A program made the position numbers and the translations under genes. From Tistrella mobilis (GTDB taxonomy: Bacteria > Pseudomonadota > Alphaproteobacteria > Tistrellales > Tistrellaceae), in contig NZ_CP121017.1 of the NCBI RefSeq assembly GCF_041468085.1, positions 558,001 through 622,000 on the forward strand: a stretch of DNA of 64,000 nucleotides. Direction: 5' to 3'. The notes below the pieces were generated by a model. That model had not been told where the DNA came from. It did not search any database and was given only the letters and a program-made list of their open reading frames with translations. Below are positions 1 to 64,000 of the stretch, in pieces (positions within the stretch are counted from its first letter, which is position 1; each line of letters starts with the position of its first letter).

Positions 1-2
1 CC

Positions 3-263
3 TGGTGGATGCTGCCGGCGGTGCCGCGCACGCCCGAGGAAGAGGTCACCCATCGCCGCACGCTGGCGCGGATCGTGACGGTGCTGAACCGGCTGGAGCC
101 CGATATCCGCATCGCGGTGGAGATGCACCGGTTCGGCGGCCATACGCTGGGCGAGATTGCCGCAAGGCTGGGGGTGTCGGTGCCGACCGCCCATCGGATG
201 GTCCGCGGCGCCCTGATGCAGATCGCCGCGGCGATCGGGCCGGATGATGCCGGCCATGGCTGA
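3..263 (+). CDS. FecI-like ECF sigma factor, C-terminal part (5' truncated by window edge)
   Basis: The reading frame is open from the first bases of the window and ends at TGA 261-263, so only the last 86 or so residues are present. They contain a region 4 helix-turn-helix (HTLGEIAARLGVSVPTAHRM), which recognises the -35 element in extracytoplasmic-function sigma factors. The next genes are fecR and a TonB-dependent receptor with an STN domain, the standard order of an iron-starvation cell-surface signalling unit. It therefore probably directs transcription of the receptor operon when the ferric ligand is bound outside. The stop overlaps the fecR start region, so the two are translationally coupled. 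Region 2 lies outside the window. Confidence 0.85.
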   Translation, partial: WWMLPAVPRTPEEEVTHRRTLARIVTVLNRLEPDIRIAVEMHRFGGHTLGEIAARLGVSVPTAHRMVRGALMQIAAAIGPDDAGHG

Positions 264-1266
264 GGATCCGGTGCTCGAAGCGGCATTCGACTGGCTGCTG
301 CGCCTGCAGGACACCCCGGAGGATCCGGCGGTCCGGGCCGGCTGGCAGGCCTGGCGGCGGTCCGATCCGGCGCATGAGGCCGCCTGGGCGCGGGTCTGCG
401 CGACCTGGCGCGATCTGGGGGAGGCGGGGCCCCTGCGGGTGGTGCCTGTGCAGGCCGATACCCTGCCGCCGGTTGGCGATACCAGGCCGCAACCGCCGCG
501 CCGCCCCATGCAGCCCCGGCCCATGCGGCACAGGGCCTTGCGCCGCGGGGCCATGATGGCGGCGGCCGCCGCGGTCGTTGCGATGGTGGCGGTCGCGAGC
601 GTCAGGCCGGGCGGCTTTGCCGGTCTCGGCGCCGATGCCGCGACCGGTGTGGCCGAGACCCGCCGGGTGGTGCTGGCCGATGGCAGCCGGGTGGAACTCG
701 ACGGCCGCACCGCGATCCGCAGCCGCTTCGACGACGGCCGGCGCGAGGTGACCCTGATCGATGGCGGCGCCTTCTTCGACGTGATGCCCGATCCCGCCCG
801 GCCCTTCATCGTTCGGGCCGGCGATGTCGCGGTCACCGTCACCGGCACCGCCTTCGACGTGGCCGCCGATGGCGGCCGGGTGGTGGTGGAGGTGGCGAGC
901 GGCACCGTCCGGGTGGCGCCGGCCAGGGGCCGACGCGTGGAGCAGCTGGCGGCCGGCGACCGGCTGGCGGTCGATACCGCAAGCGGCGCCGTCACCCGGG
1001 GGCGACTGGCGCCCGAGGATGTCGGTGCCTGGCGGGACGGCCGGCTGTTCGTCTCCGATGCCACGGTCGCCGAGGTGGTGGCGGAATTGCGGCGCCACCA
1101 GCCGGGCTGGATCCTGATCACCGATGCGGCACTCGGCGCCCGCCGGGTGACCGGGCTTTACGATCTGCGCGATCCGCAGCGCGCGCTGAAGGCGATGATG
1201 CGGCCGGTCGGCGGCGAGGTCCGCGCCTTCGGCCCGCTTCTGACGCTGGTCACCGCCGCGGGCTGA
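244..1266 (+). CDS. FecR-type anti-sigma factor / transmembrane signal transducer
   Basis: This 340-residue protein has the three FecR parts: an N-terminal cytoplasmic DUF4880-like segment (FDWLLRLQDTPEDPAVRAGW) that binds the sigma factor, one transmembrane helix near residues 98-120 (alanine/valine-rich, after an arginine-rich stretch), and a periplasmic FecR domain with VLADGSRVELDGRTAIRSRF, followed by a C-terminal STN-contacting region. The known role is to hold the cognate FecI-like sigma factor and to activate it when the receptor signals. In-frame ATGs lie at 244, 247 and 256; all overlap the end of the sigma gene, and 256 (MAEDPV) gives the length most usual for the family. The receptor follows after a gap with a regulatory palindrome. 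Confidence 0.88.
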   Translation: MMPAMAEDPVLEAAFDWLLRLQDTPEDPAVRAGWQAWRRSDPAHEAAWARVCATWRDLGEAGPLRVVPVQADTLPPVGDTRPQPPRRPMQPRPMRHRALRRGAMMAAAAAVVAMVAVASVRPGGFAGLGADAATGVAETRRVVLADGSRVELDGRTAIRSRFDDGRREVTLIDGGAFFDVMPDPARPFIVRAGDVAVTVTGTAFDVAADGGRVVVEVASGTVRVAPARGRRVEQLAAGDRLAVDTASGAVTRGRLAPEDVGAWRDGRLFVSDATVAEVVAELRRHQPGWILITDAALGARRVTGLYDLRDPQRALKAMMRPVGGEVRAFGPLLTLVTAAG

Positions 1267-1324
1267 GAGGCCCGGTCATTTTTTCCTGAAAAGAAAAATC
1301 GAGCCGTCCGTTGTTGGGATGAGA

Positions 1325-1347
1325 ACGCAAATGATCCGCATTTGCGT
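1325..1347. promoter_or_regulatory. Fur/Irr-like palindromic operator before the TonB receptor gene
   Basis: Two perfect 9-base arms, ACGCAAATG (1325-1333) and CATTTGCGT (1339-1347), flank a 5-base centre. The core GCAAATGATCCGCATTTGC resembles iron-regulator boxes of alphaproteobacteria. It lies about 35 bases before the receptor start at 1381. An A-rich stretch (1286-1299) followed by CCGTCCG could be the -35/-10 of a FecI-type promoter, but that is weak. Iron-dependent repression is inferred. Confidence 0.55.
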
Positions 1348-1380
1348 GAGATGGTCTCCGACGAGGAAGGGTTCGACGGT

Positions 1381-3825
1381 ATGCGGGATGGGGCAGGGCG
1401 GGTAACGATCGCCGCCGGGGTCGGCTTCGGGCTGATGACGGTGCTGGCGCCGGTCGGGCTGGTGGCCCTGACGGCCGTGGCGTCGGTGGCGGTGGCCGCC
1501 GGCATGGACCGGATCGCCTTCGACATCCCGGCCCGGCCGCTGGACGAGGCGCTGGCCGCCTTCGGCCGCCAGGCCGGGGTTCAGGTCAGCGGCGCGGCCG
1601 AGGTGGTCGCGGGCCGGCGGGGCGGCGCTGTTCAGGGGCAGTTCAGCGTCGACGAGGCGCTGGGCCGGTTGCTCGCCGGCACCGGCATCGGCTGGATCAC
1701 CGAGGCGGACGGCACCGTGACCCTGCTGCCGGCGCCGCCATCCGACGGGACCACCCGGCTCGACCCGCTGACCGTCACCGGCAGCCGCCGGGCAGTTGAG
1801 ACGGCGACCGGCCCCGTCGAGGGCTATCTCGCCACCCGCAGCTTCACCGCAACCAAGACCGATGCGTCGATCCTGGAGACCCCGCTCTCGGTGCAGGTGG
1901 TGCCGCGCGACGTGATCGAGGATCAGGGGTCGCTCAACCTCAAGGACGTTTACGAGAATGTGAGCGGTGTCCAGCAGGCCGGCAACACGCTGAACGCCCA
2001 GTCCGAAGTCCTGCCGATGATCCGCGGTTTCGAATCGCCCGGCCTGCTGCGCAACGGCTTGCGGGCGACATCGACCGGCGCGGTCGATCTGGTGAATGTG
2101 GAGCGGGTCGAGGTTCTGAAGGGGCCGGCCTCCATCCTCTATGGCGCGCTTGAACCGGGCGGCGTGGTCAATGTCGTCACCAAGCGTCCGCAGGCCGAAG
2201 CGGCCTATGTTCTGGAGCAGCAGATCGGCACCGACGAGCTGTTCCGCACCTCGGTCGATCTGACCGGGCCGGTGACCGCCGATCGCGACCTGCTTTACCG
2301 GCTGAACGCGGCCTATACCGATGCCGGCTCGTTCCGCGACGAGATGGAGGTCGACCGCTATGCCGTGGCGCCCAGCCTGCTCTGGCTGCCGGATGACGAC
2401 ACCGAGCTTCTGGTCGACCTTGCGGTGGTGCACGAGGAACAGCCCTACGACACCGGCATCCCCCTCGGCACCGACGGCCGGCCGCTGGTCGATCCGTCGA
2501 CCTTTTTCGGCGATCCCGATCTCGGCGGGCGGACCATCGACGACTACACCGCCGCCTATCAGCTGACCCACCGCCTCGACGACACCTGGACGCTGCGCAA
2601 CCAGCTTCAGTTCCACCGCGCGGATTCGAAGAACGAGGCGCTCCGACCGCGGGGTGTGGTCGACACCGCCGCGGGTTCGTTTCTGCCGACGCGCTACCAG
2701 AACGAGGACCGGCGGGAAGACGAGATCCAGTTCGTGCTCGATGCCACGGCGGCGTTCCAGACCGGGACGGTCGATCATGAGGTTCTGCTGGGCGCCGAAC
2801 TGATCCGTCAGGACTCCGACGTCCGGCGGTCGCGGGTCAACGGCCCGGTCATTCCGATTTCAAATGATCCGCAGGTCGATTTTCCGGTGCCGGCCAATCT
2901 CGCCGTCGAGCGGGTCCAGGGCACGACCGAATGGGCCGGCCTCTATCTTCAGGATCAGATCTCCCTGCTCGATGACGGCCGGCTGAAGCTTCTGCTCGGC
3001 GGGCGCTACGACACGTTCCGCCAGGACAATGAGAGCGACGGCGTCGCCACCCCCGATATCGAGGAAGGCGCCTTCACCGGCCGTGCCGGGGTGCTCTACC
3101 GGCTGACGCCGCAATATTCCGTCTATGCCAGCGTCACCCAGTCCTTCCTGCCGCAGCGGCCGGGCATTCTCGACCGCTCCGGATCGCCGATCCTGCCCGA
3201 GGAAGGGCTGCAATACGAGGTCGGCGCCAAGGCGGCCTTCTTCGACGAGCAGCTTCTGGCCACGGTCTCGGTCTTCCAGATCGAGAAGGAGAATGTCGCG
3301 GTCTTCGACAACGCCCTCTACAACGCCACCGGCATCTCGGCCTATCTGTCGGATGTGCGCGAGCGCAGCCGCGGCATCGAATTCGATCTGACCGGCCAGC
3401 TGACCGACGGCCTGAAGGTCGTGGCCAACTACGCCTTCACCGAAACCGAGACCCTCTCCAATCCGGACGATCCCTCCGCGGTGGGCCAGCCGCTGGGCGG
3501 CGTGCCCCGCCACAAGGCGCGGCTGTGGATGAGCTATGACTTCCAGGAAGGCGACCGCGCGGGCGGGCTCGACCTCTATGGTTGGGGGCTGGGCGGCGGC
3601 GTGCGCTATACCGGCACCAGCACGGCCCAGTTCGACCCCAGCATTGAACTCGACGACTACATCGTGACCGATGCAGCACTCTGGTATGCCTGGGGCGGCG
3701 GCCGGGTCGGGCTCAATGTCTACAACCTGTTCGACGAGGCGTATATCGTCCGCGCCAGCGACCGGTCGATCGCCCATCCGGGCCAGCCCTTCGCGGTGCT
3801 CGGCTCGCTGACGCTCAGGTTCTGA
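1381..3825 (+). CDS. TonB-dependent siderophore receptor with STN signalling domain
   Basis: The product is an outer-membrane beta-barrel receptor of about 814 residues that imports a ferric siderophore using TonB energy. After a signal peptide, the STN domain (FDIPARPLDEALAAFGRQAG) signals to FecR; then comes the plug with LETPLSVQVVPRDVIEDQ and the RVEVLKGPASILYGALEPGG motif, and the barrel ending in an aromatic residue (SLTLRF). ATG 1381 is chosen because GAGGAAGG lies 11 bases upstream and a clean signal sequence follows; TTG 1342 and ATG 1351 are alternatives in frame. FecI-FecR upstream and the PepSY protein downstream fit a ligand-induced iron operon. The ligand cannot be told from sequence; the FoxA/FhuE/FpvA type is likely. 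Confidence 0.92.
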   Translation: MRDGAGRVTIAAGVGFGLMTVLAPVGLVALTAVASVAVAAGMDRIAFDIPARPLDEALAAFGRQAGVQVSGAAEVVAGRRGGAVQGQFSVDEALGRLLAGTGIGWITEADGTVTLLPAPPSDGTTRLDPLTVTGSRRAVETATGPVEGYLATRSFTATKTDASILETPLSVQVVPRDVIEDQGSLNLKDVYENVSGVQQAGNTLNAQSEVLPMIRGFESPGLLRNGLRATSTGAVDLVNVERVEVLKGPASILYGALEPGGVVNVVTKRPQAEAAYVLEQQIGTDELFRTSVDLTGPVTADRDLLYRLNAAYTDAGSFRDEMEVDRYAVAPSLLWLPDDDTELLVDLAVVHEEQPYDTGIPLGTDGRPLVDPSTFFGDPDLGGRTIDDYTAAYQLTHRLDDTWTLRNQLQFHRADSKNEALRPRGVVDTAAGSFLPTRYQNEDRREDEIQFVLDATAAFQTGTVDHEVLLGAELIRQDSDVRRSRVNGPVIPISNDPQVDFPVPANLAVERVQGTTEWAGLYLQDQISLLDDGRLKLLLGGRYDTFRQDNESDGVATPDIEEGAFTGRAGVLYRLTPQYSVYASVTQSFLPQRPGILDRSGSPILPEEGLQYEVGAKAAFFDEQLLATVSVFQIEKENVAVFDNALYNATGISAYLSDVRERSRGIEFDLTGQLTDGLKVVANYAFTETETLSNPDDPSAVGQPLGGVPRHKARLWMSYDFQEGDRAGGLDLYGWGLGGGVRYTGTSTAQFDPSIELDDYIVTDAALWYAWGGGRVGLNVYNLFDEAYIVRASDRSIAHPGQPFAVLGSLTLRF

Positions 3826-3829
3826 ACCG

Positions 3830-5284
3830 GTGCCGCCGATCGACCGCCCCCGCACCGGCCTCTTCAGCCGCAAGGGCCTGTTCCGGATCCATGCCTGGAT
3901 CGGGCTGGTCCTCGGCTATCTGCTCTATGTGATCTGCCTCTCGGGCACGATGGCGGTCTTCGGCCATGAACTCGCCTGGCTGGGCGATCCGGCGAAACGG
4001 GTCGTGGCCCCGGCGGCCGGCACGCCGCGGATTTCGTGGCAGGGGCTGTACGACCGGGTCGCCGCCGCCCATCCGGATCTGAGCATCCTGGGGCTCGCCA
4101 TGGATCCGGACGATCTGCGCCGGCCGGCCTGGGCGCTGGTGGCGGGGCGGGAAGGCGATCTCCGCCGGGTGCCGGTCGATCCCTGGACGGGGGAGCCCGG
4201 CCCCCAGAAGGCCGGGCTGGACCTGCATCTCTGGCTCAGGGTCTTCCACAAGCAGCTCTATGTCGTGCCCGGCGTGACCGGGGTGCACGGGGCGCTGATC
4301 GTGGGGGCGCTGGCCCTGCCGCTGCTGGTAGCGCTGATCACGGGCCTGATCACCACCCGTCGCTGGTGGCAGGCGGCTGTGACCCTGCGCACGGGGCGGA
4401 GCGCCCGGCTGTTCTGGTCGGATCTCCATCGCTTTGCCGGCGTGTGGTCGATGCTGATCGGCCTCCTGATCTGTCTGACCGGGCTCTGGTATCTGGTCGA
4501 GACGGCGGCCGATACCGCCGGCACAGGCTTTACCGAGGGGCCCGCCCCGCCCACTCCCGCGCCGATCGGGGGCGGCCCTCTGGTCGATCTGGACCTTGCC
4601 GTGTCGCGCGCCGGCGACGCCTTTCCGGCGCTGGTGGTGACCACGATCATACCGCCCCACCGGCCGGGCCATCCGCTGGTGCTGGCGGGCCGTGGGGATG
4701 GCGTGCTGCTGCGCGACGGTACCGAAGGCGTCGCCCTGGATCCCACGACCGGCGCCGTGCTCCAGATCCGCGATGCGGCGGGGCTGACCCTGCTTCAGCG
4801 CTGGGTGAACACTGCCGATCCGCTGCATTTCGGCACCTTCGGCGGCCTGGCGACCCGCATCCTGTGGCTGGTGGCGGGGCTGCTCACCAGCGCCGGCATC
4901 CTGGCCGGGCTGATCGGGGCCTGGCTACGGCTGGACCGCCGGCCGACCGGGCAGTCTGCCGATCCCCGGGCGCGGATCGGCGCCGTCGCCACCATCCTGC
5001 CCTGTCTGGGGCTGCTTGCCGCCGCCGCCCATGGCAGCTGGGTCTATGGCGTGGTGGCCGCCCGGCCGAAGCTGCTGCCGGGCGAGATGGCCTCGGTCGG
5101 GCTGGCTCCGGGAGAGACGGTCATCCTGGTGCTGATCCTGGCGGCAGTGGCGGCGCCGCTGCCGCTCTGGCTCAGGCTGACCTTCCGGCGCGCGGCGGTT
5201 CAGTCGCCGCCATCCTCGTCTCCCGATGCCGGTCGCAGCCGGCGGCGCGCGGCCATTTCCGCCCAAAGCTCCGGCGGCGGATAG
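3830..5284 (+). CDS. PepSY-associated transmembrane protein (iron-uptake accessory)
   Basis: This 484-residue membrane protein begins four bases after the receptor stop, with a GTG start. The N-terminus (LFRIHAWIGLVLGYLLYVICLSGTMAVF) is the typical first helix of the PepSY_TM family, followed by a periplasmic PepSY-like region, further helices (about residues 155-170, 210-225, 340-365, 385-400, 425-450) and a tail. Relatives sit next to TonB receptors and are thought to reduce or release iron from siderophores at the inner membrane; this is inference from context. The last 85 bases overlap the 3' end of truA on the other strand, and the serine/arginine-rich C-terminal 25 residues look like run-on sequence. 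Confidence 0.82.
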   Translation: MPPIDRPRTGLFSRKGLFRIHAWIGLVLGYLLYVICLSGTMAVFGHELAWLGDPAKRVVAPAAGTPRISWQGLYDRVAAAHPDLSILGLAMDPDDLRRPAWALVAGREGDLRRVPVDPWTGEPGPQKAGLDLHLWLRVFHKQLYVVPGVTGVHGALIVGALALPLLVALITGLITTRRWWQAAVTLRTGRSARLFWSDLHRFAGVWSMLIGLLICLTGLWYLVETAADTAGTGFTEGPAPPTPAPIGGGPLVDLDLAVSRAGDAFPALVVTTIIPPHRPGHPLVLAGRGDGVLLRDGTEGVALDPTTGAVLQIRDAAGLTLLQRWVNTADPLHFGTFGGLATRILWLVAGLLTSAGILAGLIGAWLRLDRRPTGQSADPRARIGAVATILPCLGLLAAAAHGSWVYGVVAARPKLLPGEMASVGLAPGETVILVLILAAVAAPLPLWLRLTFRRAAVQSPPSSSPDAGRSRRRAAISAQSSGGG

Positions 5285-6015
5285 GCGACCAGATCCAGGC
5301 ACAGCCCCTGGGGCGGGGCGGTCTGGCCGGCAGCGGCGCGGTTTCGGGCTTCCAGCGCCCGGGTGACGTCGTCGGGCGTCCAGCGGCCGCGGCCGACCAT
5401 GGCCAGCGTGCCGACCATGATCCGCACCTGGTTGTGCAGGAAGGCCTGGGCCCGGGTGCGGATCAGCACCTCGTCGCCTTCGCGCCGGATGGTCAGCTCG
5501 TCGAGCGTGCGCATCGGCGATTTCGCCTGGCAGTCGGTCGATCGGAAGCTGGAGAAATCGTGATGACCCAGCAGCCGGGCGGCGGCGGCGGTCATCGCCT
5601 CCAGATCCAGCGGCCAGGGCACGTGCCACAGCCGGTTGCGGTCCAGCGCCGGCTGTGCCCGGCGGTTCAGGATCCGGTAGGTGTAGCCGCGGCCGATGGC
5701 GGTGAAACGGGCATCGAAACTGTCCGGCACCGCTTCGGCATCCACCACCGCCACCGCTTCCGGCTTCAGGAAGTGGTTGATTGCCGACATGGTGGTGAAG
5801 GGGCTGTCGGCGCGGGGCAGATCCACATGCACCACCTGGGCCGAGGCATGGACGCCGGCATCGGTGCGCCCCGCCGCGCGGAGCGTGCAGGGGCTGCCTG
5901 TATAGGCTTCGATCGCCTCTTCCAGCACCTGCTGAACCGAAGGCAGGCCATCCTGGCGCTGCCAGCCGACATAGCCCGTGCCGTCATACTCGACGGTGAA
6001 CTTCCAGCGCTGCAT
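5200..6015 (-). CDS. truA: tRNA pseudouridine(38-40) synthase TruA
   Basis: TruA converts uridines 38-40 of the tRNA anticodon arm to pseudouridine. The protein has 271 residues, a normal length. It starts with WKFTVEYDGTGYVGWQRQ and carries the catalytic aspartate motif GRTDAGVHA near residue 52, then the second conserved block FLHNQVRIMVGTL. Its start codon shares one base with the stop of fmt (TGATG), so it is translated with fmt in a def-fmt-truA run. The 3' end overlaps the convergent PepSY gene. Confidence 0.97.
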   Translation of the reverse strand: MQRWKFTVEYDGTGYVGWQRQDGLPSVQQVLEEAIEAYTGSPCTLRAAGRTDAGVHASAQVVHVDLPRADSPFTTMSAINHFLKPEAVAVVDAEAVPDSFDARFTAIGRGYTYRILNRRAQPALDRNRLWHVPWPLDLEAMTAAAARLLGHHDFSSFRSTDCQAKSPMRTLDELTIRREGDEVLIRTRAQAFLHNQVRIMVGTLAMVGRGRWTPDDVTRALEARNRAAAGQTAPPQGLCLDLVAYPPPELWAEMAARRRLRPASGDEDGGD

Positions 6016-6983
6016 CAGCCGAGCCGGGCACCGGCGGCGAGCGCCGGGAAACCGCGGGCCAGATCATCCAGGGTCATCGGCTTGCGGCCGGCGCGCTGGG
6101 CGCGGATCAGCCGGAGCGCCCGGCCGTCGCCGCAGGCGACCGACCGGGCGTCGGCAAGCAATGTGCCGGGCAGGGTGCCGGCCGGCACCGGGAGATCCGA
6201 GGGGATGGCCTCGATCAGCCGCAGGCTCTCCCCCTCCAGTTCGAAAAAGGCGCCGGGCCAGGGGGTGAAGGCGCGCACCAGCCGGTCGATCCGTGCGGCA
6301 TCGGCCGTCCAGTCGATCCGGCCTTCGGCCTTTTCCAGCTTTTTCGCATAGGTCACGCCGTCTTCCGGCTGCGGTTCGGCGGTGATGCTGCCGTCCAGAA
6401 CCCCCGGCAGGGTGCGGGCCAGAAGGGCCGCGCCATCGGCCGCCAGCCGGTCGTGCAGCTCCTGCGCCGTCATCCGCGGGCCGATCGGCACCCGGCAGGT
6501 GGCGAGCATCGGCCCGGTATCGAGCCCGGCTTCCATCTGCATGATGGTGACGCCGGTTTCCGCATCGCCTTCCAGCAGCGCGCGGTGAATGGGCGCGGCA
6601 CCGCGCCAGCGCGGCAGCAGAGAGGCATGGACGTTGATGCAGCCATGGGCCGGCGCATCCAGCACCGGCCGTGGCAGGATCAGCCCATAGGCGGCGACCA
6701 CCGCGACATCGGCGCCAAGATCGGCGAAAGCGGCCCGGTCGGCCGGATCGCGCAGCGTTGCCGGCGTGCGCACCGGAATGCCCAGCGCCTCCGCCCGGGC
6801 TGCCACGGGGGTGGGCTGCAGCTTCTGGCCGCGCCCGGCCGGCCGGGCCGGCTGGGTATAGACGCAGATCACGTCATGCCCGGCGGTAACCAGTGCGTCG
6901 AGCGAGGGGACGGCGAAATCGGGCGTGCCCATGAAGACGACGCGCGCCCGATGCGGGGCGCGGGCGGGGGTGTCGGTGCTCAT
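6015..6983 (-). CDS. fmt: Methionyl-tRNA formyltransferase
   Basis: Fmt adds a formyl group to initiator Met-tRNA using 10-formyl-tetrahydrofolate. The 322-residue protein shows [14 protein letters not shown] at the N-terminus, the folate and catalytic block [20 protein letters not shown] (Asn-His-Asp triad region near residues 115-160), and the C-terminal tRNA-binding barrel starting near residue 215. It lies 39 bases after def and is joined to truA by a one-base overlap. Def-fmt pairing is the usual bacterial arrangement. Confidence 0.97.
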
Positions 6984-7022
6984 CGGGCGCGCAGATCCGG
7001 TTCGGTGAGAGAGGTGGTGTTC

Positions 7023-7592
7023 TCAGACGGCGGCGGCGGCCGGCGTCTTTTCGGGCTTGGTCTTCTCGGGCTTGTCGTTGCCCAGGCGGCGGGCCTTCAG
7101 CAGCTTGCGCAGGATCATATTGCGCTTGATCGACGACAGATGGTCGACGAACAGCACCCCGTCCAGATGGTCGATCTCGTGCTGGACGCAGACCGCCAGC
7201 AGGCCGTCATCCTCGATTTCCTGCACAGTGCCGTCGCGGTCCAGATAGCGCACCCGCACGGCGGCCGGCCGGACCACATCGGCATAATGGCTGGGCAGCG
7301 ACAGGCAGCCCTCTTCATAGGTCTTGTCCTCGTCCGAGACCCAGACGATCTCGGGGTTGGCCATGAAGAGCGGCGTCGGCTCCTTGCCCTCGCGGCCCCA
7401 GCAGACATCGATCACGATCACCCGCTGCAGCACGCCCACCTGCGGCGCCGCGAGCCCGATCCCCTCGGCGGCATACATGGTTTCGAGCATGTCGTCCATC
7501 AGCCGGCGCACGTCGTCGTCGACGCGCGCGACCGGGGTCGCGGTCTTGGTCAGGCGCGGATCGGGCGCGGTGAGGATGGGCATGATGGCCAT
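7023..7592 (-). CDS. def: Peptide deformylase
   Basis: Def removes the N-formyl group from nascent proteins in an iron-dependent reaction. All three signature motifs are present: [10 protein letters not shown] (about 44-53), EGCLSLP (about 97-103, supplying the Cys ligand) and [12 protein letters not shown] (about 140-151, supplying two His ligands and the catalytic Glu). Length is 189 residues, with a lysine/alanine-rich C-terminal tail after the core that many family members lack. The start at 7592 gives MAIMPIL; an ATG three codons later (7583) begins MPILTAPDP, which is closer to homologues. First gene of def-fmt-truA; rmuC diverges from it across 189 bases. Confidence 0.97.
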
Positions 7593-7781
7593 GAGAGGTC
7601 ACGACTCCAATTCTGTTCAAGGGTTAGGTATTACGGCGACATCGCGGGGTCAAGATCGCCCGGCGCCTGCCAGCCCTGCACGGGAGACGGCGCATCGCTT
7701 GTGCCGGTGGCCGTGCCGGCGCATGATCCCCGCCCCCGGCGACCCGTCCGGGCCCTGTTTCACCCGGGAGACGACCCGCCG

Positions 7782-8939
7782 ATGCCTGATTTCGCCAGCC
7801 TCGATCCCGTTCCGCTCGCTATTGCGGCCCTGCTGCTGGTGGTGCTGGTCGCCGGCGGCTGGGTTGCGGCGGCGGCCGCCCGCCGGGCGCGTGCAGCCGA
7901 GGATGCCGCTCTCGACCAGGCGGAGATCCTGGAACGGCTGGCAGGGGATCTGGCCCGTGCCCAGGCCCAGCAGGCGGGGCGGATGGAACAGGTGGTGGCG
8001 GCCCTTGCCGCCCAGCAGGCGCAGGTGGATGCCCGGCTTCAGACCCAGGAGCGGATGATCGCCGAAACGGTAGATGCCCGCCTGACCACGCTTTCGGCCC
8101 GGCTGGAGCATCGCTTCGATCTGGAAGGCACCCGTGCCGCCCAGGCGGCGGCGGATCTGCGCGCCCGGCTGGCGGTGATCGATCAGGCCCAGCGCAACAT
8201 CGCCGATCTGGGACAGAAGGTGGTCGGGTTGCAGGACATCCTGGCCAACAAACAGGCCCGCGGCGCCTTCGGCGAGGTCCAGCTTGCCGATCTGGTCGGC
8301 CAGATGCTGCCGCCCGGCGCCTATGCGATGCAGGCCACCCTGTCCAACGGCCGCCGTGCCGACTGCCTGATCCATCTGCCGCATCCGCCGGGGCCGATCG
8401 TCGTCGACGCCAAATTTCCGCTGGAAAGCTTCCATCTGCTCCGCCAGGCCGATAGCGATGCCCGGCGGACCGAGGCGGCGCGCGCCTTCCGCACGGCGGT
8501 CATGGCCCATGTGAAGGCGATTTCGGACCGCTATCTGATCCCCGGCGAAACGGCGGACGGCGCGGTGATGTTCCTGCCCTCGGAAGCCGTCTATGCCGAG
8601 CTGCACGGCAATTTTCAGGACGTGGTGGAAAAGGCCTTCCGCGCCCGGGTCTGGATCGTTTCTCCCACCACGCTGATGGCGACGCTGACCACCATCCGGG
8701 CGGTGCTCAAGGATGTGCGGGTGCGCGAGCAGGCGGCCGAGATCCGTGCCCAGGTCACCGCCCTGCTCGACGATCTCGCCCGGCTCGACGACCGGGCGGC
8801 GAAGCTGGTCCGCCATTTCGAACAGGCGGCAGAGGATCTGCGCGGCGTCCGTCTGTCGGCCGACCGGGCCGCCCGCCGGGCGGAGCGCATCGACGCCCTG
8901 CAGCTGGGCGACCGGGGCACGGAGGACGAGGCCGGCTGA
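7782..8939 (+). CDS. rmuC: DNA recombination protein RmuC
   Basis: This 385-residue protein has an N-terminal membrane helix (about residues 11-33), a long alanine/glutamine-rich coiled coil (about 40-150), and the RmuC nuclease-like domain with VVDAKFPLESF and GETADGAVMFLPSEAVYAEL. RmuC limits DNA rearrangement; the biochemical activity is not firmly established. The open frame continues far upstream, but ATG 7782 is the first start that gives the family N-terminus, so the upstream part, which lies antisense to def and fmt, is not coding. Confidence 0.93.
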   Translation: MPDFASLDPVPLAIAALLLVVLVAGGWVAAAAARRARAAEDAALDQAEILERLAGDLARAQAQQAGRMEQVVAALAAQQAQVDARLQTQERMIAETVDARLTTLSARLEHRFDLEGTRAAQAAADLRARLAVIDQAQRNIADLGQKVVGLQDILANKQARGAFGEVQLADLVGQMLPPGAYAMQATLSNGRRADCLIHLPHPPGPIVVDAKFPLESFHLLRQADSDARRTEAARAFRTAVMAHVKAISDRYLIPGETADGAVMFLPSEAVYAELHGNFQDVVEKAFRARVWIVSPTTLMATLTTIRAVLKDVRVREQAAEIRAQVTALLDDLARLDDRAAKLVRHFEQAAEDLRGVRLSADRAARRAERIDALQLGDRGTEDEAG

Positions 8940-8951
8940 GGGCGCGCCGGT

Positions 8952-8973
8952 CTGTTGCAACATGCTGCAACAG
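8952..8973. repeat. Perfect 8-base inverted repeat between rmuC and the beta-helix gene
   Basis: Arms CTGTTGCA (8952-8959) and TGCAACAG (8966-8973) flank a 6-base centre. It lies 13 bases after rmuC and about 90 before the next gene. There is no T-run, so a terminator is unlikely; an operator for the downstream gene is possible. Confidence 0.4.
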
Positions 8974-9064
8974 AAGACGAATCGGGAAGGCGGACGCCGC
9001 TTGCCATGCGGGGCGATGCCGAAGGTGCCGACGGGGCGCCTTCCATCCCAGGACCAAGAGGCCC

Positions 9065-10708
9065 ATGGCCATCTTCACCTATCAGACCGTCGCCGCGATG
9101 CAGCAGCCGCCTGTGGGGGCCCTGCCGAGCCCGGGCGACACGGCGATCGTCGCCGGCTACCACATCTACGACGATGATGGCGGCGGTACCTTCCGTCTTG
9201 AAGTTCCGACCGGCCCGTATGCCGACAGGATCGACGAGGGCATGGTCCTCGACTGCGTCCGGTCCGACACCAACACGCGGATCGGGGTCTGGCGCCGGAT
9301 CGATCAGGGGCCGGTGCGGACGGCCTGGTACGGCATCGGCAATGTCAGGGCGAATGGCGCCACGACGGTGACGGTCTCACAAACGGCGGCGCAGATCGAG
9401 CGGGCGATCAATGCCGCGGGATTCGGTGGTGTCGTCGTCTTCAGCGGGACGATCACGCTGGACCGGACCGTTCACATCCCGACAACCACGCAGCTGAAGG
9501 GGGAAGGCGAGGGTTGGGACCGGCCGCTGATCAAGGCGGGGGAGAATCTCAAGGTCATGTTCACCCGCGCGTCATCCACGCGCATCTGGGTCACGGGCAT
9601 CAGTTTCGAAGGCTGGATCGATGGCAATGCGTCTCTGCCTGGCGACATCACGACCTCGGTGAACGGCTATGGGGCGCGGACCATCGGTTTCCTGCTCTAC
9701 AACACCACTGGTCGGGCAGATCTGGACAGCGAGTTCGCCTTCTGTCGCTTCTACAATATGCGCATGGGCATTGTCGGCTTCGGCCGCAACTTTCTTGTGA
9801 CCCGGACGCATTTCAGTTCGTGCCGCTACGGGATCGTGATTCATCGCGCGGCGAATTCGACGACCACCGATGTCACGATCCGCGGGTTCAATTTCATCGC
9901 CAACCGTTTCCACGGATGTGGCGGTCCCCGGCAGCAGGTCGACGTGGTGCTGAGGTCGTCGGTGACGGCCCAGAACACGGGGCTCGGTGCGTTCGAGGTG
10001 GGGGACATCGTCGTCTACCGGGCCGGAACTGCCCCAACCGGTCTTCGTGATAATATGCTCTACGTTGTCGGGGCGGACGGGGGTCTCTATGACCGTGCGG
10101 CACCAGGCCTGTATCATGAGCCGGCGACCGTCGCAGAGTGTGAGGCAATCAGCCCCACCAGCTGGGGCGCAACTGCTCAGACGGTTCAAAGGGTAAATGG
10201 TGGCGGGCTTTTCGACCGTTCGTCGACCTGCATCATGGTTGCAGGGCTGTCCAGCGCCCTGAAGGGCGGGCTGATCGCCGACTGCTATGTTGACGATTGC
10301 GGCCGCTTCTATCACGGCCCGATGGGCGATATGCGCATCACCGGCGTCACCGGCTACCGAGGCTATGAAACGCTCGTGGAAGCCGTGCCCGAGGGCGTGT
10401 CCCCGGAAGGCGAGGCGGTCAACGGCGCGATCACCAACTGCCAGTGGACCTGCGATCTCGCCAGCGCCACCACCTACAGACAGGGTCCGGCCATGCTGAT
10501 CCACGGCGCCGGGGTGCAGGTTTCGAACAACCTGATCAGTGATGCCGTGACCGAGGGCATCCAGGTGCGGGCCGATCATTGCCTGATCACCGGCAACGTC
10601 GTTCGCAGGTCGGGTGCGCCTCAGGGGATCACTGTGTCGAGTAAGCACTGCCTCATCGAAGGCAACCTCGTCGAATCTTCGGCATCGGACGGCCTCCTTG
10701 TGATCTGA
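9065..10708 (+). CDS. Right-handed parallel beta-helix (pectate-lyase-like) protein
   Basis: The 547-residue product begins with a small domain (about 1-90), then has a pectate-lyase-superfamily beta-helix with repeated turns such as CLITGNVVRRSGAPQGITV and CLIEGNLVESSASDGLLV near the C-terminus. Such folds bind or cleave polysaccharides, or form tailspike-like fibres; no catalytic residues can be assigned. There is no signal peptide. AAGAGG sits just before ATG 9065. Its codon choice is less GC-biased than the flanking housekeeping genes, which suggests transfer. The frame stops in mid-repeat at 10708, but a neighbouring frame (10702-10749) encodes one more matching turn, DLTNNTVGTNGVTIV, followed by TAG. 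A single-base indel has probably cut off the native C-terminus. Confidence 0.75.
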   Translation: MAIFTYQTVAAMQQPPVGALPSPGDTAIVAGYHIYDDDGGGTFRLEVPTGPYADRIDEGMVLDCVRSDTNTRIGVWRRIDQGPVRTAWYGIGNVRANGATTVTVSQTAAQIERAINAAGFGGVVVFSGTITLDRTVHIPTTTQLKGEGEGWDRPLIKAGENLKVMFTRASSTRIWVTGISFEGWIDGNASLPGDITTSVNGYGARTIGFLLYNTTGRADLDSEFAFCRFYNMRMGIVGFGRNFLVTRTHFSSCRYGIVIHRAANSTTTDVTIRGFNFIANRFHGCGGPRQQVDVVLRSSVTAQNTGLGAFEVGDIVVYRAGTAPTGLRDNMLYVVGADGGLYDRAAPGLYHEPATVAECEAISPTSWGATAQTVQRVNGGGLFDRSSTCIMVAGLSSALKGGLIADCYVDDCGRFYHGPMGDMRITGVTGYRGYETLVEAVPEGVSPEGEAVNGAITNCQWTCDLASATTYRQGPAMLIHGAGVQVSNNLISDAVTEGIQVRADHCLITGNVVRRSGAPQGITVSSKHCLIEGNLVESSASDGLLVI

Positions 10709-10764
10709 CCAACAATACGGTCGGGACCAACGGCGTGACGATCGTCTAGTGAGGCTGGGCCGAT

Positions 10765-10815
10765 CGATGACATTCCCATTACGGTTGCACATGATAATTA
10801 TGATTCTTTTATGAG
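10765..10815 (+). promoter_or_regulatory. AT-rich candidate promoter for the short peptide gene
   Basis: This is a clear AT-rich island in GC-rich surroundings, with TGACAT at 10768, GATAAT at 10793 and TTGCAC at 10785. No hexamer pair has ideal spacing, so the exact promoter is not fixed. It lies 85-130 bases before the peptide start. Confidence 0.3.
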
Positions 10816-10898
10816 TTGAATGGGTCCGTCTCCCATGAAACCATGAAGTCGACCGGATGGATGGGGTCCTCCGGTCTCTCAACCAAGGGAGACGTATC

Positions 10899-10949
10899 AT
10901 GCAGAACCGTAAGAAGAACGCCGACTATCTCGGCAGCCTGCTGGGCTGA
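10899..10949 (+). CDS. Very short peptide gene, 16 codons (MQNRKKNADYLGSLLG)
   Basis: ATG 10899 is preceded at 7 bases by AAGGGAGA, one of the best ribosome binding sites in this part of the window, and the frame closes with TGA 10947-10949. The product has a basic N-terminal half (N3-R4-K5-K6-N7) and a small hydrophobic end (Y10-L-G-S-L-L-G16), a leader/core-like division. An AT-rich candidate promoter lies upstream and two hairpins follow at once. The next gene, 121 bases away on the same strand, encodes an M29-like metalloenzyme. I do not recognise the peptide. It could be a precursor peptide, a regulatory leader peptide acting on the downstream gene, or chance; the ribosome site and the hairpins argue against chance. 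Confidence 0.5.
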   Translation: MQNRKKNADYLGSLLG

Positions 10950-10963
10950 TCCAGCGGCCTTCT

Positions 10964-10983
10964 CATCCGTTGATTGACGGATG
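10964..10983. repeat. Hairpin 1 after the short peptide gene
   Basis: CATCCGT (10964-10970) pairs with ACGGATG (10977-10983) across a 6-base loop, 15 bases after the peptide stop. It could stabilise the 3' end of a peptide mRNA. Confidence 0.5.
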
Positions 10984-10988
10984 CGGGG

Positions 10989-11026
10989 TGGCGTGGTGCG
11001 CGCACGCAGCGTGTCGCACCACGCCA
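10989..11026. terminator. Hairpin 2, a perfect 12-bp stem between peptide gene and enzyme gene
   Basis: TGGCGTGGTGCG (10989-11000) pairs perfectly with CGCACCACGCCA (11015-11026); the 14-base loop can form an inner CACG/CGTG stem. There is no strong T-run after it (ACTTGATGAAAAC), so it may act as a partial terminator or processing signal that lowers expression of the downstream enzyme relative to the peptide. Confidence 0.5.
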
Positions 11027-11070
11027 CTTGATGAAAACTTGCGTGTCATGTGATCAGGCAAGAGGTGGCA

Positions 11071-12201
11071 ATGGACCGGATCATCATCGACCCGACCGCA
11101 ATGCGGCAGTTCGGCGACCCGGAGGGCGCCACCTTCGTTTTCGTCACCAACCGGTCGGCAGCCGATCGCTTCGAGGTCCGGCTGGGGCGGGGGGGCGGCG
11201 GCTATGCCGGTGACATGACGCTGTTCTACGAGAAGGGGCAGTCCTTCTCCGAGATTCTGGACCAGATGCCCGAGACGGCGCATATCCTGGTCATTTCTCC
11301 CGACGTCTATTACAAGTCGCCGCCGGCCGGTACGATCGGCGCCCGGCGCAAGCTTCTGGCGCTGGCCTGCAATTCGACGCCGACCGACATGGACAAGCTG
11401 GCCCATGGCATCCGGATGATCGAGGCGACGGACCCGGCCGCCCAGCAGGAGCTGGTCGATCAGTTCTTCGCGACGGCCGAGCAGTCGGCGTTCATGGAGA
11501 TCGTCGATCCGCGCTACGGCACCCGTGCCCGCTTCGACCACATGTCCGACAAGTATGTCTGGAACGAACAGGCCGGTTTCCTCGGCTGGGGAGAGCAGCA
11601 GCTGGCGCCGTCGGGTGAAGTCAGCGCTCTGCCGCTGGATGTCTACGACTACAGCGCCGATCTCTCGCTCGGCATCGACGGGCAGATGGTGATCGAGGGC
11701 TATCCGATCCTGCACAACGGCGCGCCCAGCTATCATCCGGCCGATCAGGCGCGGATCCACAGCCGGTTGGCGGCCATGCAGCGCGGGCCGATGCTCGCCA
11801 CCATCGAACGCGGCCATATCGTCCGGCTCGAAGCCCTGACGCCCGAAGCGGCGCCGGCGGTGGATATGCTGGAGCGGATGTTCGATGTCGACAGCCGCTA
11901 CCGGATCATGTGGGAGTTCGGCTTCGCGGTGAACTGCACGCTGGAACTCTACGATGCCAACACCGCGATCAACGAACTCTATGGTGGTCGGACCGGCACC
12001 ATTCATATCGGCCTGGGGCTGACGCCGCACACCCAGTATCATCTGGACATCGTCTGCCCGGCGACCACGATTCTGGGCGATCGCGGCCAGCATATCTTCG
12101 GGCCGCGTGCGGAAGAGATCATCGCAGGCACGGCCGCCACCGGCCGCGCGGGCTCTCTGGTCCGCATCCGCAGCGCCGCCTGCGGCTGCGTCGCCGCCTG
12201 A
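11071..12201 (+). CDS. M29 aminopeptidase/NicX-like metalloenzyme, uncharacterised
   Basis: This 376-residue soluble protein has no signal peptide or membrane segment. Its C-terminal half resembles the M29 (aminopeptidase T/AmpS) and 2,5-dihydroxypyridine dioxygenase fold: PSGEV (E183), WEFG (E282), GTIHIGLG (H312) and YHLDI (H324, D326) line up with the metal ligands known for that group. The H312-H324 spacing is shorter than in classical M29 enzymes, and the N-terminal 160 residues are divergent. It ends in SAACGCVAA, with two cysteines close together. ATG 11071 is chosen because AGAGGTGG lies just upstream; a GTG at 11050 is in frame. A short peptide gene precedes it, and a GT1 glycosyltransferase converges on it. 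The family assignment comes from motif reading only, and the substrate is unknown. Confidence 0.55.
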   Translation: MDRIIIDPTAMRQFGDPEGATFVFVTNRSAADRFEVRLGRGGGGYAGDMTLFYEKGQSFSEILDQMPETAHILVISPDVYYKSPPAGTIGARRKLLALACNSTPTDMDKLAHGIRMIEATDPAAQQELVDQFFATAEQSAFMEIVDPRYGTRARFDHMSDKYVWNEQAGFLGWGEQQLAPSGEVSALPLDVYDYSADLSLGIDGQMVIEGYPILHNGAPSYHPADQARIHSRLAAMQRGPMLATIERGHIVRLEALTPEAAPAVDMLERMFDVDSRYRIMWEFGFAVNCTLELYDANTAINELYGGRTGTIHIGLGLTPHTQYHLDIVCPATTILGDRGQHIFGPRAEEIIAGTAATGRAGSLVRIRSAACGCVAA

Positions 12202-12219
12202 CGGGCGACGCGTTCACGA

Positions 12220-13512
12220 TCACCCGCCGCGCAACATGTCCTCGATCGCCAGCATGGCCGCATGCGCGCCGTCTTCGGCGCGCAGCCTGCGGCCGATCCG
12301 GCGGGCGGTGTCGGTCAGCGGGCCGTGGCGGAGCGCGCGGCGGATCGTGCGGCCCAGCCGGTCGCCGGTGCCGAGGCCGCCCGCCGCCAGCTGGCGCAGC
12401 CCCGGGCCCCGCAGGCCATAGCCGCCCGCCACGGCCCGGGCGGCCCAGAAGGGCTGGTCGGCGCCCCAGGGGCAGATCACCGCGGCGCGGCCGGCCATCA
12501 GCCCGGTCGCCAGCGTGCCCACCCCGCCGTGATGAACCACCAGATCGACATGCGGGAAGACCCGGGCATGGGGCATGCGGTCCAGCACCAGCACCCGGTC
12601 GCCGGCCAGGCGGTCCAGCGCCCGGCCGTCGATGCCGCCCCAGCCGGTGGTGACCAGCGCCGCCACATCGGCGCGCTCGATCGCGCGGGCCAGCGAACGT
12701 GCGACGCCGTTGCCGTCCACCCCGCTCATGCTGCCGAACCCGATATGGATCAGCGGTCGCCTGCGGGCGGTTGCGCGGGTGGCGAAGGCCGCCGCCTCGA
12801 TCGGCAGGCCGGTATCGGCCGTCTCGTCGTCTTCAGCGCGCCAGAAGCCGGTGGTTGCGACCTCGGGCCCCCAGTCGTCGATGCGTGGCAACAGGGCGGT
12901 TGAAAAGGCGTTGAGCACCAGCCGCGCCGCAGGGGGCGGCGCCTTGCGACGTGGTGGCAGACCCAGGATTTCCGCGCGCCAGCGATCGGTGCGGCCGGCC
13001 AGCGGTCGGGCGAGCAGGGGGGTGAGGCAATAGCTCGCCCGGTTCGCCCAGGGGCCCATATCGCGGGCGAACAGGGCGGCATTCGGCACCACGGCCGTGG
13101 GGGCGATGCAGGGCAGCAGCGCCACCTGCGCCCAGGGCACGTGCAGTGCCTGGGCCAGATCGGCGGCACCGGTGTATTTCGGATGGGCGATGATCGCATC
13201 GGGCCGGAAGCTGCGTCCGCGGGCGGTGGTCTCGAACAGCGCGTCGGCGACGCGGGTCAGCGTGCCGGCCCGGGCCAGCCGGTCGATCAGCCCGGGCAGG
13301 CCGGCGGCATGGGCTTGCCCCTGCCGGGCCATGTCGCGGAAATCGATGGCGAGTTTCAGATGCCGGGCGCCGCTTTCGGCGACCATTCCCGCATCGCCTG
13401 CGGGGGCGGCCAGCCCCACCTCGTGACCGCGTGCCACCAGCCGCGCCGCCAGATTGACGAAGGGGCGGACATCCCCCTCGGTACCGGCGGTGAGCAGCAG
13501 CAGGCGGGCCAT
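12220..13512 (-). CDS. GT1/MGT-family glycosyltransferase
   Basis: The 430-residue enzyme has the GT-B fold signs of the UGT/MGT family: LLLLTAGTEGDVRPFVNLAA at the N-terminus (acceptor domain), and VVHHGGVGTLATGL then PWGADQPFWA in the C-terminal nucleotide-sugar domain. Relatives transfer sugars to sterols, carotenoids, macrolides or peptides. ATG 13512 is chosen because the family N-terminus begins there, although the frame opens 33 codons earlier. It lies 16 bases after recR on the same strand, so it may share recR transcription, and converges on the M29-like gene with an 18-base gap. The acceptor is unknown. Confidence 0.8.
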   Translation of the reverse strand: MARLLLLTAGTEGDVRPFVNLAARLVARGHEVGLAAPAGDAGMVAESGARHLKLAIDFRDMARQGQAHAAGLPGLIDRLARAGTLTRVADALFETTARGRSFRPDAIIAHPKYTGAADLAQALHVPWAQVALLPCIAPTAVVPNAALFARDMGPWANRASYCLTPLLARPLAGRTDRWRAEILGLPPRRKAPPPAARLVLNAFSTALLPRIDDWGPEVATTGFWRAEDDETADTGLPIEAAAFATRATARRRPLIHIGFGSMSGVDGNGVARSLARAIERADVAALVTTGWGGIDGRALDRLAGDRVLVLDRMPHARVFPHVDLVVHHGGVGTLATGLMAGRAAVICPWGADQPFWAARAVAGGYGLRGPGLRQLAAGGLGTGDRLGRTIRRALRHGPLTDTARRIGRRLRAEDGAHAAMLAIEDMLRGG

Positions 13513-13528
13513 CGGCGGGGGCGTTCCC

Positions 13529-14128
13529 TCAGACCGGCCGCCGCGCCTTGAGCGCGGCCTGAATGGTACCGTCATCCATATAGTCGAGCGCGCCGCCCAC
13601 CGGCATGCCATGGGCGAGGCGGGTGATATTGGCCTCGGGTGCCGCCTCTGTCAGGCGGTCGGCGATGTAATGGGCGGTGGTCTGGCCGTCGACGGTGGCG
13701 GGCAGGGCCATCACCACTTCGGTGATGCCGCCTTCCGCCACCCGCGCCGCCAGTTTCGGGATGCCCAGCTCGTCGGGGCCGATGCCGTCGAGGGCCGAGA
13801 GCGTGCCGCCCAGCACGTGATAGCGGCCCCGGAAGGCGCCGGCCCGCTCCATCGCCCAGAGATCCGCCACCTGTTCCACCACGCAGAGCTGGGCGGGGTC
13901 GCGCCGCTCGTCCGCGCAGACCCCGCAAGGGTCGCGGGCGTCCAGATTGCCGCAGATCGTGCAGCTTTTGACCTCGGCCGCCGCCTTGGCCAGTGCGTCC
14001 GCCAGCGGCATCATCAGCGCCTCGCGCCGTCTCAACAGGGTCAGTGCCGCGCGCCTGGCCGAGCGCGGGCCCAGACCCGGCAGGCGGGCGAGCAGGGTCA
14101 CGAGCTTCTCGATCTCGGGTGCGGCCAT
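13529..14128 (-). CDS. recR: Recombination protein RecR
   Basis: RecR works with RecF and RecO to load RecA at gaps. The 199-residue protein has the N-terminal helix-hairpin-helix ([20 protein letters not shown]), a four-cysteine zinc finger starting [16 protein letters not shown] (about residues 57-72), and a Toprim domain from about residue 80. In most relatives recR lies directly after dnaX and ybaB; here those two are about 3.8 kb away, with other genes between. Confidence 0.97.
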
Positions 14129-14263
14129 GGGGTCTCGTGGTCCGGAATGGGCTTGGTGCGGGCAGACGGATGCCGACTATAGGTCAGTCGCCCGTCGCTT
14201 CCTAGGCCTGGGGCAGTGCGGCGATGCTGGACGGCGGCAGTGAAGGGTTGCAGGATCAGGGGC

Positions 14264-14797
14264 ATGACCCCACGCGTGCCCTACCAGGAAGCCCTGCGCC
14301 GGATCGGTTATCCCGGGCGGCTTGCGGGTTTCGATCCGCATCCGGCCGGCACGCCGCCGCTCGGTCTCGACCGGCCGGAGAGCGATATCGACCTGCTGTG
14401 CCATGCCCCCGATCCCGAGGCGCTGGCGGCGGTGGCCTGGGCCGATTTCCGCTACCTGCCCGGCTTTTCGATGCATCGCTGGTGTGGCGACGGCCGGCCG
14501 GTGGTGGTGCGCTTCGTCTCGGCCGGCTGGCCGGTCGAAATCTTCGGCAGCCCGCTGCCGGTGGCGGAGCAGCCGGGCTGGCGCCATTTCGAGGTCGAGC
14601 GCCGGCTGCTCGCCCTCGGCGGGCCGGGCCTGCGACGGCAGGTGATCGCTGCGCGCGACCGGGGCCTCAAGACCGAGCCCGCCTTCGCGGCGGTGCTCGG
14701 TCTGGACGGCGACCCTTATGCGGCGATGCTGGCGGTGGCGGATCTGGACGATGACGGGCTCCGCCGCCTGCTCCGGCGGGCGAAGGTCAGCGTCTGA
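14264..14797 (+). CDS. DUF4269 family protein (nucleotidyltransferase-like)
   Basis: The 177-residue protein carries ESDIDLLCHAPDP (about residues 39-51), with the D-x-D pattern of nucleotidyltransferase folds, and the overall pattern of DUF4269. No substrate is known for the family. ATG 14264 is used because the conserved part starts nine residues later (ALRRIGYPG); an ATG further upstream is possible. It lies divergent from recR and ends 8 bases from the convergent dps gene. Confidence 0.75.
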   Translation: MTPRVPYQEALRRIGYPGRLAGFDPHPAGTPPLGLDRPESDIDLLCHAPDPEALAAVAWADFRYLPGFSMHRWCGDGRPVVVRFVSAGWPVEIFGSPLPVAEQPGWRHFEVERRLLALGGPGLRRQVIAARDRGLKTEPAFAAVLGLDGDPYAAMLAVADLDDDGLRRLLRRAKVSV

Positions 14798-14804
14798 GCC
14801 GGGC

Positions 14805-15308
14805 TCAGCCCTCGCGCGCGGCCTCGAACAGGAACCAGGCGCGCTGCTCGGCAAGATCGGTCCACTCGTCCAGGATGCCGGAGGTGGCGTTGTCCTTCGC
14901 CTCGTCGACGATCTCCTTGGCCTCGCGCAGCTGCTTCACCAGGGCCAGATTGTCCTCGCGCAGCTCCGTCAGCATGTCGCGGGCCGACACGAACTCGGCG
15001 TCGTTGTCCTTGATCGACTGCAGTTTCGAGATGTGGCCGATCGAGCGCAGCGTGGTGTGGCCGATCTTGCGGACCCGCTCGGCGATCTGGTCGGTGGTGC
15101 CCAGGATCTGGGTCGCCTGCTCGTCGAGCAGCAGGTGATAGTCCCGGAAATGCGGGCCCGACACGTGCCAGTGGAAATTCTTGGTCTTGAGGTAGAGCGC
15201 GAAGCTGTCGGCCAGAATGGCGTTCAGCACCTCGGCCACTCCGCGGGCATTCTTGCCGCCGAGATCGGACGGGGTGGCGAGGTCGGCGGCGGGCGTTTTC
15301 TTCGGCAT
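14805..15308 (-). CDS. dps: Dps-like DNA-protecting ferritin
   Basis: Dps forms a 12-subunit shell that stores iron, removes peroxide and binds DNA. The 167-residue protein has the ferroxidase site at the dimer interface: NFHWHVSGPHFRDYHLLLDE (about residues 49-68) supplies the His, Asp and Glu ligands. A lysine-containing N-terminus (MPKKT) can bind DNA. ATG 15308 is preceded by GGAG. The open frame extends upstream but without family similarity. Confidence 0.95.
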   Translation of the reverse strand: MPKKTPAADLATPSDLGGKNARGVAEVLNAILADSFALYLKTKNFHWHVSGPHFRDYHLLLDEQATQILGTTDQIAERVRKIGHTTLRSIGHISKLQSIKDNDAEFVSARDMLTELREDNLALVKQLREAKEIVDEAKDNATSGILDEWTDLAEQRAWFLFEAAREG

Positions 15309-15488
15309 GATGCTCGGGCTCCGTGTTCCGGGTCTGGAGGGGAAATCCGCCGGGACATGGGCCGGTTCCGGCCTGTCCCGCCCCTGACATGTCGGGCGGC
15401 CACGGCTGCCGTACAAGCCCGGAGGATGAATGGCTGGGCGGCATGAATGTCATGACACGGGGCCGGCGGTATATGCATCTGCCACCGG

Positions 15489-16628
15489 TCAGCGCAGCAC
15501 GACCGCGACCTCATGAGCTTCCGTCTGGTCCGGCACCTCCCACCGGCCGATCATCCGGTCGATCACGGCATCAGGTACCCGGGCTGCCCGCTTGCGGTTG
15601 CCGTGGCGCAGGCCGGGTTCGTCGGTCTCGACATAGACGATGCGGACCCGGGCGCCATAGGCGCGGAACATGCCGATCCACTGGCTGCGCGATTCGCGGC
15701 CGAGATTGGTGCCGCTCCAGGCAAAGTCGGTGCCGGCCCGCAGATGGGCCTTGGCCCGCGCCTTGGCCTCCTGAAGGACCCGGCCCTCGATCTCACCATG
15801 CCCTACGCCGAAGCTGGTGCGGATCTCGTCCAATCCCACAACCGGAAGTTCAGGTTGCGCTGTCTTCAGCCAGCTGGTCTTGCCCGCGCCGGGCAGGCCT
15901 GCAAGCATCGTGACGGTGAGGCGGGTATCGTCGTGCTGAGGATGGGCAGGATCAGTACGCCGGGTTTCAAAGAAGCGCATCCGGCTGTGATCGTCCGGGA
16001 AGTTGAAGGCGGTGTCGAAACAGTCTGCTTCCGCACAGAGGTCGCGGAACAGCTCGATATTGTCGAGCAGGCGTTGCGGATTGTCGCAGATCCGGCCCCG
16101 GGCATCGGCTTCGGCCAGCATCGCCAGCAGATGATTGGGGGCGCCAAGGCTGATCTCGATCGCCCGCCGCCGCGCTTCGATCGGATCCTTCTCGATCAGG
16201 AAAAGCGGGATCTGGTGGTGCAGGATCAGGGTGCAGATCCGCTCGCGGAGTGCAAAAGGTATGCCCATCCGCCAGAGGATTGCCCGCGCCATGATGGCGC
16301 CCTTGCGGGAGTGGCCCGGCTGCGACACGCGGCCGTCGGCAGTGATGCGCGTGGTCGCAGGCTTGGCGACATCGTGGAGCAGAGCGGCAGCGAAGACGCA
16401 GAGACGATCCGCTTCCGGCAGCCGCATCCAGGCCTCGGATGCGGTCAGCGCCTCCACCACCATACGGGTATGAACCAGAACATCGCCCTCGGCATGGTGT
16501 ACGGGGTCGTGCGGGCAACCGGCGAGGTCGTTCAGCCACGGCAGTTCGGACTCAAGCGCGATCCAGTCCGGCGCGGCGGCGGGCGCAGGCATGAGGTCGA
16601 TCAATGACGCATTCGCCGCGGCAGGCAT
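15489..16628 (-). CDS. HD-Pnk-type RNA end-healing enzyme (HD phosphohydrolase + P-loop polynucleotide kinase)
   Basis: The 379-residue protein joins an N-terminal HD domain (HxLVHTRMVVEAL, then LLHDVAKP near residues 83-90 and ILHHQIPLF near 136) to a C-terminal P-loop kinase (GLPGAGKTSW near residue 245). This order and length match the HD-Pnk family, characterised in Runella, which removes 2',3'-phosphates and phosphorylates 5'-OH RNA ends before ligation. An RNA-repair role is inferred from that match. No RNA ligase gene is visible nearby. ATG 16628 has GGAG 8 bases upstream; a start 10 codons earlier is in frame. Neighbours (dps, VOC, AraC) suggest a stress setting. Confidence 0.72.
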   Translation of the reverse strand: MPAAANASLIDLMPAPAAAPDWIALESELPWLNDLAGCPHDPVHHAEGDVLVHTRMVVEALTASEAWMRLPEADRLCVFAAALLHDVAKPATTRITADGRVSQPGHSRKGAIMARAILWRMGIPFALRERICTLILHHQIPLFLIEKDPIEARRRAIEISLGAPNHLLAMLAEADARGRICDNPQRLLDNIELFRDLCAEADCFDTAFNFPDDHSRMRFFETRRTDPAHPQHDDTRLTVTMLAGLPGAGKTSWLKTAQPELPVVGLDEIRTSFGVGHGEIEGRVLQEAKARAKAHLRAGTDFAWSGTNLGRESRSQWIGMFRAYGARVRIVYVETDEPGLRHGNRKRAARVPDAVIDRMIGRWEVPDQTEAHEVAVVLR

Positions 16629-16708
16629 GACACAGGCTCCAGAAAACGGGCAGCCCATCAGAATACAGGTTTCAGTACGTCTTTGTCATGCCTGTTCGCG
16701 CAGATGGT

Positions 16709-17110
16709 TCACCCGCCCACCGGGCCGCAGACCTCGATCAGCAGGCCGTCGGGGTCGTGGAGGAAGGCGACCAGCTGGCCCCAGGGCTGGCGGACGGGGG
16801 CGACGGCGAGTGTGGCGCCGGACGAGACGGCGCGGGCGACGGTGGCCTCGACCTCGGCATCGGGGACCACGAAGGCCAGTTCGGTGCCGAAGGGCGGGGT
16901 CTGGCCCGCGGTGCCGGGGTCGACGCCCAACTCGCGGATCAGCCCGGGGGTTGCGAAGGCGAGGGTGGTGGTGCCGGTGTCGAGTTCGATATAGCTGCCG
17001 CTTTCATGGATCAGCCGGGCCGTGAGGCCGAAGACGGCTTCGTAGAAGCGGGCGCTGCGGGCGACGTCGGGGACGTGGCGGATGACATAGCCGAGCGTGG
17101 CGGGGGTCAT
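16709..17110 (-). CDS. VOC (glyoxalase/bleomycin resistance) family protein
   Basis: The 133-residue protein has two beta-alpha-beta-beta-beta modules typical of VOC metalloproteins: YVIRHVPDVARSARFYEAVF at the start and QPWGQLVAFLHDPDGLLIEV at the end, which includes a late glutamate ligand (E128). Family members act on aldehyde conjugates, bind antibiotics or cleave aromatic rings; the substrate is not visible. It lies 27 bases downstream of an AraC-type regulator gene on the same strand and is probably controlled by it. Confidence 0.88.
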   Translation of the reverse strand: MTPATLGYVIRHVPDVARSARFYEAVFGLTARLIHESGSYIELDTGTTTLAFATPGLIRELGVDPGTAGQTPPFGTELAFVVPDAEVEATVARAVSSGATLAVAPVRQPWGQLVAFLHDPDGLLIEVCGPVGG

Positions 17111-17137
17111 GGTCTCTCTCCGGGGTTGGATACCGGA

Positions 17138-17944
17138 TCAGTCTGCCCCCCGGACGGGGTCGGCGTCTTGAAGCTTTCGGACACCCAGCTCCGCCAGCAG
17201 CCGGCCGGTGGAGAGGCCGGTGAGGGCACGGGTCTCGCGGGTCATGTGCGGCTGGTCGGCGAAATTAGCCGAAACGGCTAATTCGGCGAGAGAAATAGCC
17301 GGATCGGCTACTACGGTGGCGAGCAGCCGCTGCAGCCGGAAGATCCGGGCGAGGTGGCGGGGGGAGAGGCCGGTGGCGCGGCGGATGGCGCGGTCGAAGC
17401 GGCGCTGCCCGAAGCCATGGGCGGCTGCGGTCTTGCCGACCAGTGCCGGCGCGTCAAGAGCCGCCAGTGCGGCCGCAAGCGCCGGGTCGGGCAGATGGCG
17501 GCGGCGGGTTTCGGCCAGGCCCGCGAGTGCTGCGGCGAGTGCCTGGCGGGACCGGGCATCCCGGGGCCGGTCGAGCAGGCGCCGGGCGGCGTCGCGCAGG
17601 GGCTGCGGCAGCAATGGGGCCGCATCGGGCGACTGGCCGAGAAGATCGCGGGGGGTACAGTCGATCAGGGCGCCGAGACAGCCGGGGCGGAAGCGCAGGC
17701 CCAGGCGCTGCCGGCCGGGCCGGTGGTCCACCATCCGGGCGACGGGATCGGTGCCGGCCAGGATGAGTTCGGGATCGGCACCGCCACCCCAGGCCAGGAT
17801 CAGATCCATGCAGCCATCAGGCAGAACCAGGAACGGGGCCGCGGGCCCGGCGGCGGCCCGCGACGACCACACCGCCCGAACCAGCCCGCCAAGGGCCGGG
17901 GGCGGCGGGGTCTCGACATAGGCGGCCCCGCCGGTATCGGTCAT
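17138..17944 (-). CDS. AraC-family transcriptional regulator
   Basis: The 268-residue protein has an N-terminal sensing domain (FLVLPDGCMDLILAWGGG, typical of the DUF6597 type) and a C-terminal AraC double helix-turn-helix (about 165-250), with FGQRRFDRAIRRATGLSPRH and SLAELAVSANFADQPHMTRE. It probably controls itself and the VOC gene that follows. Within the second helix-turn-helix the codon choice turns unusually AT-rich (TTA, GTA, ATT, TCT, AAT) and holds two palindromes, see 17263-17310. Confidence 0.88.
   Translation of the reverse strand: MTDTGGAAYVETPPPPALGGLVRAVWSSRAAAGPAAPFLVLPDGCMDLILAWGGGADPELILAGTDPVARMVDHRPGRQRLGLRFRPGCLGALIDCTPRDLLGQSPDAAPLLPQPLRDAARRLLDRPRDARSRQALAAALAGLAETRRRHLPDPALAAALAALDAPALVGKTAAAHGFGQRRFDRAIRRATGLSPRHLARIFRLQRLLATVVADPAISLAELAVSANFADQPHMTRETRALTGLSTGRLLAELGVRKLQDADPVRGAD
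17263..17310. repeat. Two related palindromes inside the AraC-type gene
   Basis: Palindrome 1 is AATTAGCCG (17263-17271), AAA, CGGCTAATT (17275-17283). Palindrome 2 is TAGCCG (17296-17301), GAT, CGGCTA (17305-17310). Both are preceded by GAAA and share the core TAGCCG-N3-CGGCTA with centres 30 bases apart. They may be an intragenic operator or a small repeat element. Confidence 0.6.
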
Positions 17945-17960
17945 GGGACTGCCGACGGGA

Positions 17961-18284
17961 TCAGAAGGGCAGGTTGCCCATGCCGGGGATGTTCAGCCCG
18001 CCGGTCATCTTCTGCATCTCGTCGTTGACATAGGTCTCGACCTTCTTCTTCGCGTCGTTCACCGCCGCGACGATCAGGTCTTCCAGCATCTCGACCTCTT
18101 CCGGATCGACCAGCTTGGGGTCGATCTTCAGGCTGCGCAGCTCGGACTTGCCGGTCATCACCGCAGTGACCATGCCGCCGCCCGACTGGCCGGAGATCTC
18201 GACCTTGGCGAGCTGCTCCTGCATCTCGGCCATCTTCGACTGCATCTTCTGGGCCTGCTTCATCAACTGGCCGATGTTGCGCAT
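17961..18284 (-). CDS. YbaB/EbfC nucleoid-associated protein
   Basis: This 107-residue protein is a full match to the YbaB/EbfC family: an N-terminal methionine/glutamine-rich helix (MKQAQKMQSKMAEMQEQL), a central beta-sheet, and a C-terminal helix (EMLEDLIVAAVNDAKKKVE). It binds DNA as a dimer. ATG 18284 has GAGGAG at a good distance; a GTG one codon earlier is also in frame. It follows dnaX by 98 bases on the same strand, the classical dnaX-ybaB order, but recR does not follow. Confidence 0.96.
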   Translation of the reverse strand: MRNIGQLMKQAQKMQSKMAEMQEQLAKVEISGQSGGGMVTAVMTGKSELRSLKIDPKLVDPEEVEMLEDLIVAAVNDAKKKVETYVNDEMQKMTGGLNIPGMGNLPF

Positions 18285-18382
18285 CACAAGGGCTCCTCGG
18301 GTCGGGATCGGATGTTGGCTGCTATATAAAGGCGGGGGGCGGCCGGCGCCAGCCCTGCACCGCCCCGGCGGGCGATGCGCGG

Positions 18383-20515
18383 TCAGAAATCCGCAAACCG
18401 CGCATCGTAATCGGCCCCGGCGGCATCCTCGTCGCCGGCACCATAGGCCTCTTCGTCGAAGATGCCGTCGAACATCTCGGCATCCAGCCGCTCGATCTCG
18501 GTCTGGCCGCCGCCTTGTTCGGCAGCAGTGCCGGCGGCGAAGATCGGGGTGACGGCTTCGAGCGTCGCCCCGGGGAAGGCCGCGAACACGGCCTCGACCA
18601 TCGGATGGCGGCGGGCCAGCGCCAGCATGCGCCGGTTGCGCATCTCGTCGTACTGCACCAGCGTCGGCGTCGCCCGTGCGGCGGCGGCCAGCGCCGGATC
18701 GTTGAGGGCGCCGGCCGCCAGCACCTGCCAGGGGGCGTCGTCGATCCGGCTCAGCAGATCCTGAAGCTTCGTGGCGAGCCCGCCATCGGTCCCCGGCTCG
18801 AAGGCCAGCACCAGCCGGCGTTCGGCAGCCGTAACCGTAATTTCGGCGACATGGGCCGCGGCGCGCAGTTCCGGCACGATCCGGATCTCCCGATGCCGGC
18901 GCAGCAGGTCGATGATCTCGCGCCAGCGATCGAGCCTGGTGCGGATCTCGTCGGGCAGCAGCTGCTCGGGTTCGGCGGCCGGTTCGGGCCTGGTTGTCGG
19001 CTCGGATCTGGTTGTCGGCCCGGATTTTGGGGCCGGCACGGGTTTGGGGGCCGCGGGTGCAGGCTTCGGGGCCTCGACCGGACGTGATGTCTCGATCTGA
19101 CGTGATATCTCGACGGGGCGCGGGGCCTCGATCGGACGTGGAGAAGGGGCCGCGCGGGGCGGTTCGAGGGGGCGCCGGTTTGGCGCCGCCGGGGTCGGCG
19201 CTTGAGACGCCCCGGCGGCCGGGCTAGGGCGGGGCGGGGGCCCTCCGGAGCCACCACCCGCAGGGCCGCCCGTCCCGGCATCCTTCAGCATCCGGGCAAG
19301 CTCGGCCGGGTCGGGCAGGTCGGCGGCATGGGCCAGACGGATCACCACCATCTCGGCCGCAGCCTGGGGCACGGGGGCGAGGCGCACCTCTCCCAGACCC
19401 TTGAGCAGCATCTGCCAGGCGCGGCCCAGATGGGCCATGCCAAGGCGCTGGGCGATGCGATGGGCGGCATCGCGCTCGGCCGCGGTCAACACCGGGCCCT
19501 TGCCCTCGGCACCGGCCAGCTTGACGCGGGTCATCAGGTGCACCAGCGCCAGCATGTCTTCCACGATCACCGCCGGATCGGCACCGGCACGGGCCTGATC
19601 ATCCATGATCGCGAGCGCAGCGGCGACATCGCCCGACAATGTCCGGTCCAAGAGGTCGACCACGATCGCACGGTCCGCGAGGCCCAGCATGTCGCGGACC
19701 TGATGTTCGGTGACGCGGCCGGCGCCATGGGCGATGGCCTGGTCGAGCAAAGAGAGGCCGTCGCGCACCGACCCGTCGGCGGCCCGCGCGATCAGCGCCA
19801 TGGCCGCATCGTCGATCTCTGCCCCCTCGATCCCGGCAATGCGGGAGAAATGGGCGGAGAGCACCTCGGGCTCGACCCGTTTCAGATCGAAGCGCTGGCA
19901 GCGCGACAGCACCGTCACCGGCACCTTGCGCAGTTCGGTGGTGGCGAAGATGAACTTCACATGCGCCGGCGGTTCCTCAAGCGTCTTGAGCAGCGCGTTG
20001 AACGCGCTGGTCGAGAGCATGTGGACCTCGTCGATGATGTAGATCTTGAACCGCGCACCGACCGGGCGATAGCGCACGCCCTCGATGATCTCGCGGATGT
20101 CGTTGACGCCGGTGCGGCTGGCCGCGTCCATCTCCAGCACGTCGACATGGCGGTCCTCGACGATCATGCGGCAGTTCTCGCACACCCCGCAGGGCGCGGG
20201 TGTCGGCCCGCCGGTGCCGTCGGGGCCGGTGCAGTTCAGCGCCCGGGCGATGATACGGGCGGTCGAGGTCTTGCCCACGCCGCGCACGCCGGTCAGCAGG
20301 AAGGCATGGGCCAGGCGGCCGGTCTCGATCGCATTGGTCAGCGTGCGGACCAGCGCATCCTGGCCGATCAGCTCAGCGAAGGTGCGGGGGCGGTATTTGC
20401 GGGCGAGAACGCGGTATTCGACGGGCGTCCCCGTTGCGGCTGATCCCGTCGCCGTGGCGCCGCCGGCCGCATCTGCGGTCGGGGCTGGCTCTGCGGCGAT
20501 GTCGGATGCGGTCAT
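18383..20515 (-). CDS. dnaX: DNA polymerase III subunits gamma/tau
   Basis: DnaX is the clamp-loader ATPase that also couples polymerase cores. The 710-residue protein has the Walker A motif TGVRGVGKTS (75-84), a cysteine zinc module starting at CGVCENC, Walker B DEVHMLS, the sensor block LKTLEEPPAHVKFIFATTE, domain III, then a long proline/alanine-rich linker (about 405-520, with repeated PRPIEAPRPVE-like units) and a C-terminal tau domain. ATG 20515 starts the family sequence; the frame extends across the SRP RNA gene upstream and is not coding there. Inside the linker, a short degenerate repeat (TSR/ISR/PRP units) near 19080-19140 makes length variation likely. Confidence 0.96.
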   Translation of the reverse strand: MTASDIAAEPAPTADAAGGATATGSAATGTPVEYRVLARKYRPRTFAELIGQDALVRTLTNAIETGRLAHAFLLTGVRGVGKTSTARIIARALNCTGPDGTGGPTPAPCGVCENCRMIVEDRHVDVLEMDAASRTGVNDIREIIEGVRYRPVGARFKIYIIDEVHMLSTSAFNALLKTLEEPPAHVKFIFATTELRKVPVTVLSRCQRFDLKRVEPEVLSAHFSRIAGIEGAEIDDAAMALIARAADGSVRDGLSLLDQAIAHGAGRVTEHQVRDMLGLADRAIVVDLLDRTLSGDVAAALAIMDDQARAGADPAVIVEDMLALVHLMTRVKLAGAEGKGPVLTAAERDAAHRIAQRLGMAHLGRAWQMLLKGLGEVRLAPVPQAAAEMVVIRLAHAADLPDPAELARMLKDAGTGGPAGGGSGGPPPRPSPAAGASQAPTPAAPNRRPLEPPRAAPSPRPIEAPRPVEISRQIETSRPVEAPKPAPAAPKPVPAPKSGPTTRSEPTTRPEPAAEPEQLLPDEIRTRLDRWREIIDLLRRHREIRIVPELRAAAHVAEITVTAAERRLVLAFEPGTDGGLATKLQDLLSRIDDAPWQVLAAGALNDPALAAAARATPTLVQYDEMRNRRMLALARRHPMVEAVFAAFPGATLEAVTPIFAAGTAAEQGGGQTEIERLDAEMFDGIFDEEAYGAGDEDAAGADYDARFADF

Positions 20516-20590
20516 GCCGGGTTCCGGTCGGGATCTCTGGGAAGAGGGCGGCGCGGCCCGGAAGAGGGATCGAGGCAGGCAGGCGAGGAC

Positions 20591-20630
20591 AAGTGAGGTG
20601 GAAGGCTGGCAAATGAGGTGGAAGGCTGGA
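20591..20630. repeat. 20-base tandem duplication at the 3' end of the SRP RNA gene
   Basis: The units 20591-20610 and 20611-20630 differ at two positions (AAGTG/AAATG at the start, last base C/A). Each contains GAGGTGGAAGGCTGG, the complement of the 3' closing strand of the SRP RNA stem. Confidence 0.75.
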
Positions 20631-20717
20631 CAGCGACCCGGATCGCAACTCGTTACGGCTGCTGCCTTCCGGCCCTGACCGGGTTGGCGAGGCTCTCCGT
20701 CCGCGCCAGCCTTCCGC
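20618..20717 (-). ncRNA. ffs: Signal recognition particle RNA, small bacterial (4.5S) type
   Basis: On the minus strand the RNA begins GGAAGGCTGG and ends with CCAGCCTTCC, which close the stem. The apex carries the conserved Ffh-binding sequence GGTCAGGGCCGGAAGGCAGC and the alphaproteobacterial block GTAACGAGTTG. About 100 bases long. It lies just before dnaX, a frequent location in alphaproteobacteria. The ends are set by stem pairing and may be off by a few bases. The 3' arm is duplicated downstream. Confidence 0.93.
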
Positions 20718-20894
20718 GGGTCACTATGGGGATGAGGCCCCCGGTTTGCAAGCCCGCTGTGCAGCCTCCGCGGGAGGCGGGCCGGCGGATGCGGCGGCGT
20801 GCCGGCGGCGGGACAGCCCCGGGCGATGGTGCTATCGTTCCCGCCATTGCCGTGAAGAGCCGCGAAGTTCCGCCAAAGTCCGAGGACGACCCCG

Positions 20895-21860
20895 ATGTAC
20901 GACCCGCATGATCCCGACCGCCCCAATGTGCTCGCCGGCCTGCGCATCGATCGCGCCGGACGCCACCGCCGGGATCCGGACTGGATCGCCGCCCGCGCCG
21001 CCGCCCCGGAAGCGCGCAGCGTGCTGATCTGGCGCGATCAGACGATCGTGGCCCCCACGGCCGGCGGTATGACCATGGCGCTGCTGGCGGAACTTGGCCG
21101 GCTGATCGATGCCGCCGGCGACCTGCTGGAGGATCCGCCGGTCTTTCTGGGCGATATGGACGGCCGGCCGGTCTTTGCCGTGGACGTCACCCGCGTCGAG
21201 GATCTGCCCGGGCTGATCGGCCGCCTGCCCATGGACGATCCCGCCATGGAGGCGGCCGCCGCGATCCCGATCGATCTGCGCCAGGCGGCCGCGACGCTGG
21301 ACCCGCAGCAGGCATCCCTGGTCGCCTATGGCAGGGCGATGGCCTATTGGCACAGCCGCCACCGGTTCTGCGGCGTCTGCGGCGCACCCACCCGGTCGGA
21401 GCAGGGGGGACATGTCCGCCGCTGCACCGGCTGCGGTGCCGACCATTTCCCGCGCACCGACCCGGCGGTGATCATGCTGGCGCACAAGGACGACTGGTGC
21501 GTGCTGGGCCGCCAGCCGCGCTTTCCGGCCGGCATGTATTCCACGCTGGCGGGGTTCGTGGAGCCGGGCGAGAGCCTTGAGGAATGCGTCCGCCGGGAAA
21601 TCGCCGAGGAGGTCGGCCTCAAGATCGGCAAGGTGACCTATCGCCACAGTCAGCCCTGGCCCTTCCCCGCCTCGCTGATGGTCGGCTTCCGGGCCGAAAT
21701 CCTGGAAGGCGGGCCGCTGGATGTCGATCGCCACGAGCTGGAAGACGCGATCTGGGTGCAGCGCGACGAGTTGAAGGATCCGGAACTGTCGCCGGTCAGC
21801 CTGCCCAACCGGATCTCGATCGCCCGCCGGCTGATCGATGAATGGCTGGCCGAAGGCTGA
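20895..21860 (+). CDS. nudC: NAD(+) diphosphatase NudC
   Basis: NudC hydrolyses NAD(H) and removes NAD caps from RNA. The 321-residue protein has an N-terminal NUDIX-like region, a zinc ribbon with FCGVCGAPT and CTGCGADHFPR (about 156-183), and the Nudix box GFVEPGESLEECVRREIAEE (about 220-239), followed by the NudC-type SQPWPFPASLMVGF block, which is specific for NAD recognition. Divergent from the SRP RNA/dnaX unit. Its 3' end is followed 51 bases later by the response-regulator gene. Confidence 0.95.
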   Translation: MYDPHDPDRPNVLAGLRIDRAGRHRRDPDWIAARAAAPEARSVLIWRDQTIVAPTAGGMTMALLAELGRLIDAAGDLLEDPPVFLGDMDGRPVFAVDVTRVEDLPGLIGRLPMDDPAMEAAAAIPIDLRQAAATLDPQQASLVAYGRAMAYWHSRHRFCGVCGAPTRSEQGGHVRRCTGCGADHFPRTDPAVIMLAHKDDWCVLGRQPRFPAGMYSTLAGFVEPGESLEECVRREIAEEVGLKIGKVTYRHSQPWPFPASLMVGFRAEILEGGPLDVDRHELEDAIWVQRDELKDPELSPVSLPNRISIARRLIDEWLAEG

Positions 21861-21910
21861 CGGCGCAGGGGGCGGAAGGAGGCGGGAACGGGGAGGCGAC
21901 GGGAACCGCC

Positions 21911-22603
21911 ATGCGGGTGCTGCTGGTCGAGGATGACGATCGCCTGTCGGAAGGCGTGGTGATGGGCCTGACCTCGGCCGGATTCGCGGTCGACCGGGTC
22001 GAGGACGGCGAGGGGGCCGAGGCGGCCCTCGCCGTCGCCGGCTTCGATGTGGTGGTGCTGGATCTGGGCCTGCCGGATGTCGACGGGCTGGAGCTGGTCC
22101 GCCGCTGGCGGGGGCGGGGGCTGACCGTGCCGGTGCTGATCCTGACCGCCCGCGACGGCATCAGAGACCGTGTGGCGGGGCTGGATGGCGGGGCGGACGA
22201 CTATCTGCCCAAGCCCTTCGCCATGCCCGAACTGGTGGCACGGGTTCGGGCGCTGATGCGCAGGCCGGGCGGGGCGCTGGGCCTGACGATCACCTGCGGC
22301 GACCTTACCTTCGACACGGTCGGGCGCGAAACCAGGGTCGGCGGGCGGCTGGTGCCGCTGGGCCGGCGCGAGACCGCGCTGCTGGAGGTGCTGCTGCGCC
22401 GGCAGGGCCGGGTGGTGCCGAAGGATTCGGCCGAAGCCGCGGTCTATGGCTTCGACGATGCCGCAAGCGCCAACACGCTGGAGGTGCTGGTCCACCGGCT
22501 GCGCAAGCGGCTGGAGGGCGCCGGCTCGGCCGTGCGCATCCATACGCTGCGTGGTCTGGGCTATCTGCTGGACGGCGGCGAGGGCGTCGATGGCGGGGCC
22601 TGA
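21911..22603 (+). CDS. OmpR-family response regulator (PmrA/QseB type)
   Basis: The 230-residue protein has a receiver domain with acidic D8-D9 and the phospho-acceptor D51 (VVVLDLGLPDVDG), and an OmpR-type winged-helix domain from about residue 130 (RRETALLEVLLRRQGRVVPK, VHRLRKRLEG, TLRGLGYLL). ATG 21911 begins directly with MRVLLVEDD; an earlier ATG overlapping nudC is in frame but adds nonconserved residues. The kinase gene overlaps its end by 14 bases. Genes for lipid A sugar transfer follow, so it probably acts like PmrA. Confidence 0.93.
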   Translation: MRVLLVEDDDRLSEGVVMGLTSAGFAVDRVEDGEGAEAALAVAGFDVVVLDLGLPDVDGLELVRRWRGRGLTVPVLILTARDGIRDRVAGLDGGADDYLPKPFAMPELVARVRALMRRPGGALGLTITCGDLTFDTVGRETRVGGRLVPLGRRETALLEVLLRRQGRVVPKDSAEAAVYGFDDAASANTLEVLVHRLRKRLEGAGSAVRIHTLRGLGYLLDGGEGVDGGA

Positions 22604-24059
22604 AGCGTATGATCGGGGGCGGCATGATCGCGGCTGGTCGCTGAGCCGGAGGGTTGCGGTTCGCGCGGTGCTGGCGGCCCTGTTGGTTCTGGCGGCCATG
22701 CTGACGGCGCTGGTGCTGGAACTGCAGGATGTCCGGGGTGATCTGGACGACCAGTCGCTTCAGACCCAGGCCCGCCAGGTGCTGCGCCATCTGACCATCG
22801 GCGCGGGAGGAGACCCGGTCTTCGATCCGCCGGCCGCGATCGCGGCGCTTTATGCCGATCCGGCGGGGAACGAGGCCTTCGCGCTGCTCGACGAGGCCGG
22901 AGGTTTCCTGCTGGGCTCAGCCGGGGTCCGCGGACCGCTGAGCGAGCTGCTGCCGGCCGCAGGCAGCCGCACCGCCGCCGATGCCGACCCGCACGGGCTG
23001 GGTGATCTGGGACACCCCTTCCGCGGCGAGGCCGCCGGGCGCCCGGTCACCGGCACCGGCTTCCGGGTGCAGGTCGACGGCCGGCCGCTGATCCTGCAGG
23101 TGGGCCAGGGAGATGACCATCCGGATGTGCTGGCCGACAGCCTGATCGAGGAATTCCTGGAGACGGCCGCCTGGTGGGTGATCGGATCCTTCACCATGCT
23201 GATCGGGGTGACGTTGTGGACGATCCGCGCGGGTCTGGCGCCGTTGCGGCGGCTTTCCGCCAGCGCAGCCCGGATCGGACCCGCAACCAGCGGCGTGCGC
23301 CTGGGCCGCGGGCCGGAGGGCGGCAACCTGCCGCGGGAGGTGGTACCGCTGGTCGCCGCCATCGATGGTGCGCTCGACCGGCTGGACGGGGCGCTGGAGA
23401 ACCAGCGGGTGTTCGTGGCCGATGCGGCGCATGAGCTGCGCACCCCGATCGCCGCGCTGAGGGCGCGGATCGAGGCGACCCTGCCGCCGGATCAGGCCGC
23501 GCGGGTCACACCGGATTTCGACCGGCTGTCGCGGCTTGCCGACCAGCTGTTGCGGCTGGCCGAGGTCGACACACTGGCGGTGACGCCGGCGGATCGGGCC
23601 GATCTGGCCGCGGTGGCGCGTGACGTGCTGGCCGAACTGGCGCCACTTGCCGTGCAGCATGGCCGCAGCCTGGCGCTGGACGGCGCCGAGCGGCCGGTAC
23701 CGGTGCAGGGGCGGGCCGAACCGCTGGCCCGCCTGCTGCGCAATCTGGTGGAAAACGCCCTGGCCCACAGTCCTGAAGGCGGCACCGTGGCCGTCCGGCT
23801 GGTGCCGGCGCCGGCCGGCGGTGCCGAGGGGCCGGAGTTGCTGGTGGACGATAACGGCCCCGGCATTCCGCCCGATCGCCGGGCCCGGATCTTCGAGCGG
23901 TTCTGGCGGGCCGACCGCCGGCGTGGCGACGGCGCCGGTCTGGGGCTTGCGATCGTGCAGCGGATCGCCGATGCCCATGGGGCGGGGATCACCGTCGAGG
24001 ATGCGCCCGAAGGCGGGGCGCGCTTCCGCCTGCGCTTTCCGCCGCCGGTGCGGGGATGA
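22590..24059 (+). CDS. Sensor histidine kinase (PmrB/QseC type)
   Basis: The 489-residue membrane kinase has two transmembrane helices (about 22-45 and 193-213) around a periplasmic sensor loop that lacks a known ligand motif, then a HAMP-like linker, the phospho-acceptor H281 in DAAHELRTPIAALRARIEA, the N box NLVENALAHSPEGG, and G boxes VDDNGPGIPP and GDGAGLGLAIVQRI. It phosphorylates the upstream regulator. ATG 22590 overlaps the regulator gene by 14 bases, which indicates coupled translation. Confidence 0.93.
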   Translation: MAGPEAYDRGRHDRGWSLSRRVAVRAVLAALLVLAAMLTALVLELQDVRGDLDDQSLQTQARQVLRHLTIGAGGDPVFDPPAAIAALYADPAGNEAFALLDEAGGFLLGSAGVRGPLSELLPAAGSRTAADADPHGLGDLGHPFRGEAAGRPVTGTGFRVQVDGRPLILQVGQGDDHPDVLADSLIEEFLETAAWWVIGSFTMLIGVTLWTIRAGLAPLRRLSASAARIGPATSGVRLGRGPEGGNLPREVVPLVAAIDGALDRLDGALENQRVFVADAAHELRTPIAALRARIEATLPPDQAARVTPDFDRLSRLADQLLRLAEVDTLAVTPADRADLAAVARDVLAELAPLAVQHGRSLALDGAERPVPVQGRAEPLARLLRNLVENALAHSPEGGTVAVRLVPAPAGGAEGPELLVDDNGPGIPPDRRARIFERFWRADRRRGDGAGLGLAIVQRIADAHGAGITVEDAPEGGARFRLRFPPPVRG

Positions 24060-24072
24060 GGCGGGGGCCGGC

Positions 24073-24088
24073 GTAAGCGACGGGTAAG
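24073..24088 (+). promoter_or_regulatory. Direct repeat GTAAG-N6-GTAAG, candidate response-regulator site
   Basis: GTAAG at 24073-24077 recurs at 24084-24088, a period of 11 bases, which is the spacing used by PmrA/OmpR-family dimers. It lies between the kinase gene and the GT2 gene, about 80 bases before the latter. That the encoded regulator binds it is inferred. Confidence 0.35.
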
Positions 24089-24164
24089 GCCGCGGGCCTA
24101 GGGTCATGCGGACCAGGATGCCGTGCCGGCATCGATCCGAACCCATAGCGAGCGAGGCCCTGCC

Positions 24165-25094
24165 ATGCTCTCCACGCTTTCCACCCGTGATCCGGTTTCT
24201 GCCGATCCGCTGATCAGCGTGGTGATGCCGGTCCGCGACGAGGCGGCCGCGATCCTGCCCCTGATCGCCGAGATCCATCGGGCGTTCACCATGCCGGACA
24301 TCCTGGCCGGCGGCTACGAGATCATCGCCGTCGACGATGGCAGCAGCGACGGATCCGACCGCCTGCTGGCCGCGGCGGCCCTGGCCGATCCGCGGCTGGT
24401 TGCGATCGCCCATGATCGCGGTCGCGGCCAGAGTGCGGCGATGACCACCGGCTTCCGGGCGGCGCGCGGGCGGGTGATCGCCACGCTGGATGCCGACGGC
24501 CAGAACGACCCGGCCGATCTTGCCCGGCTGATCCGGCGCTGGATGATCGAGGCGGGCGGGCCCGCGCGCGGCGTGATGGTGGCCGGCCATCGCCGGGGCC
24601 GGGCCGACGGCGCCTGGCGCAAGCTGGTGTCGCGGGTCGCCAACGGCATCCGCAGCCGGGTGCTGCAGGACGGCACCCCCGACAGCGGCTGCGGGCTGCG
24701 CGTGATCGCCCGCGACGACCTGCTGGCGCTGCCGCTGTTCGACCATGCCCATCGCTTCATGCCGAGCCTGGTGACCGCCGCCGGCGGCCGGGTGGTGTCG
24801 GTGGAGGTGACGGATCGCCGCCGCCGGGGTGGGCGATCGAAATACCGCACCCTGACCCGCGCCCTGCAGGGCATCGTGGATCTGGCCGGGGTCGCCTGGC
24901 TGCAGCACCGGCTGCGGCCGCTGGACCCGATCGGCTGCGCGCTGGCCATGCCCGCCCCCTCTGCCATGCCAGCCCCCTCTGCCATGCCAGCCCTGTCTGC
25001 CGGGCCGGCCGGATTTGCCCTTCAGAAGCCGTCTGCGGCCGCCGGACCGGCGGCATCCCGGGCGGCGATCAGCAGCGGAGAAGCCGCAGCATGA
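24165..25094 (+). CDS. GT2 glycosyltransferase, dolichol-phosphate mannose synthase/ArnC-like
   Basis: The 309-residue enzyme has the GT-A signature ISVVMPVRDEAAAILPLIAE, IIAVDDGSSDGS and a DxD-like LDADGQNDP, then GLRVIARDDLL. Unlike ArnC it lacks C-terminal membrane helices. It probably loads a sugar onto a polyprenyl phosphate for the ArnT-like transferase two genes later. The C-terminus carries three near-identical AMPAPS-type units (three 18-base repeats at about 24949-25002), which look like recent slippage. Start ATG 24165 is preceded by GCGAGG; an ATG 14 codons upstream is in frame. It overlaps the next gene by 4 bases. Confidence 0.85.
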   Translation: MLSTLSTRDPVSADPLISVVMPVRDEAAAILPLIAEIHRAFTMPDILAGGYEIIAVDDGSSDGSDRLLAAAALADPRLVAIAHDRGRGQSAAMTTGFRAARGRVIATLDADGQNDPADLARLIRRWMIEAGGPARGVMVAGHRRGRADGAWRKLVSRVANGIRSRVLQDGTPDSGCGLRVIARDDLLALPLFDHAHRFMPSLVTAAGGRVVSVEVTDRRRRGGRSKYRTLTRALQGIVDLAGVAWLQHRLRPLDPIGCALAMPAPSAMPAPSAMPALSAGPAGFALQKPSAAAGPAASRAAISSGEAAA

Positions 25095-25435
25095 CCCTGT
25101 TTGGCGCAATCCTTGATGCCATCACCCCTTCGGATGACCGGCTCGACCTGTGGCTGATCCTGGGCTTTGCCGGCCAGGCGCTGTTTTCCGCCCGGTTCGT
25201 CGTTCAGTGGGTGGCGAGTGAACGCCGCCGGCGCAGCTATATCCCGGTGCTGTTCTGGTATTTCAGCCTGGGCGGCGGCGCGCTGCTGTTCGTTTATGCG
25301 GTGAAGCGGGGCGACCCGGTGTTCATCGCCGGCCAGGGCATGGGGCTGCTTGTCTATCTGCGCAATCTGGCGCTGATCCGGAAAGAAGCGGCGGCGTCGC
25401 GCCGGCCGGCCGATATCGCGGTATCTGCCGGATGA
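25091..25435 (+). CDS. Lipid-A-disaccharide synthase N-terminal domain (LAB_N) membrane protein
   Basis: The 114-residue protein has three or four membrane helices and the LAB_N pattern: LILGFAGQALFSARFVVQWV, SERRRRSYIPVLFWYFSLGG and GQGMGLLVYLRNLALI. Standalone proteins of this family occur between a GT2 gene and an ArnT-like gene, as here, and resemble small flippases in shape. A role in moving the polyprenyl-linked sugar across the membrane is inferred from context. It overlaps both neighbours by 4 bases (ATGA), so the trio is one translational unit. Confidence 0.88.
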   Translation: MTLFGAILDAITPSDDRLDLWLILGFAGQALFSARFVVQWVASERRRRSYIPVLFWYFSLGGGALLFVYAVKRGDPVFIAGQGMGLLVYLRNLALIRKEAAASRRPADIAVSAG

Positions 25436-27090
25436 CCACCACCACGACGGGACATGCCGCCCGCCCGGGCCTGGCCCGCACGGCTGCGGCCGATCTTGTG
25501 CTTGCAGCGGCCATGCTGCTGGTGCTGGGCGTGACCGCCATTCTGTTCCGCCCGCCGCTGCCGGTGGACGAGACCCGCTATCTGAGCGTGGCCTGGGACA
25601 TGGCCCGCGCCGGCAACCTGCTGGTGCCGCATCTGGATGGCCAGGGCTATACCCATAAGCCGCCGCTGCTGTTCTGGGCGATCCGCCTGGTCTGGGCGGT
25701 GGCGGGCGTTTCGGAAACCGCCGCACGCCTGGTGCCGGTGGGGTTTACCGCCGGTCTGCTGTGGGCGACCCACGCGCTTGGCCGCCGGCTGTGGCCCGAC
25801 CGGCCCGGGGTGGCGTCGCTTGCCCTGCCGCTGCTGGTGGGCATGGGGCCGGTCACGCTGTTCGCCACCATGGTGATGTTCGACGTACCGGTGGCGCTGG
25901 GGGTGACGATCGCGCTGATCGGCCTGCATGATCTGGCCCGTCGCGGCCGGCCGCGGGATATGGTGGTGGCCGGCCTGGGGCTGGGTATCGGCCTGCTGGC
26001 CAAGGGGCCGGTGGCGGCGGTGTTCGTGCTGCCGGCGCTGATCGCGGCCCCGCTCTGGGCGGGCCGGGTGCCGCCCGGGGGGTGGACGCGCTTCGCCCTC
26101 AAAGGGCTGGGGGCCGTGGCGATCGGCATCGCCATGATCCTGGGCTGGGCCCTGCCGGCGGCGCTGGCGGGCGGGCCCGAATTCGCCCGGATGCTGCTCT
26201 GGGGCCAGACCGCCGGCCGGGTGGTGCAGGCCTTCGACCATGCCCGGCCCTGGTGGTTCTATCCGGCCATCCTGCCCGCGATGCTGCTACCCTTCCTGGT
26301 GGTGCCCGCCTTCTGGCTGCGGCTGCGCGACAGCCTCTCCGGCCGGCCCGATGCGGGCAGCCGCTTCTGTCTGGTCGTCGCCGGTGGTGCCTTTCTGGTG
26401 ATGAGCTTCGTCAGCGCCAAACAGATCCACTACCTGCTGCCGGCGCTGGGGCCGGTGGCGCTGCTGCTGGCCCGCATGGCCGACGGTGCGCCGATGCCGC
26501 CGCTGAGCTGCCGGCTGCGCCGGATCTGGCTGCTGCCGGCGGCACTGGTGGCGGTGGCGGGCATCGTCGCCGCCCTGCCGCCGCTGGTCGGGCGGCTGCC
26601 CGGCATGTCCGGGACGTTCATCGCCTGGGGGCCGCTGGTGGTGGCGCTGGTGGCGGGGTTTCTGGTGGTGGTGGCCGCGATCCATGCCTCGCCGGATCTC
26701 GACCCGGCCGCGGCCTTCAAGCGCGCGGCGCTGGCCTGGGTGGCGGTGCTGGTGATGCTGAACCTCTATGGCGGGTCCGGCCTCTTCCGGGCCTTCGACA
26801 TCCGGCCCGCGGGGCGCGAGGTCGCCCGGCTGGTGGCGGCGGATGGCGGGCCGGTGGTGTTCGTCGGCGGCAGCCATGACGGCCTGCTCGATTTCCAGGG
26901 CCGGCTGACGGCACCGGTGGCGGAATTCCCGGCCGGAGCCGACATCACCCGCTGGGCGTCGGACAACCCCGGCGGCATCATCGCCGGACGCATCGATGCC
27001 TGGGGTGTGCCCGACTGGCCCCCCGCCTGTGTCCAGCCTTTCCGCGGCCGCCGGATGGCGGTCTGGCGGGCGGCGGACCGACCGCAGTGA
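25432..27090 (+). CDS. ArnT-like GT39 glycosyltransferase
   Basis: The 552-residue protein has about 11 membrane helices and the PMT/ArnT hallmark DETRYLSVAWDM (about residues 43-54) in the first periplasmic loop, followed by YTHKPPLLFWAIRL. These residues contact the undecaprenyl-phosphate sugar and the lipid A acceptor in characterised ArnT. The enzyme probably transfers a sugar to lipid A or another envelope glycan. It ends the operon that starts with the two-component genes. The sugar is unknown because no arnA/arnB homologues are in the window. Confidence 0.87.
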   Translation: MTTTTTGHAARPGLARTAAADLVLAAAMLLVLGVTAILFRPPLPVDETRYLSVAWDMARAGNLLVPHLDGQGYTHKPPLLFWAIRLVWAVAGVSETAARLVPVGFTAGLLWATHALGRRLWPDRPGVASLALPLLVGMGPVTLFATMVMFDVPVALGVTIALIGLHDLARRGRPRDMVVAGLGLGIGLLAKGPVAAVFVLPALIAAPLWAGRVPPGGWTRFALKGLGAVAIGIAMILGWALPAALAGGPEFARMLLWGQTAGRVVQAFDHARPWWFYPAILPAMLLPFLVVPAFWLRLRDSLSGRPDAGSRFCLVVAGGAFLVMSFVSAKQIHYLLPALGPVALLLARMADGAPMPPLSCRLRRIWLLPAALVAVAGIVAALPPLVGRLPGMSGTFIAWGPLVVALVAGFLVVVAAIHASPDLDPAAAFKRAALAWVAVLVMLNLYGGSGLFRAFDIRPAGREVARLVAADGGPVVFVGGSHDGLLDFQGRLTAPVAEFPAGADITRWASDNPGGIIAGRIDAWGVPDWPPACVQPFRGRRMAVWRAADRPQ

Positions 27091-27097
27091 CGGGGAG

Positions 27098-28288
27098 TTA
27101 CCCCCGCCCGAACAGATCCATCTGGCCCGCACGCTCCGCTCTTGTGGGGCGGGCCGGCGGGGTGAACAGGGACGTGGTGAGCTTGTATGAGCGCTCGTTC
27201 AGGCCAAGCCTGCGGCAGGCGAGGCGGAAGCGGTCGGCGATCAGCTTCGCCTCGGTGCCGGTGCCGGTCATCCGCCGGCCGAAGCCGCTGTCGTAGAGCG
27301 CGCCGCCGCGGGTGGCGCGCACGGCGGCCAGAACCCGCTCGGCCCGGGCCGGGCGTTCCAGGCGCAGCCATTCCTCGAACAGGCCGGCGATTTCCCGCGG
27401 CAGGCGTAGCATGATCCAGCCGGCGCGCACCGCGCCCGCCTCTGCCGCGGCGGCGAGAATGCCCTCCAATTCGTGATCGGTGAGGCCGGGCACCAGCGGG
27501 GCCGCCATCACCGTCACCGGCACGCCGGCCGCGGCCAGGCCGCGGATCGCCTCAATCCGGCGGGCGGGGGTGGCGGCGCGGGGTTCCATGGCGCGGGCAA
27601 GGCCGGCATCCAGCGTCGTGACCGAGACGGCCACCTGGGCGAGGCCGGCGGCGGCGGCCGGCGCGATCAGATCCAGGTCGCGGAGCACCAGGGCCGATTT
27701 GGTGATGATCGCGAAGGGGTGGCGATGGCGGGTCAGCACCTCGATCGCGGCCCGGGTCAGCCCTTCGGTCTTTTCGGCCGGCTGATAGGGATCGGTATTG
27801 CCGCCGATGGTGATGGTGGAGGGGACATAGCCGGGCTTCGACAGGTCGCGGATCAGCGCCTCGGCCAGGCCGCGCTTCACCTCGATCACCGTTTCGAAAT
27901 CGAGCCCCGGCGACAGGCCGAGATAGGCGTGGCTCGGCCGGGCATAGCAGTAGATGCAGCCATGCTCGCAGCCCCGATAGGGGTTGATCGAGGCGTCGAA
28001 GGGGATGTCGGGGCTGTCGTTGCGGGCCAGCGCCGTGCGGGCGGCGACGCTGCGCAGCTCGGTTCTGCGGCGCGCCCCGGCCGGCGCGGCGGACGCCGCC
28101 TCGGCCTCGGCCTGGCCCCAGCCGTCATCGGCGGCCTGATGGCGGAAGCGTTCGAACCGGCCGTCGCGATTGCTGACCGCACCCCGGCCGCGATGCGGGT
28201 CGAGACCGAGCCGTGCCGCGGCGGCCGCACGATCGGCCTCGGCCTGGCGCTGGCCGGGCCGTCGGGTCAGGGGCTTGAAGGGATCCAT
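27098..28288 (-). CDS. PA0069-family radical SAM protein
   Basis: The 396-residue protein has the iron-sulfur motif in NPYRGCEHGCIYCYARPSHA (three cysteines spaced as CxxxCxxC), TIGGNTDPYQPAEK and SVTTLDAGLARAMEPRA, which match the SplB-like PA0069 family. The substrate is not known. An extended basic N-terminus (residues 1-60) precedes the core. ATG 28288 has GGGGAGG six bases upstream and is preferred over an in-frame start seven codons earlier. It converges with the ArnT-like gene, leaving a gap of 7 bases. Confidence 0.87.
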   Translation of the reverse strand: MDPFKPLTRRPGQRQAEADRAAAAARLGLDPHRGRGAVSNRDGRFERFRHQAADDGWGQAEAEAASAAPAGARRRTELRSVAARTALARNDSPDIPFDASINPYRGCEHGCIYCYARPSHAYLGLSPGLDFETVIEVKRGLAEALIRDLSKPGYVPSTITIGGNTDPYQPAEKTEGLTRAAIEVLTRHRHPFAIITKSALVLRDLDLIAPAAAAGLAQVAVSVTTLDAGLARAMEPRAATPARRIEAIRGLAAAGVPVTVMAAPLVPGLTDHELEGILAAAAEAGAVRAGWIMLRLPREIAGLFEEWLRLERPARAERVLAAVRATRGGALYDSGFGRRMTGTGTEAKLIADRFRLACRRLGLNERSYKLTTSLFTPPARPTRAERAGQMDLFGRG

Positions 28289-28363
28289 GGGCGACCTCCC
28301 CGCGAACATAACGGGAACATCGCCGCACTATACGGGGTCGTGGCCCGGCTGTGAAGCCCGCGA

Positions 28364-28903
28364 TCAGGCTTCGTGTTCGCGCAGCCGGGGCATCAGTTCG
28401 ACGAAATTGCACGGGCGGTGACGGTTGTCGAGCTGCAGGACCAGGATCTCGTCCCAGGCATCGCGGCAGGCCGACGTCGAGCCGGGCACGGCGAAGAAAT
28501 AGGTGCCCTTCGCCACGCCGGCGAGGGCGCGGGACTGGACGGTGGAGGTGCCGATCTTGGCGAAGGACAGCCAGCGGAACAGCTCGCCGAAGCCCTCGAT
28601 CGGCTTCTCGATCACCCGGCGCAGGGCTTCCGGGGTGACGTCGCGGCCGGTGACGCCGGTGCCGCCCGTTGAGATGACGACGTCGATTTCGGGATGGTCG
28701 GCCCAGGCTGCGAATTGCGCGGCCAGCTGGTCTTCGTCGTCGGGCAGGATCAGCCGGGCGGCGAGATTATGGCCGGCTGCGGCGATGCGGCCGGCGAGCA
28801 GGTCGCCGGAGGTATCGGTCTCGGGCGTGCGGCTGTCGGAAACCGTCAGCAGGGCGATGTTGACGGCCAGAAACGGGCGGCTCTCGTCGATGCGGCCGGG
28901 CAT
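28364..28903 (-). CDS. moaB: Molybdenum cofactor biosynthesis protein MoaB
   Basis: The 179-residue MoaB/MogA-fold protein has ALLTVSDSRTPETDTSGDLL, the MPT-binding VISTGGTGVTGRDVTPEAL (about 75-93) and FAVPGSTSACRDAW. It adenylates molybdopterin for molybdenum insertion. ATG 28903 follows GGAGG. A molybdoenzyme (BisC type) is encoded at the other end of the window. Confidence 0.95.
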   Translation of the reverse strand: MPGRIDESRPFLAVNIALLTVSDSRTPETDTSGDLLAGRIAAAGHNLAARLILPDDEDQLAAQFAAWADHPEIDVVISTGGTGVTGRDVTPEALRRVIEKPIEGFGELFRWLSFAKIGTSTVQSRALAGVAKGTYFFAVPGSTSACRDAWDEILVLQLDNRHRPCNFVELMPRLREHEA

Positions 28904-28990
28904 GGGGGATCCTCCGCCGGTGGTCGGGTGGGGCTGAAGGCTAGCCCGACCGGGGGCGGAGGTCCAGGACGGCGAGGGTGCGGCCGCCCC

Positions 28991-29034
28991 CTCAGCGCAG
29001 CGAGAAGATGAGTCTCAGCGCAGCGAGAAGATGA
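28991..29034. repeat. 21-base direct repeat at the end of tonB
   Basis: The sequence CTCAGCGCAGCGAGAAGATGA occurs at 28991-29011 and 29014-29034, a period of 23 bases. The second copy holds the last codons and stop of tonB; the first lies just outside and is a duplicate of the gene end. Confidence 0.75.
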
Positions 29035-29854
29035 CGGGGACCACGAAGGTGAGTTCCGTCGACGGGATGTCGGCCGGCGGCGGCGGCAGCGGATCGGCGC
29101 GCTTCATCATGGCCAGCGTCTCGCGGTCGAAGAGCGCATTGCCCGACGGCCGCTCGATCGACGAGGCGAGCACATGGCCCTCGCGGTCGATGCTGAAGCG
29201 CAGCGTCACCTGGCCCTGCTGGTTGCGCAGCTGGGCCTGGCGCGGATAGCGGCGATGGCGTTCCAGATGGGCGAACATCTCCGCCTGCCAGCTGCGCGCG
29301 GCATCGGTGGTCATGTAGGAGGCGGGCGCCGAGGGCGCGGGCGGACCGGCCGGGGCCGAGGACTGTGTCGGTGCGGCGGGGGCGCCCGATGCCTGGGCGG
29401 TCGCGTTCTCGGGCACCGTCTCCGGCGGCTGTTCGACCGGCTTCTGCACCTTGGGCGGCACGGGCCTGGGCGGCGTGCGGACCTGCACCTTGGGCGGCGC
29501 CGGCGGCTTGGGTTTCGGCTTCGGCGCCACCTGCAGGGGCTCCGGGTCCGGCACCGGCACGGGCGGCGGTGGCGGCAGATCGGGCAGGTCGGGCTCCACC
29601 ACCTCGGGCTCGGGGGCCGGTGCCGGGTCGGGCGCGGCTTCCTGGGGCGGGGTGGGCGCGGGCGAGGGCGGTGCGGCCGGCAGCGGGGCGAGGTCGATCA
29701 TCACCGCCGCTTCCGGCAGCGGCGGCGGCGGGGTCATCTCCCAGGGCGCCGCTGCGACGAGCAGCGCGCCGCCGTGCAGCGCCAGGATCACCAGCCCGGC
29801 AGCCCCCCAGCGAACGGCGCCGGGGGTGCGCAGCATGTCGGCGCCGGCGCTCAT
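29015..29854 (-). CDS. tonB: TonB energy-transducing protein
   Basis: The 279-residue protein has an N-terminal membrane helix (about 17-36), a very long proline-rich periplasmic spacer (about 40-175, with PKPKPKPPAPPKVQ), and a C-terminal TonB domain (YPRQAQLRNQQGQVTLRFSI, then VIFSLR at the end). It transmits the ExbB-ExbD proton-motive energy to receptors such as the one at 1.4 kb. Its start overlaps the exbD stop by 4 bases. A copy of its last 21 bases follows directly. Confidence 0.93.
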   Translation of the reverse strand: MSAGADMLRTPGAVRWGAAGLVILALHGGALLVAAAPWEMTPPPPLPEAAVMIDLAPLPAAPPSPAPTPPQEAAPDPAPAPEPEVVEPDLPDLPPPPPVPVPDPEPLQVAPKPKPKPPAPPKVQVRTPPRPVPPKVQKPVEQPPETVPENATAQASGAPAAPTQSSAPAGPPAPSAPASYMTTDAARSWQAEMFAHLERHRRYPRQAQLRNQQGQVTLRFSIDREGHVLASSIERPSGNALFDRETLAMMKRADPLPPPPADIPSTELTFVVPVIFSLR

Positions 29855-30309
29855 CTGGCGGCGGCCTGCTGCTGCCCGGCGGCCGCGGCCGCCGCGGTGG
29901 CGGATTCAAGGCCGACCAGGCCGATCTTGAGATAGCCGGCCGTCCGGAGCTCGTTCATCACCCCCATCAACTGGCCGTAATCGACGCTCTGATCCGCGCG
30001 GAGCAGGATGCGCTCATCGGGATTGTTCTGCGTCGCCTTGTCCAGCGCCGCCCTCAGCTGGTCGCGCGGCACCGCCTCTTCGCCGAGCGCCAGGCTCAGA
30101 TCCTGTTTGATGGTCAGGAAGACCGGCTTGGCGGGGCGCGGCTGGGGCGTGGCGGTGGAGGTGGGCAGGTTGACCGGCACATCGACGGTGGCGAGCGGGG
30201 CTGCGACCATGAAGATGATCAGCAGCACCAGCATCACGTCGATGAAGGGGGTGACGTTGATTTCGTGCGATTCGGTCAGATCGTCGCCGTCGTCGAGCCT
30301 GGCTGCCAT
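29851..30309 (-). CDS. exbD: Biopolymer transport protein ExbD
   Basis: The 152-residue protein has the ExbD N-terminus INVTPFIDVMLVLLIIFMVA with the proton-binding aspartate (about residue 23), a single membrane helix, and a periplasmic domain with PDERILLRADQSVDYGQLMG. It is the proton-channel partner of ExbB. ATG 30309 starts the conserved sequence and lies 4 bases after exbB. The alanine/glutamine C-terminal tail is low complexity. Confidence 0.94.
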   Translation of the reverse strand: MAARLDDGDDLTESHEINVTPFIDVMLVLLIIFMVAAPLATVDVPVNLPTSTATPQPRPAKPVFLTIKQDLSLALGEEAVPRDQLRAALDKATQNNPDERILLRADQSVDYGQLMGVMNELRTAGYLKIGLVGLESATAAAAAAGQQQAAAR

Positions 30310-30313
30310 GGGA

Positions 30314-31297
<984 letters not shown>

Positions 31298-31363
31298 CGG
31301 GTGGGCACTGCCTCGAGCAGGGGACCGGCACACATGGAGGCATGTGAGATCGGCCGCTTGTTG

Positions 31364-31389
31364 TTTGCAATTGCGAGTCGTTTGCAAAC
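31364..31389 (-). promoter_or_regulatory. Fur-like box upstream of exbB-exbD-tonB
   Basis: TTTGCAATTGCGAG (31364-31377) is followed by the 10-base palindrome GTTTGCAAAC (31380-31389), about 70 bases before exbB. The TTGC...GCAA arms resemble the box before the TonB receptor gene at 1325-1347. Iron control is inferred. Confidence 0.4.
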
Positions 31390-31463
31390 TACGCCTGCGA
31401 TGGCCGGGAAGGCAAGTGCGATGCCTGCAAGGCGGTTCTCCGCAAATTGCGGCACCGCCAATG

Positions 31464-31496
31464 AAAAACCGGGATCATCCGCCTGAACGACCCCGG
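31464..31496 (-). terminator. Intrinsic terminator of the lytic transglycosylase gene
   Basis: On the minus strand, CCGGGGTC pairs with GATCCCGG (one G-U pair) around a 12-base loop and is followed by TTTTTC. It lies 46 bases after the transglycosylase stop and separates it from the exbB region. Confidence 0.75.
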
Positions 31497-31541
31497 CTTC
31501 AGGCTTCGCACCACCCCTGTCGGGGGCGGCGGGCCGGCTGG

Positions 31542-33485
31542 TCAGCGGCGCGAGGCGATGGCGGCGTTGTCGCTGCCGACATTGCCGTCGATCGTCTCGT
31601 AGGACGGCCAGTCGCCCTCTGCCAGGGCTGCGAGCGACGGCGAGGTCTGGCCCAGCCGGCTGCGGTAGATCCAGAGATTGGTCAGCACCTGCTCAAGGAA
31701 ATCGCGGGTCTCGGCAACCGGAATGGTCTCGACGAAGAACAGCGGATCCTCGTCGGCGGAGATGCCGCGGCTTTCCTGCCAGCGGCGCAGATTGCCCGGG
31801 CCGGCGTTATAGGCGACCAGCACGTTGACCAGGTTGTTGCCGATATAGGATTCGTCCATCAGCCGGCGGAGATAGGCCTGGCCCAGCTGAAGGTTCACGT
31901 CCGGACGGCTGAGCGACAGCCCCCCGCCCAGCCCCAGGCTGTTGGCCACCAGCTGCGCCGTGCCCGGCATCAGCTGCATCAGGCCGCGGGCCCCGGCAGG
32001 GCTGACGGCATGCGGGTTGAAGTTGCTTTCCTTGCGGGCCAGCGCATAGAGCAGGGCCCGGTCGACCGAAAAGCCGCCGCGTGGGGTGTAATCGGGCACC
32101 GGGAAGATCGAGGCGACATCCGGCATGCCCGAGGCCGCGGCGACCTTGCGGCCGATGACGATGGCGGCTTCGGGCGCGTTCACCTGTTCGGCCAGTTCGA
32201 CCACCGCCGGCGCCTCTTCGGGGGAGGCGGCAGCCGCCACCAGTTCCACCTCTCCGGCGGCGCGATCATATTCGCCGATCTGGCCGAGCGCCAGGGCGCG
32301 GCGGGCGGCTTCGCTCTGCAGCAGCGCCCGGCGCTGGCCCGGGGTCACCCCACCGGAAAGCGAGGGCTGCCAGACGTCGCCGGTCGGCGCCCCGACCATG
32401 GCGCGCGCGATCTGGCCATAGAAGGTGAGCGGCTGACGGGCGGCGCGGTCGAGCCAGGTCTGCGCGGTGTCGAAATCACCCAGCGCCATATTGGCCCGCG
32501 CTGCCCAGAAGGCACCGGCCGCCTCGTTCCAGGCCGAGAGGCCGGCCGTGCGGGCGAAGAGTTCGAAGTGGCGGCGGGCGGTTTCCGCCCGGCCGAGCTT
32601 CCAGGCGGCGAGGCCTGCGGTCCAGTGGCCATAGGGCACGATCGCGGCCGACCGGTCGGCCGCGGGGCCGGCAAGTTCATAGGCCCGGGCGATCTGCCCC
32701 TGGACGAGATGCAGCGCGGCGACGCGGATCCGGGCCTGATCGAGGGCCGGTCGGTCGAAAAGCTTCTGGACCTCGGCCGAGTTGACCAGCTTCTCGGCGG
32801 CATCGGCCTCACCCTTGCGGATGCGGGCGGCGATCTGGGCTTCGAGGGCCCGTGCCCGCCTGGCCTGGGCGCCCTTCAGCCCGTCGGCGGCCGAGTAGCT
32901 GTCCAGCTGATCGACGGTGCTGGGCTGGCGGCTGGCAACGGGGATCACCGTCTCCTCGGGCCGCTCCGGCTCGCGCGGGCGGGCCTCGTTGCCCGGGCGG
33001 CGCTTCATCGCCAGCGCATAGATCCGTTCGGCATCGGGGTGATCGCCATAGAACGCCATCCAGTCCCGCAGCTCGTCATAGCTTGCGGTATAGGCGGTCG
33101 GATGCATCAGTCGCTGTTCGGTCACATGGCCCATCAGCAGCCGGTCGCCAAGGCGCGCGATCAGCCTGTCCGCCTCGTCGAAGCGGCCATCCGACTGCAG
33201 TGCAAAAATCCGGGCATAGCGCTCGGCATCCGCATCAGAGAGGACCTGAGGCCACTCTTCGAACGAATCGACCAGACCGAATCCCGCCATTCCGAAGTCG
33301 GCGTCCTCCGCCGTCTCCAGGCCGGTCGGCAGGGAGGTCTCTGCATGCGCTCGCGTGACAAATGCACCCGAAGCGACAGGACCGCCGAGCAAGAGGGCCA
33401 GCGTCACCGCAGGCACCACGATCGCACGCGCGAAGCTACGTGCCGACCGCGATTGGTGACGCGCGTCGTTGCTTTCCGAAGCCAT
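31542..33485 (-). CDS. Soluble lytic murein transglycosylase (SLT family)
   Basis: The 647-residue secreted enzyme cleaves peptidoglycan to 1,6-anhydro-muropeptides. After a signal peptide (about residues 20-47, ending THAHA-like), an alpha-superhelical U-domain fills residues 60-470, then the SLT domain has the catalytic glutamate in ALARKESNFNPHAVSPAGAR and the blocks GLMQLMPGTAQLV and NVLVAYNAGPGNLRRW. ATG 33485 is the first start giving a signal peptide. It has its own promoter and terminator. Confidence 0.92.
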   Translation of the reverse strand: MASESNDARHQSRSARSFARAIVVPAVTLALLLGGPVASGAFVTRAHAETSLPTGLETAEDADFGMAGFGLVDSFEEWPQVLSDADAERYARIFALQSDGRFDEADRLIARLGDRLLMGHVTEQRLMHPTAYTASYDELRDWMAFYGDHPDAERIYALAMKRRPGNEARPREPERPEETVIPVASRQPSTVDQLDSYSAADGLKGAQARRARALEAQIAARIRKGEADAAEKLVNSAEVQKLFDRPALDQARIRVAALHLVQGQIARAYELAGPAADRSAAIVPYGHWTAGLAAWKLGRAETARRHFELFARTAGLSAWNEAAGAFWAARANMALGDFDTAQTWLDRAARQPLTFYGQIARAMVGAPTGDVWQPSLSGGVTPGQRRALLQSEAARRALALGQIGEYDRAAGEVELVAAAASPEEAPAVVELAEQVNAPEAAIVIGRKVAAASGMPDVASIFPVPDYTPRGGFSVDRALLYALARKESNFNPHAVSPAGARGLMQLMPGTAQLVANSLGLGGGLSLSRPDVNLQLGQAYLRRLMDESYIGNNLVNVLVAYNAGPGNLRRWQESRGISADEDPLFFVETIPVAETRDFLEQVLTNLWIYRSRLGQTSPSLAALAEGDWPSYETIDGNVGSDNAAIASRR

Positions 33486-33495
33486 GATGGCAACG

Positions 33496-33525
33496 TTTAT
33501 AGGGGAGGATGTGGTGTCCCGGCAA
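33496..33525 (-). promoter_or_regulatory. Sigma-70-like promoter of the lytic transglycosylase gene
   Basis: On the minus strand TTGCCG (33525-33520), 18 bases, then TATAAA (33501-33496). The -10 lies 10 bases before the ATG at 33485, so the leader would be only a few bases long and there is no clear Shine-Dalgarno sequence. Confidence 0.5.
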
Positions 33526-33550
33526 GCCCCAGCTGCACGACACGACATTG

Positions 33551-34444
33551 TCACGGAACCGGGGATGATTGCTTTTCAAGGATTTCCGCGATTCTGAGCC
33601 AGTCGCCCCAGGCCAGACGCTTCTGCGCCGGCTGGCGGAGAAGATAGGCGGGATGGAAGGTCGCAAAGACCGGCAGCGGCCCCGCCAGCCCCGGAAGATC
33701 GAGGGTTGCGGAGCGTCCGCGCAGTCGGGTGATGCCCTCGGGGCGGTCGAGCAGAGCCTTGGCGGAAACCCCGCCCACGGCCACGACCAGCTTCGGGCGG
33801 ACCAGAGCGATATGCCGCAGGGCAAAGGGCAGGCAGGCGGCAATCTCCGCCGGGGTGGGCGTGCGGTTGCCCGGCGGGCGCCAGGGCAGCACATTGGTGA
33901 TATAGACACTGCCGCGATCGCGGCCGATCGCCTTCAGCATGCGGTCGAGCAGACGGCCCGACTGGCCGACGAAGGGCAGGCCGCGCCGGTCCTCTTCGGC
34001 GCCCGGCGCCTCGCCCACCAGCATGAGATCGGCTTCGGGGTTGCCGTCGGCGAAGACGGTGTTCGACGCGGTGGCCTTGAGAGCGCAGCCGTCGAAAGCG
34101 CGGATCGCCTGTTCCAGCTCGGCCAGGCTTCGGGCGGCACCCGCATGGCTGCGGGCAAGGGCCGCGGCGCTTTCGGGCGAGAGCGGGTCGACGGCGGCCG
34201 GATCCGCCCGCGGCACGGCCGGCGCCGGCGCCCTGGCGCCGCGCATGCGTGCCCCTTCGCCCGCCGGGGCGGGGGCGCCATCGGCTGCCCTGGGCCGGTC
34301 GCGCAGCAGCCTGTCCCGGGCGGCCGCGGCGGCGGCATACCAGTCGGCCGGGCTATCGGTGGTGGCGGTCTCTACCCCCCACTCCATATACCACGTGGCG
34401 AGTGCGGAGATGGCCGCTGCCGGTGTCGGATCGATCGTCGTCAT
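33551..34444 (-). CDS. Type 4 uracil-DNA glycosylase (FeS family)
   Basis: The 297-residue enzyme removes uracil from DNA. It shows the family 4 motifs [20 protein letters not shown] (active-site loop), [16 protein letters not shown], and the leucine/His loop [12 protein letters not shown]. One expected iron-sulfur cysteine is seen in DGCALKATA; the others are not all obvious. The first about 100 residues are a proline/alanine-rich low-complexity extension. ATG 34444 is chosen because the frame further upstream lies antisense to the ETF-QO gene. Confidence 0.9.
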
Positions 34445-34663
34445 GGCCTGGACTGTAGCAATTTCACGGCGGCGCTGATAGATAACCTTACTGAATCGCG
34501 ATTCGCGTCTCGTATCAGGCGACCCCTGTAACGGGCACGGATCGGGTCCATATCCGAGGAGCGAGGGCCGAACGTAGCGAGGGGGACGCGAGCGGCGCCG
34601 CGTGACGAGCGAGAACGAGATCACCCGGCCGCACTGCAGGACGAGGCGGCTTGAGGAGGGGTC

Positions 34664-36292
34664 ATGGAACGGGAAGTGATGGAATTTGACGTGGTCATCG
34701 TTGGCGCCGGCCCTGCCGGCCTGTCGGCGGCGATCCGTCTGAAACAGCTCGCCGCCGAGAACGACCACGACGTCTCCGTCTGCGTCATCGAAAAAGGGTC
34801 GGAGGTCGGCGCGCATATCCTGGCCGGCGCCTGCTTCGAGCCGCGGGCGCTCAACGAACTGATCCCCGACTGGAAGGAGAAGGGCGCGCCCCTGAACCAG
34901 CCGGCCGACGAGGATCGGTTCCTGCTGCTGACGGAGTCCAACCACATCCGGCTGCCGACGCCGCCGCAGATGAACAATCACGGCAACTACGTCATCAGCC
35001 TGGGCAATCTGGCCCGCTGGCTGGCGGAGCAGGCCGAGGCGCTGGAGGTCGAGGTCTATCCCGGCTTCGCGGCGGCCGAGGTGCTCTATGACGAGCAGGG
35101 CCGGGTGAAGGGCGTCGCCACCGGCGATCTGGGCATCGGCCGCGACGGCGAGCAGAAGTCGGGCTATACCCCGGGTGTCGAGCTGCATGCGAAATACACC
35201 CTGTTCGCCGAAGGCGCCCGCGGCTCGCTGACCCGCATGCTGACCGACAAGTTCGGCCTGCGCGACAATTGCGACCCGCAGACCTATGGCATCGGCATCA
35301 AGGAGCTGTGGGAGATCGATCCGGCCAAGCACAAGCCGGGCCTGGTCATCCACACCATCGGCTGGCCGCTGGACACCAAGACCTATTCGGGGTCGTTCCT
35401 CTATCACATGGAGAACAACCAGGTCGCCGTGGGCCTGGTGATCGGCCTCGACTATCAGAACCCGCATATCTCGCCCTTCGACGAGTTCCAGCGGCTGAAG
35501 CAGCATCCGGCGCTGCGCGACTATTTCGAGGGCGCCAAGCGCATCGCCTATGGCGCCCGCGCACTGACCGAGGGCGGCTTCCAGTCGGTCCCGCAGCTGG
35601 CCTTCCCGGGCGGCGTGCTGATCGGCTGCACGGCGGGCTTCATGAACGTGCCCAAGGTCAAGGGCAGCCACACGGCGATGAAGACCGGCATGCTGGCCGC
35701 CGAAGCCGCCTTCGAGGCGCTGAAGGACGGCCGGGCGAACGACGTGCTCGACGCCTATCCGGCGCTCTATGAACAGAGCTGGGTGTATCAGGAACTGAAG
35801 AAGGTGCGGAACATCCGCCCCTCCTTCAACAAAGGCCTGCTGGCCGGCCTCGCCTATTCGGCGCTGGACACCTATCTGTTCCGCGGCAATGCGCCCTGGA
35901 CCTTCCACCACCACGAAGACCACAAGTCGCTGAAGCCGGCCTCGGCCTGCAAGAAGATCGTCTATCCCAAGCCCGACGGAAAGATCAGCTTCGACAAGCT
36001 GTCCTCGGTGTTCCTGTCGAACACCAATCACGAGGAGGATCAGCCGATCCATCTGCGGCTGAAGGATCCGTCGGTGCCGGTGACGGTGAACCTGCCCACA
36101 TATGACGCCCCCGAGCAGCGCTATTGCCCGGCCGGCGTGTACGAGATCGTGCAGGAAGACGCCGGCCCGCGGCTGCAGATCAACGCGCAGAACTGCGTGC
36201 ACTGCAAGACCTGCGACATCAAGGACCCGACCCAGAACATCGTCTGGACGGTGCCCGAGGGCGCGGGCGGCCCCAACTATCCCAACATGTGA
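34664..36292 (+). CDS. Electron transfer flavoprotein-ubiquinone oxidoreductase
   Basis: The 542-residue inner-membrane-associated flavoprotein passes electrons from ETF to ubiquinone. It has an FAD-binding GxGxxG motif ([20 protein letters not shown]), a central domain with [12 protein letters not shown], and a C-terminal [4Fe-4S] motif ([19 protein letters not shown]), with an upstream cysteine in YCPAGVYE. Normal length. ATG 34664 opens the conserved sequence. A hairpin at 36302 closes the unit. Confidence 0.96.
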
Positions 36293-36301
36293 CGACGGCA
36301 A

Positions 36302-36326
36302 CGCCCGCCCCGATCAGGGGCGGGCG
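36302..36326 (+). terminator. Hairpin after the ETF-QO gene
   Basis: CGCCCGCCCC (36302-36311) pairs perfectly with GGGGCGGGCG (36317-36326) across a 5-base loop, 10 bases after the stop. No T-run follows. Confidence 0.55.
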
Positions 36327-36405
36327 GCCTGACGACCGGGAGGCGGCATCTCTGAGAGGGGGGCCGCCTTTTGCGTGTCTGCGGCCAGCCGGCACCGGTG
36401 GTGGA

Positions 36406-36455
36406 TTGACATCCGGGTGCGCCGGCACGATATGACCGTTTTAACGAGCGTAAAA
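36406..36455 (+). promoter_or_regulatory. hipBA promoter and candidate HipB operator
   Basis: A perfect -35 TTGACA (36406-36411) is followed after 19 bases by TATGAC (36431-36436). Just downstream, TTTTAACG and CGTAAAA (36439-36455) form an inverted repeat with one bulged base and a 2-base centre. HipB-type antitoxins repress their own operon at such sites. Confidence 0.5.
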
Positions 36456-36497
36456 GCCCTTTGCGACCGGCATGCACGCCAAAATCGGGAGGACGAC

Positions 36498-36833
36498 ATG
36501 GCGGCGCATCTGCGTACCTATTCGCGGGCGACCCGGGATGCGCTCACCCTGATGGGCGGACAGATCCGGCTTGCCCGCAAGCAGCGCCGACTGTCGGAAG
36601 CAGAGCTTGCCGCCCGCATCGGCATCGCGCGCAGCACCCTGCAACTGATCGAGAAGGGCCATCCGAAGGCCGAAATCGGCCTGGTCTTCGAAGCTGCCCA
36701 TCTGGTCGGCATTCCGCTGTTCGTGGCCGACCCGTCGGACCTGCCCGACCGCATCGCCCGCGTCGAGGACAAGCTCGCCCTGCTGCCGCGGTCGATCCGG
36801 CAGCGGCGGACGGAGGTGGTCGATGACTTCTGA
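36498..36833 (+). CDS. HipB-like XRE-family antitoxin/repressor
   Basis: The 111-residue protein has an XRE helix-turn-helix (GQIRLARKQRRLSEAELAAR, IGIARSTLQLIEKGHP, about residues 20-57) and a short C-terminal tail. It overlaps the hipA-like gene by 11 bases, the usual hipBA arrangement, and probably binds the toxin and represses the operon. ATG 36498 is preceded by GGGAGGA at a good distance. Confidence 0.85.
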   Translation: MAAHLRTYSRATRDALTLMGGQIRLARKQRRLSEAELAARIGIARSTLQLIEKGHPKAEIGLVFEAAHLVGIPLFVADPSDLPDRIARVEDKLALLPRSIRQRRTEVVDDF

Positions 36834-38112
36834 TCCCGGAGAGGCTGCGCCCGGCATGCCGATGGAGGCCTATGTCTGGATCTGGCTGCCCGGACGCACG
36901 GAGCCCGTTGTCGCCGGCCGCCTGGCCCGTGACGGCAGCGGTCATGTCTTCAACTATGGCCGATCCTATCTCGATCGGCCGGATGCCATCCCGATCTATC
37001 TGCCGGAACTGCCGCTGAGGCGGGGTGCGATCCGCCCTGCCCCCCCACTGGAGATGGCGGGAGCCCTGCGTGACGGTGCGCCCGATGCCTGGGGGCGTCG
37101 GGTCATCATCAATCGTCTGACCGGCCTGAAAGGGATGGCGGCCGGTGCGGTGGATCTCGACGACCTCACCTTCATGCTGAATGCCGGCTCCGACCGGATC
37201 GGCGCGCTCGACTTTCAGGCGGCGCCGGACCGGTATCGGCCCCGCGAGGCGGATCAGACGGTGACGATCGAGGATCTGCACGCCGCTGCCGGACATGTGG
37301 AACGTGGGGAGCCTGTGCCGCCGGCCCTGGACAAGGCGCTCTTCCATGGCAGTTCCATCGGCGGCGCCCGCCCGAAGGCCCTGATCGACGACGGCCGGAC
37401 GAAGCTGATCGCCAAGTTTTCGGCCACGAACGATACCTATGCGGTGGTGAAGGCGGAGTACGTCGCGATGCGACTTGCCCGGGATGCGGCCGGTCTTGAT
37501 GTTGCGCCGGTCCGGCTCGCCAGAGCGAATGGCAAGGATGTGCTTCTGGTCGAGCGTTTTGATCGGGTGTGGACGGAGCGCGGCTGGACACGGCGTGCCA
37601 TGGTGTCCGCACTGACCATGCTTGGCCTGCACGAAATGGAGGCGCGCTATGCCAGTTACCGGGATCTTGCCGACCTCGTTCGGGCGCGCTTCACCCGGCC
37701 GCGGGAGACATTGAGGGAACTGTTCGGACGGGTGGTCTTCAACGTCCTGTCAGGCAATACCGACGATCACGCCCGCAATCATGCCGCCTTCTGGGACGGC
37801 GCCTCGCTGACCCTGACGCCCGCCTATGACATCTGCCCGCAGCTTCGCAGCGGCCGGGACGCCAATCAGGCGATGCTGATCGGGGAGACCGACCGCCGCA
37901 GCCGTCTTGAAACCTGCCGCATGGCCGCCCACGCCTTTCTGCTCGGCGATGCGGAGGCGCGTGCCATCATTGCGGCGCAGATCGCAGGCATTCGCGCGCA
38001 CTGGGCACGCATATGCGATGAGGCGGAGCTGAGCGCGACCGACCGCGCCCTGCTGTGGCGGCGCCAGTTTCTGAACGACTATGCCTTCGAGGATTTTGAC
38101 GACAGAGACTGA
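36823..38112 (+). CDS. HipA-like serine/threonine kinase toxin
   Basis: The 429-residue protein has the HipA N-subdomain (about 15-130), the Gly-rich loop GSSIGGARPKAL (176-187), and the catalytic GNTDDHARN (about 311-319, D314) and YDICPQ (about 335-340, D336). In E. coli HipA the matching residues are needed to phosphorylate GltX. All key residues appear intact, so the toxin is probably active. The target is not predictable. The 3' end converges on an HxlR-type gene with an 8-base gap. Confidence 0.88.
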   Translation: MTSDPGEAAPGMPMEAYVWIWLPGRTEPVVAGRLARDGSGHVFNYGRSYLDRPDAIPIYLPELPLRRGAIRPAPPLEMAGALRDGAPDAWGRRVIINRLTGLKGMAAGAVDLDDLTFMLNAGSDRIGALDFQAAPDRYRPREADQTVTIEDLHAAAGHVERGEPVPPALDKALFHGSSIGGARPKALIDDGRTKLIAKFSATNDTYAVVKAEYVAMRLARDAAGLDVAPVRLARANGKDVLLVERFDRVWTERGWTRRAMVSALTMLGLHEMEARYASYRDLADLVRARFTRPRETLRELFGRVVFNVLSGNTDDHARNHAAFWDGASLTLTPAYDICPQLRSGRDANQAMLIGETDRRSRLETCRMAAHAFLLGDAEARAIIAAQIAGIRAHWARICDEAELSATDRALLWRRQFLNDYAFEDFDDRD

Positions 38113-38120
38113 ATGAACGG

Positions 38121-38489
38121 CTACTCGGGATTCACCCGAGCATCGTATTGAAGACGATTATCCTGGATGATCTTTTGATGAGCAGTCGCCCATTCGGCCA
38201 GCTGCTTCACACTGTGCGCCAACGAGTGCCCCAACGGCGTCAATGCATATTCGACTCGAGGTGGCGTGTCGGGATGCACCGTCCTCTCGACCATTCCGTC
38301 GCGTTCCAGGGCCTTGAGCGTCCTGGTCAGCATCTGCTGGGAAATGCCACTGACGTGCCTCTTGATCGCATTGAAACGCTGGGGAGCGTGCCGGAGCGCT
38401 ACGATTACCTGAATGGTCCACTTGTCACCGATCCGACCGAGAACCTCACTGACGCCCTGGCAACTGTCACCCGCAGCAGTCCTATCCAT
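38121..38489 (-). CDS. HxlR-family transcriptional regulator
   Basis: The 122-residue winged-helix protein matches HxlR regulators: GDKWTIQVIVALRHAPQRFN, GISQQMLTRTLKALERDGMV and VEYALTPLGHSL. These sense electrophiles or redox state and usually control a divergent oxidoreductase or quinone reductase gene. Here the upstream side is occupied by a decayed transposase, so the original target gene may be lost. ATG 38489 follows GGGGAG at 8 bases. Confidence 0.88.
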   Translation of the reverse strand: MDRTAAGDSCQGVSEVLGRIGDKWTIQVIVALRHAPQRFNAIKRHVSGISQQMLTRTLKALERDGMVERTVHPDTPPRVEYALTPLGHSLAHSVKQLAEWATAHQKIIQDNRLQYDARVNPE

Positions 38490-38557
38490 ATGACCTGCTC
38501 CCCAAAATATGCTTTTGACGGTCGATCGTCGGTCAAATAACCAGGCTCCAGACTCAA

Positions 38558-39305
38558 TCACACCCAGAATGCGATGATGGCCGCAAGGGCCACGGCTGAT
38601 AGGAAATTGGCTGCGAGCTTGTCATAGCGTGTCGCAACACGCCTGAAGTCCTTGAGGCGACAGAAAGCGTTCTCAACGACGATTGCGATAACGCTTCCGG
38701 TCATACGCAACCTTCCGTTTTCGGTTGGTCCGCCCCGGGATCACCGGAACGGTACCGCGGTCGCGCAGGGACGCGCGGAGCCTGTCGGCGTCATAGCTCT
38801 TGTCCGCGATGAGGTAACGAGTTTTCGGAATCCTGGACAGCAACAGATCCGCTCCTGTCATGTCGGACGCATTTCCAGGCCTGAGCACGAGCGTATGAGG
38901 TCGTCCAAGAGTATCCGTCAGGAGGTGGACTTTGGTTGTCTGCCCGCCGCGCGATTTGCCGATCGCCTGAGAGTTCGCCCCCCTTTCCCCATGTGCTGAC
39001 CGATGGGCTTTCACATAGGTGGAGTCGATCGCCATTGACTTCGTCACGGCTCCGGATGCTACCAAAGCCTCCACTAGGCCCGTCCAGAAACGACGCCCGG
39101 ACCATCGGTGGAAGCGGTTGTAGATGGTTGTCGACGGCCCGTATTCCGCGGGGCAGTCACACCATCGACATCCGGTCCGCAGCACATGGATGATCCCGGA
39201 AATCACTCATCGGTCATCCACACGCCGGGCACCCGGCTGGTTCTTGGGCAGGTGCGGCTCAAGCTGAGCCCACTGTTCGTCCGACAACCAGAAAAGCTGA
39301 GACAT
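38558..39305 (-). pseudogene. Decayed IS5-family (IS427-group) transposase
   Basis: Read from ATG 39305, the frame gives MSQLFWLSDEQWAQLEPHLP, then meets an in-frame TGA at 39209-39207 after 32 codons. The same frame continues for about 177 codons with the DDE-type core (SMAIDSTYVKAHRSA, TDTLGRPHTLVL, ADKSYDADRLR) to a second stop near 38673. The family C-terminus (VENAFCRLKDFRRVATRYDK, ending near 38558) lies in another frame. One nonsense change and one frame change are thus present; the latter could be natural frameshifting in this IS group. I could not define terminal inverted repeats. It separates hxlR from the abiE genes. Confidence 0.85.
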
Positions 39306-39378
39306 CGTGTTCCTCGTGGTTACAGACCACTGGAATTACAGAATGATCTCATTATCAAGAGGTTGGTTGGGTTTGACC

Positions 39379-40416
39379 CTAGCTATTAATGGCGTCTTGG
39401 AGCGCAGCAACTTTTTCTAGTATATCGCCGAACGGCGGCGGTGTCTGGTCGAACATCATCGGCGCCATCGCCCGATAATCCGCTTTCAGGTCTTTGACGC
39501 GCGCGTCGTCCGGTGTCAGCCGGAGCGTGCCTGGCCGGGCCGTATCGTAGCTGGCCCAGCTTGAACGGAAGAAGGTGGCTTTGTGTCTTGCCACCTGCGC
39601 CAGCAAGTTAAGGTCGGCGATGGCGGCCTGGCCCTCGTCCGTGTCGAGAAGCATGGCGAGGTCGTAGTAGTGCCGAGAAAAATACTGCGGCGTCGGTGAC
39701 GCCGCCGGGCGATGCGCCTCCGCATGGAGCGCGGTCGCCTTCTCCCAGAAGGTGCGCCGCGCTGACAGCACCGTCACGCGGGTGTCGGGATCGGCGAAGT
39801 AGTTCGGATAGTCGTCGGCGGCGTAGGGACGGATGACCTTCTCTTCGGTCGGCCAGGGATCGCCGCGCGCGCCCAGTTCGAATTTCACGCGCGGGGTGAT
39901 GTAGGCCATGCCCTCGTATCCGGTGGCAGGTAGCGCGGTCGGATAGTGGAAGTTGATCGTTTGGGCGTCGCCGGCATCTGTCTCCAGCGACCACGCGCCG
40001 TTGGTCGGTTCGCCGAGTTGTTCGACGATCGCGGCGCGAAGCGCCGGGAGAAGTTTCCCGGCGATGTGCCGCTCGACGTCGCTGACCAGATCGTCGATAA
40101 GCCGGGCTGCCTGCTTCCTGCTGATCCCTTCCTTCTCGGGATCGCGCTCGTCGGTGTATCCAAGTTCGGCCCGGTTGAACGACAGGTCGATGTCCTCGGA
40201 GAACCGGCGGATGGCATTGAACGCCTTGGAAAGCGAGGTGCCGCCCTTAAAGACGAGGGTGGTCGTGGTGCCCTTGGGGAGACCGAACAGGCGCCGCAGG
40301 CTCCAGCAGACCCAAAAGTCCTTTTCGATGATCGTGTCGGCGACGCCCCGGCCGGCGCCAGCCTCCCCGAAGAGAGCTGCGCGATCGCGAGCGGGGAGGC
40401 GGGCGACATCATCCAT
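39379..40416 (-). CDS. AbiEii-type nucleotidyltransferase toxin
   Basis: The 345-residue protein has the nucleotidyltransferase motif LVFKGGTSLSK (54-64) and SEDIDLS (73-79) of the AbiEii/DUF1814 family, known as GTP-binding nucleotidyltransferase toxins of type IV systems. Residues EKDFWVCW (31-38) and KATALHAE (central) are also conserved. It overlaps the antitoxin gene by 8 bases. ATG 40416 is used because the frame upstream lies inside the antitoxin gene. Catalytic residues appear intact. Confidence 0.9.
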   Translation of the reverse strand: MDDVARLPARDRAALFGEAGAGRGVADTIIEKDFWVCWSLRRLFGLPKGTTTTLVFKGGTSLSKAFNAIRRFSEDIDLSFNRAELGYTDERDPEKEGISRKQAARLIDDLVSDVERHIAGKLLPALRAAIVEQLGEPTNGAWSLETDAGDAQTINFHYPTALPATGYEGMAYITPRVKFELGARGDPWPTEEKVIRPYAADDYPNYFADPDTRVTVLSARRTFWEKATALHAEAHRPAASPTPQYFSRHYYDLAMLLDTDEGQAAIADLNLLAQVARHKATFFRSSWASYDTARPGTLRLTPDDARVKDLKADYRAMAPMMFDQTPPPFGDILEKVAALQDAINS

Positions 40417-41038
40417 CGTTATCGGCCGCGGCTGCGTTGGCGATCGAAACGAGTGTGGGCCGCATCCAGGCAGGCGCGTGACGCGCGGTTGACGCCAGCC
40501 TTTTCTTGTCGTTGGCCGAAAGCTGGCGCGCCGCGATCTGCGCGACGTCAGCCGCCCGAACGGGGCCGACATGGCGAAGGGCCTGAAACACCGTTCCGGC
40601 GGGGCTGCCCGGCGCGATCAGATGTTTGGGCGAGGCGTGACGAAGATCCACGACGCGCTTTCCCAGCACGACGCGCCGCGACGGACCATCGGTGAGATAG
40701 GTGCTTTGCGCCGGGACCTGCGTCGAAAGGCCGAGCGCGTTCGCTGCCCGTGCGCCGGCGATCTGCACCCGCGAGCCGGTCTCCCGGGCCAGCGCCTGAG
40801 CGACTTCGTCGGGAGCGGGCGACAGCGCCCCGAGCTTCGGGTGCAGCTTGGGAAAGTCGTAGAGCCCGCGTGCCAGCCGACGAAGCTGCCCGCTTTTCAC
40901 CAGCCGGGAGAGGGCCTGATCGACAGACGGGCGAGCGGCAACCGTGAGGAAGTCGCTGGGCGTAAAGACGCTGCCGCGTCCGCGGGCGCGGACGCGCTTC
41001 ATGATCCGGTCGGGAACAGAGGCGGCAATCGTCGTCAT
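40409..41038 (-). CDS. AbiEi-type antitoxin/autorepressor (DUF6088-like)
   Basis: The 209-residue protein has an N-terminal winged-helix domain (FTPSDFLTVAARPSVDQALS, LVKSGQLRRLARGLYDFPKL) and a C-terminal antitoxin domain. AbiEi proteins bind inverted repeats before their own operon. Here ATG 41038 lies 3 bases from such a repeat, and there is no Shine-Dalgarno sequence. Confidence 0.88.
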   Translation of the reverse strand: MTTIAASVPDRIMKRVRARGRGSVFTPSDFLTVAARPSVDQALSRLVKSGQLRRLARGLYDFPKLHPKLGALSPAPDEVAQALARETGSRVQIAGARAANALGLSTQVPAQSTYLTDGPSRRVVLGKRVVDLRHASPKHLIAPGSPAGTVFQALRHVGPVRAADVAQIAARQLSANDKKRLASTARHAPAWMRPTLVSIANAAAADNDG

Positions 41039-41041
41039 GCG

Positions 41042-41076
41042 TCAGAAAATAGGCGGTCTTTTTCTGACGTTCAAGG
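41042..41076 (-). promoter_or_regulatory. abiE promoter covered by an inverted repeat operator
   Basis: On the minus strand TTGAAC (41076-41071), 17 bases, then TATTTT (41053-41048). CGTCAGAAAA (41042-41051) and TTTTCTGACG (41062-41071) are perfect 10-base arms that cover the -10 and touch the -35. The expected transcription start is within a few bases of ATG 41038, so the mRNA would be leaderless. Confidence 0.7.
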
Positions 41077-41209
41077 GCGGCCTCCCGGTGGCGCGGCCGG
41101 TCGGATTACGTCCCACCCCGTGGTGTGGCCGCGGCAGTTGCCGGGTCAGGTCATTCCAGCCGGCGACGCCCGGTGTCAGACGGGCAACGCGCCCCTCAGC
41201 GGCTGGGGA

Positions 41210-41905
41210 TCACCCCTCATCCACCGGCAGCGCCGGCCGCAGCAGGCAGCCCTGGCCGCCGTTGAGGCCGGGGTCGTAGCGGCTGCCGAGGGCGTGCATC
41301 AGAGTGTCGACGGCGTCGAGGTAGAAGGTGAGTTCGCCGACGACCTTTGCTTCGTCGAGCACCAGCAGGTCGGACACCGCGCCGTGGAACATGGCGTGGG
41401 TGACCCGCATCGCCGTTTCGGGCGTCCAGCCGGGGGCGAGGTGATCTGCGGCGGCGGCCCGGGCCATGATCTGGCGGACCAGCGTCATGAAATGCGCCCG
41501 GTCCGCCTGCTGGCGTTCATGCAGCGGCGAGCGGTCATGGGCCTGATCGATGCGGGTGAAGATGATCCGGAAAATCAGGCGCCGGCGCTCGTCGTTGACG
41601 ATCATGCTGAGGGCGTCGCGGCTCGATTCATGGAAGAGGTCGAGCGGCCGCCGGTCGGTGATCCGGCCGGCGGCCAGATCTTCCATCACCTGTTCCTGAG
41701 GCAGGCGCACCCGTTCGAGCATGGCGTCGAGCAGGTCGGACTTGTTCTTGAAATGCCAGTAGATCGCCCCGCGGGTGACGCCGGCCAGACGTGCCACATG
41801 TTCCAGGGCACAGGCCGCGACACCTTCGGCATCGAAGGCGGCAGCCGCAGCATCCAGGATCTGCTGGCGGGTCTTTTCGGCATCTTCCTTGGTGCGTCTG
41901 GCCAC
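41210..41905 (-). CDS. TetR-family repressor of the RND pump (AcrR/TtgR type)
   Basis: The 231-residue protein has the TetR helix-turn-helix (VARLAGVTRGAIYWHFKNKS, about 38-57) and a MAATS-type ligand domain (LDLFHESSRDALSMI, RIIFTRIDQAHDRSPLHERQ). Such proteins repress a divergent acrAB operon and release on drug binding. It is divergent from the RND operon across 283 bases that contain a matching operator. Confidence 0.93.
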   Translation of the reverse strand: MARRTKEDAEKTRQQILDAAAAAFDAEGVAACALEHVARLAGVTRGAIYWHFKNKSDLLDAMLERVRLPQEQVMEDLAAGRITDRRPLDLFHESSRDALSMIVNDERRRLIFRIIFTRIDQAHDRSPLHERQQADRAHFMTLVRQIMARAAAADHLAPGWTPETAMRVTHAMFHGAVSDLLVLDEAKVVGELTFYLDAVDTLMHALGSRYDPGLNGGQGCLLRPALPVDEG

Positions 41906-42045
41906 GATCGGTCTCGGTTCCCTCAGGCAGGGGGTGATTCAGGGGCGCCCCGGCTCGCCCCGAGCGGTTTGCGCCCCGGGTGCATATAACACGTTCCCGC
42001 AAAAATAACGGATCCCGCGGCGAATGCCGTGATGGACGTCACTTT

Positions 42046-42067
42046 ACATACATTCATGCACGTATAT
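42046..42067. promoter_or_regulatory. AcrR/TtgR-like operator between tetR and the RND genes
   Basis: The 22-base sequence that starts ACATACATTCATG and ends CACGTATAT is an imperfect palindrome (8 of 11 positions match) with the ACATACATT pattern known from AcrR operators. It lies in the shared promoter region. Confidence 0.6.
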
Positions 42068-42188
42068 TACTTGTGCAGTGCACTCGCCTCCACCCCCTTC
42101 GTGACGGCGTTAGATCCACGCCGCGGCGGCAGCCCACCCTCCGGGGGAGCGGCAGGCGGCGGGTCTCGACAGGAATTGAGGAAGATCC

Positions 42189-43385
42189 ATGGTCCGGTAC
42201 CGTTTCGGGCGGCGCGACAGACGCGCCGGCCCCGCTGTCGTTCTGTCGACGATCGCCGCTCTCGCCCTTGCTGCGTGTGATGCGGCGGAGTCGAATGCGC
42301 CCGCACAGCAGCAGGGCGGGCAGATGCCGCCGGCACAGGTGAGTGTCGTCGAGGCGACGCCGCGCAATCTGCCGCTGTCTTATGAATATGCCGGCCGGGT
42401 CGCCGGTTCGAAGTCGGTCGAGGTGCGCGCCCGGGTCCAGGGGATCCTGCTTGAGCGGACCTATGTGGAAGGCGCGCGCGTCGAAGCGGGCGACCTGCTG
42501 TTCCGCATCGACCCCGATACCTACAAGGCGGCGGTTGCCGAAGCCGAGGCTTCGGTGGCCGAATCGAGGGCCAGCCTCGCCAAGGCCGATCGCGACTGGG
42601 CGCGCGGAGCGAAGCTGTTCCAGCAGAACGCGATCAGCGCGTCGGAACGCGACCAGCTGCTTTCGGCCCGCGATCTTGCCCGGGCATCTCTGGCCTCGGC
42701 GGAAGCGCGGCTCGACACCGCCAAGATCAACCTGGCCTATACCGAAGTGCGCGCACCGATCGCCGGCGTGACCAGCATCGAGGAAGTGTCCGAAGGCAGC
42801 CTGGTCGGCACCGGTTCGACCGACAGCCTGCTGACCACGATCACCCGGCTCGACCCGGTCTATATCAACTTCTCGGTGCCCGACAGCGAACGTCAGCGTC
42901 AGCTTCGGCTGGTTGCGGCGACGCCGGGCAAGGAGCAGAAGCTCGACGTTGCGGTGAAGGTCGAGGGGCGTGACGAGGTGGTGCGCGGCCAGGTGAACTT
43001 TGCCGACAGCACCATCGACCCCTCCACCGGCACCGTGCGGCTGCGCGCCGAGGTCTCTAATCCGGACGAGGCGCTGATGCCCGGCCAGTTCGTGCGGGTG
43101 TCGCTGCAGGGCCTGACCCTGCCCAATGCCATCGCGGTGCCGCAGGAAGCCGTGCAGCAGGGGCCGAACGGCACCTTCGTCTATGTCGTGGAAGAGGGCG
43201 GCAAGGCCGGCGTGCGGCCGGTGGTGCTGGGCCCGACGGTCGGCAAGGAGTGGGTGGTCGAGCAGGGCCTGGCATCGGGCGACGACGTGATCGTCGGCGG
43301 TACGATCAAGGTCCGCCCGGGCGCCCCGGTGCAGGTTGCCAAGGGCGGTGATGCCGCCCCGGCACGCCCGGAGGGTGGTGCATGA
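42189..43385 (+). CDS. RND efflux periplasmic adaptor (AcrA/MexA type)
   Basis: The 398-residue lipoprotein has a lipobox (ALALAACD, Cys near residue 30), a lipoyl/hairpin region ([20 protein letters not shown] and the alpha-hairpin about 105-165), and beta-barrel and membrane-proximal domains. It bridges the inner-membrane pump and outer-membrane channel. GAGGAAG precedes ATG 42189. Its stop overlaps the pump start by 4 bases. Confidence 0.94.
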
Positions 43386-46300
43386 TCTCGCGCTTCTTCA
43401 TCGACCGCCCGGTTTTTGCGGCGGTCATCTCGATCGTGATCGTGCTGGCCGGTTTCATGGCCATGCGCGCCCTGCCGATCGAGCAGTATCCCGAAATCGT
43501 CCCGCCCCAGGTGGTGGTGAGCGCGAGCTATCCGGGCGCCAGCCCGGAGGTGCTGGCGGAATCGGTGGCCTCCCCCATCGAGCAGGAGATCAACGGCGTC
43601 GAGGGCATGCTCTACATGACCTCCAACGCCTCGGCCGCGGGCTCGCTTGAGATCACCGTCACCTTCGAGATCGGCACCGACCCCGATCAGGCGACCATCA
43701 ACATCAACAACCGCGTGCAGGCGGCCGAACCGCTGTTGCCCGAGACGGTGCGCCAGCAGGGCGTGCGCGTGGAAAAGCGGTCGTCTTCGATCCTGCAGGT
43801 GGTGACCATGCAGGCCCCGGTCGACCGCTACGACCCGATCTATGTCAGCAACTACGCGCTGCTGAACGTGATCGACGAGCTGAAGCGGGTGCCCGGCGTG
43901 GGCGACGCCTCGCTGTTCGGCGCCAAGGACTATTCGATGCGCATCTGGCTGAAGCCGGATGAGCTGGCGCGCTATGATATGACCCCCTCGGATGTGGCCG
44001 GCGCCATCGAGGAGCAGAACGACAATTTCGCGGCCGGCAAATTCGGCCAGGAGCCGGATGCCGGCGGCCAGGCCTTCACCTATACCGTCCAGACCCCGGG
44101 CCGGCTGCCCGATGCCGAAGCCTTCGGCAACATCATCCTGCGCTCTGATTCCAACGGTGCCGTGCTGAGGCTGCGCGACGTGGCGCGGGTGGAGCTGGGG
44201 GCCAAGGACTATGCCTTCCAGTCCTATTACAACGGCCAGCCCTCGGTCGCGATCGGCATCTATCTGCAGCCGGGCGCCAATGCGCTGTCGACCGCCCAGG
44301 CGATCAGCACGCGGATGAGCGAGCTTTCGCAGCGCTTCCCCGAAGGCATCTCTTACGCGCTGCCCTATGACACGACCAAATTCGTCCAGGTGTCGATCGA
44401 GGAGGTGATCAAGACCTTCGCCGAGGCGATCGCGCTGGTGATCGTGGTGGTGTTCCTGTTCCTGCAGAGCTTCCGTGCGACGCTGATCCCGATCATCGCG
44501 GTGCCGGTGTCGCTGGTCGGCACCTTTGCCGGCATGTATCTGCTGGGCTTCTCGATCAACCTGCTTACACTCTTCGGCATGGTGCTGGCCATCGGCATCG
44601 TGGTCGACGACGCCATCGTCGTGCTGGAGAATGTGGAACGCGTGATGCGCGAAAAGGGCCTGCATCCGCGCGAAGCCGCCATTCAGGCCATGGAGGAAGT
44701 GTCGGGCGCGGTCATCGCGATCGTGCTGGTGCTGTGCGCGGTGTTCGTGCCCGTGGGCTTCCTGGGCGGCCTGACCGGCCAGATGTACAAGCAGTTCGCG
44801 ATCACCATCGCGATGTCGGTGTTCATTTCCGGCATCGTGGCGCTGACCCTGTCGCCGGCGCTGTGTGCGCTGATGCTGAAAGAGGGCGAGCACAAGCCCT
44901 GGGCCTTCTTCCGCTGGTTCAACCGCAATTTCGATCGCCTGACCCGCGGCTATGTCTATGGCGTGTCGGTGATCGTGAAGCGGGCTTTCCTGGCCATTCT
45001 GGTTCTGGCGGCGGTCGGCTTCGCGTCCTGGACGCTGTTCCAGAAGATCCCGGGCTCCCTGCTGCCGAACGAGGACCAGGGCTATATCATCGCCCAGACC
45101 TATCTGCCGCCGGCCGCGTCGCTGTCGCGGACCGAGGACAGTGCGCTGGGCCTGACCGAGAAGTTCATGCAGCATCCGGCCGTGAACGAGGTGGTGACGC
45201 TGTCGGGCTTCGACCTTCTGTCCTCGGCGCAGAAGACCAATGCCGCCGCCTATTTCCTGCCGCTGAAGGACTGGAGCGAGCGCAGCGATCCGTCGCTGGA
45301 TGCCCGCAACCTGCCCGGCCCGATGATGGGCATCGGCATGAGCGACCCGAACTCGTTCACGCTGGCCTTCAACCCGCCGCCCATTCAGGGCATCAGCATG
45401 ACCGGCGGTTTCGAGGCCTATGTCCAGGACCGCACCGGCGGCACCGTCACCGATCTTCAGGCTGCCGTGCAGAGCCTGATCCAGGCGGCGTCGCAGCGGC
45501 CGGAACTGACCGGGCTGTCGACCACCTTCTCGGCCGCGGTGCCGCAGTATGACGTGTCGGTCGACCGCGAGAAGGCCAAGGCGCTGGGCGTACCCATCGC
45601 GGATGTCTACACCACCATGCAGGCGACCTTCGGGTCGGTCTATGTCAACGACTTCACCCTGTTCGGCCGCACCTTCCAGGTGAACCTGCAGTCGGAAGGC
45701 GACTTCCGCCGCACGCCGGACGATATGCGCTATGTCTTCGTGCGCTCCAATTCGGGCGAGATGATCCCGCTCGACGTGCTGGTGACGGCGAAGCGCATCG
45801 TCGGCCCCGATATGCTGGAACGCTTCAACCTGTTCACCGGCGCCAAGATCATGGGCCAGCCCGCCCCGGGCTTCAGCTCGGGTCAGGCGCTCTCGGTCAT
45901 GGAGCAGGTGGCGGCGGAAACCCTGCCCGAGGGTTATACGCTGAGCTGGACCGGGTCGGCCTATCAGGAAAAGGCGGCCGCCGGATCGAGCATGCTGGCC
46001 TTCGGCTTCGGCATCGTGATGGTGGTGCTGATCCTGGCCGCACAGTATGAACGCTGGACGATGCCGCTGGCGGTGGTGGCCGCCGTGCCCTTCGCGGTTC
46101 TGGGCGCGCTGCTCGCAATCTGGCTGCGCGGCATCGAGAACGACGTGTATTTCCAGATCGGTCTGGTTACCCTGATCGGCCTGTCGGCGAAAAACGCCAT
46201 CCTGATCGTGGAGTTCGCCATGCAGCAGCGCCGGGCGGGGCGGAGCATCATCGATGCGGCGGACGAGGCGGCACGCCTCCGCTTCCGTCCGATCGTGATG

Positions 46301-46534
46301 ACCTCGCTCGCCTTCATCCTGGGCGTCGTGCCGCTGGCGATCAGCACCGGTGCCGGCTCTGCCAGCCGTCACTCGATCGGGACCGGCGTCATCGGCGGCA
46401 TGCTGGCGGCCACTTTCATCGCGATGTTCTTCGTGCCGGCCTTCTATACACTGGCGGCGAAGCTGTCGCGGAAGGACCGCCACCAGGCATCAGCCCCGAC
46501 CGAAACTGCGGAGAGTGCCCATGTCCGTAGCTGA
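43382..46534 (+). CDS. RND multidrug efflux pump (AcrB/MexB, HAE1 type)
   Basis: The 1050-residue inner-membrane proton-drug antiporter has the HAE1 pattern: [20 protein letters not shown] at the N-terminus, helix IV with the proton-relay aspartates ([18 protein letters not shown], about D407-D408), and helix X-XI with [16 protein letters not shown] containing the relay lysine. Normal length, no disruptions. It is translationally coupled to adaptor and channel genes. Confidence 0.96.
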
Positions 46535-48062
46535 CCCGAGCCTCGCGGCACCCGTGATCCGGGGTGATCTGCCCCGCCGCGCGGCCCGGCCCCTCGTTGC
46601 CGTTCTTGCCGCGGCCCTGATGTCCGCCTGTGCACTGGCCCCGGCCGGGGATCCCCCGGCCACCCGGACCGGTGCCAGCTGGGGCGAACGCGGCCAGGCC
46701 GCTGCCGAGGCGCGCGCGGCCGAACTGCCGGCCGCCCGGGTCGACGCGACCTGGTGGCGCAATTTCGGCGACCCGGCCCTCACCCGCCTGGTCGAGGAAG
46801 CGCTGGTCGCCAATGACGACCTGTTGCTGGCGGTGGAGCGGGTGAACGAGGCGCGGGCGCTGGCCCGCGGTACCTCGGCCGACCGGCTGCCGTCGCTGAA
46901 TGCCAATGGCAGCGCCGAGCGCAACCAGGCGTCGGGTTTCGGCGCGTCTGGCGGGCAGCTGGCCAATACCTTCTCCGCCTCGGCGGCGCTATCCTACGAA
47001 CTGGATCTCTGGGACCGGCTCAGCAATACCGATCGGGCTCAGCGCGCCCAGTTGCTGCAGACGGTGGCCAATCGCGATGCGGTGCGCCTGACGGTCGCTG
47101 CCGATACCGCCAACGCCTATCTCCAGCTGCGGGCGCTGGACCTGCAGCTGGAGATCGCGCGCCGCACGCTGGCCGCGCGCGAACAGACCCTTGAGCTGCA
47201 GCGCGCCCAGTATGACGCGGGCACGATCGATGCGCTCGACCTGGCCCAGGCGCGGTCGGAACGGGAATCGACCCGCGCCCGGATTCCCGAGCTGGAAGGT
47301 TCCCGCGATCAGGCCGCCAATGCGTTGGGCGTGCTGCTGGGCCGCACCCCGGCGGAGCTGATCGGCAAGGATGTCGAGCGTGGTGTGGCCCTGGACGTCC
47401 TGCCGGATGCGCCGGTGCCGCCGCTGGGCCTGCCGTCGGAACTGCTGCTGCGCCGCCCTGACGTGGCGGTGGCCGAACAGCAGATCGCGGCTGCGGCGGC
47501 GAATGTCGGCGTCGCCCGGGCGGGTTACTTCCCGCAGATCAGCCTGACGGCTTCTGCCGGCCGGCAGAGCACGCAGCTGGCCGATTTCCTGTCGAACGGC
47601 GCCGGCATCTGGGGCCTCGCCCTGGCGCTGACCGGCCCGATCTTCGATTTCGGGCGCACCGATGCCGAGGTCGAGGCGGCGAAATCGCGCTATGAACAGA
47701 CGGCGATCAGCTACCGCCAGACGGTGCGTACCGCCTTCCAGGATGTCCTGGATGCGCTGGCGTCCCGCACGGCGGCCATGGGCCAGCTGGAAGCCCAGGA
47801 TGCCCAGGTGGCAGAGCTGCAGAGGACGGTGGAGCTGGCGCGGCTGCGCTACGACGCCGGCTATGCCGCCTATCTGGACGTGCTGGATGCCGAACGCAGC
47901 CTGCTCGACGTCGAGCTGTCGCGGGTGACCACCCGCCAGAACCTCTATGTCGCCTCGGTGAACCTGTACAAGGCGCTGGGCGGCGGTTGGGAGGGCCTGC
48001 CCCAGGGGGCGGACGATCCCGGCCCGGTGCTGGCCGACCCCTATGGCGGGCTGTCGGACTGA
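46521..48062 (+). CDS. RND outer-membrane channel (OprM/NodT type lipoprotein)
   Basis: The 513-residue protein has a lipobox ([12 protein letters not shown], Cys about 36), then two OEP repeats with the coiled-coil features of TolC-like channels (for example [17 protein letters not shown] and [18 protein letters not shown]). It overlaps the pump gene by 14 bases. The long open frame upstream of ATG 46521 lies in the pump gene and is ignored. A strong hairpin follows at 48093. Confidence 0.94.
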
Positions 48063-48092
48063 TCTGACGGATCGGCCATAGCTCCACGCCCA

Positions 48093-48124
48093 AGACGGCC
48101 CGCACCGCAAGGTGCGGGCCGTCT
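48093..48124 (+). terminator. Terminator hairpin of the RND operon
   Basis: AGACGGCCCGCACC (48093-48106) and GGTGCGGGCCGTCT (48111-48124) form a perfect 14-bp stem with a GCAA tetraloop, 30 bases after the stop. The T-run is poor. Confidence 0.75.
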
Positions 48125-48224
48125 GCGTCTTCCGGGCCGGTTTCGGGGCCGGCGCACCCTTTCCGGACGGGCGGCGCGATCTAGCTTGCCTGTCGTGATG
48201 ACGAGGTCCGGCGGGAGCGTTTCG

Positions 48225-48980
48225 ATGACGGATATTCTTGATGCAGATGCGGCCCCGGTGCTGATTTACGGTGCCACGGGCGGTGTGGGATCGGCCCTGG
48301 CCCGAATGCTCGCCGCAGAGGGGCGGGCGCTGATCCTGTCGGGCCGGGACGAGGATCGCCTGGCGCGGCTGGGGCGCGAGCTGGGCGTCCGGACGGTGCC
48401 GGCCGACGTGACCGGGGCCGGCGCTGCAGCCGGGGCGGCGAAGGCCGCAGCGGAACTGGCCGGCGGCCGGCTGGGCGGGCTTGCCTATTGCGTGGGCTCC
48501 ATCGCGCTGAAGCCGGTGCACCGGGCAAGCGCCGCGGATTTCATCGAGGCCTTCCGGCTGAACGTGGTGGGTGCCGCCGAAGCGGTGTCGGGCGCCCTGC
48601 CGGCGCTGAAGGCGGCCGGCGGGTCCGTGGTGCTGGTGTCGACGGTGGCGGTGGCGCACGGCTTCCCGAACCATGCGGTGATCGCGGCCGCCAAGGGCGG
48701 GGTGGAGGGGCTGACACGGTCGCTTGCGGCCGAACTTGCGCCCCGGGTGCGGGTGAACGCGGTGGCGCCGAGCCTGATCCGCACGCCGATGTCGGAGGCG
48801 ATCACCCGCAACGAGGCCATGGCCGAGGCCCTGGCCGGCCTGCACCCCATGCGCCGGCTGGGCGAGGCTGAGGATGTGGCGGCGATGATGGCCCTGCTGC
48901 TTTCCTCTCGCGCCGGCTGGATCACCGGCCAGGTGATCGCGATCGACGGCGGGCGCGGCGCCCTGCATGTGAAGAGCTGA
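48225..48980 (+). CDS. SDR-fold oxidoreductase lacking the canonical catalytic tyrosine
   Basis: The 251-residue short-chain dehydrogenase-like protein has a nucleotide-binding Gly-rich loop (YGATGGVGSALARM, about 16-29), the NNAG-equivalent YCVGSIALKP, and the Ser position in VVLVSTVAVAHGF. The usual YxxxK is IAAAK here (HAVIAAAKGGVEGL), so Tyr is replaced by Ile while Lys remains. It is the first gene of a plus-strand block with the FeS photolyase. ATG 48225 follows GCGGGAGC. Confidence 0.85.
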   Translation: MTDILDADAAPVLIYGATGGVGSALARMLAAEGRALILSGRDEDRLARLGRELGVRTVPADVTGAGAAAGAAKAAAELAGGRLGGLAYCVGSIALKPVHRASAADFIEAFRLNVVGAAEAVSGALPALKAAGGSVVLVSTVAVAHGFPNHAVIAAAKGGVEGLTRSLAAELAPRVRVNAVAPSLIRTPMSEAITRNEAMAEALAGLHPMRRLGEAEDVAAMMALLLSSRAGWITGQVIAIDGGRGALHVKS

Positions 48981-48986
48981 CGCGGC

Positions 48987-50597
48987 ATGGCCGGCACGCT
49001 TCGCCTGGTGCTGGGCGACCAGCTGACCCGTGGCCTGACCGCGCTCGACGGCGCGGTGCCGGGCGCCGACGAGGTCGTGCTGATGGCCGAGGTTGCGGAA
49101 GAGGCGACCCATGTGCCGTCCAGCCGGGTGCGGATCGCGCTCTTCCTCTCGGCCATGCGCCATTTCGCCGGGGATCTGGCGGCGGAGGGGCTGGCCGTCG
49201 ACTATGTGGCACTGGATGATCCCGCAAACACCGGCAGCCTGGCGGGAGAGCTTGCCCGCGCCATTGCCCGTCATGCACCCCGGCGGGTGGTGATGACGGA
49301 AGCCGGCGACTGGCGGGTGGAACAGGCGCTGATCCGGGCGGCCGCGGGCGTGGATCTGGACATCCGCCCCGACACCCGTTTCCTGTGCAGCCGGAACGAT
49401 TTCCGCGACTGGGCGGGCGGGCGCCGCCAGCTGCGGATGGAGCATTTCTACCGGATGATGCGCCGCCGGACCGGGCTGCTGATGGCGGAAGACGGCGACA
49501 GCCCGGCCGGCGACCGCTGGAATTTCGATGCCGAGAACCGCAAGCCCTTCGATGCGACGGCGGCGGGCGGGCGGCCGCCGACGCCGGCGGGCTTTCCACC
49601 CGATGACGTCACCCGGGCGGTGATCGGGCTGGTCGATGCGCGGTTCGGGGCCCATGTCGGCGACACGGCGGGTTTCGACTGGCCGGTGACCCGTGCCGAT
49701 GCGCTGATGGCGCTGGAGGATTTCATCACCCGACGCCTGGCCCGTTTCGGGGATTATCAGGATGCGATGGCGGCGGGGGAGGAGGTGCTGTTCCATGCCC
49801 GGATCTCGCCCGCACTCAATCTGGGCCTGCTGGAACCGCTGGAGGTCTGCCGGCGGGCCGAGACCGCATGGGCGGAGGGGCGGGCGCCGCTCGCCGCGGT
49901 CGAGGGCTTCATCCGCCAGATCCTGGGCTGGCGGGAATATGTCCGCGGGATCTACTGGCTGGAGATGCCGGGCTATGCGGCGACCAATGCGCTTGATGCC
50001 CACCGCCCGTTGCCCTGGATGTACTGGTCGGGCGAGACCGACATGGCCTGCATGGCGGCGGCCCTGAGCCAGACGCTCCGCACCGGCTATGCCCATCATA
50101 TTCAGCGGCTGATGGTGACGGGCAATTTTGCCCTGCTGACCGGCGCCCGGCCGGGCGAGGTCGCCGCCTGGTATCTGGCGGTCTATGCCGATGCGGTGGA
50201 CTGGGTGGAGCTGCCCAATGTCCAGGGCATGGCGCTTCATGCCGATGGCGGGCGGATGGCGAGCAAGCCCTATGCGGCGGGGGCCGGCTATATCTCGCGC
50301 ATGTCGGACCATTGCAGCGGCTGCCGCTATGATCCGAAGCGGCCGACCGGTGATGGCGCCTGCCCGTTCAATGCGCTCTACTGGGATTTCCTGATCCGCA
50401 ACCGTCGGGTGCTGGGCGGCAATCCGCGGCTGGCGCTGGCCTATCGCTCGCTCGACCGGATGGCGCCGGCGCGCGTGGCTGCGCTGGGCCGCCAGGCCGC
50501 GGATTTCCTGGCCCATCTGGACCGGCACGGCAGCGACCGGGGCTTCGGCCGGCCGACGGGCGCCCCGACGGATACCACAGGGGATCTTTTCGCATGA
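48987..50597 (+). CDS. phrB: FeS-type bacterial (6-4) photolyase / cryptochrome-like protein
   Basis: The 536-residue protein matches the FeS-BCP group (PhrB of Agrobacterium): N-terminal LRLVLGDQLTRGLTAL, and near the C-terminus cysteines C-x2-C-x12-C in DHCSGCRYDP...GACPF with a fourth at about residue 355 (DMACMAAAL), the spacing of the PhrB [4Fe-4S] ligands. Such enzymes repair 6-4 photoproducts with FAD and a lumazine antenna. It starts 6 bases after the SDR stop. Confidence 0.92.
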   Translation: MAGTLRLVLGDQLTRGLTALDGAVPGADEVVLMAEVAEEATHVPSSRVRIALFLSAMRHFAGDLAAEGLAVDYVALDDPANTGSLAGELARAIARHAPRRVVMTEAGDWRVEQALIRAAAGVDLDIRPDTRFLCSRNDFRDWAGGRRQLRMEHFYRMMRRRTGLLMAEDGDSPAGDRWNFDAENRKPFDATAAGGRPPTPAGFPPDDVTRAVIGLVDARFGAHVGDTAGFDWPVTRADALMALEDFITRRLARFGDYQDAMAAGEEVLFHARISPALNLGLLEPLEVCRRAETAWAEGRAPLAAVEGFIRQILGWREYVRGIYWLEMPGYAATNALDAHRPLPWMYWSGETDMACMAAALSQTLRTGYAHHIQRLMVTGNFALLTGARPGEVAAWYLAVYADAVDWVELPNVQGMALHADGGRMASKPYAAGAGYISRMSDHCSGCRYDPKRPTGDGACPFNALYWDFLIRNRRVLGGNPRLALAYRSLDRMAPARVAALGRQAADFLAHLDRHGSDRGFGRPTGAPTDTTGDLFA

Positions 50598-51034
50598 CCG
50601 ACCGGATGGATGCCGGGCTGGACGCGTGGTGCAGCTTTTTCGAGACCCTGTCGCCTGAAAACCTGAACCGGATCGGGGATCTGGCGGTGGCGGAACTGCG
50701 CTTCGCCGACCCGTTCAACGACGTGACCGGGCGCGACCGGGTGCGGGCGTTGCTGGCCCATATGTTCGAGACGCTGGAGGCGCCGCGCTTCGAGGTGACG
50801 GCGCGTGCCCGCGACGGGGCCCGGGGCCTGCTCCGCTGGCGGTTCACCGCCCGGCGCAAGGGCGGCACGCAGCCCTTCACCCTGGAGGGTATGAGCGAGG
50901 TGACGCTGGCGGAAGACGGGCGGGTGGCGGCCCATATCGACCATTGGGACCCGGCGGCGCAGCTTTACGAGCGGGTGCCGGTGCTGGGGGCGGTGCTGCG
51001 GATGATCCGGCGCCGGCTGGCGGCCCCCGTCTGA
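50594..51034 (+). CDS. SnoaL/NTF2-like protein
   Basis: The 146-residue protein has the NTF2-like cone fold signs: ADPFNDVTGRDRVRALLAHM and MSEVTLAEDGRVAAHIDHWD (with a conserved His-Asp pair). No catalytic assignment can be made. It overlaps the photolyase gene by 4 bases and recurs with photolyase/SDR/CFA genes in photo-oxidative stress blocks of other alphaproteobacteria. It converges on the next operon with a 19-base gap. Confidence 0.82.
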   Translation: MTDRMDAGLDAWCSFFETLSPENLNRIGDLAVAELRFADPFNDVTGRDRVRALLAHMFETLEAPRFEVTARARDGARGLLRWRFTARRKGGTQPFTLEGMSEVTLAEDGRVAAHIDHWDPAAQLYERVPVLGAVLRMIRRRLAAPV

Positions 51035-51053
51035 TCAGCCCCTCACCGCCCGA

Positions 51054-51854
51054 TCACCCCTTCACCATGCGGGCCGAGAGCGCCAGCCACCAGCGGCTGG
51101 GCAGGATCCGGGCGGCGACCAGAAGGCCGGTGAAGCGTTTCGGGAAATGGATGTGGAAGCGGCGCGAGGCCAGGCCGTCGCGCATCGCCCGGGCGGCGGC
51201 TTCGGGCTCGATCATCGCCGGCATGCGGAAATCGTTCATGTCGGTCAGCCGGGTGCGGACGAAGCCGGGATTGACCACCCGGACGTCGATGCCGCGCGGT
51301 GCCAGTTCCACCGCCAGGGTTTCGGCCAGATTGCAGAGCCCTGCCTTGGAGGCGCCGTAACCGATCGCCCGCGGCAGGCCGCGATAGGCGGAGGCGCTGG
51401 CGGTGAGGGCAAGCTGTGGTGCGTTGCCGCGTTCGAGCAGGGGCAGGGCGGCGGCGGTGACCCTGAGACCGCCGGTCAGGTTGACCTCGATCATCTTCGC
51501 GGCCTTTTCGACATCGAATGTGTCGATGCCCATCGGCCAGTAGATGCCGGCGGTATAGATCACATGGTCGACGGCGCCCCAGGCGGCCTCCAGACGGGCG
51601 GCGGCGGCCGTGAGGGCGGCCTGATCGGTGGCATCCACCGGCAGGGCCAGCGCCTCGGGGCCAAGTTCGCGGGCCAGGGCCTCGATCTCGTCCGCGCGGC
51701 GGGCGCTGACCGCGAGCCTCGCACCATCGGCGGCAAGCAGGCGGGCCAGCTCGCGGCCGATGCCGTCGCTGGCGCCGATCAGCCAGACCCGGCGGCCCTG
51801 CCAGCTTTCCAGCCGGCGGAGCAGGGGGGCGGTGCCTCGTCGGTCATCGGCCAT
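51054..51854 (-). CDS. Short-chain dehydrogenase/reductase
   Basis: The 266-residue enzyme has a complete SDR signature: GASDGIGRELARLL (Rossmann loop, about 23-36), TASASA (Ser) and YGASK (Tyr-x3-Lys, about 166-170), and NPGFVRTRLTD. The substrate is unknown. It is last in the operon phr - FAD oxidoreductase - DUF1365 - CFA-like - SDR and overlaps the CFA-like gene by 11 bases. ATG 51854 starts the conserved protein. Confidence 0.9.
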   Translation of the reverse strand: MADDRRGTAPLLRRLESWQGRRVWLIGASDGIGRELARLLAADGARLAVSARRADEIEALARELGPEALALPVDATDQAALTAAAARLEAAWGAVDHVIYTAGIYWPMGIDTFDVEKAAKMIEVNLTGGLRVTAAALPLLERGNAPQLALTASASAYRGLPRAIGYGASKAGLCNLAETLAVELAPRGIDVRVVNPGFVRTRLTDMNDFRMPAMIEPEAAARAMRDGLASRRFHIHFPKRFTGLLVAARILPSRWWLALSARMVKG

Positions 51855-53094
51855 GGGCCATCTCCACCTGGACCACATCGATGCGGCCGGTTTCGAAACC
51901 GGCGGCGCAGTAGGCGAGGTAGTACCGCCAGAGCCGGATGAAGCGGGTGTCGAAACCCGCCGCCAGCACCCGGGCGCGGGCGGCATCGAAGCGGGCCAGC
52001 CAGGCGACCAGCGTGCGCGCGTAGTCGTGGCCGAAGGCGAACTCGTCGGTCACCCTGAGCCCGACGGCGGCGGCCTGGGCACGAATGACGGTGCGGGTCG
52101 GCAGCATGCCGCCGGGGAAGACATAGCGCTGGATGAAATCGGCCCCACGGCGGTAGCGCTGGTAGTGCCGCTCGTCGATGGTGATCGCCTGGACCAGCGC
52201 CCGGCCGCCCGGGGCCAGGCGGTCGGCCAGCGTGCGGAAATAGGTCGGCCACCAGCGCTCGCCCACCGCCTCGATCATCTCGATCGAAACGATGTGGTCG
52301 TAGCGGCCCTGAAGGTCGCGATAGTCCCGGAATTCCAGATGCGCCCGATCATCCCAGCCGCCGGCCCGGGCCCGGGCCCGGGCATGCTCCAGCTGGGCGC
52401 GGCTGATGGTGATGCCGTGGACCTGATGGCCGCGGGCGGCGGCGCGCTCGGCAAAGCCGCCCCAGCCGCAGCCGATCTCCAGCACCCGGCCGGGGCTGTC
52501 GCGCCCTGCTTCCGCCAGGGCGATCCGGTCGAGCAGGCGATCGTATTTGGCGGCCTGGGCGGCCGCCAGATCACCGGTTCCCTCTGGCCCGTAAATGCCG
52601 GAGGAATAGGTCATGCTCTCGTCGAGCCAGAGGGCGTAGAAGCTGTTGCCCAGGTCGTAATGGGCGTGGATGTTGCGCTTCGAGCCGCGCCGGCTGTTGC
52701 GGCGGAACAGGGCATGGGCCATCCAGCCCAGCAGGCGGGCGGTGCGCCCGCCCGAGAAGCCGCGGGCGATCGCCTCTTCATTGCGGGCGAGCAGGGTGAG
52801 CAGGGCGACCAGATCGTCGGTGTCGACCGCGCCGTCCATATAGGCCTCGGCAAAGCCCACCGCGCCGCGCTTCAGGCAACGGCGGACCACCGACCAGTCG
52901 GTAAGGCGCAGCACCGCGTGTTCACCGGGCGTGGCACCGCGGGCGGTGACCTTGTGCCCGTCCGGCAGGATGACCGTCAGCTCGCCCACGGCCCAGCGCC
53001 CCAGGATGCCGCTGAAGAAGCCCGGCAGATCCAGACCGGCGAGGCCGGCGGGGCCTGCGAAACCGCTTCCCGGGGACAGGCTGTCCGTGCTCAT
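51844..53094 (-). CDS. Cyclopropane-fatty-acyl-phospholipid synthase-like methyltransferase
   Basis: The 416-residue SAM-dependent enzyme has the CFA pattern: AHYDLGNSFYALWLDESMTY (about 141-160), the SAM-binding VLEIGCGWGGFAERAA, and SIEMIEAVGERWWPTYFRTL. It methylates unsaturated acyl chains of membrane lipids. In Rhodobacter a related enzyme (UfaM) works on furan fatty acids with genes resembling the FAD protein upstream; whether this is Cfa or UfaM cannot be decided here. It overlaps DUF1365 by 4 bases. Confidence 0.9.
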   Translation of the reverse strand: MSTDSLSPGSGFAGPAGLAGLDLPGFFSGILGRWAVGELTVILPDGHKVTARGATPGEHAVLRLTDWSVVRRCLKRGAVGFAEAYMDGAVDTDDLVALLTLLARNEEAIARGFSGGRTARLLGWMAHALFRRNSRRGSKRNIHAHYDLGNSFYALWLDESMTYSSGIYGPEGTGDLAAAQAAKYDRLLDRIALAEAGRDSPGRVLEIGCGWGGFAERAAARGHQVHGITISRAQLEHARARARAGGWDDRAHLEFRDYRDLQGRYDHIVSIEMIEAVGERWWPTYFRTLADRLAPGGRALVQAITIDERHYQRYRRGADFIQRYVFPGGMLPTRTVIRAQAAAVGLRVTDEFAFGHDYARTLVAWLARFDAARARVLAAGFDTRFIRLWRYYLAYCAAGFETGRIDVVQVEMAHGR

Positions 53095-53858
53095 CGGGTC
53101 GTCTCCTCCATCGGTGGGGCCGGGCGGCGGTGAAATCTGGTGCCGCGCAGCCAGAGCCTGAGCGCCTGCCAGTGGATCCGCGCCACCACCGACAGCGTCA
53201 TCACCGGCATCGAGGCCAGCAGCCGGGCGGCATTGGCGAGATCCAGCGGTCGGCGCGTCAGGGTGACGGCGGTCAGCAGCAGCGGGCCGGCCGCATCATG
53301 ATAATCGATGGCCGCCGAGATCACTTTGTCTTCCATCCGGAAGCGGAAGACGTAATGGCCCTCGACGGCGCAGAAAGGTGAAACGTGGAACACCTTGCGG
53401 GCCTGGATCCGGTCGTGCGCGTCGATCGGCCGGCCGTCGTCATGGGCCACGAGATAATTGTGCCGGTCGCCGAAGGTGTTGTTGACCTCGGCCAGCACCG
53501 CCCGTAAACGGCCGTCGCCATCCCGGACGAACCAGAAGCTGACCGGGTTGAAGACATGGCCGAAGACCCGGGGATGGGTCATCAGCAGCACGTCGTCCGT
53601 GCCCAGATGGCCCAGATCGAACCGGTTCAGAATGTCCTGAAGCCAGGGCCGCCAGGGGCTGCCGTCGCGGGGGCCGTGATCGCGGGTGAGCAGGGCGAGC
53701 GGGCGCAGACGGTCCACGCCGAACAGGGCGTTGCCGGCCCGGTCGATCTGGTCCAGGGGCAGGGCGACGTAGAAAGCCGGATAGACGAAGGCGTTCTCCC
53801 GCGGCCGTAGCCGCCGGTGCATGACCTTCGCCGATCCGAGCCCGCCTTCGATCCTCAT
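53091..53858 (-). CDS. DUF1365 family protein
   Basis: The 255-residue protein matches DUF1365: GSAKVMHRRLRPRENAFVYP at the start and PRVFGHVFNPVSFWFVRDGD (about 95-114), a segment typical of the family. Function unknown; the gene is nearly always next to a CFA-like methyltransferase and a COG2907 flavoprotein, as here, so it probably acts on the same lipid. GGAGG precedes ATG 53858. Confidence 0.9.
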   Translation of the reverse strand: MRIEGGLGSAKVMHRRLRPRENAFVYPAFYVALPLDQIDRAGNALFGVDRLRPLALLTRDHGPRDGSPWRPWLQDILNRFDLGHLGTDDVLLMTHPRVFGHVFNPVSFWFVRDGDGRLRAVLAEVNNTFGDRHNYLVAHDDGRPIDAHDRIQARKVFHVSPFCAVEGHYVFRFRMEDKVISAAIDYHDAAGPLLLTAVTLTRRPLDLANAARLLASMPVMTLSVVARIHWQALRLWLRGTRFHRRPAPPMEETTR

Positions 53859-53953
53859 GCGGCCTCCGGTGGCAGCGGCGAATGAACCGTCACGGGTTCA
53901 GGATGGGGATGGTGCGGAAACAAATCCAGCGTCCGGGCGACAGAAGCTTGGGA

Positions 53954-55360
53954 TCATTCCGCAGCCAGGGCCCAGCGGTGGCTCGACGCCTCGATCCGCG
54001 CGGGCAGGGCGCTCAGGGCCGGCAGGCGGCGCATGGTCGCCTCGCCCAGCAGTTCCGGCCAGGGCAGATCGGCACCGGCCATCACCGCCGCCGCAAGGCC
54101 GCTGGCACAGGCATCCTCGTGGAAGCCGAAGCCGAAATGCGCCCCGGCGAACCAGACCCCGCCATCCCCCTGGATCCCGGCCAGGGCCGGCTGGGCCGCG
54201 ATGGCGGCGGCATCGAACACCGGATGGGCATAGGTGATGTCGGCGATCACCTCGCGCGGCTCCACCGGGGGGTTCAGGGTCACGAAGATGTCGGTGCCGG
54301 TTGCAAGCGGCTGCAGGCGGTTCATCCAGTAGCTGACCGCCAGCTGTTCGGTGCCGCTGCCGTCGGCATGCCCCAGATAGTTCCAGGACGCCCAGGCCCG
54401 GCGCCGGCGGGGCATCAGCCGGGGGTCACGGTGCAGCACCGCGCGGTTGGGCTGATAGCCGAAGGCCCCCAGAACCCGACGCTCGGCAGCATCCGGCCGG
54501 TCGAGCAGGGCCAGCGCCTCGTCGGCATGGGTGGCGAGGATGACGGCCGAGTAGGTCTCGGCCATGCGGCCGCGGCATTTCACCATCGGCCCCGCAGGGC
54601 TGCGGATCACCGCTTCCACACCGGCCGAGGTTTCGAGCGTGATGAGAGGATGGGCCAGGATCTGATCGGCATAGCTGCGCGTGCCGCCGGCGACCGTGCG
54701 CCAGACCGGCCGGCCGCGATAGTCGAGCAGGGCATGGTTGCGGAAGAAGCGCACGAAGCTTTCGGCGGGAAAGTCCAGCAGGGTCGCGATCGGCGCCGAC
54801 CAGATCGCCGCGCCCATCGGCAGCAGATAGCGGCGGGCGAAATCGGTCGAGAAACCGTTGCGGTCCAGGAACCGCCCCAGGCTTTCGGTGCCGTCGACGG
54901 CCAGAGCCGGGGCCTGACGGTTGAAGCGGTGCATGTCGCGCAGCATCCGCCAATGGCCCATGTCGATCAGGTTGCGGCGGGCGGCGAACAGACCGGCGGC
55001 ACTGCCGCGATATTCATAGGCGCCACCCGCGAGGCTGACCGAGAACGACATGTCGCTGGCCGCGGTGGTGGTGCCGAGGGCGTCGAACAGCCGGACCAGG
55101 TTCGGATAGTTGCGCTCGTTATAGACGATGAAGCCGGTATCGACCGGCACCGGATGGGGGCTGCCCAGCGCCGGGCCGACATCGATGGTGTTGATATGGC
55201 CGCCGGCGCGGGGCTCGCGCTCCATCAGGACGACCGGACGGCCGGAGCGGGCCAGCGCCCAGGCGGCGGCGAGCCCGGCTCCGCCGGCGCCGATCACCGC
55301 CACCGGCCGGAGGCGTTCGGCGGTCCCGCCCGCCTGCTCGATCTCGTTCAGACCGTACAT
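53954..55360 (-). CDS. FAD-dependent oxidoreductase (COG2907 type)
   Basis: The 468-residue flavoprotein has the FAD motif VAVIGAGGAGLAAAWALARS (about 21-40), GGHINTIDVG and a C-terminal GVWFAGAHFGFGFHEDACAS. The family resembles amine oxidases and desaturases; UfaD of the furan fatty acid pathway is reported to be of this kind. ATG 55360 has AAGGAG at 8 bases and starts 5 bases after the photolyase stop; a GTG three codons earlier is in frame. Confidence 0.87.
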   Translation of the reverse strand: MYGLNEIEQAGGTAERLRPVAVIGAGGAGLAAAWALARSGRPVVLMEREPRAGGHINTIDVGPALGSPHPVPVDTGFIVYNERNYPNLVRLFDALGTTTAASDMSFSVSLAGGAYEYRGSAAGLFAARRNLIDMGHWRMLRDMHRFNRQAPALAVDGTESLGRFLDRNGFSTDFARRYLLPMGAAIWSAPIATLLDFPAESFVRFFRNHALLDYRGRPVWRTVAGGTRSYADQILAHPLITLETSAGVEAVIRSPAGPMVKCRGRMAETYSAVILATHADEALALLDRPDAAERRVLGAFGYQPNRAVLHRDPRLMPRRRRAWASWNYLGHADGSGTEQLAVSYWMNRLQPLATGTDIFVTLNPPVEPREVIADITYAHPVFDAAAIAAQPALAGIQGDGGVWFAGAHFGFGFHEDACASGLAAAVMAGADLPWPELLGEATMRRLPALSALPARIEASSHRWALAAE

Positions 55361-55365
55361 CCGGT

Positions 55366-56835
55366 TCACTCCTTGCGGGTCTGCGCATAACCCGCGAGCG
55401 CACGCTCACGGGCCTGATCGTGATCGACGATCGGGGCGGGATAGGTATGGCCGGGTTTGATGCCGGCGGCGACGAGGACGGAGGCAGGGGCCGTCCAGGG
55501 TTTGTGGAGATAGCGGTCGGGCAGTTTTGCAATCTCGGGCACCCAGCGGCGGACATAGGCGCCCTCGCCGTCGAACCGCTCGCCCTGAAGCACCGGGTTG
55601 AAGATCCGGAAATAGGGGGCGGCATCGGCGCCGGTGCCGGCCGACCATTGCCAGCTGGCGGTGTTGCTGGCCGGATCGGCATCGACCAGCGTGTCCCAGA
55701 ACCACGCCTCGCCCGGCTTCCACCAGATCATCAGATGCTTGACCAGGAAGGAGGCGACCACCATCCGCACCCGGTTGTGCATCCAGCCCGTGTGCCAGAG
55801 CTGGCGCATGCCGGCATCGACGATCGGATAGCCGGTCCGGCCGCGCTGCCAGGCATCAAGGGCTGCCGCATCCTCGCGCCAGGGAAAGCCCGCCAGCTGG
55901 TCCTTGAGATCGCGCGCCGGCAGGTGCGGGAAATGATGCAGCAGGTGATAGCTGAATTCGCGCCAGCCCAGTTCGGTGAGGAAGGTTTCGGCCGAGGCCC
56001 GGGCCGGACCGGTAAGGCCGTGCGCCTCGATGGCGTGATGCACCGCATGCCAGACCGTGCGCGGACCGATCTCGCCGAAGCGCAGATGCGGCGACAGTCG
56101 CGAGGTCGTCTCTCCCGCCGGCAGGTCGCGATCGGGCTTGTAGCCGGTGAGCGCCTTGTCCAGGAAGCGGGCCAGACGGTCGCGGGCACCGGCCGATCCG
56201 GGTGTCCAGCTGGCGGCGATGCCGCCCGCCCAGCCGGTCCGCGGCAGCAGGTTCAGAGAGGCGAGCGGCACGCCTTCCGGCGCGTCTTCAACCAGGTCCA
56301 GCCGGTCGGGTGCGGGCAGAGGCGGCGGGATTTCACCCGCCTCGCGCGCTGCGCGCCAGAAGGGGGTGAAGACCTGATAGGGGCCGCCGGTCTTCGTCGC
56401 GATCGTCCAGGGTTCGTGAAGCAGCAGGGCGTTGTGGCCGGCCATATGAACGCCGTCGGCCTTGAGGCGACCGGCGATCGCCCGGTCGCGGGCGGCACCT
56501 TCGGGATCATAGACCCGGTTGACCAGCACGGCCCCGGCACCGATCCGGCGGGCGAGCGCCGGGATCTCGCGCGCCGCCGGCCCTTTCAGCAGCAGCAGCC
56601 GCCCCCCGATCGCCCGCAGATCGCCATCGAGTGCAGCCAGTGACCCGTGCAGCCACCAGCGGGCGGCCCCCCCGAGCGGGCGCGGCGCCGGCACATCGTC
56701 ATGGGCCGGGTCGTCGTCTTCATGGACATAGACGCAGACCAGCCGGTTACCGCTCCGGGCGCCGCGATGAAGCGCCGGATTGTCGGCGATGCGCAGATCC
56801 TGGCGGAACCAGACGATCAGGGGACGATCGGTCAT
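55366..56835 (-). CDS. Deoxyribodipyrimidine photolyase (CPD, class I)
   Basis: The 489-residue enzyme repairs cyclobutane pyrimidine dimers with light and FAD. It has IVWFRQDLRIADNPALHRGA at the N-terminus, the FAD pocket TSRLSPHLRFGEIGPRTVWH, and GYPIVDAGMRQLWHTGWMHN and NTASWQWSAGTGADAAPYFR, which contact lesion and flavin, including the tryptophans of the electron-transfer chain. First gene of the five-gene minus operon; a candidate ECF promoter lies about 60 bases upstream. ATG 56835 starts the conserved part. Confidence 0.95.
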   Translation of the reverse strand: MTDRPLIVWFRQDLRIADNPALHRGARSGNRLVCVYVHEDDDPAHDDVPAPRPLGGAARWWLHGSLAALDGDLRAIGGRLLLLKGPAAREIPALARRIGAGAVLVNRVYDPEGAARDRAIAGRLKADGVHMAGHNALLLHEPWTIATKTGGPYQVFTPFWRAAREAGEIPPPLPAPDRLDLVEDAPEGVPLASLNLLPRTGWAGGIAASWTPGSAGARDRLARFLDKALTGYKPDRDLPAGETTSRLSPHLRFGEIGPRTVWHAVHHAIEAHGLTGPARASAETFLTELGWREFSYHLLHHFPHLPARDLKDQLAGFPWREDAAALDAWQRGRTGYPIVDAGMRQLWHTGWMHNRVRMVVASFLVKHLMIWWKPGEAWFWDTLVDADPASNTASWQWSAGTGADAAPYFRIFNPVLQGERFDGEGAYVRRWVPEIAKLPDRYLHKPWTAPASVLVAAGIKPGHTYPAPIVDHDQARERALAGYAQTRKE

Positions 56836-56893
56836 CGGGCCTCGGCGGACAGGGACATGTCGGGCATGCCGGCGCGCCGGCATGGTTCATGTC

Positions 56894-56923
56894 ACTATAC
56901 GGCCCGGCTCCGGTGCCGGATCA
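56894..56923 (-). promoter_or_regulatory. RpoE/ChrR-type (ECF11) candidate promoter before the photolyase operon
   Basis: On the minus strand TGATCC (56923-56918), 18 bases, then TATAGT (56899-56894). The reported Rhodobacter RpoE consensus is TGATCC-N18-TAAGA, so the -35 and spacing match exactly and the -10 partly. The predicted transcript start is about 50 bases before ATG 56835. Confidence 0.5.
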
Positions 56924-56949
56924 CCCAATTCGGCGGCAGGGCGCCCCGG

Positions 56950-57894
56950 TCAGCGGCGGGCGGCCCGGGGCGCCCGGGTGGTGAGCACCAGCCCGGCGAG
57001 GATTGCGATGCCGCCGGCCAGATGATGGGGCCCCAGCCTTTCGCCCAGGAACAGCATGCTCCAGATCGGCGTCAGGATCGGCATCAGATGCATGAACAGA
57101 CCCGCCCGGTTCGGGCCGATCTTCGCCACCGCGCCGTTCCAGAGAATATAGGCGATGATCGAGGGGAAGATCGCGACATAGGCGACCGCCGCGATGGTGG
57201 TGGCCGAGACGACCGGCAGCCGGCCGTCGGCCACCTCGGTCAGCGCCAGCGGCAGAAGGGCGAGCATGCCGATCAGCATATTGGCCCAGAGCAGCGAGAA
57301 GGGGTGCAGCCAGGCCGGCTTGAAGCGCAGCGCCACCGAATAGACACCCCAGGAAAGCGTGGCCCCCAGGATCCAGAGATCACCCGCACCGATCTGCAGA
57401 TGCAGCAGGGCCATGGGGTCGCCACCCGCCACGATATAGGCCACGCCGCAGAACGAGACGATGATCCCCGCCAGCTGATGGCGGCCCAGCCGGTCGACGC
57501 CGGCCAGTGCCGCCATCACCGCGATCGCGATCGGCATGGTGGCGTTCAGCAGCACCGCATTGATGGCGGTGGTCCGTTCCAGCGCCAGATAGACGAAGGT
57601 GTTGTAGCCGGCAACCGAGGTCAGCCCCATCAGCAGCAGCTTGGGCCAGGCGCGAAGCAGGCCCGCGCGATCGCGCAGCACATGCGGCCAGGCGATCAGG
57701 CTGAACAGCAGGAAGGCGAAGAACCAGCGCAGGAAAGAGAGCGTGAGCGGCGGCACCTGCCCGGCCACCGCCCGGCCGACCACGAAATTGAACGACCAGA
57801 AGGTCACGGTCAGCACCAGCGCCGCCATGGCGCGACGGCGGGCGGAGGCGTCGACCACGGTGTCGGTCGCGGGGCGGGGGGTATCCGATGCCAC
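56950..57894 (-). CDS. EamA/DMT-family transporter
   Basis: The 314-residue protein has ten predicted membrane helices in two EamA repeats (for example FWSFNFVVGRAVAGQVPPLT and ILGATLSWGVYSVALRF). Family members export metabolites or amino acids; the substrate is unknown. The start appears to be GTG 57894 with a weak ribosome site. It reads toward the photolyase operon, 115 bases upstream. Confidence 0.9.
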   Translation of the reverse strand: MASDTPRPATDTVVDASARRRAMAALVLTVTFWSFNFVVGRAVAGQVPPLTLSFLRWFFAFLLFSLIAWPHVLRDRAGLLRAWPKLLLMGLTSVAGYNTFVYLALERTTAINAVLLNATMPIAIAVMAALAGVDRLGRHQLAGIIVSFCGVAYIVAGGDPMALLHLQIGAGDLWILGATLSWGVYSVALRFKPAWLHPFSLLWANMLIGMLALLPLALTEVADGRLPVVSATTIAAVAYVAIFPSIIAYILWNGAVAKIGPNRAGLFMHLMPILTPIWSMLFLGERLGPHHLAGGIAILAGLVLTTRAPRAARR

Positions 57895-57948
57895 CTTGAG
57901 GATCTTCCCGAAACACTGTGGCGCCGGCTGCCGGGGCGCCTGAACGAC

Positions 57949-57983
57949 ATGAGGCGCCGAACCTTAACGGGTCGGCGCCTCAT
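57949..57983. repeat. 12-bp inverted repeat upstream of the EamA gene
   Basis: ATGAGGCGCCGA (57949-57960) pairs perfectly with TCGGCGCCTCAT (57972-57983) across an 11-base loop. It could be a leader hairpin for the EamA gene, or a terminator for the small-protein transcript arriving from the right, but there is no T-run. Confidence 0.5.
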
Positions 57984-58094
57984 GGTCGAGACCGGGCTGT
58001 GGCAAGTCCCCGAACCGACGGCACGACGTCCGGGATATGCTGCACTGCAGCACGGGCTGTGCGGGGGATGGGAACTGCCGGAACGGAGATCCGT

Positions 58095-58271
58095 TCAGCG
58101 GGCGGCGAGACCGCCATTGGTGCCCTGGTGGCCGCCGAACAGGCGGCCGATGCGGGCAATGAGGTTGTCGATCGACCGGGCGAAGGCGCGGGCGCGCATC
58201 TGGCGGGCTTCGCGGATCAGCGCGTCGATTTCGTCCTGAGAGGGGATCTGGGCAATCTTGGTGGCGGCCAT
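58095..58271 (-). CDS. Small basic helical protein, 58 residues
   Basis: The predicted protein begins MAATKIAQIPSQDEIDALIR and has an amphipathic, arginine-rich helix (REARQMRARAFARSIDNLIA), then a short glycine-rich end. It resembles the small RSP_7527/DUF1127-like proteins of alphaproteobacteria, some of which are stress-induced or bind RNA; this is a loose resemblance only. It stands alone, 168 bases after the next upstream gene. The ribosome site is weak. Confidence 0.5.
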   Translation of the reverse strand: MAATKIAQIPSQDEIDALIREARQMRARAFARSIDNLIARIGRLFGGHQGTNGGLAAR

Positions 58272-58438
58272 GGGAGGCACTCCGGTTTCAGTCGGCTCCG
58301 GGGCGTCCGTGACTGTCGGGCGCCGCACCGGAGCGGTCGTGTTCGATGACTGAAAGGTAGGCCCGCAGGGCCGGTTTGCCCAATGCGCCTTTTGCAATGC
58401 AGCACATACTTCCGGACGTATCCTGGGGTGCCTCCGCC

Positions 58439-59026
58439 TCAGCGCTTGCTGCCGCCCGGAGCGATGCCGGCGGCGGCGAGCGCCGCCGGTACATGCCGCT
58501 GCATGATCATCGCGATGACCTTTTCGCGCCCGCCGGCAAAGATGTTGGGCAGGGCGATATCGACCTCGACCCGGCCGTCATCCAGCCGGCGCCCGCCGGA
58601 GCCGAACAGCCGGGCGGGCCCCGGGCGGCCGGTATGGATGGTGGGGTCGATCCTGACCGCGAGCACGATGCCCATGAACCAGGCGCCGAGGGCCGAGCGG
58701 CGCATCTGGACATCGGCCCAGGGGATCGGGCGGTCGCTGCCGAGGAAGGGCGCGATCAGCCCGTCGGGGGCCAGCACCATCACCGGCCCCGGTCGGCGGA
58801 CGAGATCGATCACCGTCCAGACCAGCATGCCGGCGATGCCGGCGAGCAGGGCCGAGAACACCAGCAGCGCCGCCGGATCCTCGATCGCGCCGCTGAGCCC
58901 CTGGACCGCGAACCAGGCGCAGGCGGCGATCCAGACCAGGCCGACCACCAGCAGGGTGGCGATGCGCATCGGGCTTTTGGCCACGGCGACCTCGGGAAAA
59001 GGCGCGGTCTTTGCGCGTCGGGTCAT
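58439..59026 (-). CDS. Two-helix membrane protein with PH-like domain, unknown function
   Basis: The 195-residue protein has two membrane helices (about 21-42 and 53-74), then a beta-rich domain with LAPDGLIAPFLGSDRPIPWA, a pattern seen in bacterial PH-like membrane proteins of the STM3941 type. No function is known. Its start overlaps the ABC exporter stop by 4 bases, so it is co-translated with it. Confidence 0.65.
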   Translation of the reverse strand: MTRRAKTAPFPEVAVAKSPMRIATLLVVGLVWIAACAWFAVQGLSGAIEDPAALLVFSALLAGIAGMLVWTVIDLVRRPGPVMVLAPDGLIAPFLGSDRPIPWADVQMRRSALGAWFMGIVLAVRIDPTIHTGRPGPARLFGSGGRRLDDGRVEVDIALPNIFAGGREKVIAMIMQRHVPAALAAAGIAPGGSKR

Positions 59027-60927
59027 GATGCCGCCTCTTCGGATGTGCCTGCTTCTTTCGACGACCCTGCCTCTTTCGACGATCCTGCCCCGGCCGTCTC
59101 GGGCTCGGCACTCTGCTGCGCCCAGAGCCGGGCATAAAGCCCGCCTGCGGCGACCAGCTCGTCGTGCCGGCCCTGTTCGACCGCCCGGCCGTCTTCCATC
59201 ACCACGATCAGATCGGCATCGACGATGGTCGACAGGCGGTGGGCGATGACCAGCATGGTGCGGCCGCGTCCGGCCAGCGCCAGCCCGTCGCGGATGGCGG
59301 CTTCGGTGCGGGTGTCGAGGGCGGAGGTCGCCTCGTCGAAGATCAGGATCGGCGGATCCTTGAGCAGCGCGCGGGCGATCGCCACCCGCTGCTTCTCTCC
59401 GCCCGAAAGTTTGAGCCCGCGTTCACCCACCCGCGTCTCCAGCCCGTCGGGCAGGCTGGCGAGCAGAGGGCCCAGCGCCGCGCGGTCGAGCACGGCGCGG
59501 ATCTCGTCGGGCCTGGCCTCGGGGCGGCCATAGGCGACGTTGTAGCCGAGGGTGTCGTTGAACAGCACGGGATCCTGCGGAACCATGCCGATCGCGGCGC
59601 GCAGGCTTTCCTGGGCGACCGCCCCGATCTCCTGCCCGTCGACCAGGATCCGGCCGGAACCGGGGTCGAAGAAGCGGAACATCAGCCGCGAGACGGTCGA
59701 CTTGCCGGCGCCCGAGGGCCCGACGATGGCGACGGTGCTGCCGGCGCGGGCGGTGAAGCTCAACCCTTTCAGGATCGGCCGGCGCGGATCATAGCCGAAG
59801 ACGACGTCTTCGAACCGGATCTCGCCACCGGTGACCCGAAGCGGCGGGGCGTCCGGGCGATCGGCGACCTCTGGCGCCACCGCCGCCAGCGAGAACATGG
59901 TTTCCATATCGGTCAGCGACTGGCGCAGCTGCCTGTAGACGAAACCCAGCACGTTGAGCGGCACGTAAAGCTGGATCAGATAGGCGTTGACCGCCACGAA
60001 GTCGCCGATGGTCATGCTGCCGTCGGCGATGCCGCTGGCCGCCAGAAGCATGATCGCGACCAGGCCGGAGGCGATGATCAGCCCCTGGCCGACATTGAGA
60101 CCCGAGAGCGAGAGCTGGGCGCGCACCGCCGCGGTTTCATAGGCGGCGAGCGCTCGGTCGTAGCGCTCGGCCTCGCGGGTTTCGGCCCCGAAATACTTCA
60201 CCGTCTCGTAGTTGAGCAGGCTGTCCATCGCCCGGCCGCCGGCTTCCTGGTCGCGTTCGTTCATCACCCGGCGATGGACGACTCGCAGTTCCGAGACCCG
60301 GATGGTGAAGGCGACATAGATGCCGACGGTGGCGAGCGTCACCGCCGCGAATCGCCAGTCATAGAGCCGCCAGAGCACCACCGCGACCAGGCAGAGTTCG
60401 ATCAGCGTCGGCACGATGCTGAACAGCACGGTGGAGAGCAGGAACTGGATACCCTGAACACCGCGTTCGATGGCGCGGGCCAGCGCCCCGGTGCGCCGTT
60501 CCAGATGAAAGCGCAGGCTCAGGCGGTGAAGATGGCGGAAAACGTCGAGCCCGGCGGCGCGGGTCGCGTTCTGCGCGACGCGGGCGAAAACCGCATCGCG
60601 GACATCGCCCAGCGCCTGGCCGGCCAGACGCGCCACGCCATAGGCCACGATCAGCATCACCGGCACGGTGACCGCGGTTGCGGCCGTGCCGGCCCCGGTG
60701 CCCAGCGCATCGACCGCCTGTTTGTAGAACAGCGGCACGGTCAGCATCGCCGCCTTGGCGCCGACCAGCGCCAGCAGGGCGAGCACCACGCGCATCTTCA
60801 TGTCGGTGCGGCCGCGCGGCCAGAGATAGGGCAGCAGGTCGCGGGCGGCGGCGAATTGCGGTCGTTCTACCGGTGCCGGCGGCAGATCGGCGGGCAGACC
60901 CCCGCCGCGGCGCATGCCACGGCTCAT
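59023..60927 (-). CDS. ABC exporter of the Atm1/HMT type (fused membrane and ATPase domains)
   Basis: The 634-residue half-transporter has six membrane helices (about 45-330) and an ATPase domain with Walker A VAIVGPSGAGKSTVSRLMFR, the signature LKLSGGEKQRVAIARALLKD and Walker B ILIFDEATSAL. The segment YLIQLYVPLNVLGFVYRQLR is characteristic of Atm1-type exporters, which move glutathione-linked compounds or metals. The C-terminus has a serine/glutamate-rich SSKEAG repeat from three 18-base copies near 59052-59100. It overlaps both neighbours by 4 bases. Confidence 0.93.
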   Translation of the reverse strand: MSRGMRRGGGLPADLPPAPVERPQFAAARDLLPYLWPRGRTDMKMRVVLALLALVGAKAAMLTVPLFYKQAVDALGTGAGTAATAVTVPVMLIVAYGVARLAGQALGDVRDAVFARVAQNATRAAGLDVFRHLHRLSLRFHLERRTGALARAIERGVQGIQFLLSTVLFSIVPTLIELCLVAVVLWRLYDWRFAAVTLATVGIYVAFTIRVSELRVVHRRVMNERDQEAGGRAMDSLLNYETVKYFGAETREAERYDRALAAYETAAVRAQLSLSGLNVGQGLIIASGLVAIMLLAASGIADGSMTIGDFVAVNAYLIQLYVPLNVLGFVYRQLRQSLTDMETMFSLAAVAPEVADRPDAPPLRVTGGEIRFEDVVFGYDPRRPILKGLSFTARAGSTVAIVGPSGAGKSTVSRLMFRFFDPGSGRILVDGQEIGAVAQESLRAAIGMVPQDPVLFNDTLGYNVAYGRPEARPDEIRAVLDRAALGPLLASLPDGLETRVGERGLKLSGGEKQRVAIARALLKDPPILIFDEATSALDTRTEAAIRDGLALAGRGRTMLVIAHRLSTIVDADLIVVMEDGRAVEQGRHDELVAAGGLYARLWAQQSAEPETAGAGSSKEAGSSKEAGTSEEAAS

Positions 60928-63347
60928 GCCGCGGGTCCGGCGTGGGGGCTGGTGGTCGTCAGGGTGTCTCGATCTGCGAACATCGGGCCTTCATGGGGGC
61001 TGGGGCGTTCCGCGGCGGCGGTGGCGGGATCGAGGCGCCGGATCTGCACCAGACAGGTCTGGGCGGCCGGCGCCTGGGCGATCGGCGAAGAGCCGGCATC
61101 GCGGGTCAGCAGGTTGGGATTGCCGTGGCGGCAGACCGGCCGGCCGGCGGCATCCTTCAGGGTGGGGGAGGGATCATACCAGGCACCGGTCGGCAGGGCC
61201 GCGACACCGGGCATGATGTCGGTGGACAGGAGGGCGGCGGCAAGGCAGGCGCCGCGATCATTCCAGATCATCACGCAGTCGCCCTCGGCAATGCCGCGGG
61301 CGGCGGCATCGTCGGGATGCAGCATCACCCGCTCGCGCCCGTCATGCTTGGCCGCAAGCGAGTGGGCGGCGTGATCGAGCTGGCCATGCAGCCGCGTCGC
61401 CGGCTGGGGCGAGAGCAGATGCAGGGGGAAACGGGCGGTGAGGTCGCTGCCCGCCCATTCCGCCGGCGGCTGCCAGCAGGGATGGGCCGGAAGCCCCATG
61501 GCTGCGATCGCCTCTGACGCCAGTTCGATGCGCCCCGAGGGTGTCGGCAGCTTCCCGGCCTCGGGGTCGGCACGGAAGTGGGCGAGCCTTCCGGCGCGCT
61601 GTCGGGCTGCATCGGGCAGGGGCGCGGGGTCGATCCGCCCCAGGGCGCGCAGCCCGGCCAGATCGGGCAGGTCGGCCAGATCGGGCAGGTTGGGGGCGCC
61701 ATTGCGGGCGCGATCCCAGAGCCGCGCGAGCCAGGCTTCGGCGTCGAGCCCGTCGTCGAAAGCGGCCCGGCAGCCCAGCCGGTCGGCGATCGCGGCCAGA
61801 ATGGCATGATCGTCACGGGCCTCGCCCACCGGCGGCACCAGCGCATCGGCGGCGATGATCGTGGGGCCCTGCAGGCCGCCCGCGATATCGGCGCGTTCCA
61901 GCGGCCCGGTGGCGGGCAGGACCAGATCGGCGCGGCGCGCCGTCTGGGTCCAGACCATGTCCTGCACGATGATGGTCCGCGGCACCGCCCAGGCCCGGAT
62001 CAGCCGGTTCAGATCCTGGTGATGGTGGAAGGGGTTGCCGCCCGCCCACCAGACCAGCCGGATATCGGGGGCGGTGATCCGGCGGCCGTCGTGATGGATG
62101 GTGGCGCCGGGGGCGAGCAGGATGTCGGCGAAGCGCGAGACCGGCACCTCCATGCCCTGAGGGTTGGGCAGCGCCCCGATCAGCCCGGGGCGACGGCCGG
62201 TCTGGGGCAGGCCGAAGCCGCCGCCGGCGCCATAGCCGATGCCGACGCCACCGCCGGGCAGGCCGATCTGGCCCAGGGCTGCCGCCAGGGCATGGGCGGC
62301 CCAGACCGCCATCTCGCCGTTCTGGTGGCGCTGAACGCCCCAGGCCATGGCGATCAGCGCCCGGCGGCCCGCGAGCCTTCTGGCAAGGGCGGTGATGGCG
62401 GCATCCGGGATGCCGGTGATGCCGGCGGCCCAGGCCGGGGTTTTGGGCGCAGTGCCGTCGCGGCCCAGGATATGGGCTTCCAGCACCGGCCAGCCATGGG
62501 TGAGGCGGTCGAGCGCCGGGCGATCGATCAGCCCGTCGGTGATCAGCGCATGGAGCAGGGCCAGGATCAGCGCCACATCGGTACCGGGGCGGATCCGGAC
62601 CCAGTCGGCACGGCCGGCCGCGGCGGCATCATCGGCGATCGGCGCCACGGTCACCATGTCGAGCCCGCGATCGAGCGCGCGGGCGAGTGCCGCGCCCACC
62701 CGATGGCCCGGGATGCCGCCCCAGTCGAGCTGGGTGTTGCGCAGCGGGATGCCGCCGAAGCTGACCAGAATGTCGGTCGCGGTCGCGATCTCGTCCCAAT
62801 CGGGGGCGGCGGCACCGGCGGCGGCGAAATCCAGCCCCAGAACATGCGGGATCATCCGCTCTGCCGCGCCGTGGGAATAGGTGCCGACCCCCATGGTGAA
62901 GCCGCCGGCGGCGGCCAGCAGCCGGTGCAGCTGGGCCCGGGCACGGTGGAACCAGCCGGCGGAGCCCCAGCCATAGCTGCCGCCATAGATGGCGGTGGGC
63001 CCGTGATCGCGATGGATGCGGGCGAGTTCCGCAGCCGCCAGATCCAGCGCCTCGTCCCAGGGCAGTTCCACGAAGGGCGCCGCGCCGCGCCCACTCCCTT
63101 CCGGATCGCGGCCCGCTTCCACCGCCGCAAGCCAGGTGCTGCGGGCGGCGGGGCGGCGGATGCGCAGCCGGTGATCGACCTCTGCCAGCGCCAGGCCGAG
63201 CGGCGTCGGCGCCGGATCCGCGGGATCGGGCGCAAGCTGCGGCCGGCCGGCCGCGTCCAGGCCGGCCTGATAGGGCCCGTAATGGGTCATCAGCCAGCGG
63301 GTCGGGTGTGCACCGGCGGGGTCCGGTTCGATGGAACGATCACTCAT
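60924..63347 (-). CDS. Molybdopterin-dependent oxidoreductase, BisC/TorZ type
   Basis: The 807-residue enzyme belongs to the DMSO-reductase family. THYGPYQAG begins the protein; the active-site serine ligand lies in YGGSYGWGSAGWFHRA (about 122-137), as in biotin sulfoxide reductase BisC. No N-terminal iron-sulfur cysteine motif and no twin-arginine signal are present, so it is cytoplasmic. It probably reduces S- or N-oxides such as biotin or methionine sulfoxide. It is first in an operon with the ABC exporter. Confidence 0.88.
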   Translation of the reverse strand: MSDRSIEPDPAGAHPTRWLMTHYGPYQAGLDAAGRPQLAPDPADPAPTPLGLALAEVDHRLRIRRPAARSTWLAAVEAGRDPEGSGRGAAPFVELPWDEALDLAAAELARIHRDHGPTAIYGGSYGWGSAGWFHRARAQLHRLLAAAGGFTMGVGTYSHGAAERMIPHVLGLDFAAAGAAAPDWDEIATATDILVSFGGIPLRNTQLDWGGIPGHRVGAALARALDRGLDMVTVAPIADDAAAAGRADWVRIRPGTDVALILALLHALITDGLIDRPALDRLTHGWPVLEAHILGRDGTAPKTPAWAAGITGIPDAAITALARRLAGRRALIAMAWGVQRHQNGEMAVWAAHALAAALGQIGLPGGGVGIGYGAGGGFGLPQTGRRPGLIGALPNPQGMEVPVSRFADILLAPGATIHHDGRRITAPDIRLVWWAGGNPFHHHQDLNRLIRAWAVPRTIIVQDMVWTQTARRADLVLPATGPLERADIAGGLQGPTIIAADALVPPVGEARDDHAILAAIADRLGCRAAFDDGLDAEAWLARLWDRARNGAPNLPDLADLPDLAGLRALGRIDPAPLPDAARQRAGRLAHFRADPEAGKLPTPSGRIELASEAIAAMGLPAHPCWQPPAEWAGSDLTARFPLHLLSPQPATRLHGQLDHAAHSLAAKHDGRERVMLHPDDAAARGIAEGDCVMIWNDRGACLAAALLSTDIMPGVAALPTGAWYDPSPTLKDAAGRPVCRHGNPNLLTRDAGSSPIAQAPAAQTCLVQIRRLDPATAAAERPSPHEGPMFADRDTLTTTSPHAGPAA

Positions 63348-63590
63348 CCCCTCAGACTAGCTGCGGCTGCGGTCTGCTGGAAGCCTCCAGCTTTTCCCCC
63401 GTTCTGGTGGAGAAGTCTGTGGACAACGAGTCCAAACCCCTGACTCCATCCGAGTCGTTCAGGGGCTGCCTAAGAATCGGGCAGGTTGTGCCGGCTGTGG
63501 ATCGGGCCGCCCGCCCGCGGTGCACAACATGCTGTTGCATCGCGATGAAGCGCTGATGAGGCCCGGCGCCGTGGGCTGTGGTACCGGGAC
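63348..63590. other. Intergenic region upstream of the BisC-type gene
   Basis: No convincing gene is seen. It contains TGTGGACAA (63418-63426) and CTGTGGATC (63494-63502), partial matches to DnaA boxes, but too few and too far apart to mark an origin. The promoter of the BisC operon should lie here; I could not fix it. Confidence 0.5.
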
Positions 63591-63634
63591 AAAAAGAAAG
63601 CCCCGCTAGGCACGCGAACGCGCCGGGCGGGGCT
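63591..63634 (-). terminator. Strong intrinsic terminator on the minus strand
   Basis: On the minus strand AGCCCCGC (63634-63627) pairs with GCGGGGCT (63606-63599). Inside, GGCGCG-TTCG-CGTGCC forms a second stem with a UUCG tetraloop, and TTCTTTTTG follows. It would end a transcript coming from the tRNA-Thr side. Confidence 0.8.
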
Positions 63635-63735
63635 CAAGTCAAGCATCAGCACCAATCGGGTAGGGTCCATCCGGGCACGGGCGCCAGAATGGACGGGATG
63701 CCGGGGAGTGGGAGCTGCCGCCGGCATCACGGCTA

Positions 63736-63795
63736 CGACGGGCACTATAGGAAACGACGGGCACACGCGAAGTGACGGGCATCACAGCTGAAGTG
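63736..63795. repeat. Three to four imperfect 18-21-base direct repeats
   Basis: The core GACGGGCA recurs at about 63737, 63756 and 63774, with a partial copy (TGACG) at about 63794. Spacers differ in sequence and length (18-21 bases). It lies between the tRNA-Thr gene and the minus-strand terminator. Confidence 0.6.
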
Positions 63796-63893
63796 ACGTT
63801 CCCGAAAAGGCTGTGTAAAGCCGGTAACCGAAGCGTTGGGGAGGTGGTCGCGGCGTGCGCCGGGCAGGGCATCTGACCGGGGGCGGGCCGCGC

Positions 63894-63969
63894 TGGTGCC
63901 GGATGGGGGACTTGAACCCACAACCTTCCGCTTACAAGGCGGGTGCTCTGCCAATTGAGCTAATCCGGC
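63894..63969 (-). tRNA. tRNA-Thr (anticodon UGU)
   Basis: The minus strand gives a complete cloverleaf: acceptor GCCGGAT/ATCCGGC, D arm GCTC...GAGC, anticodon loop CTTGTAA with anticodon TGT, and T loop with GGTTCAAGTCC. Discriminator A is followed by an encoded CCA (63896-63894). The anticodon stem has one C-A mismatch at its top pair. Confidence 0.96.
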
Positions 63970-64000
63970 AGCCGGCGCCGCATCGGGCCCGGGGCGCGTC

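What the first reader, a model, noticed from the sequence alone, without database searches (positions are those of the whole stretch)
10765..12201. Short peptide gene paired with an M29/NicX-like metalloenzyme: possible undescribed peptide system
Seen: a 16-codon gene (MQNRKKNADYLGSLLG) with an AAGGGAGA ribosome site 7 bases before ATG, an AT-rich upstream island, two hairpins, then an enzyme that keeps E183, E282, H312, H324 and D326 in the pattern of M29 metal ligands. Known: peptide precursor genes are often tiny, have strong ribosome sites, and are followed by a hairpin and a weaker-expressed modifying enzyme. Inferred: the enzyme trims or modifies the peptide. The peptide has a basic leader-like half and a hydrophobic core-like half, and a GT1 glycosyltransferase lies close by. 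It fits no peptide class I know. A leader-peptide attenuator is the main alternative.
Basis: partly seen in the sequence, partly recalled or inferred. Interest (0 to 1): 0.75.

Follow-up and report, generated by a model that had tools for sequence, protein, structure and literature searches.

The report
Tiny peptides paired with peptide-binding metalloproteins
A gene for a 16-residue peptide sits beside an unannotated metal-binding protein, and the same pair, with almost the same peptide, recurs in four bacterial phyla, which points to a little-known way of making a small molecule from a tiny ribosomal peptide.

Summary
A 16-codon gene, MQNRKKNADYLGSLLG (10899-10949), precedes a 376-residue protein (11071-12201) with no Pfam, NCBIfam or PDB sequence match. 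Of 56 close homologue loci in four phyla, 54 hold a short frame ending in a YLGTLLG-like sequence; the other two are broken or stop at a contig edge. Between four genera the 16 codons differ by 48 synonymous and 9 amino-acid changes. Sixteen of 51 loci have 2-7 copies, and at 34 the peptide lies downstream of the catalytic gene, so attenuation cannot be the general role. The predicted fold (pLDDT 89.5) best matches CgnE and CgnB, peptide-binding proteins of crocagin RiPP biosynthesis, together with NicX, then M29. It keeps a six-ligand metal site and a disordered Cys-x-Cys tail. Where two copies exist, one keeps the metal site without the tail and the other carries the tail (39 of 41 loci). 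It is not a crocagin system: there is no Tyr-Trp core, and the neighbours scanned hold no CgnC-type oxygenase except a PhyH protein in one Nostoc locus. Neighbours at other loci (AzlC exporters, S9 or DUF2817 proteins) suggest an amino-acid-like product. No reaction or product is shown.

The parts
10765..10815 (+). AT-rich, promoter-like island upstream of the peptide gene; near the start of the block shared by the Tistrella genomes
   Evidence: sequence; one search finds one weak sigma-70-like site (10767-10795, 9 of 12; 0.4 expected in shuffles); identity between Tistrella genomes resumes at 10760.
10885..10892 (+). Shine-Dalgarno sequence AAGGGAGA
   Evidence: 81 of 88 peptide frames at the homologue loci have a 4-letter Shine-Dalgarno core before the start.
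10899..10949 (+). 16-residue precursor/carrier peptide gene, MQNRKKNADYLGSLLG
   Evidence: 54 of 56 close homologue loci have a counterpart; 48 synonymous against 9 non-synonymous codon differences between four genera; pattern unique in the genome.
10926..10946 (+). Conserved C-terminal heptapeptide YLGSLLG (family consensus Y[LT]G[STN]L[LI]G)
10964..11029 (+). Two hairpins between peptide gene and enzyme gene (10964-10983; 10985-11029)
   Evidence: z -6.0; the same sequence is in the Tistrella relative L003. Role unknown.
11071..12201 (+). CgnB/CgnE/NicX/M29-like predicted peptide-binding metalloprotein, 376 aa
   Evidence: no family or PDB sequence match; AlphaFold2 model and fold matches.
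11617..11619 (+). E183, predicted metal ligand
   Evidence: Invariant in the 34-row alignment; scored per locus.
11914..11916 (+). E282, predicted bridging metal ligand
   Evidence: Invariant in the 34-row alignment.
11974..11976 (+).
   Evidence: Invariant in the 34-row alignment; corresponds in order to CgnB Glu274 (PMC10070186).
12004..12006 (+). H312, predicted metal ligand
   Evidence: Invariant in the 34-row alignment.
12040..12048 (+). H324-x-D326, predicted metal ligands
   Evidence: 33 of 34 rows (the exception, L038, is a tail copy).
12139..12198 (+). Disordered C-terminal tail (residues 357-376) with C371-G-C373
   Evidence: pLDDT below 50; tail/metal-site division.

Best explanation
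This is a minimal RiPP-type (ribosomal peptide) biosynthetic unit. SHOWN by sequence: a dedicated 16-residue peptide with a conserved C-terminal half, and a partner protein with a predicted CgnB/CgnE-like fold that keeps a six-residue metal-site signature and a flexible Cys-x-Cys tail. INFERRED: the protein binds the basic half of the peptide, as CgnB/CgnE bind CgnA, and presents the YxGxLLG half to its metal centre. The Cys-x-Cys arm (supplied in cis here, usually by a metal-site-poor paralogue in trans elsewhere) serves the same active site, for example as a thiol or redox arm. The peptide is altered in its C-terminal half, a peptidase releases a small amino-acid-like product (S9 or possibly DUF2817 proteins where present, a housekeeping one here), and an AzlC-type exporter removes it where encoded. 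My best chemical guess for the first step is metal-assisted elimination or activation at the Ser/Thr found in every core, by analogy with the elimination proposed for CgnB; this step alone I put at about 0.2.
For: Peptide at 54 of 56 close loci in four phyla (the two misses, L037 and L066, are a contig end and a broken copy). Frames found by ribosome site alone and the window's own: between four genera 48 synonymous and 9 non-synonymous codon differences in 96 codon comparisons; the four copies of one Acinetobacter locus differ 11 times, all synonymous. Two to seven copies at 16 of 51 loci. Fold: CgnE Z 21.7 (rmsd 3.6, 290 aligned), CgnB Z 21.7 (3.5, 291), NicX Z 19.8 (4.0, 291), M29 enzymes Z 13.5-15.0 (rmsd 4.9-6.8). 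Six ligands in the order reported for CgnB (PMC10070186). In 39 of 41 two-copy loci one copy is metal-complete without tail and the other has the tail; 11 of 14 one-copy loci have both in one protein. A degenerate tail copy is predicted to fold alike (pLDDT 88.8, top match CgnE). Neighbours over 62 loci by tblastn: AzlC at 14 (6 Pseudomonadota; 8 of one Streptomyces-like group of 9, at another position), DUF2817 at 23, S9 peptidase at 9, haem-oxygenase-like protein at 26. Ser or Thr in the last seven residues of 88 of 88 peptides.
Against: No reaction, product or binding is shown. In the window the unit has no exporter, peptidase or oxygenase beside it (genes from about 5.2 to 18.3 kb), so a complete pathway there must borrow functions; the two AzlC genes of this genome lie elsewhere. 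Sequence searches do not link the protein to CgnB/CgnE; the link is by predicted fold at 16-18% identity, and by Foldseek E-value NicX ranks level with or just above them. Two two-copy loci (L024, L056) have no tail in either copy, and four tail copies keep a complete metal site. Neighbour tallies come partly from related strains and common enzyme families; the haem-oxygenase-like matches tested are below Pfam's cut-off, and calling DUF2817 a peptidase rests on weak similarity to M14-type amidases.
Confidence: 0.65

Rival explanations
1. Carrier-peptide logic: the peptide is not the source of the product but a scaffold. An amino acid is attached to its C-terminal glycine, modified by the cluster enzymes, then cut off and exported (as in pearlins, or LysW-type amino-group carriers).
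For: C-terminal Gly in 86 of 88 frames, the two others ending in GY; an aspartokinase-like kinase, aspartate-semialdehyde dehydrogenase, aminotransferase and DUF2817 protein together in L030, which recalls the LysZ/LysY/LysJ/LysK set (recalled); AzlC exporters.
Against: No PEARL (lantibiotic-dehydratase-like) or ATP-grasp ligase among the neighbours scanned; GCS2-family ligases at only 5 of 62 loci; the aminotransferase of L030 at 1 of 62. The kinase and dehydrogenase resemble aspartate-pathway enzymes and may only make a free precursor.
Confidence: 0.25
2. The peptide is a signal or a bioactive peptide in its own right, and the metalloprotein is its processing aminopeptidase or immunity factor.
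For: M29-related fold; several identical copies at some loci; hydrophobic C-terminal half.
Against: Metal-site loss in 35 of 39 tail copies; biosynthetic neighbours at many loci; no aminopeptidase activity observed for CgnB/CgnE (PMC10070186).
Confidence: 0.07
3. Leader-peptide attenuator or ribosome-arrest peptide controlling the enzyme gene.
For: Short frame and strong hairpins upstream of the enzyme in Tistrella.
Against: The peptide lies downstream of the catalytic copy in 34 of 51 loci, and 16 of 51 loci have 2 to 7 copies; the amino acids are kept across phyla with free codon choice.
Confidence: 0.02
4. A crocagin-like system proper.
For: CgnB/CgnE-like fold, six ligands, basic leader, metal-less second copy (PMC10070186).
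Against: No Tyr-Trp core in any of 88 frames; no 2-oxoglutarate dioxygenase among the neighbours scanned except a PhyH protein in Nostoc L021, whereas the paper reports CgnC in all its two-copy clusters.
Confidence: 0.03

Closest known systems
Crocagin biosynthesis proteins CgnB and CgnE with precursor CgnA (Chondromyces crocatus)
   Same: Fold (Z 21.7 each); ligand order E-E-E-H-H-D; short precursor (21 versus 16 residues) with basic residues and an Asn before the core and a Tyr in the core (from the text of PMC10070186); second copy with a broken metal site.
   Different: Conserved YxGxLLG instead of C-terminal Ile-Tyr-Trp; no CgnC among the window's neighbours; Cys-x-Cys tail; tandem peptide copies; AzlC, DUF2817 and haem-oxygenase-like neighbours at many loci; only 16-18% identity over the structural alignment.
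NicX, 2,5-dihydroxypyridine dioxygenase
   Same: Fold (Z 19.8, rmsd 4.0; best Foldseek E-value).
   Different: 12% identity; no aromatic-catabolism genes among the neighbours scanned; accompanied by a peptide gene.
M29 aminopeptidases (AmpT, PepS, AmpS)
   Same: Fold core (Z 13.5-15.0) and dinuclear site logic (PMC10070186; recalled).
   Different: No Pfam M29 hit for the window protein and 1 of 34 homologues at E 0.15; metal site lost in many paralogues.
Pearlins (3-thiaglutamate; 3-thiahomoleucine from the tmo cluster of Tistrella mobilis)
   Same: A genetically encoded peptide, a peptidase and an amino-acid-like product are the suspected logic.
   Different: No PEARL, MNIO or radical SAM enzyme among the window's neighbours scanned; TmoA is a much longer peptide (PMC9303977).

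Membership tests
CgnB/CgnE peptide-binding protein family | Same fold over nearly the whole protein | tested here: met
   Z 21.7 for both, rmsd 3.6 and 3.5, 290-291 residues aligned of 376; best TM-scores.
CgnB/CgnE peptide-binding protein family | Six metal ligands (E,E,E,H,H,D) in single-copy members | tested here: met
   The 11 one-copy loci that also carry the tail all keep EEEHHD. Order and spacing agree with CgnB as printed in PMC10070186; residues were not superposed one by one.
CgnB/CgnE peptide-binding protein family | Detectable sequence similarity to CgnB/CgnE | tested here: inconclusive
   phmmer and profile searches of PDB sequences gave no CgnB/CgnE hit; fold alignment identity 16-18%.
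CgnB/CgnE peptide-binding protein family | Binds a short basic precursor peptide | not testable with these tools
   The peptide gene is present; binding needs an experiment.
Crocagin-type RiPP | Precursor ending in (X)-Tyr-Trp | tested here: not met
   None of the 88 listed frames ends in YW; 86 end in G and 2 in Y.
Crocagin-type RiPP | CgnC 2-oxoglutarate dioxygenase in the cluster | tested here: not met
   None among the window's neighbours scanned. At other loci only sampled: a PhyH protein in L021, none in the rest of the sample.
Peptidase family M29 | Match to Pfam PF02073 above its cut-off | tested here: not met
   0 matches for the window protein, 1 of 34 members at E 0.15, none in the genome.
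Peptidase family M29 | Aminopeptidase activity | not testable with these tools
   No assay.
NicX ring-cleaving dioxygenases | Fold shared with NicX | tested here: met
   Z 19.8, rmsd 4.0, 291 residues.
NicX ring-cleaving dioxygenases | Pyridine-catabolism context | tested here: not met
   Neighbours are of the truA, fmt, def, rmuC, recR, ferritin, HD, glyoxalase, AraC-type and ybaB families.
Pearlins | Peptide aminoacyl-tRNA ligase (PEARL) in the cluster | tested here: not met
   No such domain among the window's neighbours scanned or the 10 genes of L030; other loci only sampled.

The most novel reading that the evidence does not exclude
A third kind of peptide-scaffolded amino-acid biosynthesis, with an unusually short scaffold: a 16-residue peptide ending in a near-invariant glycine. 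A CgnB-like metalloprotein with a Cys-x-Cys arm builds a toxic amino-acid analogue on or from it, without a PEARL or a dioxygenase, and an AzlC-type exporter removes it.
Probability: 0.25. Interest if true: 0.9.

Novelty: new variant of a known kind. Interest (0 to 1): 0.72.

Why it matters
The CgnB/CgnE proteins are known from one natural-product pathway and their chemistry is unsettled (PMC10070186). Here the same predicted fold appears with a far simpler partner set, a near-invariant short peptide, and a clean split of metal site and Cys-x-Cys tail between paralogues. That gives a two-component system in which the founding question, what this protein family does to a peptide, can be tested directly. 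If the product is an exported amino-acid analogue, it adds a ribosomal-peptide route to a class of small toxins.

Tried and rejected
Attenuator or leader peptide: rejected as the general role (placement and copy number). Glycosyltransferase as part of the unit: rejected, relatives at 1 of 62 loci. Anti-phage defence: no PADLOC match for the window protein. Phage or viral carriage: no relative in viral contigs or phage records. Known RNA element at the hairpins: Rfam reports only a tRNA and SRP RNA in the window. Mangotoxin-type haem-oxygenase pathway: PMC13185094 (part 1 of 6 and a term search) showed no carrier peptide or CgnB-like protein. TmoA of the T. mobilis pearlin cluster: a different, much longer peptide.

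Results and limits against the reading. 3 of the 63 loci (L067, L068, L075, partial or split matches) were left out and two plasmid loci (L006, L010) added, giving 62. Six distant loci (27-30% identity) lack the YxGxLLG peptide; five of them (L010, L069, L070, L072, L073) have another short frame ending ..[KR]I[ST][KR]YGxY..L.., and none was seen at L071. Strains are not independent (for example two A. calcoaceticus, nine loci of one Streptomyces-like group). The 0 of 2275 second-position differences follow from choosing frames that all encode YLGTLLG, so they are no evidence by themselves; one search gives a comparison on frames found by ribosome site alone. The scan motifs fix most of the conserved residues, so conservation should be judged. 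The printed tally (42 two-copy loci) counts L066, which had no readable copy; the numbers here (39 of 41, 11 of 14) are recounted, and a notebook entry with 40/42 and 10/14 is superseded. The notebook's 'no CgnC/2OG in 2-copy loci' is too strong: neighbours were sampled and L021 has a PhyH protein. The single 'far' hit is probably the L025 peptide, which lies beside its second copy; the hit's place was not printed. The tree left out 18 near-duplicate loci. The family is rare: 5 of 385 alphaproteobacterial genomes at E 0.01, three of them Tistrella and one only at E 0.007; 1 of 398 genomes in a phylum sample, the window's own.

Print check: searches for the core strings, M29/NicX with precursor peptide, peptidase M29 with RiPP, carrier peptide with AzlC, crocagin and CgnB terms gave the crocagin paper for the protein family and pearlin papers for the carrier logic; none listed showed this peptide family. 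The crocagin paper's supplement, with precursor candidates for single-copy homologues, could not be read, so the peptides may be listed there.

What was seen of each paper: PMC10070186 - outline, whole-text parts 1 to 3 of 6, sections 12 and 13; PMC9303977 - outline with abstract, section 5, passages; PMC13185094 - part 1 of 6 and a term search; PMC11005379, PMC10320115, PMC12542154, PMC12566167, PMC13174530, PMC12710340 - passages only; all others - search listings. M29 ligand knowledge and the LysW comparison are recalled.
Full report
What is there. The window comes from a 6.3 Mb alphaproteobacterial genome of the genus Tistrella; the nearest named record is T. mobilis KA081020-065, 99% identical in the enzyme. 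Between a beta-helix protein gene and a macrolide-type glycosyltransferase gene lie a 16-codon gene, MQNRKKNADYLGSLLG (10899-10949, with a strong ribosome site), a pair of hairpins, and a gene for a 376-residue protein (11071-12201). The protein matches no Pfam or NCBIfam model at E 1, no PADLOC model and no PDB sequence. Other neighbours include genes of the truA, fmt, def, rmuC, recR and ybaB families. From 10760 on, the three Tistrella genomes compared are 93-95% identical; the end of the beta-helix gene just upstream is not.

Is the peptide real? A pattern scan of a collection of 84,980 species genomes gave 63 loci. I dropped three partial matches and added two plasmid loci, leaving 62: 56 close and 6 distant. 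A first listing of short upstream frames by ribosome site alone, with no motif asked, already showed MKNRKKNAEYLGTLLG in Ferruginivarius, three Acinetobacter loci and Paraburkholderia. With the motif, the peptide is found at 51 of the 56 close loci, 88 frames and 21 different peptides. Three more were read separately: L030, L025 and L056. The two without, L037 and L066, end at a contig edge or are broken. Other examples are MKNRKKNGQYTGSLLG (seven copies in Nostoc linckia), MKKIKVQKNRNYLGTLLG (Streptomyces) and VEKVAQKKIQVKKNDRYLGTLLG (Frankia). Of the 88 frames, 81 have a ribosome-site core. A motif near the gene is found at 48 of 62 loci against 0.2 in shuffled sequence, and 0 times in 482 kb of distal sequence. 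A looser control had one distal hit in 485 kb, probably the real L025 peptide.

Selection on the peptide. Between the window, Ferruginivarius, Paraburkholderia and Acinetobacter, 96 codon comparisons show 48 synonymous and 9 non-synonymous differences. The four copies of one A. calcoaceticus locus differ 11 times, all synonymous. The heptapeptide YLGTLLG occurs at 41 loci, written with 26 DNA strings (there the choice of frames fixes the residues, so only the codon freedom is informative).

Why it is not an attenuator. In 34 of the 51 loci the peptide frame follows the catalytic gene. In several cyanobacteria it lies 1.7 to 3.3 kb ahead of that gene, with the second enzyme copy in between. Sixteen of 51 loci have two to seven copies. 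A regulatory leader would do none of this.

What the protein is. An AlphaFold2 model from a 33-row alignment is confident except for the last 20 residues (mean pLDDT 89.5). By Z-score the closest solved structures are CgnE and CgnB of crocagin biosynthesis (both 21.7; rmsd 3.6 and 3.5), then NicX (19.8; 4.0), then the M29 aminopeptidases (13.5-15.0). By Foldseek E-value NicX and the Cgn proteins are level, with higher TM-scores for the latter. The crocagin paper (PMC10070186; [quoted passage not shown] It reports a dinuclear site in CgnB (E161, E252, E274, H280, H291, D293), a broken site in CgnE, and homologues in about 100 genomes. Our protein has E183, E282, E302, H312, H324, D326 in the same order with similar spacing. 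In that paper's text CgnA is 21 residues long, with basic residues and an Asn before an Ile-Tyr-Trp core, which resembles KKN..Y here.

A new regularity. The single-copy protein ends in a disordered tail with Cys-x-Cys. At 41 close loci there are two copies of the protein. In 39 of these, one copy has all six ligands and no tail, and the other carries the tail. Of those 39 tail copies, 35 have lost at least one ligand and 4 (cyanobacterial) keep all six. In one Streptomyces-like group the tail copy has lost most of the site yet keeps RRMNRVTSASCGCH or a near match; it is still predicted to fold alike, with CgnE as best match. Of 14 one-copy loci, 11 have site and tail in one protein. The misses are L037 (contig edge), L038 (the other copy is cut by the contig start) and L064, where a Cys-x-Cys stretch lies in another frame directly after the stop. 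L024 and L056 are two-copy loci without any tail. On a 67-row tree the tail-copy label needs four changes and the metal-only label six, part of them at the exception loci, so the split is old and its history is not simple. I infer that site and tail work together.

The neighbourhood (tblastn tallies over the 62 loci, flanks of up to 10 kb). Three architectures recur. The minimal one is peptide, enzyme, AzlC and AzlD (Acinetobacter, Paraburkholderia, Ferruginivarius, IMCC1989; Tistrella has its two AzlC genes elsewhere). The second, in a Streptomyces-like group of nine loci, is metal copy, peptides, tail copy, S9 peptidase (9), RraA-like protein (9) and AzlC (8). The third is two enzyme copies with the peptide, a haem-oxygenase-like protein (matches below Pfam's cut-off) and a partner of unknown family (26 loci each), and a DUF2817 protein (23), often with aspartate-semialdehyde dehydrogenase (15), aspartokinase-like (14) and aldehyde dehydrogenase (16) genes. 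AzlCD exports toxic amino acids such as 4-azaleucine in Bacillus subtilis (passages of PMC11005379). Two clades keeping AzlC at different positions, and others keeping a peptidase or DUF2817 protein, point to a small amino-acid-like product released from the peptide. This is inference from context.

Mechanism. Best supported: the protein binds the basic half, and the YxGxLLG half meets the metal centre and the Cys-x-Cys arm. All 88 peptides have a Ser or Thr in the last seven residues, so a CgnB-like elimination would need no oxygenase; this is a guess. The main rival is a carrier-peptide logic using the C-terminal Gly (86 of 88). Neither binding nor reaction is shown.

Novelty. The protein fold and the idea of RiPP precursors beside such proteins are known. 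The peptide family, the metal/tail division and the many two-copy systems of this kind appeared in none of the papers listed by my searches, in an open-access library and without the crocagin paper's supplement. antiSMASH 7 has a crocagin rule (passage of PMC10320115), and some 'crocagin' calls in Streptomyces reports (passage of PMC12566167) may be relatives of this family; I could not check.

Noticed in passing
window 10117-10760: The 3' part of the beta-helix protein gene (9065-10708) differs between three Tistrella genomes while both flanks are about 93-96% identical; the frame is shorter here (547 codons) than in L013 (625), partly through the choice of start codon.
   Followed up: partly
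L010 5511-5633, L070 9500-9637, L072 9499-9636, L073 9477-9599: A distant subfamily of the protein in Streptomyces has its own short upstream gene ending SISSRISKYGKYDRL[EQ]G; in L010-L012 it lies near NRPS and gntD-like genes on plasmids; Kibdelosporangium L069 has ..KITRYGDYGGLQA.
   Followed up: partly
L064 10960-11010: In Paracaedibacter a Cys-x-Cys tail-like stretch lies in another frame directly after the enzyme's stop codon.
   Followed up: no
L024, L056: Two cyanobacterial two-copy loci have no Cys-x-Cys tail in either copy.
   Followed up: no
L060 11119-12480: A GCS2-family (glutamate-cysteine-ligase-like) gene adjoins the unit in Calothrix; relatives lie near the unit in two Nostoc loci and near the distant subfamily in Kibdelosporangium and Rhizocola.
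   Followed up: no
L030 9196-9981 and relatives: A 262-residue protein without a convincing Pfam match accompanies the haem-oxygenase-like protein at 26 loci.
   Followed up: no
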